Assembly (NCBI GenBank): GCA_013001045.1 | Contig: JABDNG010000021.1 | Coordinates: 1 to 35,801 of the forward strand | Direction: 5' to 3' | From: Woeseiaceae bacterium | GTDB taxonomy: Bacteria > Pseudomonadota > Gammaproteobacteria > Steroidobacterales > Woeseiaceae | DNA: 35,801 bases | In this document: in pieces, positions 1-35,801 of the stretch | Numbering within the stretch: the first letter of the stretch is position 1 | Layout: each line of letters begins with the position of its first letter | The notes under the pieces: model-generated | What the model was told of the DNA's origin: nothing | Database searches by the model: none | Seen by the model: the letters and a program-made list of their open reading frames with translations, nothing else | Position numbers and translations under genes: made by a program

Positions 1-16
1 ATGAAAATTTGAATTG

Positions 17-107
17 GGAGAGATGGCTGAGTGGTTTAAGGTGCTCGCCTGGAAAGCGAGTGTACGGTGATACCGTACCGAGGGTTCGAATCCCTCTCTC
101 TCCGCCA
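17..107 (+). tRNA. tRNA-Ser (anticodon GGA), CCA encoded
   Basis: The 7-bp acceptor stem pairs 17-23 with 97-103, followed by discriminator G104 and an encoded CCA at 105-107. The anticodon stem (44-48 with 56-60) holds the loop CTGGAAA, giving anticodon GGA at 51-53, which reads UCC and UCU serine codons. The long variable arm (about 61-80) is the class II hallmark of serine tRNAs, and the T-loop TTCGAAT is intact. A strong terminator follows seven bases later, so this is the last or only gene of its transcript. There is no integrase or direct repeat nearby to suggest use as an attachment site. Confidence 0.97.
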
Positions 108-113
108 GACAAG

Positions 114-155
114 AAAAACGGGGTCAGACCCAATTAGGTCTGACCCCGTTTTTTT
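114..155 (+). terminator. Rho-independent terminator after tRNA-Ser, GGGGTCAGACC-type palindrome
   Basis: A perfect 17-bp stem pairs 114-130 with 137-153 around the 6-base loop CAATTA, and runs into T residues at 149-155. The A-tract at 114-118 makes it usable in both directions. The core GGGGTCAGACC/GGTCTGACCCC resembles a palindrome I recall being scattered through many proteobacterial genomes, sometimes near Y1/REP-type transposases. That last point is recollection, not something shown in this window. Confidence 0.9.
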
Positions 156-172
156 CGCGAAAGCCTGTCCGC

Positions 173-201
173 TTTCCACGCGACGTCAGGCACGATATTC
201 T
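173..201 (+). promoter_or_regulatory. Weak candidate sigma-70 promoter for the SnoaL-like lipoprotein
   Basis: TTTCCA (173-178) lies 17 bp before TATTCT (196-201). Each hexamer matches four of six consensus positions. It lies just past the tRNA terminator and would give a leader of about 85 nt to the ATG at 294. Such weak matches occur by chance. Confidence 0.25.
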
Positions 202-293
202 ACTCCTGAATACTGCAGGGATGGCCGCTGACTCGGTCACACGCCCGTTCCCCCTTTCTCTTCACAAGTTTTAAAAATAAAGGAAAGTAAAGA

Positions 294-866
294 ATGAAAA
301 ACTTTGAAAAATATTCGCTCATTCTTCTGGCAACATTAGCGCTGGCTGCGTGCGACGCTGATGTTGACATGAACGATGGCGTCAGCGAAGCACTCGCCGC
401 GGCTGAGGCGAAACTGGCCGCAGCAGAGACGAAGCTGAACGACATGACGGCCTACGACCAGCAAATTGCGGCGGTGAGAACCTGGATCGGCGTGTGGGAC
501 AGCGCAGACGTTGGCAAGCTCGACGCGGTCGCCCTGAGCGAATTCACTCGCACGGCGCCGGATCTGAATGCAAACAGCCTCGATGAACTGAAAGCCTTAA
601 TTCTGCAAGTGCACGCTACCTACCCGGATTTCAACATCACCAATGATGGCATAGCCGCCGGTCCGGACGGCGCCTTTGTGCAGTGGACAGTGACCGGATC
701 GGATACGGCACGCGGCGAAGCCGCAACCGGCAACTCGATGAACGTTACCGGTATCTCGCGTTACCAGTTTTCGGACGGCAAGATTGCCAGCGAGCTCGTG
801 ATCTTTGATACGGGTTCGGCATTGACTCAGTTTGAAAGCGCCGAGTTGCCGCACACGGCTCAATAA
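294..866 (+). CDS. SnoaL-like domain lipoprotein
   Basis: A 190-residue exported protein. The N-terminus is a lipoprotein signal with lipobox ALAAC and Cys20 as the lipidated residue. Asp21 in the +2 position would, by the E. coli Lol rule, favour retention in the inner membrane. Residues 30-50 are Ala/Glu/Lys-rich and probably form a short helical linker. Residues about 55-180 resemble the SnoaL-like polyketide cyclase/ester cyclase fold (cone-shaped alpha+beta domain), judged from the spacing of the helix at the start and the final strands GISRYQFSDGKI and ELVIFD. Substrate and activity are unknown; many such domains are only ligand-binding. The Shine-Dalgarno AAGGAA at 280-285 supports the ATG at 294. 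It is convergent with the next gene and shares a bidirectional terminator with it. Confidence 0.85.
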   Translation: MKNFEKYSLILLATLALAACDADVDMNDGVSEALAAAEAKLAAAETKLNDMTAYDQQIAAVRTWIGVWDSADVGKLDAVALSEFTRTAPDLNANSLDELKALILQVHATYPDFNITNDGIAAGPDGAFVQWTVTGSDTARGEAATGNSMNVTGISRYQFSDGKIASELVIFDTGSALTQFESAELPHTAQ

Positions 867-1005
867 ACGGCGTGCGGTACTAGAATGGAATGGCGGCAGG
901 CAGCCACCACTCAGTGGTCGTCTGCCCCGTATTCACCAGGAAACTAAAGCTGCAAGGCTGAATCGCCGTCTTACCGGTTGTCAGTACCGTCGCAAGCCTA
1001 GCGAC

Positions 1006-1033
1006 AAAAAAGGCCCGCAGCTGCGGGCCTTTT
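1006..1033. terminator. Bidirectional Rho-independent terminator between convergent genes
   Basis: The palindrome GGCCCGCAG/CTGCGGGCC (1012-1029) is flanked by six A (1006-1011) and four T (1030-1033). It lies between the stop of the plus-strand lipoprotein (866) and the stop of the minus-strand exported protein (1054), and can terminate both. The T-tract is longer in the minus direction. Confidence 0.88.
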
Positions 1034-1053
1034 CCGTACTGCAACTATCCATA

Positions 1054-1827
1054 TCAATCGGCTGTCGAGAGACTGGGGTTGCGTGCCCACACGGTATAGT
1101 CCGAGCTCTTGAATCCGGAATTGAAAGCATCGAATATTTCGCCTGCCGCCTCCTCGGACCCGAGATGCTCTGTCAGAAACTCGAAAAACGACGGCTCGGG
1201 CGCGGCCATATCGGCGAAGTCCTCAAAACCCGACACAATCCTTAGCTCAGGCTTGCCGCCAATTCTTGTGTGCCAAAGCCAGTTATTGCCCTGCTCGCCC
1301 CAACCGTTTTCCAGCGCGAGCTTGCTGAGTTTCTTGCGGGCTTCGGTCGACTCGTTACCAGCATCTTCCTTCCAGACCCAGGTCGTCACGCCGTAGTAAC
1401 GAAAATCTGTTTCTTCTTCCGGCCAGTAACTGTTCTTGAAGTCCATGCGCTCGAAGTAGTGATGATAATGATCAACGTAAGGATCCACATTCTCGTTCCA
1501 ATGCGCTCCGAACCCTTTTGCACCATCCTCCGCAACAAAGCCATCCATATCAGGCCAGTCAAACAAACCGGAACGGAACATGACGATATTGGGGTTATCG
1601 CCCAGCACTACGGTGTAGGCTTGCCAGTCGCGTGACTCGTCCTGCTCCGCACGCCATTTCATGTGCGCCTCGGCTGCCTCGAAAAATTCTGCTCCCATGC
1701 CTTGCTTCGGCAGAACCAGCCAGACATCGTCAAGAACCGGAGTTTTTTCGTGACTATCCGCGAGCGCGGCGAACGGCGTCACAGTGAGTATGGCGATTGC
1801 CACTAAAGCTGAGAAAGTAGTCTTCAT
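1054..1827 (-). CDS. Exported protein of unknown function, possible double ferredoxin-like (NIPSNAP-type) fold
   Basis: 257 residues starting with a Sec signal peptide, probably cut after ALA at residue 23. The mature part is rich in Trp, His, Asp and Glu. It seems to consist of two similar halves (about 33-130 and 143-245), each with a strand, a helix and then Trp/Phe-rich strands. I recognise this only loosely as the dimeric alpha/beta-barrel layout of NIPSNAP-like proteins. The histidine cluster YVDHYHHYFE near residue 120 could bind a metal or sit in an active site. There is no lipobox, so it is probably a soluble periplasmic protein. A GAGGGGG purine run lies about 10 bases before the ATG. 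It is monocistronic, convergent with the SnoaL-like lipoprotein and ends in a clear terminator. No function is assigned. Confidence 0.85.
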   Translation of the reverse strand: MKTTFSALVAIAILTVTPFAALADSHEKTPVLDDVWLVLPKQGMGAEFFEAAEAHMKWRAEQDESRDWQAYTVVLGDNPNIVMFRSGLFDWPDMDGFVAEDGAKGFGAHWNENVDPYVDHYHHYFERMDFKNSYWPEEETDFRYYGVTTWVWKEDAGNESTEARKKLSKLALENGWGEQGNNWLWHTRIGGKPELRIVSGFEDFADMAAPEPSFFEFLTEHLGSEEAAGEIFDAFNSGFKSSDYTVWARNPSLSTAD

Positions 1828-1864
1828 GTTATTGGCCCCCTCGACTCATAATTTAGGAGGCCGC

Positions 1865-1966
1865 ATGGTAACACGCCTGCCGACATTAACCTTGTTGCAC
1901 AGAACGGAAAAGGCGGTAAGACTGAAAAACTGCGCCCAGTTCAGATTCGATGATCTGAATGGCTAA
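1865..1966 (+). CDS. Possible 33-residue small ORF with strong Shine-Dalgarno
   Basis: A perfect AGGAGG (1855-1860) is followed four bases later by an ATG (1865) that opens a 33-codon frame ending in TAA. The peptide starts MVTRLPTLTLLHRTEK, is basic, and has no membrane segment or recognisable domain. The spacing is shorter than optimal. It sits in the 215-bp space between two minus-strand genes, where I see no other gene. It may be chance; conservation is the only test. Confidence 0.2.
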   Translation: MVTRLPTLTLLHRTEKAVRLKNCAQFRFDDLNG

Positions 1967-2042
1967 GAAATTTACACGAAGGATAGGAAATTCTATTGGG
2001 TCGACGAGGCGCCGACGGCGCAGGCGAAACTCAATCCTTAGC

Positions 2043-2501
2043 TTAAAGTATTGACTGCCTGTTATTCAGTTTGCATGCGAGGCGCAGACGTTCGTTTTCC
2101 TGATCGAGTTCGTTAATCAGAATGTCGGACTGCTGCTGAAACTGGTCATACGCCGCCTGGAATTCCGACAGCTCGGTTTCATGTGCGCCGAGTTCTTCCT
2201 GACGCTGTACCGCAAGCCTGTCGTTCTCGGCTTTGAGCTTCGCGATAATTTTCTTCAAGCGTTCAATTTCTTCACTGCTTCTCCGCAGTGTTGTCGAGAG
2301 CCTGCGTTCTTCAGGATTTGCGGCGTCATCATTATCGCCAGAAGGGCCGGAGGCGATCGCCCCCAATGTGTTCTCTTTCCACCGTGCGCTTTTTACCAAC
2401 GTATCGTTGAGATTCGTTCGATCGGACGCGCCGCGTAATTCCCGCTGGGCGCGGATGGCATTGATGATGGCTAAACCGGTTGGTCGTTCATTGTCCGACA
2501 T
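2043..2501 (-). CDS. Coiled-coil protein of unknown function
   Basis: 152 residues, no signal peptide, probably cytosolic. The N-terminal 55 residues include a short helix (GLAIINAIRAQRELRG). Residues about 68-142 form an almost unbroken Leu/Ile heptad pattern, from the start of the SEEIERLKKIIAKLKAENDR stretch to the C-terminal NELDQENERL, so a dimeric coiled coil is expected. The purine-rich stretch GGACGGCGGGG lies just before the ATG at 2501. The gene stands alone, and the unusually long AT-rich space upstream probably carries its promoter. I do not recognise the family. Septum-associated or cell-shape coiled coils look similar, but nothing here proves such a role. Confidence 0.8.
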   Translation of the reverse strand: MSDNERPTGLAIINAIRAQRELRGASDRTNLNDTLVKSARWKENTLGAIASGPSGDNDDAANPEERRLSTTLRRSSEEIERLKKIIAKLKAENDRLAVQRQEELGAHETELSEFQAAYDQFQQQSDILINELDQENERLRLACKLNNRQSIL

Positions 2502-2830
2502 TTCCCCGCCGTCCTTTCTTGTTATTATTTTCCGCGACTAATGCCACGGTGACCGCCTTTCGCAGTGCGTACGCCAGCCCCGCACAATGGGCAAGTGGAA
2601 TTTACATCAGATATAAAATGTAATTTATTGAATTTTACAATAATCTGCAAGAAATCCAAGGATTGACGCGGCGCGCACGAAGGCGGTAGGGTGCGCGTCT
2701 TCTGTTAGCAGCGCCGTCAACACGCGGTTTCGGGGGCTCTGCGAAGTCCGTTGCCGGTCAATCAGTTACGAGAGGAAGCTGCAGCAATAGGCAATATTCC
2801 GTATGTTGAGGCGCTGCCCCGAGGCGGATA
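2502..2830. other. 329-bp divergent intergenic region between coiled-coil gene and PPK2
   Basis: No gene seen. Around 2597-2651 it is strikingly AT-rich and holds the inverted repeat TTACAT (2602-2607) / ATGTAA (2618-2623) with a 10-bp spacer. On the minus strand TTGTAA (2636-2641) and TTATAT, 18 bp apart, could serve the coiled-coil gene. On the plus strand TTGACG (2663-2668) and TAGGGT (2687-2692), 18 bp apart, could serve the PPK2 gene, leaving a leader of about 130 nt. All promoter calls here are weak. Confidence 0.4.
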
Positions 2831-3799
2831 ATGCGGAATAATATTGACCTCGATGAGAGTGAGATCATGACCGAGAAGAAACAAAGCCAGCCGAAAACCG
2901 TAGTGTCGATGTCCAAAACGGAAACCGATGCCAAGATTAAAATGGACTCGCCCTCGCATATTTTCGGCGAGATGCGGCATGACCCCGAACAAATTCGGGA
3001 TTTATTTCGCAACGGCAAGTACCCCTACAAAACAAGGATACGAAAGGGCGCCTACGAAAAACACAAAGAGGAACTGCAGGTCGAGCTGTTGAAGGTTCAG
3101 AGTTGGGTCAAGGAGACGGGGCAGCGGATAGTCCTGATTTTTGAGGGTCGCGACGCCGCGGGCAAGGGCGGCACGATCAAGCGTTTCATGGAGCATCTGA
3201 ATCCTCGAGCGGCGCGCGTCGTGGCTTTGGAAAAACCGACCGAACATGAGCTTGGCCAATGGTACTTTCAGCGATACATCCAGCACCTGCCGACCGAAGG
3301 CGAAATGGTCTTCTTCGATCGCTCCTGGTACAACCGCGCCGGTGTCGAGCGGGTCATGGGTTTTTGCGACTCGCTAGAGTACCTGGAGTTCATGCGACAG
3401 GTGCCCGACCTGGAACGAATGCTCGTACGGTCAGGAATTCGCCTGTTCAAATACTGGTTTTCGGTGACGCACGCGGAGCAGGAGCGACGATTTACCGCGC
3501 GCCTCGGCGATCCCCTGAAGCACTGGAAATTAAGCCCGATTGACCAGGAGTCGCAAGGCAAGTGGCAGGAGTACACCGAGGCGAAAGAGGCTATGTTTTT
3601 CTACACGGACACGGCCGACGCGCCATGGACCATCGTCAAATCGGACGATAAGAAGCGCGCACGACTGAACTGCATGCAGCACTTCCTCTCGCAGCTGGAT
3701 TATCCGCGCAAGGACGAGCGCGTCTTGCATGGGCCTGATCCCCTGATCGTCGGCTCGTCGTCGCAAGTGATCGAGAAGGACCGTCACCTCTGGGGCTGA
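2831..3799 (+). CDS. ppk2: Polyphosphate kinase 2 (PPK2), class I type
   Basis: 322 residues. PPK2 enzymes transfer phosphate between polyphosphate and nucleoside diphosphates, mostly in the direction of nucleotide synthesis. The Walker A loop GRDAAGKGG is at 106-114, the Walker B segment VFFDRSWYNRAGVERVMGF at 160-178, and the lid region follows with RRFTARLGDPLKHWKLS. These match the P. aeruginosa-type class I subfamily (single domain, about 300 residues). The first 40 residues are a charged, poorly conserved extension. The ATG at 2831 has GAGGCGG seven bases upstream; an in-frame ATG at 2867 is an alternative and would remove 12 residues. It is monocistronic, followed by the SRP RNA. Substrate preference (ADP or GDP) cannot be read from sequence. 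Confidence 0.96.
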   Translation: MRNNIDLDESEIMTEKKQSQPKTVVSMSKTETDAKIKMDSPSHIFGEMRHDPEQIRDLFRNGKYPYKTRIRKGAYEKHKEELQVELLKVQSWVKETGQRIVLIFEGRDAAGKGGTIKRFMEHLNPRAARVVALEKPTEHELGQWYFQRYIQHLPTEGEMVFFDRSWYNRAGVERVMGFCDSLEYLEFMRQVPDLERMLVRSGIRLFKYWFSVTHAEQERRFTARLGDPLKHWKLSPIDQESQGKWQEYTEAKEAMFFYTDTADAPWTIVKSDDKKRARLNCMQHFLSQLDYPRKDERVLHGPDPLIVGSSSQVIEKDRHLWG

Positions 3800-3834
3800 T
3801 CGATTCTCAACCCATCGCTTTTCCACCTGCCGCG

Positions 3835-3863
3835 TTGTGTTGACGACGGCTAGCGGCGATAAT
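3835..3863 (+). promoter_or_regulatory. Sigma-70 promoter of the SRP RNA gene
   Basis: TTGTGT (3835-3840) and GATAAT (3858-3863) are separated by exactly 17 bp. The -10 box ends seven bases before the first base of the SRP RNA closing stem (3871), which is the normal distance to a transcription start. A second -35-like TTGACG at 3840-3845 is too close to the -10 box to be used with it. Confidence 0.7.
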
Positions 3864-3870
3864 CGCCGGC

Positions 3871-3976
<106 letters not shown>

Positions 3977-4030
3977 ACTTTACGTTACACTGTCGGATTC
4001 TCACCGAGCCTTACAGGCTGCTGAAGTTCT

Positions 4031-5656
4031 ATGAGCTATCTCGTCCTGGCCCGCAAATGGCGGCCCAAAGACTTCTCGGATACGGTGGGCCAGGAGCATG
4101 TGCTCCAGGCCCTCATCAATGCGCTCGATTCGGGCAGGCTGCACCACGCCTACTTGTTTACCGGCACCCGCGGAGTCGGGAAAACGACAATCGCACGAAT
4201 ATTGGCCAAGGCGCTTAACTGCGAGAAGGGCGTCACGTCGGAGCCTTGCGGAGAATGCAGCGCTTGCCGGGAGATCGACGAGGGACGATTCGTCGACTTG
4301 ATCGAGGTAGACGCCGCATCCAAGACAAAGGTCGATGACACGCGCGATTTGCTGGATAACGTGCCATATGCGCCGGCACGCGGTCGTTACAAGGTGTACC
4401 TGATTGACGAGGTACACATGTTGTCCAAGAGCTCATTCAATGCGCTCCTGAAGACCCTCGAAGAACCGCCGCCACACGTCAAATTCCTGCTCGCGACCAC
4501 AGATCCGCAGAAATTGCCTGTCACGGTCCTGTCACGCTGCCTGCAATTTAATCTCAAACGCATGACGCCGCGATTGATCTCGGACCGGTTGACGCATATC
4601 TGCGAGGCTGAATCGATCGAGTCGGAGTCCGCGGCACTGGCACCGCTAGCCAGGGCGGCCGACGGCAGCATGCGCGATGCTTTGAGCCTGCTTGACCAGG
4701 CAATCGCGTACTGCGGTGGAAAAATTGACGAGAGCCAGGTTGCCATGATGCTCGGCACGATTGATCGCGAGTACGTGTCTCGCCTGCTGCAATTGCTCGC
4801 TGAGAACGATGGTAAGGGCATTATCGCTGCCATTCGTGAAATCGACGAGCACTTTCCGGATTACGCGCGCCTTCTAGATGATCTGGCGCGTGATCTGCAG
4901 CGTATTGCCGTCTATCAGCTCGTTGGCACTTGTGACAGCGATGACGACATCAGCGAACAGGGCTATGCAATGCTCGCGGACGCGTTGTCGCCCGCCGATG
5001 TACAGCTTTTCTATCAGATCGCCGTCACGGGACGACGCGATTTGCAGTTGGCGCCAGACCCTCGCAGCGGGGCCGAGATGACATTGCTTCGAATGCTTGC
5101 ATTCCGCCCGGCGTCGGGCGATGGCCGGGCATCAGTTGACGAGGGAGCCGCGACATCAGGGAAAGCGCGCAAGGCAGTGAAGCCGAAGCAGGCGAGGGTC
5201 GCCAAATCGGCAGACCCGGTTGCGGGTGTCGCAAGAACTCAGGATTGGCAGGATCCTGACTGGAGTCAGCTGGTCACAGCGTTGGGCCTTGCCGGAACCG
5301 TGCGATTGTTGGCCAGCAATTGTGCGTTCATTCGCCGTGACGGCAACAAGATCTGCCTCGGCCTCGATCCGCGATCCGAATCTTTGCTGACCAAACAACG
5401 CAAAGAGGCGCTGGCTAAGAGTTTGTCACAGCATTTCGACGAACGATTGCTTGTCGATATTTCCATCGATGCTGCGGTAGGCGTTGCGACCAGTGAAACG
5501 CCAGTGCAGGAAGAGTCACGTGCAGCGGATGAACGCATGGAAGCGGAGCGGCAAAAACTCGAGGCGGACCCGAATGTGCAGGCGATGAAAGATATTTTTG
5601 GCGCTGAAATCAAGACGGAAACAATCGAATTGATCAATCCGGCGCGGTCAGACTGA
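4031..5656 (+). CDS. dnaX: DNA polymerase III subunit gamma/tau
   Basis: 541 residues; the clamp-loader ATPase that loads the beta sliding clamp and, as tau, ties polymerase cores to the helicase. It has Walker A GTRGVGKT (45-52), a zinc module with Cys64, Cys73, Cys76 and Cys79, Walker B DEVH (126-129), and the sensor/SRC region [18 protein letters not shown]. The lid and collar domains fill up to about residue 360, followed by a charged linker and a shorter tau-type C-terminus than in E. coli (643 residues). I find no A-AAA-AAG slippery heptamer in the gene, so the E. coli-type frameshift product gamma is not evident. It leads a run with ebfC, recR and a HIT gene (gaps 22, 13 and 12 bp). 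Confidence 0.98.
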
Positions 5657-5678
5657 ACGGAAAGTCGGGAGAGCACGT

Positions 5679-6002
5679 ATGAAAGGTGGCATCGGTCAGT
5701 TGATGAAGCAGGCGCAAAAGATGCAGGCCGATATGAAGAAGGCCCAGGAAGAAATGGCGTCTATCTCGGTGACGGGCGAATCCGGCGCCGGAATGGTTCG
5801 AATTACGATGACCTGCCAGCACCAGGTACAGGCCGTCGAGATCGATGACTCGCTTTTCGCTGACGACAAGGAAATGCTTGAAGACCTGATCACGGCGGCA
5901 TTCAATGACGCGATTCGCAAAGTCGAGCAGACGGTACAGGAGCGCTTTTCAGGCATGACAGCAGGCATGGGGTTGCCTGCGGGTATGAAGTTACCATTCT
6001 GA
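5679..6002 (+). CDS. ybaB: Nucleoid-associated protein YbaB/EbfC
   Basis: 107 residues, the family's standard length. These small DNA-binding proteins form tweezer-like dimers and are linked to nucleoid organisation and recombination repair through their fixed place between dnaX and recR. The N-terminal helix ([20 protein letters not shown]) is followed by the strands of the core, the [20 protein letters not shown] helix and a Met/Gly-rich C-terminal tail. Start ATG at 5679 lies 22 bp after the dnaX stop with a GGAGAG Shine-Dalgarno. Translationally and transcriptionally it belongs with dnaX and recR. Confidence 0.97.
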
Positions 6003-6015
6003 GTTTGAGCTAACG

Positions 6016-6615
6016 ATGTCTTATTCTCCTTTGCTCGTGCGACTGATCGACGGTCTCCGGTGTATGCCCGGCATTGGGCAGAAATCTGCGCAGCGCATCG
6101 CATTTCACTTGCTTGAACGCGACCGAGATGGCGCTGGCAACCTTGCCAGTGCGCTCAAAGATGCAGTGAGTGGTATCGGCCATTGCAGTCGCTGCCGAAT
6201 GTTTACCGAGCACGAGCTGTGTTCGATATGCTCGGCGAGCGGTCGAGACAGCACACAGTTATGCGTGGTGGAATCGCCGGCCGACGTCATGGCGATCGAA
6301 GACGCGACAGGTTTTCGTGGATTGTATTTTGTACTTATGGGCCACTTGTCGCCATTGGATGGCATCGGCCCGGATGAGTTGGGTCTCAGCCAACTCGAAG
6401 CGTGGCTACAACAGGGCGAAGTAAAAGAGTTGATAATTGCCACCAATCCGACAGTCGAAGGTGATGCGACATCGCATTACCTTGCCGAACTTGCGGCGAA
6501 GCAGTCGGTTCAGGCCAGCCGTATAGCGCACGGTGTGCCGTTAGGCGGCGAACTCGAATATGTTGACGGTGGCACGCTGTCGCATGCGTTTTTCGGCCGC
6601 AGGGCTGTGGATTAG
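6016..6615 (+). CDS. recR: Recombination mediator protein RecR
   Basis: 199 residues, full length. With RecO (and RecF) it loads RecA on SSB-coated single-stranded gaps. In order: helix-hairpin-helix (about 8-35, [17 protein letters not shown]), a Cys4 zinc finger (Cys57, Cys60, Cys69, Cys72), the Toprim domain beginning [14 protein letters not shown] near 82, and the C-terminal Walker-B-like tail ending [14 protein letters not shown]. It starts 13 bp after ebfC. Its TAG stop is part of the Shine-Dalgarno (TAGGAGGA) of the following HIT gene. Confidence 0.98.
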
Positions 6616-6627
6616 GAGGAGACTTCC

Positions 6628-6978
6628 GTGTCAAAGCACGACTGCCTGTTTTGTAAGATCTTGAACGGTGATATCCCGGCCGATATCGTCTATGAATCGC
6701 CAACGGCCGTCGCGTTCCGTGATATTAATCCCCAGGCGCCGACGCACGTGTTGATTATTCCTCGAAAGCACATCTCAACCATCAATGACATTGAAGTTGC
6801 GGATCATGCGATTGTTGGCAGTCTTTACGATGCGGCAAGAGACATTGCGAAAAAAGAGGGATTTTCCGGCGAGGGTTACCGCGCCGTCATGAATTGCAAT
6901 AAAGCCGCCGGGCAAACCGTCTTTCACATTCACCTGCATCTTCTGGGCGGACGGCAGTTCACCTGGCCGCCCGGCTAG
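6628..6978 (+). CDS. HIT family nucleotide hydrolase (HinT-like)
   Basis: 116 residues. HinT-type proteins hydrolyse purine nucleoside phosphoramidates and aminoacyl-AMPs. The diagnostic HIHLHLL motif (His100, His102, His104) and the N-terminal DCLFCKILNGDIPADIVYES are present, so the catalytic site is intact. The start is a GTG at 6628, set by AGGAGGA overlapping the recR stop. It is the last gene of the dnaX run and ends only 4 bp from the convergent rsgA stop, with no hairpin between them. A true HinT ortholog is likely from length and motif but other HIT subfamilies are not excluded. Confidence 0.95.
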   Translation: MSKHDCLFCKILNGDIPADIVYESPTAVAFRDINPQAPTHVLIIPRKHISTINDIEVADHAIVGSLYDAARDIAKKEGFSGEGYRAVMNCNKAAGQTVFHIHLHLLGGRQFTWPPG

Positions 6979-6982
6979 GGGC

Positions 6983-7888
6983 TTACGGGTAGCGGCCCTC
7001 CGACAGCTGCTCTGTCAGATTTATGATGCGTTTGTAACTCGCGTAGCGCCGCTTGGTAATCGTTTCGTTGTCGATGGCTGTTTTTACGGCACAGTGCGGT
7101 TCACGCAGGTGGCGGCAATTCGCAAACTTGCAGCGCTGCGCGGCTTCTGTGATTTCACGAAATCCCTGCGCCGCGATCGTCGACGATTCGAGTGCTGGCG
7201 CGTAATCGCGCACGCCCGGCGAATCGATTACGGACCCTCCGTTCGGTAGTGGGATCATGACGGAATTGACCGTGGTGTGGCGTCCTTCGCCCGTCTTGCC
7301 GGATATCGCGGCCGTGCGTTGCGTCGTATCGCCGACGAGGTGATTGATAATGCTCGACTTACCGACACCGGATTGCCCGACTATGATCGCGCAACGATCC
7401 TTCAATAGCTGTCCGACGTCTTTGATGCCACGTCCTTCTTTTGCGCTGCATTTCACGACGTCATAGCCGACCGCAGCGTAATTCGATAACTCCTCGTCCG
7501 TTGATGATGCGTCCTCAACGAGATCAATCTTGTTATAGACCACCGCGGCTGCAATGCCCATGAGTTCGGCCGCACAGAGGTAACGATCCACGATGTACCA
7601 GTCGGCTTTGGGTTCCGCGGCGGCGACGACGACGAGGTAGTCGAGATTGGCCGCGAGGACTTCAACCTGTCCGCGCATGTTCGGGCGTGTTAGCTCATTG
7701 TCGCGCTCCGTGATCCCGGTGATCAGCCAATCTGACTCGTTATCGATAGGATCGGCGGTCACGCGGTCACCGCAAACGGGCCTGACGCGCTTACCCTTGA
7801 TGCGGGCATCGACTTCGTCGCCGTTCGCAAGTCGCAGGCGCATGCGGCGGCTATAGGTGGCGATCACGGTCGCCGTCTCTGGGATCAT
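6983..7888 (-). CDS. rsgA: Ribosome small subunit-dependent GTPase RsgA
   Basis: 301 residues. RsgA helps late maturation of the 30S subunit and is activated by it. The GTPase motifs appear in the circularly permuted order typical of the family: G4 NKID (119-122), G5 near CSAKEGRG, G1 GQSGVGKS (171-178) and G3 DSPG (222-225). An N-terminal OB fold (about 5-65) and a C-terminal zinc site (Cys253, Cys258, His260, Cys266) complete it. It is divergent from orn, a pairing I recall from other gammaproteobacteria, with 88 bp between the starts. Confidence 0.97.
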
Positions 7889-7976
7889 GGGTCAGAGTAT
7901 GCCGTCAAGCAGGCAGCCTTGCACCGTCAAGACATGTAAACTACGACGCTCAAGTCACTGTCGGAAAATTAGCGAT

Positions 7977-8567
7977 ATGTCGAAGTCAGCTGTCGAACTA
8001 TCAAGCAATCTGATCTGGATAGACCTTGAGATGACCGGCCTGAGCCCGGAAATCGATACGATTATCGAAATCGCGACCATCGTCACGGACAAGCATCTCA
8101 ATGAACTTGCCGAAGGCCCGGTCCTTGCCATCCGGCAGACGCAGGAAACGATGGATGCAATGGACGACTGGAATACGCGCCAGCACGGCGGCTCCGGATT
8201 AACGGCACGCGTGCTCGCGAGCGGTGTTGACGCTCACGACGCGGAACTTGCGACGCTCGAGTTTCTGCGGGCCTGGGTCGAAGAGGGCGCGTCACCGATG
8301 TGCGGTAACAGCATCTGTCAGGATCGCCGCTTCCTCGCCCGTGAAATGCCCGATCTGGAGCGTTTCTTTCACTACCGAAATCTCGATGTGAGCACGCTGA
8401 AGATTCTCGCACAGCAGTGGGCCCCATCCGTTGCCGCAGGATTCGTTAAGGAATCAGCGCATCTTGCTCTGTCGGATATTCGCGACTCGATCGAGGAGCT
8501 CAGCTGGTACCGTGACAAGCTGTTGAACGACGCCGTGCTGGAACTAACCGCCGACGATGCCGAGTAG
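7977..8567 (+). CDS. orn: Oligoribonuclease
   Basis: 196 residues. Orn degrades two-nucleotide RNAs and pGpG from c-di-GMP breakdown. The DEDDh exonuclease residues are all visible: Asp16 and Glu18 (IWIDLEMTG), Asp116 ([10 protein letters not shown]), His162 and Asp167 ([10 protein letters not shown]). The frame stays open upstream, but homology begins at the ATG at 7977 ([18 protein letters not shown]), so I take that start; its Shine-Dalgarno is poor. The last 11 bases overlap the start of the DUF938 methyltransferase, so the two are probably translated together. Confidence 0.97.
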
Positions 8568-9153
8568 ACCTTACGCCGAGTATGCCCAGCGCAATGCCGA
8601 CCCGATCCTGGAGGTCCTGCGACAAGAATTGCGGAATTGTAGGGACGTCCTCGAGATTGGCTCCGGCACCGGTCAGCATGCCGTCCGTTTTGCAGCTGAA
8701 CTCGACCATCTGCGATGGCAGACGAGCGACCTCGCGGAGAATCATGAAGGGATTCGCACGTGGATCGACGAGGCAGATTTGCCGAATGTCGACGCACCGT
8801 TGGTGCTCGACGTAGCGACTGCCGCGCTGCCGCCCGCAAGCTACGACGCCGTCTTTTCGTCGAACACAGCACACATCATGAGTTTTGAGTCGGTCATCGC
8901 GATGTTCGCACTGGTTGGCTCGGTGATCCGTCCTGAAGGTGTCTTTTGTCTTTACGGGCCATTCCGTCAGCACGGTACGTTTAACACGGCCAGTAATGCG
9001 AACTTTGATGCCGATTTGCGTAGGCGCGATCCCGTGATGGGTATTCGAGACCTGGAGGCCCTCGACGATTTGGGCGTCGAGCAGGAACTGCGGCGGACAG
9101 GCCTGTACGCCGTTCCATCCAATAACATGGTGGCTGTATGGCAGAAAAAATAG
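8557..9153 (+). CDS. DUF938 family SAM-dependent methyltransferase
   Basis: 198 residues. The SAM-binding glycine loop [11 protein letters not shown] is at 31-41, followed by DLAENHEGI as the acidic-loop region, and the DUF938 signature [20 protein letters not shown] in the C-terminal half. The overall length fits DUF938 (UPF0585), a class I methyltransferase family of unknown substrate. The ATG lies inside the end of orn (11-bp overlap) and its own end overlaps the following GFA gene by 16 bp, so the three genes are probably co-translated. Its physical link with RNA turnover hints at, but does not show, an RNA or nucleotide substrate. Confidence 0.93.
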
Positions 9154-9548
9154 ATCAGGCGTCGATAACAACGCACACGGGCGGTTGCCATTGCGGTCGA
9201 GTACGATTTGAAGTGGACGCGCCGCGGACGATTCGTGCGGATGAATGCGATTGCAGCATCTGCAGCAAGTCCGGTTACCTGCACCTGCTCGTCGCCGCGA
9301 CCGCGTTTCGACTCTTGCAGGGCGAGGATGCCATCCAGACCTACACGTTCAATACAGGCATCGCGAAGCACTATTTTTGTCGACATTGCGGCATAAAGTC
9401 GTTCTACATTCCGCGTTCGCACCCGGATGGCGTCAGCGTCAACGCCCGCTGCCTCGACCCGGACCAGATCGAGTCTGTCGAAATCGCACCCTTCGATGGC
9501 CGGAACTGGGAACAGAATGTCTCGAAACTGTCTCTGATAAGCGACTGA
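9138..9548 (+). CDS. GFA (CENP-V/glutathione-dependent formaldehyde-activating) family protein
   Basis: 136 residues. The family's zinc-binding cysteine pattern is complete: Cys17 and Cys19 (GGCHCGRVRF), Cys37, Cys39 and Cys42 (CDCSIC), Cys81 and Cys84 (CRHCGIKSFY). The name comes from one bacterial enzyme that condenses glutathione and formaldehyde; most members have no proven activity, so I do not assign one. It starts within the end of the DUF938 gene and is the third member of the overlapping orn cluster. Confidence 0.92.
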   Translation: MAEKIDQASITTHTGGCHCGRVRFEVDAPRTIRADECDCSICSKSGYLHLLVAATAFRLLQGEDAIQTYTFNTGIAKHYFCRHCGIKSFYIPRSHPDGVSVNARCLDPDQIESVEIAPFDGRNWEQNVSKLSLISD

Positions 9549-9630
9549 TTTACCTGATTATTAGCTGGCGAGAAAAACGGGCTTGGCTTATAGTTGCGTC
9601 TTTCGGACTGGGCATCCTGGCGAGAACACA

Positions 9631-10302
9631 ATGATGACGATTTATCGGCTTGCACTGTTGTGCGGATTGTTTGCGGTCTCAACCGCATTCGCAGCCCCGG
9701 CGTGGGTGAGTGATCAGTTTGAGATCACGTTGCGATCGGGGCCGAGCACCGGCAATGCAATCCAGCTCATGCTCGACAGCGGCTTACGCCTCGAGGTCCT
9801 CGAACGCGATGCCGACAGCGGCTATTCGCGCGTTCGCACCCCAGGCGGTACCGAGGGGTGGGTTCTTACACGCTATCTCATGAACGAACCGAGCGCGCGC
9901 GAGCAACTCGAAAAGCTCACCAGTCAGCTGACGAGCGCGACCTCAAGAGGCAGTTCGCTCGACGCCCAGATGAAAGCTGTCAGGGCCGAGTACGACTCGG
10001 CCAGTCAGCAAATCAAAACACTCGAACGCGACAAGGCAGCGGTAGAAAAAGAGCTGGCCGAGATCAAGCGAACGGCGGCCAACGTTCTGGCGATCGACAC
10101 GCAGAACAAGACGCTGATGGACCAGCTCGCGGCGGCCCAGATTCGTGTCGACACGCTCGAACAGGAAAACCGCCAACTCGCGAGCCAGAAGACGCGGTAC
10201 TGGTTCATGGCGGGGGGGCTTGTGCTGCTCGTTGGTATTCTTCTCGGTATCTGGCTGCCACGTGTTCGATGGCAACGGCGCTCGCGCTACGACCGATTCT
10301 GA
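9631..10302 (+). CDS. YgiM-like SH3 domain protein (TIGR04211 type), membrane anchored
   Basis: 223 residues from the ATG at 9631 (a second ATG follows at once). Signal peptide 1-22, a bacterial SH3 domain (about 27-90, with TLRSGPSTGNAIQLML and GTEGWVLTRYL), a coiled coil (about 95-185) and one C-terminal membrane segment starting near residue 190 with a basic tail. That order (signal, SH3b, coil, TM) is the YgiM/TIGR04211 arrangement, so the SH3 domain and coil should lie in the periplasm with the tail in the cytoplasm. SH3b domains often bind peptidoglycan or peptides; the function is unproven. Its stop codon abuts the convergent ppsA stop with no spacer. Confidence 0.93.
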   Translation: MMTIYRLALLCGLFAVSTAFAAPAWVSDQFEITLRSGPSTGNAIQLMLDSGLRLEVLERDADSGYSRVRTPGGTEGWVLTRYLMNEPSAREQLEKLTSQLTSATSRGSSLDAQMKAVRAEYDSASQQIKTLERDKAAVEKELAEIKRTAANVLAIDTQNKTLMDQLAAAQIRVDTLEQENRQLASQKTRYWFMAGGLVLLVGILLGIWLPRVRWQRRSRYDRF

Positions 10303-12666
10303 TCAGACGGTTTCGCCAGCAAGAAACATCCAGGTTTCGATGACGGTGTCCGGGTTCAGGGACATACTCTCGATGCCCTGGTCGAGCAACCAGCGAGCCA
10401 GGTCCGGATGATCAGACGGCCCCTGGCCACAGATGCCGACATACTTTCCGTGTTTCTTGCACGCCGTGATTGTCATTGCGAGCAGGGCCTTGACTGCATC
10501 GTCACGCTCGTCGAACGTATCAGCGACCAGTGCGGAGTCGCGATCAAGCCCCAACGCGAGCTGGGTCATGTCATTCGAGCCGATGGACATGCCGTCGAAA
10601 TACTCGAGATACTGGTCCGCGAGCAGCGCGTTCGTCGGTAGCTCGGACATCATGATGAGCTTGAGACCGTCCTTGCCCCGCTGCAAGCCGTTCTTTGCCA
10701 TTAGCTCGATGACGTCCCTGGCCTGTCGGACCGTGCGGACGAACGGAATCATCACCTGCACGTTGCTCAGTCCCATGTCGTTTCTCACACGCCGTAGCGC
10801 GCGGCATTCCAGTTCGAAACAGGGGGCGAAGCTCTCTGCAAGGTAGCGAGCCGCACCACGGAACCCGATCATGGGGTTTTCCTCGTCGGGCTCGTATTTC
10901 TCACCACCAATGAGGTGCGCGTATTCATTCGACTTGAAGTCCGACAGCCTCACGATGACGGGTTCGGGTGCGAACGCCGCGGCGATCGTCGCAACGCCTT
11001 CCGCCAACTTATCGACGAAGAACTCGACGGGATCGGGATAGCCGGCCATCTGGTCGTCGATGGCCATGCGCGTGTCGTCATCCAGCTGGTCATACTCCAG
11101 CAAGGCTTGCGGGTGCACGCCGATCATGCGATTGATGATGAACTCCAGGCGCGCGAGACCAACACCCCGATTCGGAATGTTCGCAAAGTCGAACGCGCGA
11201 TCCGGGTTGCCAACATTCATCATGATTTTGACCGGGATATCAGGCAGGGAGTCCAGTTCGATCACTGTTTGTTCGAACTCGAGGTTGCCCCGATACACGA
11301 TGCCTTCGTCGCCCTGGGCGCAACTGACGGTAACGTCCAAACCGTCCGAAATCAGGTCTGTCGCATTGCCGCAACCCACAACGGCCGGAATGCCGAGTTC
11401 GCGCGCGATAATGGCGGCGTGACAGGTGCGTCCGCCGCGGTTCGTGACAATCGCCGCGGCACGCTTCATGACCGGTTCCCAATCCGGATCGGTCATATCG
11501 GACACGAGAACGTCACCCGCTTGAACGCGATTCATCTCCGATACGGACCGGATCACCCTGGCGGTGCCGGCGCCGATCTTGTGGCCGATACTGCGGCCGG
11601 TTGTGACGACGTCCGACTGACCTTTCAGCGTGTAGCGCTGAATCGTTCGGCCACTTCGGCTCTGAACCGTTTCAGGGCGCGCTTGGAGGATATACAGCTT
11701 GCCATCATTGCCGTCCTTACCCCACTCGACGTCCATCGGACGTTGATAGTGGTTTTCGATGGTCACGGCTATTTTCGCCAGTGCCACGATGTCTTCGTCA
11801 GTTAGCGAAAAAGCGACGCTATCGCGCGGATCGACATCCACCGTATCCACGGTCTTGCCGGGCGCTGGATCGTCACTGTAGACCATCTTTATAGCCTTGC
11901 TACCCAGATTCTTGCGCAGGATCGGGTGTTTTCCAGCCGCGAGAGCCGGTTTGTAAACGTAGAACTCATCCGGGTTCACGGCGCCCTGAACGACCGTTTC
12001 GCCGAGGCCGTAGGACGACGTAATAAGAACGGCGTCCTTGAAGCCTGTTTCCGTGTCGAGCGTGAACAGCACGCCGGATGAGCCGATGTCGCTGCGCACC
12101 ATGGTTTGAATTCCGGCCGATAGTGCCACCTGGCTATGATCGAATCCCTGGTGAACGCGATACGCGATGGCGCGGTCGTTGAACAGGGAGGCGAATACCT
12201 GATGCATCGCGTCGATGAGGGGATCGAGGCCGCGAACGTTCAGGAACGTCTCTTGCTGGCCCGCAAAAGATGCATCAGGCAGGTCTTCCGCCGTGGCCGA
12301 AGAACGGACCGCGACGGCAATGTCCTTTCCGTCGCTCATTTCGTCCCAGGACGCGCGAACAGCGTCCATCAGGCGTTCGGGGAGGGGAGTTTCGAGGATC
12401 CAGTTACGAATCAAGCTGCCCGCGCTCGTCAGCGCACCGATGTCATCGACATCCAATTCATCAAGGACGCCGGCAATCTTCTTGTCGAGGCCACTCGTAT
12501 TCAGGAAATCCCGATAGGCCGCGGATGTTGTCGCGAATCCGCCTGGAACCGTTACGCCCAGGTTGCTGAGATTGCTGATCATTTCTCCGAGCGATGCGTT
12601 CTTTCCGCCGACGGTATCGACATCGTCCATGCCAAGCTCATCGAGCTTGATGACATACGGTTCCAA
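10303..12666 (-). CDS. ppsA: Phosphoenolpyruvate synthase
   Basis: 787 residues, near the E. coli length (792). It converts pyruvate and ATP to PEP, AMP and phosphate for gluconeogenesis. The N-terminal ATP-grasp domain begins with [11 protein letters not shown] and holds the QARPETV end segment. The swivelling phosphohistidine domain carries His416 in [21 protein letters not shown], and the C-terminal TIM barrel has [17 protein letters not shown] and the [11 protein letters not shown] cysteine loop. It is transcribed away from ppsR, its regulator, with 46 bp between the two start codons. The regulatory threonine two residues before the histidine (R-T-C-H) is present. Confidence 0.98.
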
Positions 12667-12712
12667 GACAAGCTCCCTTGTGTTCCCGGGCAGGACATGG
12701 AAAATCCCACCA

Positions 12713-13537
12713 ATGGTTAAGCGCGCTGTATTCTTTCTCTCTGATCAGACGGGTGTCACGGCTGAAGCCCTCGGGCATAGCCTCATCACGCAATTTCCGG
12801 GCCAGAGTTTTCGCGAGATGACTGTGCCATTTATAGATAGCGAAGACAAGGCGCGAGAAGCGGTGCGCACCATTGATGCCGCGAGCAAAAATGACGCGCT
12901 CAAGCCGCTTGTTTTTTCTACACTGGTTCAGCCGGATCTCAGGACCATAGTCAGGGATGCAGATGGCCTGCATCTCGATATTTTCGACGCTTTCCTGGAA
13001 CCGTTATCGAGCGAGCTGAAACAGCAGCCGACGGTCACATTGGGTGGCGCTCACGGTATGAGCGATATCGATGCTTACATGAAACGCATCGAGGCGACCA
13101 ATTTCGCGCTGGCCAACGACGATGGCGGGGTCAGTCGCGACTACGACGTTGCGGATGTCATTCTCGTAGGGGTCTCAAGGTCGGGCAAGACGCCGACCTG
13201 TCTGTACCTGGCATTGCAGTACGGCGTCTACGCGGCCAACTACCCGCTCACAGACGAAGAACTGGAGACAGGAACATTACCGGATTTCCTGATCGAGCAA
13301 AAACAGAAGCTTTTCGGGCTGACGATCGCCCCCTTGCGCCTGCAACAAATACGCAAGGAACGGCGGCCGATGGGCAATTACTCGTCCGCCCAGCAAGTGA
13401 GGTTCGAACTGCGAGAGGCCGCGAAGATGTTCCGCCGTTACGGAATTCCGCATGTGGATACGACCGAGTTCTCGATCGAGGAAATTTCGAGTCGAATCCT
13501 CGATAGTACCGGTGTCGAGCGTCGAGTACGACCCTGA
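12713..13537 (+). CDS. ppsR: PEP synthetase regulatory protein (bifunctional kinase/pyrophosphorylase, DUF299)
   Basis: 274 residues. PpsR inactivates PpsA by ADP-dependent phosphorylation of a threonine beside the catalytic histidine and reactivates it by Pi-dependent dephosphorylation. The P-loop [10 protein letters not shown] is at 153-162, and the N-terminal [19 protein letters not shown] is the family signature. The frame is open further upstream, but conserved sequence starts at the ATG at 12713, which I use; its Shine-Dalgarno is weak. It is followed after 34 bp by the DUF1249 gene. Confidence 0.97.
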
Positions 13538-13571
13538 GTATTGCGGGCGATCTGCGTGCTATATTGAACCC

Positions 13572-14027
13572 ATGTTGCTTGATTCTCACCTTGTTCCTCA
13601 GACGATCGTAAAGCCGCGCAGCTTCGTCGGCCTGATGACGCTGTACGAAAGCAACTACCTCAGGCTACTGCGCCTGATTCCGGAAATCGACAGGCTCGAC
13701 GGCTGCTTTCGATCGCGCATTGCCGGTGATTGCGACCTGCACATCGCGATTCTCGAGCGTTGTCGCTACACCGTCACGCTGTCGCTAACCTATCATCTGG
13801 AAACCGATGACGGCCTGCTGATCGATCCGGATATGACGATTCGGGTGTACCTGGATTGCCAGGTTGTCGAGGCCATGGCTATTGACGAAAGACAGCGACA
13901 CGAGGCATTGCGGCGTCTGGTACGTGAACACCGCAGCGAACTCGACCAGCGCTGGCAACGAAATATCGTCTTGAACAAATGGCTCGAATACCTCTACGAC
14001 AAGGGCCATCTCGTCCTGGATCGCTAG
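13572..14027 (+). CDS. DUF1249 (YqiB-like) protein
   Basis: 151 residues, close to E. coli YqiB (about 140). The family pattern is clear: an N-terminal YESNYLRLLRLIP segment, a central RYTVTLSL strand and the MTIRVYLDCQVVEAM block, ending in a helical region with the WLEYLYDKGH tail. No signal peptide or membrane segment, so it is cytosolic. Function is unknown. The start is the ATG at 13572; a longer reading overlapping ppsR is possible but lacks similarity. Elsewhere yqiB sits with nudF and cpdA, so its place behind ppsR is a local arrangement. Confidence 0.9.
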   Translation: MLLDSHLVPQTIVKPRSFVGLMTLYESNYLRLLRLIPEIDRLDGCFRSRIAGDCDLHIAILERCRYTVTLSLTYHLETDDGLLIDPDMTIRVYLDCQVVEAMAIDERQRHEALRRLVREHRSELDQRWQRNIVLNKWLEYLYDKGHLVLDR

Positions 14028-14050
14028 GCAATGGCTGGACGTTCTATTTG

Positions 14051-14080
14051 TTGAAACTGTCGATTCAGTCAGAGTTTAAT
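14051..14080 (+). promoter_or_regulatory. Sigma-70 promoter candidate for the orphan coiled-coil gene
   Basis: TTGAAA (14051-14056) and TTTAAT (14075-14080), each matching five of six consensus positions, with an 18-bp spacer. It lies in the 135-bp space before the GTG at 14163 and would give a leader of about 75 nt. Confidence 0.5.
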
Positions 14081-14162
14081 CGCTGATCAATTGTCATCAT
14101 GTGCCTCTGTATTGTGCCGGGTGGAACCATTACTGGCCGATATTATGTAAAGAGGCGCAGCT

Positions 14163-15194
14163 GTGGCGAGTTTGGTAACACTTTTCAAGTCCGAGACAAC
14201 GGATACGCAAGAGACAGACAAGCTTGTCGATCTCTTCCGTAATCGTGTGGAGCTGAAGAAGGAATTCGCTGCTCTTCGCAACGAAAAATACAGACTTCAG
14301 GACAGAATCAAACAGCACCAGGGGGCAACGGCCAGGGTGCAACAGCAGTTACAGCACCTGGAAAACCTGTTGCTGGATACCGAGTGGGTCAATACCGTAG
14401 TTGTCTTTTATCAGCTTCGAGGCCTGGCAGCGCATTGCAGCGACAAGCTCAGTTGCTTTGCCGAGCAGATCAAACAACAGCGCGAGCAACGCGTTCAAAG
14501 CAAGGTCCTCCTGTCCTGGAATGAGCAGCGTAAACGAAAATCGGATCGTCTTGAGAGCCGCATGAGCGAGCATCGCATGACGATGCAATTGATGGAGGAC
14601 CGGCTGCAGTCAGAACGGCACAAGCTGTTGACGATGAATGGCTTTGTTAAGTTGTTTCGAGGTCGGTCGCTTGCTGCGCAAATCGATGACCTGACGTCTG
14701 AAATCGAGACTGCTCGGTGCGAAGAGCAGGAGCTCCTTCGGGACCTCGAAGCCATAGACAAGCTTGCCGCACCTGACCACAAAGGGCTCGACATATCTGC
14801 AAAACGCTCCGTCAATTTCATGATCCTCTCGTTCGCCCAGCACCTTTATCTTCAATTCGAGGAAGATAATCTTGTCGAATTGGCGAAGGAGGCCAGTGAA
14901 AAGAGCGTCGGCGCCATCAACTACGGCGCCAAGCCTGAATGCGATATTCTTTTGAAGCGTCTGGAGAAGCGCAAGAAAGAGGCGGAGGAAGATCACGATT
15001 TTGCCGACGTGCTGCAGAAACGAGCGAAGCTGATTGCCAAGCACGCGGAGTTCCGCCACGACGATGATGCAGTTCCCGTGCCCAGCACCGTTGCGACGAT
15101 ATTCGCTATCGATGGCAGTGGCGTTGTCCATCAACAAGAAGCCAACTTGCTCGGAAATAATTACTTCGGGATTGCGAAAGTTCTAAGCCGCTAG
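14163..15194 (+). CDS. Coiled-coil protein of unknown function
   Basis: 343 residues from a GTG start with AGAGG seven bases upstream. No signal peptide. Residues about 18-75, 95-160 and 170-200 are charged helices with coiled-coil character, broken by a hydrophobic stretch (VNTVVVFYQLRGLAAHC, near 78-95). The C-terminal part alternates helix and a short beta-rich tail (STVATIFAIDGSGVVHQQE and FGIAKVLSR). I do not recognise the family. The nucleotide composition looks somewhat more AT-rich than the flanking genes, which could mean later acquisition, though no mobile element is near. It has its own promoter and ends 14 bp from a convergent small gene. Confidence 0.8.
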   Translation: MASLVTLFKSETTDTQETDKLVDLFRNRVELKKEFAALRNEKYRLQDRIKQHQGATARVQQQLQHLENLLLDTEWVNTVVVFYQLRGLAAHCSDKLSCFAEQIKQQREQRVQSKVLLSWNEQRKRKSDRLESRMSEHRMTMQLMEDRLQSERHKLLTMNGFVKLFRGRSLAAQIDDLTSEIETARCEEQELLRDLEAIDKLAAPDHKGLDISAKRSVNFMILSFAQHLYLQFEEDNLVELAKEASEKSVGAINYGAKPECDILLKRLEKRKKEAEEDHDFADVLQKRAKLIAKHAEFRHDDDAVPVPSTVATIFAIDGSGVVHQQEANLLGNNYFGIAKVLSR

Positions 15195-15208
15195 CTGCCG
15201 GCACGCGA

Positions 15209-15499
15209 CTAGATGTCCGATCGGTACATCTGGCGTTTGTAGCGCACCAGTTCTTCATCGGTGACGCCGGGAATTCGGGTGTGTATCGCGGGACGCCTGG
15301 CATCTTCTGCCGTTGGTGCCTCCGTACGAGTCGAGGTCAACGCGTCAAGTTCCTTGGCCGGTTTGGAGGCTTTTTCTTCTGTCTCGGGTGTCGGTGAGGA
15401 GGCGCTCGCCGGACTCGCAATCCAGGCGCCGCACAAGGCAATCGCGACGCCTGTGGCGAAGGATTTGCGGTGTACAGGCAGGTGTTGTGCTCGTGCCAC
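15209..15499 (-). CDS. Small exported protein of unknown function
   Basis: 96 residues from a GTG start with the good Shine-Dalgarno GGGAGAAG just upstream. The N-terminus is a signal peptide with a hydrophobic core (FATGVAIALCGAWIA) and a likely cleavage site after ASA (residue 33). The mature part of about 60 residues is rich in Pro, Glu, Thr and Ala and ends in a conserved-looking block starting IPGVTDEELVRYKRQMY. No domain recognised. It lies 102 bp downstream of prc on the same strand, behind its own promoter with an operator-like palindrome, which supports it being real. The other frames over this stretch are low-complexity shadows. Confidence 0.65.
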   Translation of the reverse strand: MARAQHLPVHRKSFATGVAIALCGAWIASPASASSPTPETEEKASKPAKELDALTSTRTEAPTAEDARRPAIHTRIPGVTDEELVRYKRQMYRSDI

Positions 15500-15550
15500 G
15501 GCTTCTCCCGTTCGTGCGACTGCCCCGGCAAATGAGCGGACAATCAGCCT

Positions 15551-15591
15551 GGTGTTATAGTCAAGTATAACACCCGGGTTGGGCGCTGCAA
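15551..15591 (-). promoter_or_regulatory. Minus-strand promoter with overlapping 9-bp inverted-repeat operator
   Basis: Read on the minus strand, TTGCAG (15586-15591) and TATACT (15564-15569) are 16 bp apart; the -10 box matches five of six positions. A perfect inverted repeat, GGTGTTATA (15551-15559) and TATAACACC (15566-15574) with a 6-bp spacer, covers the -10 box and the start region. That position suits a repressor operator. The only gene it can control is the small exported protein, 52-65 bp downstream. Confidence 0.55.
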
Positions 15592-15601
15592 GCTGGGTGG
15601 A

Positions 15602-17725
15602 TCAGGGTCTGACCTGTGCCGTTTGGGCCGGTTTGCCGGGAATCTGCCGCAAGGTCACGAGATCCATGACGATGCGGGCCGCCTGGTCAAGCAGTACATC
15701 GGGTAGATCGTCGGCCTCGATATCGTCAAGACTCTCCACTGGATCGAGGTTCAGCGCCATGCGCCGATCGTTTTCGCGCTTCAGACGATGCTCGAGATCG
15801 TCCTGCCGGACGGCGCGACGCGTGTCGATATTGAGCGAAATCGTTTTCTGCGCGCGTGCCTTCTCAGCGGCGCGAATGGTGTCCACCTGGTACTGAAAAT
15901 TAGGATCATCTTTGGATCGCTCGGTGTAACTCGCTGTCAGCGACTGAATCGTGCTGTCGAGCGGTTTACCGGCCCTGAAGCGAGTGGTTTGCACAGTATC
16001 CCAGGGCAGGGCGCTGTCACGCACACTCTCTCCCACCAGGCCGGCGTCGATACCGGACGGCAGGGCAATGTCCGGATTTACGCCGCGGTGCTGGGTGCTT
16101 TCACCCGTAACCCGGTAGTACTTGCCAATGGTTAGCGTGAGTTGGCCAAACCCCTTGTCGTCGTCAGATCTGAGGTACTGATCGAGGGAATAGAGATTCT
16201 GAACCGTTCCCTTGCCGAATGTTTGCTGGCCCACAATAACGCCGCGAGCATAGTCCTGGATGGCGGCTGCGAAAATCTCGGACGCCGAGGCACTGAACCG
16301 ATCGACCAGCACCGCAAGCGGCCCGTTGTAAGCTACTCGGGCCACAGGATCCGGGTCATCGAGGCGACTGATGCGGCCATTCGCATTGCGCAACTGCACG
16401 ACGGGACCATTGTCGATAAACAGGCCCGACAACGCTGTCGCTTCTGTGAGGTGGCCACCGCCATTACCACGCAGGTCAATAACGAGCCCATCGATTCCCT
16501 CTTTCTCGAGTTCGGCGATGAGGCGCTTCACGTCCTTGGTCGTACTGGTGTAATTCTTGTCACCGTTGCTGAGCGCACGGTAGTCGCGATAGAAGCTCGG
16601 AACGTCGATCACGCCGATCGACCAGTCGCGCCCATCACGCGGAATCTTGACAATCTCACTCTTTGCCGCCTGTTCCTCGAGCTTCACCTGATCGCGGGTC
16701 AGGTTGATTATCTTTTTTGGGCTGCCTGGCGGAGCATTGGCCGGGATGATCTCGAGGCGGACGATCGAGTCAGCCGGTCCACGGATCAGATCGACAACAT
16801 CATCAAGCCGCCAACCAATAACATCTTCGACCTCACCTTCGAGGCCTTGCGCCACGCCCGTAATTCGATCATTCGGCTGAAGTTTACCGTCGATAGCCGC
16901 CGGACCGCCCGGAATAATGCCGACAATCTTTACAAAATCGTCTTCTGTCTGCAGGGACGCGCCGATGCCAAAATACGACAGGCTCATCTGGATGCGGTAT
17001 TCCTCGGAGTTTCGCGGCGAAAGGTAACTGGAATGTGGATCCAGCGTGTGCGCGAATGAATTCATGAATCGTTCAAACACATCGTCGTTGTTGACTTGAT
17101 CGAGGCGTTTCAGAAAACCCGTGTAGCGTGACGTCAGTACCTGCTGAATCTTTTCCCAAGGCTCGTCCTCGAGTGCGAGGTTCAGGGCATCGTTGACAAC
17201 GCGCCGCCGCCAGATCTCGTTCAGTTCCGCATGGCTGGACGCCCACGGAGATTCGGAACGATCGAATTGGTACTCGTTCTGCGTCTGGTAGTCCGGTTCC
17301 GTGTCGAGTTGGGACAGGGCAAACTGCAGGCGCTCACGAACGCGCGTTTGATAGACCTCAAACAGCTGGAATACCGGGTCCATCGGTTTGCTCTTGACGA
17401 TATCGTCGAGCTCATACCGGTAGGTGTTGAAATATTCGACGTCACTGGCGAGAAGGTAGATACGATTTCGGTCGAGGGACTCGATGAAAACGTCCAGAAC
17501 ACGCGACGATAATTCGTCGTCAACCGCAATATGCATGTAGTGGGACTTCTGGATGAACTGAGTAATGAGTTCGCCGATTTTCTCGTGCCGCGGTTCCGGG
17601 AAAAGGAACGTGTTTTCTTCGACCGCCGTCGTGCTTCCGTAAGCCTGCAGCGTAAGCAGCGTAAGGGCAGCAGCAGCGAGCGCTTGAAATCGGCGTTTTT
17701 CGGTTTTTCTCAAAGTTCTCTCCAT
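15602..17725 (-). CDS. prc: Carboxy-terminal (tail-specific) processing protease Prc
   Basis: 707 residues (E. coli 682). Prc is a periplasmic S41 protease that trims or degrades proteins from the C-terminus, including peptidoglycan hydrolases, with an adaptor such as NlpI. In order: signal sequence (about 1-30), the long N-terminal helical domain, a PDZ domain near VKIVGIIPGGPAAIDGKLQPNDRI, the catalytic core with the serine in RFSASASE and the lysine in TFGKGTVQ, then the DUF3340-type C-terminal helices. All catalytic elements are intact. Start ATG at 17725 has a weak Shine-Dalgarno; a perfect TATAAT lies about 107 bp upstream. Confidence 0.97.
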   Translation of the reverse strand: MERTLRKTEKRRFQALAAAALTLLTLQAYGSTTAVEENTFLFPEPRHEKIGELITQFIQKSHYMHIAVDDELSSRVLDVFIESLDRNRIYLLASDVEYFNTYRYELDDIVKSKPMDPVFQLFEVYQTRVRERLQFALSQLDTEPDYQTQNEYQFDRSESPWASSHAELNEIWRRRVVNDALNLALEDEPWEKIQQVLTSRYTGFLKRLDQVNNDDVFERFMNSFAHTLDPHSSYLSPRNSEEYRIQMSLSYFGIGASLQTEDDFVKIVGIIPGGPAAIDGKLQPNDRITGVAQGLEGEVEDVIGWRLDDVVDLIRGPADSIVRLEIIPANAPPGSPKKIINLTRDQVKLEEQAAKSEIVKIPRDGRDWSIGVIDVPSFYRDYRALSNGDKNYTSTTKDVKRLIAELEKEGIDGLVIDLRGNGGGHLTEATALSGLFIDNGPVVQLRNANGRISRLDDPDPVARVAYNGPLAVLVDRFSASASEIFAAAIQDYARGVIVGQQTFGKGTVQNLYSLDQYLRSDDDKGFGQLTLTIGKYYRVTGESTQHRGVNPDIALPSGIDAGLVGESVRDSALPWDTVQTTRFRAGKPLDSTIQSLTASYTERSKDDPNFQYQVDTIRAAEKARAQKTISLNIDTRRAVRQDDLEHRLKRENDRRMALNLDPVESLDDIEADDLPDVLLDQAARIVMDLVTLRQIPGKPAQTAQVRP

Positions 17726-17831
17726 ATCGGACAGCGTGAGTTTTGCAAAATGAGCAATTCGGCTAGGCTAGATGGCCTGCGCGTGTGGATCAAGGGCACA
17801 TTCGCCATAATCATCATCGACCTGCGAGCAA

Positions 17832-17837
17832 ATTATA
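17832..17837 (-). promoter_or_regulatory. Perfect -10 box (TATAAT) upstream of prc
   Basis: TATAAT on the minus strand, in the 131-bp space between the divergent prc and small membrane protein genes. No good -35 hexamer stands 16-18 bp upstream, so an activator or an extended promoter would be needed. Leader to prc would be about 100 nt. Confidence 0.4.
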
Positions 17838-17856
17838 CCGTTATGGAAAATAACCA

Positions 17857-18141
17857 ATGCGACCATTGATGGCAATCAACCTCATCATCCTCGGATCGTG
17901 TTTCGCGATCATGTTCAGCCTGTGCGCGGTGCTGATCATCATTTTGGTCCTGGGAGAGGAGTATCCGCGTCTCCAGGCCGAGTTCGATGCGCTCCTCGAA
18001 AGTCTGTTCGTGTTTCTCGGTATGACCGCCGTATCGGCGGCAAGTTTCTACAGTTTGGTGCGAACACACCCTCTGCGTATCTGGGCGCAGGGCTTTATGT
18101 GGCTGGGACTCATCGCCACCGGCTGGTTCTATTGGCCTTAG
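17857..18141 (+). CDS. Small integral membrane protein of unknown function
   Basis: 94 residues with three predicted membrane helices, at about 5-31, 44-64 and 74-92. The segment between the first two is acidic (GEEYPRLQAEFDALLES). No cysteine pairs or catalytic motifs. The ATG at 17857 is four codons before a second ATG and neither has a strong Shine-Dalgarno. It is divergent from prc and ends 17 bp from the convergent YkvA-like gene. No family recognised; probably a true gene because of its coherent membrane topology. Confidence 0.7.
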   Translation: MRPLMAINLIILGSCFAIMFSLCAVLIIILVLGEEYPRLQAEFDALLESLFVFLGMTAVSAASFYSLVRTHPLRIWAQGFMWLGLIATGWFYWP

Positions 18142-18158
18142 ATGTGCCGCATCGTCAG

Positions 18159-18695
18159 CTATTTCAGAATACCGGGAGCATTCTTGCGCCGGCGGCGCAT
18201 TCGCGATTGCAGTGCCTTCCGTCGTTCGCTTAGCCATCCCCCGCGGCTGACATCGGCTTTCTCACCTTGCTCGGCTCGAGTTCGAGCGCGATAGTCACAA
18301 AAATCCTGGTACGCCTCGATCTCATGCTTGAGTTCACGCACGACGAGTTCGATCATAATGGCATCGTCGAGAAAGCCCAGACCCGGAATATTGTCGGGTA
18401 TGAGATCTTCGGGCTCAGCAAAATACGCGAGGGCATTCAGGACCCGCGTGGCCTCCTGATGCGGTAGCCGCCATTCGATATCCGAGATCATGTCAATCAT
18501 CAGACGAAGCTTTTGAATGCGTTCGACGATGAACCCCGGCTTGCTGGTAGTTCCGACATCCTTGAGCAAGCCTTCGGCGCCGGCCACGATATCTTCCGGG
18601 GCCATTCGTCCGCTGATTCTGCGGGCCTCATCCATGATCAGACGGAAGTGCTTCAGGTCGTCTTCGTCAAGCTCAAAACTAATGCGCAGTGTCAC
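18159..18695 (-). CDS. YkvA/DUF1232 family protein
   Basis: 178 residues from a GTG at 18695. The DUF1232 motif is clear: YFAEPEDLIPDNIPGLGFLD followed by DAIMIELVVRELKHE, at about 95-130. In other members this segment is a short hydrophobic hairpin. The tail is very basic (RRKALQSRMRRRRKNAPG). A longer reading from a TTG at 18713 exists, but the GTG has the purine-rich run GGGAGCAGGCAGAG before it. Function of the family is unknown. It is the last gene of the long minus-strand run that begins at 25438, though separated by gaps that may hold promoters. Confidence 0.88.
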   Translation of the reverse strand: MTLRISFELDEDDLKHFRLIMDEARRISGRMAPEDIVAGAEGLLKDVGTTSKPGFIVERIQKLRLMIDMISDIEWRLPHQEATRVLNALAYFAEPEDLIPDNIPGLGFLDDAIMIELVVRELKHEIEAYQDFCDYRARTRAEQGEKADVSRGGWLSERRKALQSRMRRRRKNAPGILK

Positions 18696-18761
18696 GGCTC
18701 TGCCTGCTCCCAATAAAACGAAGAGCGCAGATTATCATGCTGGATTGGTTTTGGCGCGGTG

Positions 18762-19127
18762 TTACTTGCGGAAGCGCTGGTCCCATTTCTTCGAGCGATC
18801 GAAGGAACCGGTGTTATAGGGGTCGATGCCTGATTGGTCATCGGAGTCGGGTTCGGAATCATCCAGAATCTTGAGTTCGTCGCTGGTGCCTGTTTCGCGA
18901 ACGAACTCACTGCGTACCAGGACATTCTTACCAGGGCCGACGCTCTCCACGTGACCTGCAAGCCCGCGCTCGATTGCAACGGATTCGGCATCAGTCGGAG
19001 GGCGCTCTTTCACCGGGGACGGCCGCGGAGGCGGCCGAAAATTCACCGTATCGCTCAGGCTACGCGGCGACTCCGCCTTGTTACCGGAAAACAGGCCGTT
19101 CAGCCAGGATTTGATTTTTTGCATCAT
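18762..19127 (-). CDS. Acidic low-complexity protein of unknown function
   Basis: 121 residues from the double ATG at 19127 (a longer frame to 19190 has no support). The start MMQKIKSWLNGLFSGNK is an amphipathic helix that may touch the membrane. A Pro/Arg-rich linker follows (NFRPPPRPSPVKERPP), then a possible small strand-rich part (GHVESVGPGKNVLVRSEFV), an acidic stretch and the tail YNTGSFDRSKKWDQRFRK. That tail looks like a conserved short motif, but I cannot name the family. No signal peptide. Same strand as, and 66 bp upstream of, the YkvA gene. Confidence 0.65.
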   Translation of the reverse strand: MMQKIKSWLNGLFSGNKAESPRSLSDTVNFRPPPRPSPVKERPPTDAESVAIERGLAGHVESVGPGKNVLVRSEFVRETGTSDELKILDDSEPDSDDQSGIDPYNTGSFDRSKKWDQRFRK

Positions 19128-19311
19128 TGCCAGTGTGCCGCACGTATCTCGATTGCTTGATTCAGGACGATTCGGGTCCCATCCATGCACCAGAATGCCC
19201 CATGCCGTGAACTTTATCTATGCGTCAACCGTCATTTGCTGCAGGGCATATGGCGAAAATGTGACGGGCATCACGTTTCAAGGCCTGCGACCGGAGTCGG
19301 AGCCGCTTTGA

Positions 19312-19602
19312 TCAGGCCGTTTTACCCGCATAACGCCAGCCAAACAGCATGAGACGCAGGCATTGCCAAATCAGGTAAGGTGACAGGATCAGAAACCACG
19401 CCACACGGTCACCGCTGCGAATTTTCTCACTCAGGATGCCAAAGAAGTCGCCATAGCCGTGACCGCCGTACTCGCCGAATATGGCCTGCCCGACCCAGTA
19501 GGCCGCGATTGGCATGATCACGAGACCAATGAAAAGCAGAAATACGAACAACGCGCCTTCTTTGCGAATTGTCTTCTTGAGGGTTGATGAAGTGTCGCTC
19601 AC
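19312..19602 (-). CDS. Small two-helix membrane protein of unknown function
   Basis: 96 residues from a GTG at 19602; the frame is open to 19806, but that part overlaps the preceding gene in a less credible, low-complexity reading. Membrane helices at about 17-40 (ALFVFLLFIGLVIMPIAAYW) and 70-90 (VAWFLILSPYLIWQCLRLML), with a glycine-rich loop GEYGGHGYGDFFG between them. No family recognised. It follows the other small membrane gene (19680-19985) after 77 bp on the same strand, so the two are probably co-transcribed. The exact start is uncertain. Confidence 0.65.
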   Translation of the reverse strand: MSDTSSTLKKTIRKEGALFVFLLFIGLVIMPIAAYWVGQAIFGEYGGHGYGDFFGILSEKIRSGDRVAWFLILSPYLIWQCLRLMLFGWRYAGKTA

Positions 19603-19679
19603 GGCCAGCGCCTGGGTTGTATCGACGGGGCCGCTATCGTTGCGCAGCTGACTTTTGACGTCAAGCCTGTGGGAAAAGA

Positions 19680-19985
19680 TCAGCGACCCGTGATGTCCTT
19701 GTGTGGGGCCTTTCGGCGATTCAACTGACGTTTGCGACGGACGATCGCGCCGAGATGAAGGCATGCGGCAGAAAACAGGACGTAATGCGGTAGAACCCAA
19801 AACCACTCGGTGATGTAAAGCGTGGCGAAGAATGCAGCAATGCCGGATGCTATGTAGAAATACGGGATCGAATCGTAGAGCAGCTTCGGCAGCCAGACCT
19901 TCCTGGATAAGACGCTGTCTTCATTGCGCCTGGCATGCCGTGCTTCGGTGAGACTGGTCGCTTTCCCTGCGGCGGTGCTCAACAT
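19680..19985 (-). CDS. Small membrane protein of unknown function
   Basis: 101 residues from an ATG at 19985, with a weak Shine-Dalgarno (GAG). A soluble basic N-terminus (about 35 residues) leads to two membrane helices, IPYFYIASGIAAFFATLYI (about 40-58) and FWVLPHYVLFSAACLHLGAI (about 62-82), and a very basic tail starting VRRKRQLNRRK. The positive-inside rule places both ends in the cytoplasm. No family recognised. It lies 100 bp downstream of the FHA gene on the same strand. Confidence 0.65.
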   Translation of the reverse strand: MLSTAAGKATSLTEARHARRNEDSVLSRKVWLPKLLYDSIPYFYIASGIAAFFATLYITEWFWVLPHYVLFSAACLHLGAIVRRKRQLNRRKAPHKDITGR

Positions 19986-20085
19986 CGCTTTGACTCAAAT
20001 CCGTGTCATTGGCTCAAAGCGTAGCGCAACCGGAAAAAAAAGACCGTGATTGCTCTCACAAATGTCGCTATGGCAGGAGAGAGAC

Positions 20086-22563
20086 CTACGCGTCGCGCTT
20101 AGGGCGTTCTTCGTATCGGAACTTCAAGTTGCCAACGGAAATAATGTCGCCGTTTGACAAAACACATTCCTTGATGCGCTCGGAATTTACGAAGACCCCG
20201 TTCTTGCTTCCCCAGTCGATGATTCGCGTTGATTCTTCTTCCGTTACTACGACGGCGTGGCGTCGACTGATAAAACTCACGTTCAGCTGAATGTCGTTCT
20301 CGGCGGTTCGGCCAATCGTCAATCTATTCTTGAACAACGGAAAGCGCAGCACCTGGTCCCCAACGTTACCGATAAGAACGCGCGTGACCCGATCATGATC
20401 GCGATGATTCTGCTTGTCATCGGCCTGCCGAACGGCACCGTTGTCCGGTTCGTCGATTCGTTCCGACATCCGGTCGTCGATTTCCTGGATAACGTTTTCG
20501 ATTTCGCCGATCGACTCGAGCTGCTCTGTCTTTTTTGTCAACTCGTCAAGCAACACGTTGATCGCGGTGTTCTTGGTGTCGAGTTTTGACGCGTATTTTT
20601 TCGCCGCGCTGGACATCTCACTTAAGCGATCTTCCAGTTCTTTGATGCGCGTCCGCGACTCCTCTTGTTTCTCGACAAGCATGCCCTCGAGTTCTTCCTT
20701 GAAGCTGCGCGTGTCCAAAAGTTCCGATGTAAGTTGCAGATTAAGGTCGCCAACCTGTGTTGCGGTGCTTTGAGCATCACCGAGTTCGAATCGCAATGTA
20801 CGAAGTTCCTGCTCGTGGTCGCTCTGCTGCTGCTCAAGAGCATCTTCGAGCTTCTTGATCGACCTGGCTGCGCGATCGACCTCCTCGGATAGCCTGTCGT
20901 TGTGCTCGGTGACCTGTTCCAGGGTGGCGTTCAATCCATCGCGGTCGTTCGATAATTGAGTTTGAGACTCCATGAGGTCCTGCAGTTTGAATCTCAGTGT
21001 ATCCGCGTTCTGTTCAACCCGTCGAATTTCGTCCTGCGCGGTCCTGTCAATGGCGCTGTTCGTTTCCCGCGTCCGTTGGATTTCGGCTGCGCTCTTCTTC
21101 CGCGTGGCTTCGAGTTCGGAGCGCAGGCGTTCGAGGTTAGATTCGGCGTCTTCGAGCGCGGCGACATTCTGTGCATCCGTTGTGCGCTGCGAAGCAAGCT
21201 GCTGCTCAAGTTCTGTGTGTTGTTCCGTCAGCAATTCATGAGCATGATCGCGCTGCGCGATATCCGCTTCAAGTGACGCTACCTTATTTCGCGCCTCATC
21301 GAATGCGGAACGCAATTCCTCTAATTCATGACCGCTCTCTTGAAGGGCAGCGGAAGCATGTGAGCCTGCTGCGGACTGGTCAGCGAGTTGTTGCTCGAGT
21401 TCTGCACGCTCCTGCTCGAAATCAGACTTCAGCGACGCCATTTCATTCTGCGCAGATTCCAGCTTGGACTGTAATTCCTCCAGTTCACGCCCGTTCTTTT
21501 CAAGTGCGGCGACATTCTTGTCATTAGCGGCACGTTGCTCGGAAAGTTGTTGTTCAAGTTCCGAGTTCTGCTGCTCGAGATCAGACTTCAGCGACGCCAT
21601 TTCATTCTGCGCAGATTCGAGCTCGGACTTTAACTCCTCCAGCTCACCTGCGTTCTTTTCGAGTGCGGCGACATTCTTGTCGTCAGCGGCACGTTGCTCG
21701 GAAAGTTGTTGTTCAAGATCCGAGGTCTGCTGCTCGAACTCAGATTTCAGCGAAGCCAGTTGATTCTGCGCAGATTCGAGCTCGGACTGTAATTCCTCCA
21801 GCTCACGTGCGTTCTTTTCGAGTGCGGCGACATTTTTGTCGTCCGTTTCACGTTGCTCGGCAAGTTGTTGTTCAAGACCCGAGTTCTGCTGCTCGAACTC
21901 AGACTTCAGGAAGACTATTCCATCCTGGGCAGCTGCGAGCTCTTTCTGGGCGATTTCGAGATCATCCTGGGCAGCTGCGAGTTCATTCTGGGTAGCTGCG
22001 ATGTTGGCGTGCAGTTCTTCCAACTCGCGCGCGCTTTCCTCAAGTGCAGCGACGTTTTCCACGTTGGCTTCACGTTGCTCTGCTATTTGTTTTTCGAGAT
22101 CAGAATATTGGTCTTCGGAAGACGCGTGAGATTCCTGGAATTGCTCGAGTTCCGACTTGAGAGACGCAATTTCCTTATTGCGTTTCTTAACGAGTTTGTC
22201 TTTACGAGCACACTTGTCCTTAAGGTCGTCAATTTCACCGTTTAAACGGTTGACGATCTCCTCGCGCGCGGTGATTTCTGTTTCCAGTCCAAGCCACTTG
22301 GTGCGCAACTGCTCGATATCGAACTGCAGGCGACCGATTGTCTTGCCGCGCCTTTCCAGATCGGATCTCAGTTCCGGAACGGACTTGTCGGCAGCGGATG
22401 CATCGGCCTCGTCGGTGCCGAAGCCGTAGGTATTTGAGTCAGATTCCGGCTCGACGTCTGCGTCGCCAAGCCGGGCTTGCCGAAAAGTCGGAATCTCGAG
22501 CTCTGCCGTGATGTCATCATCTTCCGCAACTAAGTCATTTATCTTTTTGTTTTCATTAGTCAT
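20086..22563 (-). CDS. Long coiled-coil protein with C-terminal FHA domain
   Basis: 825 residues, no signal peptide, cytosolic. Residues 1-60 are acidic and probably disordered. About 65-690 is an almost continuous coiled coil (Glu/Gln/Leu/Ala-rich). A forkhead-associated domain fills about 725-820, with the key residues visible: Gly-Arg in LTIGRTAENDI, Ser-Arg-Arg-His in FISRRHAVVV, and the Asn-Gly of WGSKNGVFVNS. FHA domains bind phosphothreonine peptides, so this may be a rod-shaped scaffold that reads protein phosphorylation. Residues 219-430 are four tandem repeats of 53 residues, with diverged copies on either side. It is the third gene of a run with a metallopeptidase lipoprotein and a Ycf46-like AAA ATPase; 76 bp separate it from the ATPase. 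No Ser/Thr kinase is adjacent. I know of no named family with this arrangement. Confidence 0.9.
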   Translation of the reverse strand: MTNENKKINDLVAEDDDITAELEIPTFRQARLGDADVEPESDSNTYGFGTDEADASAADKSVPELRSDLERRGKTIGRLQFDIEQLRTKWLGLETEITAREEIVNRLNGEIDDLKDKCARKDKLVKKRNKEIASLKSELEQFQESHASSEDQYSDLEKQIAEQREANVENVAALEESARELEELHANIAATQNELAAAQDDLEIAQKELAAAQDGIVFLKSEFEQQNSGLEQQLAEQRETDDKNVAALEKNARELEELQSELESAQNQLASLKSEFEQQTSDLEQQLSEQRAADDKNVAALEKNAGELEELKSELESAQNEMASLKSDLEQQNSELEQQLSEQRAANDKNVAALEKNGRELEELQSKLESAQNEMASLKSDFEQERAELEQQLADQSAAGSHASAALQESGHELEELRSAFDEARNKVASLEADIAQRDHAHELLTEQHTELEQQLASQRTTDAQNVAALEDAESNLERLRSELEATRKKSAAEIQRTRETNSAIDRTAQDEIRRVEQNADTLRFKLQDLMESQTQLSNDRDGLNATLEQVTEHNDRLSEEVDRAARSIKKLEDALEQQQSDHEQELRTLRFELGDAQSTATQVGDLNLQLTSELLDTRSFKEELEGMLVEKQEESRTRIKELEDRLSEMSSAAKKYASKLDTKNTAINVLLDELTKKTEQLESIGEIENVIQEIDDRMSERIDEPDNGAVRQADDKQNHRDHDRVTRVLIGNVGDQVLRFPLFKNRLTIGRTAENDIQLNVSFISRRHAVVVTEEESTRIIDWGSKNGVFVNSERIKECVLSNGDIISVGNLKFRYEERPKRDA
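21274..21909 (-). repeat. Four tandem 159-bp (53-codon) coding repeats
   Basis: The DNA repeats with a period of exactly 159 bp, for example TTCATTCTGCGCAGATTC at 21442, again from 21601, and with one change from 21760. Protein units run 219-271, 272-324, 325-377 and 378-430, with a consensus starting LKSEFEQQ and containing LEQQLSEQR, KNVAALEKN, ELEELQSELESAQN. The three upstream units are near-identical in DNA as well as protein, while the fourth and the flanking half-copies (about 135-218 and 431-490) have diverged. The array probably grew and shrank by recombination, and can mislead short-read assembly. Confidence 0.9.
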
Positions 22564-22639
22564 ATGCAGAGTCTACCACGTGCGATACGGCGCTCAAGCT
22601 CGCCGTGATCGGAGTTTTCGGAATTAAGTCAAATACTGG

Positions 22640-24130
22640 CTAATCGCACGGCACGGTGCGTCCAGCCGCCCAGTCCCGCAACGTCGAGATTCTCTCGTGC
22701 ATGACGACCGATAATGGACGCGTCTGGCCGACCTCCTGCAGAATATGCTGCGTAGCCAGCGGCTGGTTCTTGGCATGCGCCGCATAGAGGGCCGAAACAA
22801 TGGCTTGTTCCACCTCGGCGCCGGAAAAGCCCTCCATTGCCGCCGCCAGCCCTTCGATGTCAAATTCTGCCAGCGGCTGTTGCCGATTCGTAAGATGTAT
22901 CGCCAGAATCGACGCGCGAATTTTCGCATTCGGCAGGTCGACGAAAAAGATCTCGTCGAATCGGCCCTTGCGAACCAGTTCCGGCGGTAGCGTGCTGATG
23001 TCGTTTGCGGTCGCGACTATGAAAACCTGGCTCTTGCGTTCCGCCATCCAGGTCAGGAAAGTCCCGAGCACTCGCTGCGTTGTTCCTGTTTCTCCACCGC
23101 GACCGGCAATACCTTTTTCGATTTCATCGATCCAGAGGACGCAGGGTGACATGACATCGGCGGTTTTCAGTGACTCGCGCAGCTTGCGTTCAGTCTCGCC
23201 GTGGTACTTGTCGTATATTGCGCCGAAGTCGAGGCGCAACAGTGGTACACCGAAAACACCCGCTGTCGCCTTGGCCGCAAGGCTCTTGCCGCAACCTTGA
23301 ACACCGAGCAGGAGAATGCCTTTTGGTGCGTCAAGGTGCGATGCGGATTCTTCGCGCCGGAAGGCTGGCCGGCGCTGTGTCAGCCAAGTCTTGAGTCGTG
23401 CGAGCCCACCGACATCGTTGAATCGCGCGGTGTCGTATTCAAACTGCAGTGCGCCACCTCGGTTAAGCAACTCGTACTTCGCCTGCATCACGCCAGGCAG
23501 GTCGCTTTTCGAGATAGCGCCGTCGACGTATATAGCATTGCGCGCCAGCCGTTCGGTATCCGCATACGATAGTCCGGCGAGGTTATGAATCAACAGGCTG
23601 TGGGCCTTCCGATCAACCTGCACGAGACTGCCCGGATGGTCCTTTCCATACGCATTGACGGCGCGTTTTACAATGCGCGAACGTTCCTGCTCCGAGGGCA
23701 AGTTCATATCAAAGCGGGCGCAATAAGACTCAAGTTCGCTGGGAATCCTGATCTCGTGACTGAGCAGGACGATTTGACGCCGCACATTCCGATGCTGGAT
23801 ACAGATGTCTTTTATCAGGCGAACGTGGACCGGATCCTCAATGAACGGATGAAAGTCGAGCAAGACGTAAATGCCGGGCTTCGAAACCGCCCGGATATGT
23901 TTTAGAACGTCGGTTGGCGCCGAATTCAGTGCTTGTGGCTCCAGCGAGATGTCGATGCGTTGCAGACCGTCGGTAATCGTCCAGCGAAACAGCGGCGTAT
24001 ATGTTTCCGACGCACTCTGGATAGCCATGGACTGCAACAGCTCCAACATGCGGGCTTCATCCTGGGTTTCGATGACAACGATCGGGGTGCGTGATCGCAT
24101 AATCAATTCGAGGTCGCGACTTCCATCCAT
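22640..24130 (-). CDS. Ycf46-like AAA+ ATPase
   Basis: 496 residues. An N-terminal domain (about 1-225) specific to the Ycf46 family is followed by one AAA+ module: Walker A GVQGCGKS (276-283), Walker B VLWIDEIE (331-338), sensor 1 ATAND (373-377) and the arginine-finger region RKGRFDE (387-393). The pore-loop region has DKYHGETERKL. The module resembles FtsH/katanin-type AAA domains, so substrate remodelling is likely, but the family, named from an algal plastid gene, has no firm biochemical role known to me. It begins 9 bp after the metallopeptidase stop codon, in the same reading frame, and lacks a Shine-Dalgarno, so it probably depends on translation of that gene. Confidence 0.93.
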   Translation of the reverse strand: MDGSRDLELIMRSRTPIVVIETQDEARMLELLQSMAIQSASETYTPLFRWTITDGLQRIDISLEPQALNSAPTDVLKHIRAVSKPGIYVLLDFHPFIEDPVHVRLIKDICIQHRNVRRQIVLLSHEIRIPSELESYCARFDMNLPSEQERSRIVKRAVNAYGKDHPGSLVQVDRKAHSLLIHNLAGLSYADTERLARNAIYVDGAISKSDLPGVMQAKYELLNRGGALQFEYDTARFNDVGGLARLKTWLTQRRPAFRREESASHLDAPKGILLLGVQGCGKSLAAKATAGVFGVPLLRLDFGAIYDKYHGETERKLRESLKTADVMSPCVLWIDEIEKGIAGRGGETGTTQRVLGTFLTWMAERKSQVFIVATANDISTLPPELVRKGRFDEIFFVDLPNAKIRASILAIHLTNRQQPLAEFDIEGLAAAMEGFSGAEVEQAIVSALYAAHAKNQPLATQHILQEVGQTRPLSVVMHERISTLRDWAAGRTVPCD

Positions 24131-24139
24131 CGTTTTTTT

Positions 24140-25438
24140 TCAGCTGCTTTCTTCGCCTGGCGCTATTCTAGAGCAGCCAGGCAAGTTGTCGCTGTGAAGT
24201 GCGTCGGAGGGTTGACCGATTATTTTCGTCGCGATATCCCTTAATTCCGCGACACCAATTGCGCTCTCGGATGCGATGACTTGCCGAAACAAATCGTCCA
24301 GGTTGTTCGCCCCGCCGGTCTTTTCCTCAATTTCCTTGTTCAAAGCATGCAACACAGTGACCGCCAGCGCGGTATTTGCGCCAGTCGAGTTTGGACCGCA
24401 GAGGAAACTGGCTTTGCCGGCCCATTCCGCTTGTTGGGACACGGCGACTTGGTACCGTCGGGCCGAGATCGCGCCGCCTCGTTCGAGTAACGAAATGCTG
24501 TAAAACTCCGCCAGGCCTTCAACAATCCAGTCGGCACCGGGCCGGGATTTGATTGACGCAGCGGAATGAACGACCTCGTGTAACAGAGTGCTGGTCGCGT
24601 TCTCGCTGATTAATGGCCGGTCAGCATGAATATACAGGGAGGACGGCGCAGACAGGCCGCCACGCCACATCGGATCCCCGGCGCTCACGATGGTGAGCCG
24701 CGTAGGCGGGTCCGGCAGTAATGCAACCAACTCCGGCAACGTCCAGTTCAGTAGCGCGAGCATGTCCATGCGCCGCACGGCGTGTCCCATTGGCCCGGCG
24801 ACGGCCACCCTGACGCCGGCAATCGTTTCTCGTCGCACGCCGACGCCGCCAACCAGCATCCAACCGGTCGGCTGATCGAAGCGTCGGTCGGCGCGATGGA
24901 TGCGAATTGGATCATCGGTGCCCGCGTACTCGGTGACAACGGACCATGATCGCGGCAAGACAAAGGACAGCGTTGTATTCGAGGTGGCGCCCTTGAGCGT
25001 GCGAGTCCTTGCGCGTGGAATGATGTCTTCAGCGCGAAACATACCCCAATCAGGACCAAGCCAGGCATCGTAGCTTTTGTTGCCTCGTCGGTGAGCGACG
25101 TGTGCGCGCCAGCGCAACGTGCCGCCACCGGCCGGGGGCAACCACTGCAACTTGCCGTCACCGATCAATACATCGCCATCACCGCTGAAATCTCCCAGGG
25201 TGTCGGGAAGCGATGAAAAAGTCATTTCGCGCAAAAACTGTCGCGGTTGGCGAATTTCCAATTCCACGTCTACTGCAGACTGCCCCGGGTCGACCGTTAC
25301 CCGGTAGTGGGCATCATAGGTACGCTCGATCGGGCTGTCGGCCGACTCAGAAAGTTCTACGCCGCATGCGACGATTACAGCGAGCGAAAGCAGGGCAGCG
25401 GAAAAGGCCCGGATTCGCAGTCCTGAGAGGCAGTTCAT
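24140..25438 (-). CDS. Putative zinc metallopeptidase lipoprotein (peptidase MA-like gluzincin)
   Basis: 432 residues. Lipoprotein signal with lipobox IVAC and Cys25. Residues about 40-190 look like an all-beta N-terminal domain. The zinc motif HEVVH occurs in STLLHEVVHSAAS, with the likely third ligand Glu in DWIVEGLAEFYS, 15 residues after the second His. This W-x-x-E-G-x-A pattern is typical of the peptidase MA superfamily (related to M1 and M61); the spacing is shorter than in M1. So the catalytic parts are present, but substrate is unknown. It should act in the periplasm, tethered to a membrane. It heads the run with the AAA ATPase and the FHA protein, and is divergent from the NlpC/P60 gene with 58 bp between the starts. 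Confidence 0.82.
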   Translation of the reverse strand: MNCLSGLRIRAFSAALLSLAVIVACGVELSESADSPIERTYDAHYRVTVDPGQSAVDVELEIRQPRQFLREMTFSSLPDTLGDFSGDGDVLIGDGKLQWLPPAGGGTLRWRAHVAHRRGNKSYDAWLGPDWGMFRAEDIIPRARTRTLKGATSNTTLSFVLPRSWSVVTEYAGTDDPIRIHRADRRFDQPTGWMLVGGVGVRRETIAGVRVAVAGPMGHAVRRMDMLALLNWTLPELVALLPDPPTRLTIVSAGDPMWRGGLSAPSSLYIHADRPLISENATSTLLHEVVHSAASIKSRPGADWIVEGLAEFYSISLLERGGAISARRYQVAVSQQAEWAGKASFLCGPNSTGANTALAVTVLHALNKEIEEKTGGANNLDDLFRQVIASESAIGVAELRDIATKIIGQPSDALHSDNLPGCSRIAPGEESS

Positions 25439-25496
25439 ATCGGATTAAGGCTCCATACCGTATGCTGGAACGATCTTGCGGGTCAGAGAGAACCAG

Positions 25497-26000
25497 ATGA
25501 TAGCGCAGCCAGCTCGCATTATTCGGAGTTTTGCCTTAGCAATCACCATGTTGGGGCTGGCGTCCGCGTGTTCATCAACGGCTGTATCGTGGGACGCCGC
25601 CACGCCCCGGGTCGGCATGGATTCAGGGGCGCCCGCCGTGGGCGCCCGAGCCGCCGCGATCGCGGTGGATCAGGTTGGCGTTCCGTATCGTTACGGCGGC
25701 AGCACGCCAGGCGGATTCGATTGCAGTGGTCTGGTGCAATACTCGTATTCGCAGGCGGGCAAGCGAGTACCAAGAACCACTGGCCAACTGTGGTCCTCGA
25801 CCATCGCCGTCCAGCCCAATGAAATGCGCGTTGGCGATGTGTTGTTTTTCAAAGTCGGTGGAAAAATGTCGCACGTTGGATTGTACCTGGGCAGGCAACG
25901 CTTCGTGCATGCACCGTCATCCGGCCGCAGAGTTGCAGTCGCGTCGCTGGATTCGCCGTTCTACAAGTCGGCATTCATGCGGGCAGGGCGGCCACAATGA
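25497..26000 (+). CDS. NlpC/P60 family cell-wall peptidase lipoprotein
   Basis: 167 residues from the ATG at 25497 (AGAGAG upstream); a TTG seven codons earlier is less likely. Lipobox LASAC with Cys25. The NlpC/P60 domain fills about 52-165 with catalytic Cys76 in GGFDCSG, His126 in MSHVGLYLG and a third polar residue, His138, in RFVHAPSSG. By family it should cut peptide stems of peptidoglycan (Spr/MepS and NlpC are E. coli relatives). All three residues are intact. It is divergent from the metallopeptidase lipoprotein and convergent with the next lipoprotein gene, 22 bp away. Confidence 0.93.
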   Translation: MIAQPARIIRSFALAITMLGLASACSSTAVSWDAATPRVGMDSGAPAVGARAAAIAVDQVGVPYRYGGSTPGGFDCSGLVQYSYSQAGKRVPRTTGQLWSSTIAVQPNEMRVGDVLFFKVGGKMSHVGLYLGRQRFVHAPSSGRRVAVASLDSPFYKSAFMRAGRPQ

Positions 26001-26022
26001 CCATGCGAGGAAGTCGCGCTGT

Positions 26023-26700
26023 CTATTGAATGATGAAAGCCCTGAGCTGTTGTGCGAGACCCTTGCACGCGGCCGCCTGCGTTCTCGCGATCAGCGGGAT
26101 GGGCACGACAAGAGCCGGAAGAAATGAAGTGCCGCTCACGTCGGCCGTTACCGTGCCGGCAGATTCGTAGCCCTCCAGATCCCAGACGGCCGCTTCGTAA
26201 TCCGCATCCTTTTGCCACCAGGCAAATCCGAAACACCCGCCACCACCCGGCCCCGCAGCGCAAGACAGGCTGCCGCCCTGAGCCACGGTTTCGGTGTCAC
26301 CATCCAGCCACACGATGTAGCGAACGCCCAGGTCGTTCACGATTTTCGAAACACCCGGCCGTTCCATCAGCTTCGTGAGCCCTTTCGTTTCGGCCGGCGC
26401 CGTGCGCGGTTCGAACCACGGGAACAGGGAGTCCACAAACTGTTGCCTGGGAATGACCCGCAAACCTTGCGAGCCGCGTCCGAGCGCGTCCTCTATGCAG
26501 GTGATGTATTTGGACTCGGTCGCGTTACCTTGGTGATAGCTTTTCGCCATAATGACGACAGAGTCGCCTGCGTTGAGTCCTGTTACGTTTTCACGGGCAT
26601 CTTCAACTCGAGAGGTAACACAGCCCGCGAGGCACACGGTGAGCAGTCCGAAAAGCGGAACAGCCTTGACCGGCACCATAGATTTATTCTGCCTCATCAT
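26023..26700 (-). CDS. Lipoprotein of unknown function (second gene of a two-lipoprotein operon)
   Basis: 225 residues from ATG at 26700, chosen because GGAGGA lies at 26705-26710, five bases upstream; the next codon is also ATG, and a third at 26679 is possible. Lipobox CLAGC. The mature protein starts with a CsgG/TolB-N-like alternation (DSVVIMAKS, then VIPRQQFVDSLFPWFEPRTAP, then LGVRYIVWLDGD). It has a Cys/Gly-rich hairpin (CAAGPGGGGCFGFAWW) and ends SFLPALVVPIPLIARTQAAACKGLA. The two cysteines of the hairpin may form a disulfide. Function unknown. The start lies 17 bases inside the upstream lipoprotein gene, so translation is coupled. Confidence 0.85.
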   Translation of the reverse strand: MMRQNKSMVPVKAVPLFGLLTVCLAGCVTSRVEDARENVTGLNAGDSVVIMAKSYHQGNATESKYITCIEDALGRGSQGLRVIPRQQFVDSLFPWFEPRTAPAETKGLTKLMERPGVSKIVNDLGVRYIVWLDGDTETVAQGGSLSCAAGPGGGGCFGFAWWQKDADYEAAVWDLEGYESAGTVTADVSGTSFLPALVVPIPLIARTQAAACKGLAQQLRAFIIQ

Positions 26701-27409
26701 CGATTCCTCCGATGGCAAAAACGCCGAAGTCCTCTTCCTCGTCGTCCGGCACCTGGTTGGAGCTCGTATCGGCGGCCACCTTCACGGGTCGACTCGTCGG
26801 CGGCGCGAGCCCGCCACCTGCCAGGCTACTGATATTTGTCGCCTTGTCCATTTGCATGATAATCAAGGCCGCGGCATCGCGCATTGCCAGTACGGCCGCC
26901 CGTTGCAGGGAGTCAGAACCGCCGATGCCTTGTTTCTGGCTCTTGCCGTAAGCGCTGACGGTCCAGTTGGACGCATTGTTGCCTTCCCGGTCGAAAATTC
27001 TGAGCCGGTACCGTATCCAGACCGCGAATGCCTCCGTCTTGCTCTGATTGGGTACCGAGAATTCGAAGCCGTCAATACTGGGTTCGATCAATGCATCGAA
27101 AGCAAAATTTCGAGCATCATCATCCGGGCCAATCACCGTCACTCCGTCAAATAGATAACCGAATAGCTGCTCAAAAAAAGTCGCATTCGAATTACCGAGG
27201 TGAATGGTCCAGGATTCTTTGCCGAGCACGTTTTCTTCGTGCACGAAGTCTTTGAATTCCTCCGGGATGCGGAGCGCAACGTTGATCGGTATTTTCTCGA
27301 TGCGTGGCGCCGGGATCGTTGGCTCGATCATCGTTACGTTCGAGCCACAGCCTGCAAGCGCCAGGAGCAGTAAGCTGACTGAGAGTGTGGAACGAGTCTT
27401 GGCTATCAA
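26684..27409 (-). CDS. Lipoprotein of unknown function (first gene of a two-lipoprotein operon)
   Basis: The frame is open to 27538, but a lipoprotein signal (TRSTLSVSLLLLALAGC) starts well inside it. The best fit is a TTG at 27409 giving 241 residues with lipidated Cys21; an ATG at 27487 would place a 26-residue extension before the signal. The mature part starts with a Pro-rich linker, then a domain with IPINVALRIPEEFKD, FFEQLFGYLFDGVTVI and FAFDALIEPSIDGFEF, loosely like the periplasmic strand-helix fold of YajG or ABC-transport auxiliary lipoproteins. It ends in a Pro/Thr-rich and acidic tail. Family not recognised. It overlaps the following lipoprotein gene by 17 bp. Confidence 0.8.
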   Translation of the reverse strand: MIAKTRSTLSVSLLLLALAGCGSNVTMIEPTIPAPRIEKIPINVALRIPEEFKDFVHEENVLGKESWTIHLGNSNATFFEQLFGYLFDGVTVIGPDDDARNFAFDALIEPSIDGFEFSVPNQSKTEAFAVWIRYRLRIFDREGNNASNWTVSAYGKSQKQGIGGSDSLQRAAVLAMRDAAALIIMQMDKATNISSLAGGGLAPPTSRPVKVAADTSSNQVPDDEEEDFGVFAIGGIDDEAE

Positions 27410-27509
27410 GGGCTTGCAGTCCGCACGGCTAGTAAAATCAGGGTTGGTATATGAGAGCACTTCTGTGTCATAGAGTTCCACCGAATTCATACGAACCCGG
27501 TCTAGGTCC

Positions 27510-27538
27510 ACTCTAGTGCGGGCGTATCGGCAGTGCAA
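27510..27538 (-). promoter_or_regulatory. Candidate promoter of the two-lipoprotein operon
   Basis: On the minus strand TTGCAC (27533-27538) and TAGAGT (27510-27515) are 17 bp apart. The -35 box matches three and the -10 box four of six positions. It would start RNA near 27503, just before the ATG at 27487 and about 95 nt before the TTG at 27409, so it does not settle the start. Confidence 0.3.
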
Positions 27539-27550
27539 ATCAAATTCAGG

Positions 27551-27579
27551 TTCACCTTGCGATTCGATGTCAGTATAAA
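27551..27579 (+). promoter_or_regulatory. Candidate promoter of the glutamine amidotransferase gene
   Basis: TTCACC (27551-27556) and TATAAA (27574-27579) have a 17-bp spacer. A short inverted repeat (CACTGC and GCAGTG, about 27582-27605) lies at the start of the 5' leader, before a GGAGAGGA Shine-Dalgarno. Confidence 0.4.
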
Positions 27580-27622
27580 GTCACTGCACTGCTGATGCCG
27601 CAGTGGAGAGGATTTAGCGTCG

Positions 27623-28375
27623 ATGCCAAGACCAAAAATACTTGTATTTCAGCATGTTCCCTTCGAACCCCTGGGAACGCTTGATCCGCTGCTCAAAGCA
27701 GCAGGATTTCGTATTCGCTATGTCAACTTTGGTCGCGAGCCAGACGCGCGACCTGAACTGGAGAAATACGAGGCATTAATCGTGCTCGGTGGACCGATGA
27801 ACTCGAACCAGATCGACACGTATCCAAACCTGATTACGGAAGTCGACATCATCCGCGAAGCCGTGGAGCGAAACATGTCGGTGCTCGGTATTTGCCTCGG
27901 CGCGCAATTGCTGGCGACGTCTCTGGGCGGATCCGTATCACGCAACGCCGTGCGGGAAATCGGCTGGTATGACGTCGAACTGACTGAAGCGGGCATCGAC
28001 GACCCCGTTTTGTCGACATTCACGCAGCAGCAGGAAGTATTCCAGTGGCACGAAGACGGTATTACATTACCGCCCGGCGCCGTTCACCTCGCAGGCTCCG
28101 ACGCCAGCCCGGTGCAGGCATTTCGATATGGCGATCATGCGTATGGCTTCCAGTTTCATCTTGAGGCCAGTCGCTCTCTGATTGAGCGATGGCTGACGGT
28201 TCCGGCGCATCAGGCGGTGCTCGACGACGAGAAGGGAAGAATCGATGCGGAAGCGATTCGCCGGCAAACGGCTGACTCGATTGTCCCATTGCAGGCACTC
28301 AGTCGGGAGACTTTTTCGAAGTGGATCGAGCAGTTCGAAATCGCGCCGCGGCAGCAGCGCTTGCCATCAAGATAG
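27623..28375 (+). CDS. Class I glutamine amidotransferase (GATase1) domain protein
   Basis: 250 residues, a stand-alone amidotransferase domain. The catalytic triad is visible: Cys91 in LGICLGAQLLA, His179 and Glu181 in YGFQFHLEAS. The oxyanion-strand segment VLGGPMN is at 54-60. Such proteins release ammonia from glutamine, or hydrolyse gamma-glutamyl compounds, as do relatives annotated GMP-synthase-like. Size fits the GuaA-like stand-alone group. No synthetase partner is adjacent, so a gamma-glutamyl hydrolase role is as likely as amination. Its stop codon directly abuts the convergent srkA stop. Confidence 0.92.
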   Translation: MPRPKILVFQHVPFEPLGTLDPLLKAAGFRIRYVNFGREPDARPELEKYEALIVLGGPMNSNQIDTYPNLITEVDIIREAVERNMSVLGICLGAQLLATSLGGSVSRNAVREIGWYDVELTEAGIDDPVLSTFTQQQEVFQWHEDGITLPPGAVHLAGSDASPVQAFRYGDHAYGFQFHLEASRSLIERWLTVPAHQAVLDDEKGRIDAEAIRRQTADSIVPLQALSRETFSKWIEQFEIAPRQQRLPSR

Positions 28376-29374
28376 TCAGAAATCCCGCCATTCCAGAGGC
28401 GGTTCCTGCATCAACGCAACCTGCTCACGCAGCGCAAGTACATGATCGTCCCAGTACCGGCGACTGTCGAACCAGGGGAAGGCCGATTTGAACGCCGGAT
28501 CTTCCCAGCGCCGCGCGAGCCACGCGGCATAGTGCATGATGCGAAGGCTGCGCAACGCTTCTACCAGGTGCAGCTCTCTGGCATCGAACGGTCGAAAGGA
28601 CTGATAGCCCTCCAGCAATGCCGTAAGTTGCGGTGTTTGTTCGTCCCGGTCGCCTGACAGGAACATCCAGAGATCCTGCACCGCGGGCCCATGGCGGGCG
28701 TCGTCCAGGTCGACGATATGCAATTGATCGCGGGCCACAAGCACATTTCCGGGGTGAAAATCGCCGTGCAGTCGTATTTCCCGGACATGGCCGGCACGTT
28801 CAAAGCACGTCTCCACGCCCTCGAGCACCAGCTCCGCGACACTTTCATACGCTTCGCGGTTGTCGTCCGGAATAAAGTCGTTGTCGACGAGGTACTCGAG
28901 CGATTCGACGCCGTAGGAGTCGATATCAATGCTCGGACGATGTTCGAAGCGACGCGTCTGCCCCTCGAGATGAATGCGTGCGACCAGCCGACCAAGTTGA
29001 GCCTGCAGGTCGTAGTTGTCCAGATCCGGCGCGCGTCCGCCGCGGCACGTATAGACGGCAAGCCGGTAGTGGCCGCTGTGATGCAGGGTTTTTCCGCCAA
29101 GAAGCAAGGGCGGAACTACGGGAATTTCCTGGTCGGCGAGGGCAATGGCGAACTCATGCTCTTCGAGTATGGCATCGTCACTCCAGCGCTGCGGCCGGTA
29201 GAACTTCGCCACAACCGGAGAGGCGTTCTCGATACCCACCTGGTAAACCCGGTTTTCATAACTGTTGAGCGCGAGGAAACGACCGTCACACTCGAAACCG
29301 ACGTCGTCCAGGGTCGCGAGTATGTCATCGGGCTGCAGATCAGCGAACGCAAGCGCGGCCGCATCGCCGGTCAT
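28376..29374 (-). CDS. srkA: Stress response kinase A (SrkA/YihE)
   Basis: 332 residues (E. coli 328). SrkA is a eukaryotic-like Ser/Thr protein kinase of the aminoglycoside-phosphotransferase fold that protects from stress-induced death in E. coli. Visible parts: N-lobe Lys57 in VVAKFYRP, the catalytic loop LHGDFHPGNVL (Asp205, Asn210) and the metal-binding DLDDA (Asp222, Asp224). The last four bases of typA and the first of srkA overlap (ATGA at 29371-29374), so the kinase is translated with TypA. This is the only protein kinase gene in the window; the FHA protein lies about 6 kb away. Confidence 0.95.
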   Translation of the reverse strand: MTGDAAALAFADLQPDDILATLDDVGFECDGRFLALNSYENRVYQVGIENASPVVAKFYRPQRWSDDAILEEHEFAIALADQEIPVVPPLLLGGKTLHHSGHYRLAVYTCRGGRAPDLDNYDLQAQLGRLVARIHLEGQTRRFEHRPSIDIDSYGVESLEYLVDNDFIPDDNREAYESVAELVLEGVETCFERAGHVREIRLHGDFHPGNVLVARDQLHIVDLDDARHGPAVQDLWMFLSGDRDEQTPQLTALLEGYQSFRPFDARELHLVEALRSLRIMHYAAWLARRWEDPAFKSAFPWFDSRRYWDDHVLALREQVALMQEPPLEWRDF

Positions 29375-31197
29375 GACACCTTCCTGCGTGAGTCCCTCTT
29401 GCGGTCGCTTTCTTTGAGAAGTTTCTTTCGCAGTCGAAGATTCGATGGCGTGACCTCAAGCAATTCATCGTCGTCGAGGAATTCGAGTGACTGCTCCAGC
29501 GAATAGCGCGTGGGCGGGGTCAGGACGAGATTTTCATCGGTACCGGCGGCGCGTACATTCGTTAGTTGTTTGGCTTTTGTCGGATTAACGACGAGATCAT
29601 TCTGGCGCTGATGAATGCCGATAATCATGCCTTCATAAACAGGCGCCCCGTGGCCGATGAACAGGCGACCGCGTTCCTGCAAATTGAAGAGGGCGTAGGC
29701 CAGTGCCTTTCCCTGGACCATTGAAACCAACGCGCCATTGTTGCGCTGTGCGATGGTGCCAGGGACTCTCGGCGCGTACTTGTCGAGCACGTGGTAGATG
29801 AGACCCGTACCGGAGGTTGCCGTGAGGTACTCGGTGCGGAATCCGATCAGTCCGCGGGTTGGAATTCGGTAATCGAGACGCATGCGACCCTTGCCGTCCG
29901 GCAACATGTTCAGCAGTTCGCCTTTGCGTTCGGCGAGTCGAGTCATGACCGTGCCCTGGTACTCCTCATCGAAATCAACGGTCAGTTGTTCCCAGGGTTC
30001 ATGCTCATCGCCGTCAACATCGTGCATAATCACTTCGGGTCGCGACACCGCAAGCTCGAATCCTTCCCGGCGCATGGTTTCTACCAGAACAGAGAGGTGC
30101 AATTCACCCCGACCGGAAACGCGAAACTTATCCGGATCGTCCGTTTCATCTACTCGCAATGCAACGTTGTGCTTCAACTCCTGCTCGAGGCGTTCAAGTA
30201 TCTGGCGGCTGGTAAGGTACTTGCCATCCTGACCCGCGAATGGCGACTTGTTGACCGAAAACGTCATATTGACCGTCGGTTCGTCGACCGATAGCGCCGG
30301 CATCGCCTCTTCGTGGCCCGGCGAGCACAGAGTGTCAGAAATGCCGAGCTTTTCGATGCCGCTGAAAACGACGATATCGCCAGCGGCGGCGGCTTGCACC
30401 CGCTTGCGATTTAGACCGTCAAATCCGAACAGTTCGAGCACCTTCGCGCGACGCGCGACACCATCCGGCGCGACGACACTGACCGATTCGTTAGCCCGCA
30501 AGGTACCGCGGCTGATACGCCCGATACCGAGCACCCCAACATAGGTATCGTAGTCAAGGCTCGACACCTGCAGTTGCAGTGGACCATCGGGGTCAACCTC
30601 GGGCGGCGGAACATGTGTGACGATCTTCTCGAACAGCGGCGTCATGTCGCCGCTGCGCACATCCGGGCTATCGCTGGCATAGCCGTTGAGGGCCGATGCA
30701 TAAATGATCGGGAAATCGAGTTGCTCGTCGGTTGCACCGAGGCGATCAAACAGATCGAAAGTCTGGTCAAGCACCCAGTCGGGGCGAGCGCCATCACGAT
30801 CGATCTTGTTGACGACGACAACGGGAATCAGTCCCTGCGCAAACGCTTTTTGCGTCACGAATCGTGTCTGCGGCATCGGGCCCTCGACAGCATCCACGAG
30901 CAGCAGCACGCTATCAACCATGGAAAGCACGCGCTCGACTTCACCGCCGAAATCAGCATGGCCCGGTGTGTCCACGATATTGATGCGGTAGTCATTCCAG
31001 TTGACGGACGTGTTCTTGGCGAGAATGGTGATACCACGTTCGCGCTCGAGGTCGCTGGAATCCATCACGCGATCGGGCACGGCGGCGCGCGGACCCAGGG
31101 TGCCAGATTGTTGTAGCATCTGGTCTACGAGGGTGGTCTTGCCGTGGTCGACATGGGCAATGATCGCGATATTGCGAAGTTTGGAAATATCAGGCAT
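29371..31197 (-). CDS. typA: Translational GTPase TypA/BipA
   Basis: 608 residues, full length. TypA/BipA is an EF-G-like GTPase that binds the ribosome and is required for growth in cold or stress and for late 50S assembly. The G1 loop [10 protein letters not shown]2/G3 (RGITI and [15 protein letters not shown]), and G4 NKID are present, followed by the beta barrel, the two alpha/beta domains and the BipA-specific C-terminal domain with the [17 protein letters not shown] block. It heads the typA-srkA pair. A TATAAT box lies 30 bp upstream. Confidence 0.98.
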
Positions 31198-31226
31198 TGA
31201 GGGCGAGTTCTGGAAGCAGGCGGCGG

Positions 31227-31232
31227 ATTATA
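31227..31232 (-). promoter_or_regulatory. Perfect -10 box (TATAAT) upstream of typA
   Basis: TATAAT on the minus strand, 30 bp before the typA start. The -35 region (near 31250-31255, TATCAA) is poor. The element lies in the 57-bp space shared with the divergent DUF1684 lipoprotein gene and would make a short leader of about 24 nt. Confidence 0.5.
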
Positions 31233-31254
31233 GAGACCCGGTCCGCGAATTGAT

Positions 31255-32196
31255 ATGGCGATGCTAGTGAGGAATATGAATAAATCATTGGTGGCAATCT
31301 GTTTTGTGGCGCTGCTTTGTTCGTGTGGTCAAAGCGAGCCGGCGTTTGATAAGGCGGCCTATGAGGCTGAAGTACTGGAGTGGCGTGAGGGGCGCCTGGC
31401 TCGACTCAAAGCCCCGACGGGCTATTTGAACCAGATCGGCCTGTTCTGGCTGGAGGAGGGCGACTACCGGTTTGGCTCTGGCGCCGACAACGACATTCGT
31501 TTGCCCGCAAAAGCGGCGTCCAGCATCGGCGTATTTGAGGTCAACGAAGCCGGCGTGCGGATGACAGCCGAGGCCGGCGTTGACGTATTCAGCGATGATG
31601 AGCCGGTCACGAGTATTCTCATTCTGGACGACACGACGGAAGCGCCGGTCCAGGTTACGCACAGGTCTTTTGCCTGGACGGTGGTGCAGCGCGACGGGCG
31701 TTTCGCTGTGCGCGTGCGCGACTTCGAGCATCCATTCGTGGCTACCTTCGGGCCCTTGCCGTATTTTGCGGTGGACCCGTCGTTGCGCGTGGCGGCAATC
31801 TTGCGTCGCTACGACGAGCCCCGAATCGCCGATGTTGAAACCGTTATTGAAGGACTCGGTTATCACCCCGAGTCGCCGGGTACGGTCGAATTTGTCATCG
31901 ACGACGATACCTACGAACTTGAGGCCTATACATCGGGCGACCGACTGTTTTTCGTTTTCGGCGATATGACCAATCGCGACGACACCTATGGTGCGGGCCG
32001 CTTCCTCTACGCGGATGCGCCGGGCGAAGATGGCCGGACGGTTCTGGATTTCAACCTTGCGTACAGCCCTCCTTGCGCGTTTAACGACTTTTCGACGTGC
32101 CCCGTCGCGTCACCGCGCAATCGCCTGCCGATCCGGATTGAGGCCGGCGAGAAATTCGAGCCGTCTCTGCATTACTCGGCCGACGCCGGCTACTAG
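31255..32196 (+). CDS. DUF1684 family lipoprotein
   Basis: 313 residues. Lipobox LLCSC with Cys25 (counting from the ATG at 31255). An in-frame ATG at 31276 would give a shorter signal peptide and follows a GAGG, but only three bases away, so the start is not settled. The DUF1684 pattern is good: [21 protein letters not shown], then [31 protein letters not shown] and [27 protein letters not shown]. The two cysteines in the last block may form a disulfide. The family has no known activity. Its TAG stop shares bases with the convergent saccharopine-dehydrogenase-like gene. Confidence 0.92.
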
Positions 32197-33431
32197 TCAC
32201 GTATCTCGAACGTAAGGCCGGCATTTTTTTGCAGCCGCTCGAGCAGCGGGCCGCCCATGGCTGAGGCAGGGGTCCACACACCGCCGCCGACGGCCAGTTC
32301 GTCTTTGGCGAGGCAAACGGCGCATTCGCTCAGCATCTTGCTTGTTGAGCCGTAGCCAGGGTCCTGGTCGCCCGTGATTCGCGACTGCAGCAATGTTCCG
32401 TTTGGCAGAACGCCGATCTGCATGAGATTAAAGAAGCCGCTTTCTTGCAACTTGCGATCGGGACCTTCGCCGGGTTCGGGAAGCACAAAGCGCTGCAGCA
32501 ATTTGCGCGTCGGGGCAAAGGATGCGCCAAGAACCAGTCCGCCAATCCCCAGCGTCATGGTTGCGCCTTTCAACCAGCCGGTTACCCCTTGCCCGGTCAT
32601 TACCGCTTCCTGGTATTGAAAGTCCTTTCCGTATGGGTAGCCGGCGAGCGCATGACTGCGGCGTACGACCTTGGTGTTGACACCGGCCATGACAAACGGT
32701 GCCGTCCATGATTCAGCATTGTCCTGGTACGCAACGTTTTGCTGATCTCTGCGATCGGGGCCTTGCCGTTCGCCCGCGGGATTCAGCGAATAGGGATCGA
32801 CAAGAATGCGTGCAATCGCGCGGTCCTTACGACTTTCTTCGATGAGGTTCATCATGCTCGCAATTGTGCCGCCGCTGGCCGCGCCCTTGGTGGCCTTCAC
32901 CAGCAGTGTGATCGATTTGCAATATTGACCAAAGCGCTTTTGTGCCTCTTCCTGCAGAAACCACACGCCGATGTCCATCGGCACTGAGTCGAAGCCGCAG
33001 CAGTGCACTATCCGTGCACCGGTTTGTTGCGCGCGCTCGTGGTGCTGGTCAATCATCTTGCGAATCCATTGCACCTCGCCCGCAAGGTCGCAGTAATGCG
33101 TGCCTGCCTCGACACAGGCTTGCACCAGGTCGGAACCGTAAAGGGCGTAGGGACCCACCGTCGTAAGGACCACGCGAGTGCGTTGTGCAAGCGCGTCCAG
33201 GGCATCTCGGTCGAAGCTGTCAGCGACGATCGTTTTCAAATCGCCTCCTTTGACGCCGAGCGATTCCCGCAGTCCGTCGAGTTTTTCCTGGCTGCGACCA
33301 GCAATGGCCCAGCGGAGACTGCCGCCGACGCCGTACTGGCGCAACAGGTATTCCGCAACAAGCGTGCCGGTGAAGCCGGTCGCGCCCCACACGATGACGT
33401 CGAATTCTCTTGATCCCTGTGACTCACTCAA
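32193..33431 (-). CDS. Saccharopine dehydrogenase-like NAD(P)-binding oxidoreductase
   Basis: 412 residues. The N-terminal Rossmann fold has the glycine motif VWGATGFTGTLVAEYLL (about 13-29) and AGRSQEKLDGLR, as in saccharopine dehydrogenase-like and mycobacterial trans-acting enoyl-reductase-like proteins. The stretch GPYALYGSDLVQACVEAGTHYCDLAGE is the family's signature. The C-terminal half carries a hydrophobic segment near 290-310 (WLKGATMTLGIGGLVLG), so it may sit on the membrane. Substrate is not known; a lipid-related role is an inference from relatives. Its start overlaps the end of the GNAT gene by 4 bp, so they are translated together. Confidence 0.92.
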   Translation of the reverse strand: MSESQGSREFDVIVWGATGFTGTLVAEYLLRQYGVGGSLRWAIAGRSQEKLDGLRESLGVKGGDLKTIVADSFDRDALDALAQRTRVVLTTVGPYALYGSDLVQACVEAGTHYCDLAGEVQWIRKMIDQHHERAQQTGARIVHCCGFDSVPMDIGVWFLQEEAQKRFGQYCKSITLLVKATKGAASGGTIASMMNLIEESRKDRAIARILVDPYSLNPAGERQGPDRRDQQNVAYQDNAESWTAPFVMAGVNTKVVRRSHALAGYPYGKDFQYQEAVMTGQGVTGWLKGATMTLGIGGLVLGASFAPTRKLLQRFVLPEPGEGPDRKLQESGFFNLMQIGVLPNGTLLQSRITGDQDPGYGSTSKMLSECAVCLAKDELAVGGGVWTPASAMGGPLLERLQKNAGLTFEIRD

Positions 33432-33910
33432 AATTTCATCTCCAATAATGCGACCTCTTTCTTGCCGCCTTCCGTTTCCTGACTGCCAACACGAACGAAT
33501 CCCAGTTGTTCGTGATAACGCATGGATGAATCATTCGCCGGGCGAATGTTGACTTCGCAAGTCATGACACCGACGTCACGACCGAGAGTTGTTGCGAAGT
33601 CTTGATACAGACGCGAGGCAACCCCGCGGCGCCGCGCTGATGGGGCGACAGCCACTCGATCGACATAACCGAAGTCGCGGTAGCGTTTGCCGAACCAACG
33701 ATAGTTCGGGCTCTCATAGGGTAGTCCCGGCCTCAGGCCGATAAGGAAGCCTGCGAGCAGCCCGTCCTGGCGGACAACCCGGAAGTAATGGGCGTGATCA
33801 GCAAACCATTGCATTTGTGCAAGATCGATACCGCTGACATGGGGTACCGAGCTCTGGTTCAGTCGCAATACATCCGCAAGGTCGTCGGGGATCACATCCG
33901 TAATTTGCAT
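33428..33910 (-). CDS. GNAT family acetyltransferase
   Basis: 160 residues, one Gcn5-related acetyltransferase domain. The acetyl-CoA binding motif A is clear, with VDRVAVAPSARRRGVASRL (Arg-Arg-Arg-Gly-Val-Ala), and the final motif B strands follow (YHEQLGFVRVG). The substrate cannot be deduced. Its last four bases overlap the start of the saccharopine-dehydrogenase-like gene, so they form an operon. Upstream of the ATG lies the space shared with the divergent exported protein at 34043. Confidence 0.93.
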   Translation of the reverse strand: MQITDVIPDDLADVLRLNQSSVPHVSGIDLAQMQWFADHAHYFRVVRQDGLLAGFLIGLRPGLPYESPNYRWFGKRYRDFGYVDRVAVAPSARRRGVASRLYQDFATTLGRDVGVMTCEVNIRPANDSSMRYHEQLGFVRVGSQETEGGKKEVALLEMKF

Positions 33911-34042
33911 GACCGCAGTGTACCTTGTTATTGTTAGGACAAGACGGCAGGTGACTCATCATCGGAAATACAGACCGTCAGCATTCGCTACTTTACTCGT
34001 CTTCGATTTGGAACCGGCTCCTCAAGCAAGGAAGTGTCCGTC

Positions 34043-35770
34043 ATGTTCAAGTCAGCGAGAATCACGCTAATCATTTTCGTGGCAATCAGCATATTGCCTG
34101 TATCGTCGGCCGTCGCCGCGTCGCGAAATTCAGCCGATCTGCTCAAGTACGTACCGGCCGATACGCCATACGTGTTCGCCTCTCTTAGACCAATGCCCGA
34201 CAAACTCGCCGACAAGATCGAGCCAACCGTCGATCAGGTTCTGCGCGCTTATCAACGCATCATCCGATACAGCGTGAGTGAGAAGCTTGCTGAAGTCTCG
34301 AGTGACGACGGCGGCGCCGCAGAAGCACAGAGAGTCGAGGCGCTTGTCGATGAGGTACTCGATCTGATGAGTGTGGAAGGCATCCGCAACGCGGGTGTGC
34401 AGCGGGGCTCGGCATTCGCGTTTTACGGCAACGGTTTGTTACCCGTATTGCGCTTCGAACTGTCGGATACGAAATTGTTCGATGAAGCCATAGCACGCAT
34501 TGAAGACAAAGCGGGTGCGCAATTGTCGATTGGAACGGTCGGAGGCAAGTCGTACAAGTACGTCGAACACGACGCCATCAGGTTGGTAATCGCGACGCTG
34601 GATGAGCAGGCTGTATTAACGGTGGTGCCGACAGAATTTGATGAATCACAGCTTGCGGTGGCGTTGGGGCTGGATAAGCCGCGCAAGAACCTTGCAAAAA
34701 GCCGCGAGTTACGCTCGATCGCAAAAAAATATGGTTTCTCGGATTACTTTACGGGCTTCATCAACAACGAGCGTATTGCCAGTGCGTTCCTTGGTAGTCC
34801 GACGGGGCTGAACCGGGACCTGCTTGAGTCGCTCGATTATGACGATTCCGAATTGTCAGAGGTCTGCCAATCCGAGTTCATGGAAATTGCTGGAATTGCA
34901 CCGCGTATTGTGTTCGGTTATTCGACACTGAACGAGACACATATTGACAGCGGCTTTGTTGTTGAGCTGCGTTCCGATATCGCCGAAGGACTTGCGAGAC
35001 TGCCGGCCGTCGTGCCCGGCCTGGGTCAGGATTACAGCGGTCTGATGTCGTTCGGGTTCAGCCTGAATCCGCTGGCGGCAAGGCAGTTTTACGAAGCCCG
35101 CCTCGATGCGCTCGAGGCTGATCCTTTTGACTGTGAATTGCTTGCCGACATGCAAGTCGGTGTTGCTGCGGGTCGAGAAGCGCTAAGCAAGCCGGTGCCA
35201 CCGGTGGTCTACGGTTTCCGGGGTATTCTTGCGGTCGTCGACGACATCCAGGGAATGGATATGGCGTCGCAGAAGCCGCCAGAGTCCATGGACGCGAGTT
35301 TCCTGTTGGCCATCGAGAATGCGCAAAACCTCGTCGCCATGGCAGCCCTTCTGGACGCGCAGATTGCAGCGCTGAATCTGCTGCCAGACGGCAAGCCCGT
35401 CAAACTGGAGATGGCTGAGCTGGCGACAATTGCAGACGAAGCGTTTGTGGCGCTGTCCGAAGGCGCCCTGGCTGTTTCAGTAGGCAAGGGCGCGGAAGGC
35501 AAGGCCGGGCAGATGCTGGTTACCAAAAGTGCTGATCCCGCGCCGTTAATGAGTATGAGCCTGGATGCGGCGCGCTACTATGGCTTCATAGGTGAGGCGA
35601 TGATGCAGATGGAGCCGGACGAGGGTGAAGAGGACATGCCTATGGAGGTGCAGAGCGCGTTGCAGGAAGCGATGACCCTGATAGGCAGTCTCTACAAGCG
35701 CATGCGGGTCGATGTTAGGCTGACGGGTAGAGGCATCGAGATGGACAGCCGGCTAATACTGGCTGACTGA
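34043..35770 (+). CDS. Large exported protein of unknown function (DUF3352-like)
   Basis: 575 residues from the ATG at 34043, ten bases after AAGGA; a GTG three codons upstream is less likely. A signal peptide (1-26, cleavage near AVAAS) is followed by the block LLKYVPADTPYVFASLRPMP. That start recalls DUF3352-type exported proteins, but the match is loose. The rest alternates strands and helices without catalytic motifs, with an acidic helix (MQMEPDEGEEDMPMEVQ) close to the C-terminus. No lipobox, so soluble periplasmic or surface. A following gene starts 20 bp later, so it probably leads an operon that leaves the window. Confidence 0.85.
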   Translation: MFKSARITLIIFVAISILPVSSAVAASRNSADLLKYVPADTPYVFASLRPMPDKLADKIEPTVDQVLRAYQRIIRYSVSEKLAEVSSDDGGAAEAQRVEALVDEVLDLMSVEGIRNAGVQRGSAFAFYGNGLLPVLRFELSDTKLFDEAIARIEDKAGAQLSIGTVGGKSYKYVEHDAIRLVIATLDEQAVLTVVPTEFDESQLAVALGLDKPRKNLAKSRELRSIAKKYGFSDYFTGFINNERIASAFLGSPTGLNRDLLESLDYDDSELSEVCQSEFMEIAGIAPRIVFGYSTLNETHIDSGFVVELRSDIAEGLARLPAVVPGLGQDYSGLMSFGFSLNPLAARQFYEARLDALEADPFDCELLADMQVGVAAGREALSKPVPPVVYGFRGILAVVDDIQGMDMASQKPPESMDASFLLAIENAQNLVAMAALLDAQIAALNLLPDGKPVKLEMAELATIADEAFVALSEGALAVSVGKGAEGKAGQMLVTKSADPAPLMSMSLDAARYYGFIGEAMMQMEPDEGEEDMPMEVQSALQEAMTLIGSLYKRMRVDVRLTGRGIEMDSRLILAD

Positions 35771-35789
35771 CGGACGTCACGGAGACATC

Positions 35790-35801
35790 ATGAATAAGGT
35801 C
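35790..35801 (+). CDS. Start of a further gene, cut by the window edge
   Basis: ATG at 35790 preceded by CGGAGA at a good distance, 20 bp after the stop of the exported protein. Only the first four codons (Met-Asn-Lys-Val) are in the window. The Met-Asn-Lys start fits a signal peptide but cannot prove it. Probably same operon. Confidence 0.45.

Follow-up and report, generated by a model that had tools for sequence, protein, structure and literature searches.

The locus lies in a window of 35,801 nucleotides from a Woeseiaceae bacterium (assembly GCA_013001045.1, contig JABDNG010000021.1, positions 1 to 35,801), which is the whole stretch of DNA that was analysed. A gene on the minus strand encodes a protein with a C-terminal FHA domain, and an AAA ATPase gene lies upstream of it. 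The features are as follows.

22640..24130, minus strand, AAA ATPase of 496 aa, conserved upstream neighbour (Pfam AAA, E 1.3e-29; neighbourhood comparison)
20086..22563, minus strand, 825-aa protein with disordered N-tail, long coiled coil and C-terminal FHA domain (ORF call, translation, Pfam, AlphaFold2)
22495..22521, minus strand, acidic Thr motif DDDITAELE of the N-tail, residues 15-23, with Thr19 as candidate FHA phosphothreonine (conservation)
22420..22446, minus strand, a further Thr of the tail, Thr45, at residues 40-48 (conservation of T45 is 90% or more across 20 aligned orthologs)
21913..22164, minus strand, first repeat unit, residues 134-217, 84 aa as 63 + 21 (unit alignment; register c)
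21921..22001, minus strand, 21-bp (7-residue) tandem array (TRF, period 21, 3.9 copies)
21754..21912, minus strand, 53-aa unit 1, residues 218-270 (TRF, dS, unit alignment)
21595..21753, minus strand, 53-aa unit 2, residues 271-323 (TRF, dS, unit alignment)
21436..21594, minus strand, 53-aa unit 3, residues 324-376 (TRF, dS, unit alignment)
21277..21435, minus strand, 53-aa unit 4, diverged, residues 377-429 (identity, unit alignment; AlphaFold2 break at 396-415)
21088..21276, minus strand, last repeat unit, residues 430-492, which keeps the ancestral length of 63 aa or nine heptads (unit alignment; register c)
20131..20319, minus strand, FHA domain, Pfam envelope residues 749-811 (Pfam, E 1.1e-17; core pattern of the orthologs)

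A Pfam match to Yop-YscD_cpl overlaps the FHA domain, and outside this domain the 825-aa protein matches just helical or coiled-coil-rich families, among them ATG16, Fez1, Filament and AAA_13. An AlphaFold2 monomer model, with 20 orthologs as alignment input, reached a mean pLDDT of 67 and a low pTM of 0.22, and therefore only the broad layout was taken from it. This layout consists of a disordered tail (residues 1-61, pLDDT below 50), helices at residues 62-224, 240-395 and 416-689, a linker, and FHA strands from residue 726. The helix breaks at 225-239 and 396-415 have low confidence and fall within the first and the fourth 53-residue unit; they could represent hinges or be artefacts of monomer prediction. 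A tail docked on the FHA domain was absent from this poor model. With a rise of 0.1485 nm per residue of alpha-helix, the rod of about 628 residues would be roughly 93 nm long if wholly helical. On reading, the N-terminus is acidic and hydrophilic with no export signal visible. The rod protein is probably cytoplasmic, a location to which the FHA and AAA partners would also point.

The repeat array was assessed by TRF and by in-frame alignment. TRF gave a period of 159 with 3.3 copies and 88% matches at 21412-21942, and four in-frame copies of 159 bp span 21277-21912 on the minus strand (residues 218-429). Together they confirm an exact tandem period of 159 bp with four copies, as the original prediction had it from the DNA; its span of 21274-21909 covers the same 636 bp in length but lies 3 bases off the protein frame. 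The array is also wider than this span, with a related unit of 84 residues (134-217) before it and one of 63 residues (430-492) after it. At an offset of 53 residues, 30/35 residues are identical, whereas 20 shuffles with the heptad composition retained reached 13 at most. The 21-bp array is the likely source of the 21 extra residues in the 84-residue unit, which overlap it.

To compare the copies at the DNA level, unit starts were set at residues 220, 273, 326 and 379. Identities among the first three copies were 0.906, 0.868 and 0.899, consistent with the earlier claim that three of the four copies are alike in DNA (87-91% found), and the fourth copy showed 0.597-0.623 to the first three in the same frame. 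In this frame, NG86 estimates among the first three copies gave dS of 0.18, 0.32 and 0.24 and dN of 0.08, 0.10 and 0.08, and dS between the fourth copy and these three ranged from 2.5 to saturated. A frame starting at residue 204, which includes part of the preceding repeat unit, gave dS of 0.24-0.42 among the first three and 0.99-1.5 for the fourth. The adjoining AAA gene showed dS of 1.7 to saturation against six sister loci. Since dS among the three copies is lower than that, their expansion looks younger than the six splits, although gene conversion between copies could also cause a low dS. The 53-residue form predates the three-copy expansion, since it is seen in the diverged fourth copy as well. 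A recent expansion, as originally proposed for the array, is thus seen for three copies (dS 0.18-0.32) but not for the much more diverged fourth.

The origin of the 53-residue unit was examined in an alignment of 21 units from seven species, with cut points chosen by hand at a common SLK-like motif. Four sister species (G009, G023, G024 and G095; G009 assigned to the sisters just by identity and common units) hold 13 decayed copies of 63 or 56 residues. G009, G023 and G095 each carry units of 63, 56 and 56 residues, and G024 carries 56, 56, 56 and 63; in units of 56 residues a stretch of seven is missing, at one of two sites. The window series is 84 (63+21), four times 53, and 63. A segment of 10 residues is missing from its four internal units alone; G093 and G034 keep it in their single copies, as do orthologs without repeats, and it was therefore lost in the window lineage. 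As judged from the aligned units, the ancestral repeat unit is shown to be one of 63 residues or nine heptads. A pure hendecad repeat or an ancestral repeat of 53 residues is ruled out by the sister units of 63 and 56. It had been proposed that 53 equals six heptads plus one hendecad; this is arithmetically correct, but historically the unit is one of 63 residues minus 10. Units of the four sisters and the outer units of the window differ in length by whole heptads (+21, or -7 at two sites), a comparison that involves few independent indel events. Within the reach of such sequence comparison, the history of the repeats is well supported.

Heptad registers were scored with an MTK-type propensity table, and the scores are approximate. 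Under a forced unbroken heptad, 15/15 units of 56, 63 or 84 residues (13 from the sisters, 2 from the window) begin at position c, and 4/4 of the 53-residue units begin at f. A core periodicity dominated by hendecads, of the Scy/FilP type, was not found, as all 15 units other than the 53-residue ones share one heptad start. Loss of 10 residues leaves the reading frame open and shifts the heptad phase by +4 per copy, which is equivalent to a stutter; a unit of 53 residues then has 15 core turns of 3.53 residues. The flanking anchors lie 328, 328, 328 and 384 residues apart in the four sisters, each distance being 6 mod 7. For the window the distance is 512, or 1 mod 7, the value expected from four deletions of 10. 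G093 and G034, from the same clade as the window, are at 5 and 1 mod 7. Both anchors were matched in 35 of 76 orthologs, where the distances mod 7 are 0 (seven orthologs), 1 (two), 3 (one), 4 (eight), 5 (five) and 6 (twelve). These six classes rule out a heptad rule for the whole genus among the orthologs with both anchors, and heptad multiples therefore fit the repeat units, not every indel of the rod.

A periodic model of three copies placed the best single break at unit residue 36 with a score of 24.45, compared to a mean of 13.0 (sd 2.8, maximum 23.3) for 300 permuted units. With four copies, residue 36 scored 21.81 and residues 5-7, near the deletion junction, scored 20.6-21.05. A model with two breaks (+1 and +3) reached 30.2, above the single-break scores, a figure given without a null. 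In a free register model the calls depended on the penalty: the units of 53 residues showed net shifts at 3-6, a smaller number at 7, and no shift at 9 and 12. At a penalty of 6, the sister repeat regions showed no shift (G009), cancelling pairs (G095, G024) or one shift at the edge (G023). One stutter in each 53-residue unit, as originally predicted, is borne out as a net phase of +4 per unit, but not as a single pinned site. Residue 36 or so, the junction and the two-break model compete, and a strictly localised single stutter was rejected.

To follow rod length in the family, relatives were compared at the species level with one genome per species, giving 77 orthologous proteins, 76 of them full length. 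The 57 full-length orthologs of the genus range from 356 to 825 aa with a median of 488, and the window protein is the longest. Most (35/57) have 473-504 aa, one group of four has 369-377 aa, and the five longest have 638, 638, 639, 696 and 825 aa. Four of the five longest species, all but G009, cluster with G093 (529 aa) and G034 (521 aa) in a tree of the AAA protein, which contains 64/71 loci and was printed without support values; both G009 pieces, G007, G033, G070, G074 and G049, with short or remote AAA matches, were omitted from it. Length thus varies between species, where the original prediction would have been refuted by a constant copy number in relatives. Its proposal of a ruler that sets a distance is not supported in the form given, because length is not conserved among the 57 genus orthologs. 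A scan of 58 other orthologs (56 of the genus plus G037 and G052) revealed no DNA-level array with a period above 100 bp, and long-period arrays as a usual trait of the family were rejected for this set; of the 17 further order-level orthologs, TRF covered two loci. G196, an ortholog of 840 aa from another genus, carries its own unrelated duplication with a period of 70 residues, a heptad multiple (25/35 identical at offset 70, compared to a null of 13).

The AAA domain is, among solved structures, nearest to modules of the VCP/CDC48 type, and we take the protein to be 'Ycf46-like' from its sequence features. The upstream AAA gene was found at E <= 1e-80 in 66/73 genus genomes. In total 71 loci were examined, including the window and four loci from three other families, and the FHA-coiled-coil gene was present in 60 of them (in G001 just as a 58-aa fragment). 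Among the 11 loci without it, a contig end cuts the gene off after its start in G085 and G073, and others stop shortly past or inside the AAA gene; G049 has a remote AAA match alone. In G032, G071 and G079 the contig runs into the downstream genes with no FHA gene, and the 204 C-terminal residues had no close match elsewhere in these genomes. At the order level, 19 of 42 loci (40 new, 2 repeated) have a same-strand FHA gene at E < 1e-3 and 23 do not; 19 of these 23 have more than 3.5 kb downstream, where a very diverged FHA gene could escape the search. The AAA gene stands without the FHA gene in G032, G071, G079 and G132, the last being one of the 23. Neighbours were counted over the 70 non-window loci, many of them cut by contig ends: the HExxH-like gene in 62, orf26684, orf26023 and the FHA gene in 61 each, orf18762 in 56, orf19312 in 55, and the DUF1232 gene and the S41 protease in 54 each. 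Other families retain orf26684, orf26023, the AAA gene and, partly, the FHA gene. Two lipoprotein-like neighbours received no above-threshold name from Pfam or NCBIfam.

Both ends of the rod protein are conserved. In the tail, D17, T19 and L22 are invariant across 20 aligned orthologs. On reading, a homologous acidic Thr-x-x-hydrophobic site (e.g. DDDPTAEL) is present in 71/76 full orthologs, including other families of the order with forms such as DDDPTDEL and DEDTDQL. A regular expression for an acidic Thr-x-x-[LVIF] within the first 36 residues matched 72/76 orthologs, compared to a mean of 21 and a maximum of 36 in 200 shuffles that ignore relatedness; it had been widened twice after the sequences were viewed (53/60, 64/76, then 72/76), its first match is another Thr in several orthologs, and its match in G218 is a non-homologous site. 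The site is missing in G065, G070, G185, G218 and G287, all of which keep the FHA core, and the tail may therefore not be the sole ligand of the FHA domain. The FHA core pattern, in a looser version that replaced a first, tighter one, is found in 76/76 full orthologs. In the 825-aa protein the canonical residues through which FHA domains contact phosphothreonine (GR, SxxH and NG) are present. The best solved relatives of the domain include GarA, DgcB (6HBZ/6HC0/6HC1) and OdhI, and Rv1747 and EmbR were matched as well. Hanks-type kinases (PF00069) have 10 matches in the window genome at E <= 1e-10 and at least one match in 73/73 genus genomes.

We tentatively favour, with slightly less than even confidence, that the protein acts, depending on its phosphorylation, as a tether or chain-former, with a reach that evolves mostly via heptad-sized duplications. 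The rod would hold apart the conserved Thr-x-x-Leu site of the tail and the C-terminal FHA domain, and a Hanks-type kinase would phosphorylate the tail Thr. In a presumed parallel dimer, the tail would be unable to reach its own FHA domain across the rod. Since tail and FHA domain lie at opposite ends, tens of nm apart, mutual binding would be easiest between molecules. The tail might then bind the FHA domain of another molecule, or a partner, giving a phospho-switchable tether or a head-to-tail chain. The sequences themselves show that in the window lineage a unit lost 10 residues and its 53-residue form was then duplicated, first early and again recently, which made the window protein the longest of the 57 genus orthologs. 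Repeat number would tune the reach and would not set an exact distance, and conserved ends joined by a variable spacer favour a drifting or tunable reach over a set-point ruler. In this reading we infer the phosphorylation, the binding, the dimer and the role of rod length. Counted against the tether are the AAA loci without FHA gene, the five orthologs without tail Thr, the spread of anchor distances mod 7, the poor AlphaFold2 model and the ambiguous placement of the stutter.

The array may also have grown by neutral slippage, in which heptad-rich coding DNA duplicates readily, selection wants an open and helical product, and length has no function. The wide variation in length, the scatter of anchor distances across the genus, the 21-bp array within the first repeat unit, the unrelated duplication in G196 and the absence of the FHA gene from three genus genomes with retained flanks would all fit this. 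On the other hand, units in the sister group gain or lose residues by whole heptads or in a way compatible with a stutter, the three recent copies have a lower dN than dS, and 35/57 genus orthologs lie at 473-504 aa, so that we regard neutral slippage as rather unlikely. A molecular ruler, in which repeat number fixes a precise end-to-end distance and strains differ adaptively, appears distinctly improbable. Length does change by whole units in the sister group of the window and the rod is mostly predicted helical, but the range of 356-825 aa in one genus, with one cluster at 473-504 and a separate group of four at 369-377, is not that of a conserved length. We know of no partner structure of a size matching the rod, which also counts against a ruler.

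The predicted helicity of most of the rod speaks against an intramolecular switch of the GarA/OdhI type, in which the rod would fold back at hinges and the tail would bind the FHA domain of the same chain or dimer. Close solved relatives of the FHA domain use such a mechanism, according to the available text of PMC6733907, and the two low-confidence AlphaFold2 breaks are possible hinges. However, phase breaks in the sister repeat regions cancel or are absent at a penalty of 6, bar the one at the edge in G023, and fold-back would have to work for proteins of 356 to 825 aa; we consider this switch improbable. A scaffold like intermediate filaments (crescentin/FilP type), with lateral packing of the coils and clients recruited by the FHA domain, would suit a long rod with a disordered head and net stutters, and Pfam Filament was matched with an E-value of 1.2e-5, below the family cut-off. 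Sequences of this kind are expected to give generic coiled-coil matches, and a fixed lateral stagger would predict a conserved rod length, which the family does not have, making such a scaffold highly improbable.

The tether would resemble known FHA systems in part. GarA and OdhI share the FHA sequence type, and in them too the disordered N-tail carries a conserved Thr; to our knowledge they have no rod, whereas in the window protein a long variable rod separates tail and FHA domain and their binding is putative. In the available text of PMC6733907, the FHA domain of GarA and OdhI recognises its own tail, GarA, OdhI and TIFA are named as self-interacting FHA proteins, either intramolecular or fibre-forming, and the FHA domain of Bdellovibrio DgcB recognises its own phosphorylated N-tail. 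DgcB is a bacterial FHA protein whose structures are among the best matches to the window domain, but its FHA domain, as far as that text goes, is N-terminal and regulates a GGDEF enzyme. In TIFA, one protein carries both tail Thr and FHA domain, and the accessible part of PMC7083832 describes binding of pThr9 to FHA between dimers with a proposed head-to-tail assembly. TIFA differs in its small size, its animal origin and its lack of a long coiled coil, and a relation is claimed for the FHA domain only.

For the rod, Periscope Proteins offer a likeness in their similar tandem repeats of changeable number, but they are described as surface-attached in the part of PMC9704523 available, and the window protein shows no export signal on reading. 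The bacterial proteins crescentin, FilP and Scy form long coiled coils that contain a stutter or hendecads; the available portions of PMC10873595 and PMC9858780 describe the FilP rod as hendecad-expanded and, in contrast to the window protein, make no mention of an FHA domain for the three. Scy, in the same portions, consists almost entirely of hendecads, whereas the ancestral unit of the window family fits heptads. Removal of the crescentin stutter is reported to hamper its curving of cells (PMC10873595, in the part available), and the hendecad discussion in the accessible text of PMC9858780 supports that a rise in periodicity from 3.5 towards 3.63 lowers left-handed supercoiling. Stutter-bearing units might soften or straighten the array. 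In its most specific form the tether would be a phospho-dependent head-to-tail polymer or tether, with dimeric rods joined by tail pThr and FHA and a length that changes in largely heptad-quantised steps, from which the window left the heptad rule and amplified a stutter unit; we hold this form to be unlikely. If true, the amplified stutter unit would lower left-handed supercoiling across the array.

The searched literature on Ycf46-type AAA proteins, on FHA with coiled coil and AAA, and on FHA in Woeseia yielded no paper on the gene pair of FHA-coiled-coil protein and AAA ATPase, and our data draw attention to this pair. Among the entries listed for heptad-multiple indels, none gave a result. 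The gene family shows the growth of a rod in living relatives, by whole-heptad units with one stutter-compatible exception. With its natural series of proteins from 356 to 825 aa and conserved ends, it allows a direct test of how spacer length affects an FHA interaction that depends on phosphorylation.

The AAA ATPase gene lies upstream of the gene for the FHA protein, a coiled-coil rod with a C-terminal FHA domain, and belongs to a conserved cluster:

22640-27538, orf26684 and orf26023 (both lipoprotein-like), a HExxH lipoprotein-like gene and the AAA ATPase gene

Comparison of loci showed that other families of the order also carry the AAA gene together with the small genes orf26684 and orf26023. 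In four genomes (G032, G071, G079 and G132), the FHA gene is absent beside the AAA gene. At locus L068 (G001), the FHA/AAA pair looks decayed, because only a 58-aa fragment of the FHA gene is left and the AAA gene contains two in-frame stops.

Shortened FHA proteins of 356-377 aa were observed at L091 (G065), L094, L096, L062 and L056. The G065 protein keeps the FHA core, while the candidate phosphothreonine site of the N-terminal tail and most of the N-terminal rod are missing. An FHA protein of 840 aa from another genus (L112, G196) carries a rod duplication with a period of 70 residues (ten heptads). Judged by eye, the duplicated sequence bears no relation to the repeat unit of the window. 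Another repeat of heptad size was found elsewhere in the window:

392-437, 21-bp (7-residue) tandem repeat inside a gene for a small lipoprotein-like protein that carries a SnoaL-like domain

The window also carries a kinase gene:

28379-29374, SrkA/YihE-like kinase gene (NCBIfam PRK11768, E 4e-140)

Such a gene occurs in the vicinity of the AAA gene at 54 of the 70 loci other than the window, and a link between this kinase and the FHA protein is possible.
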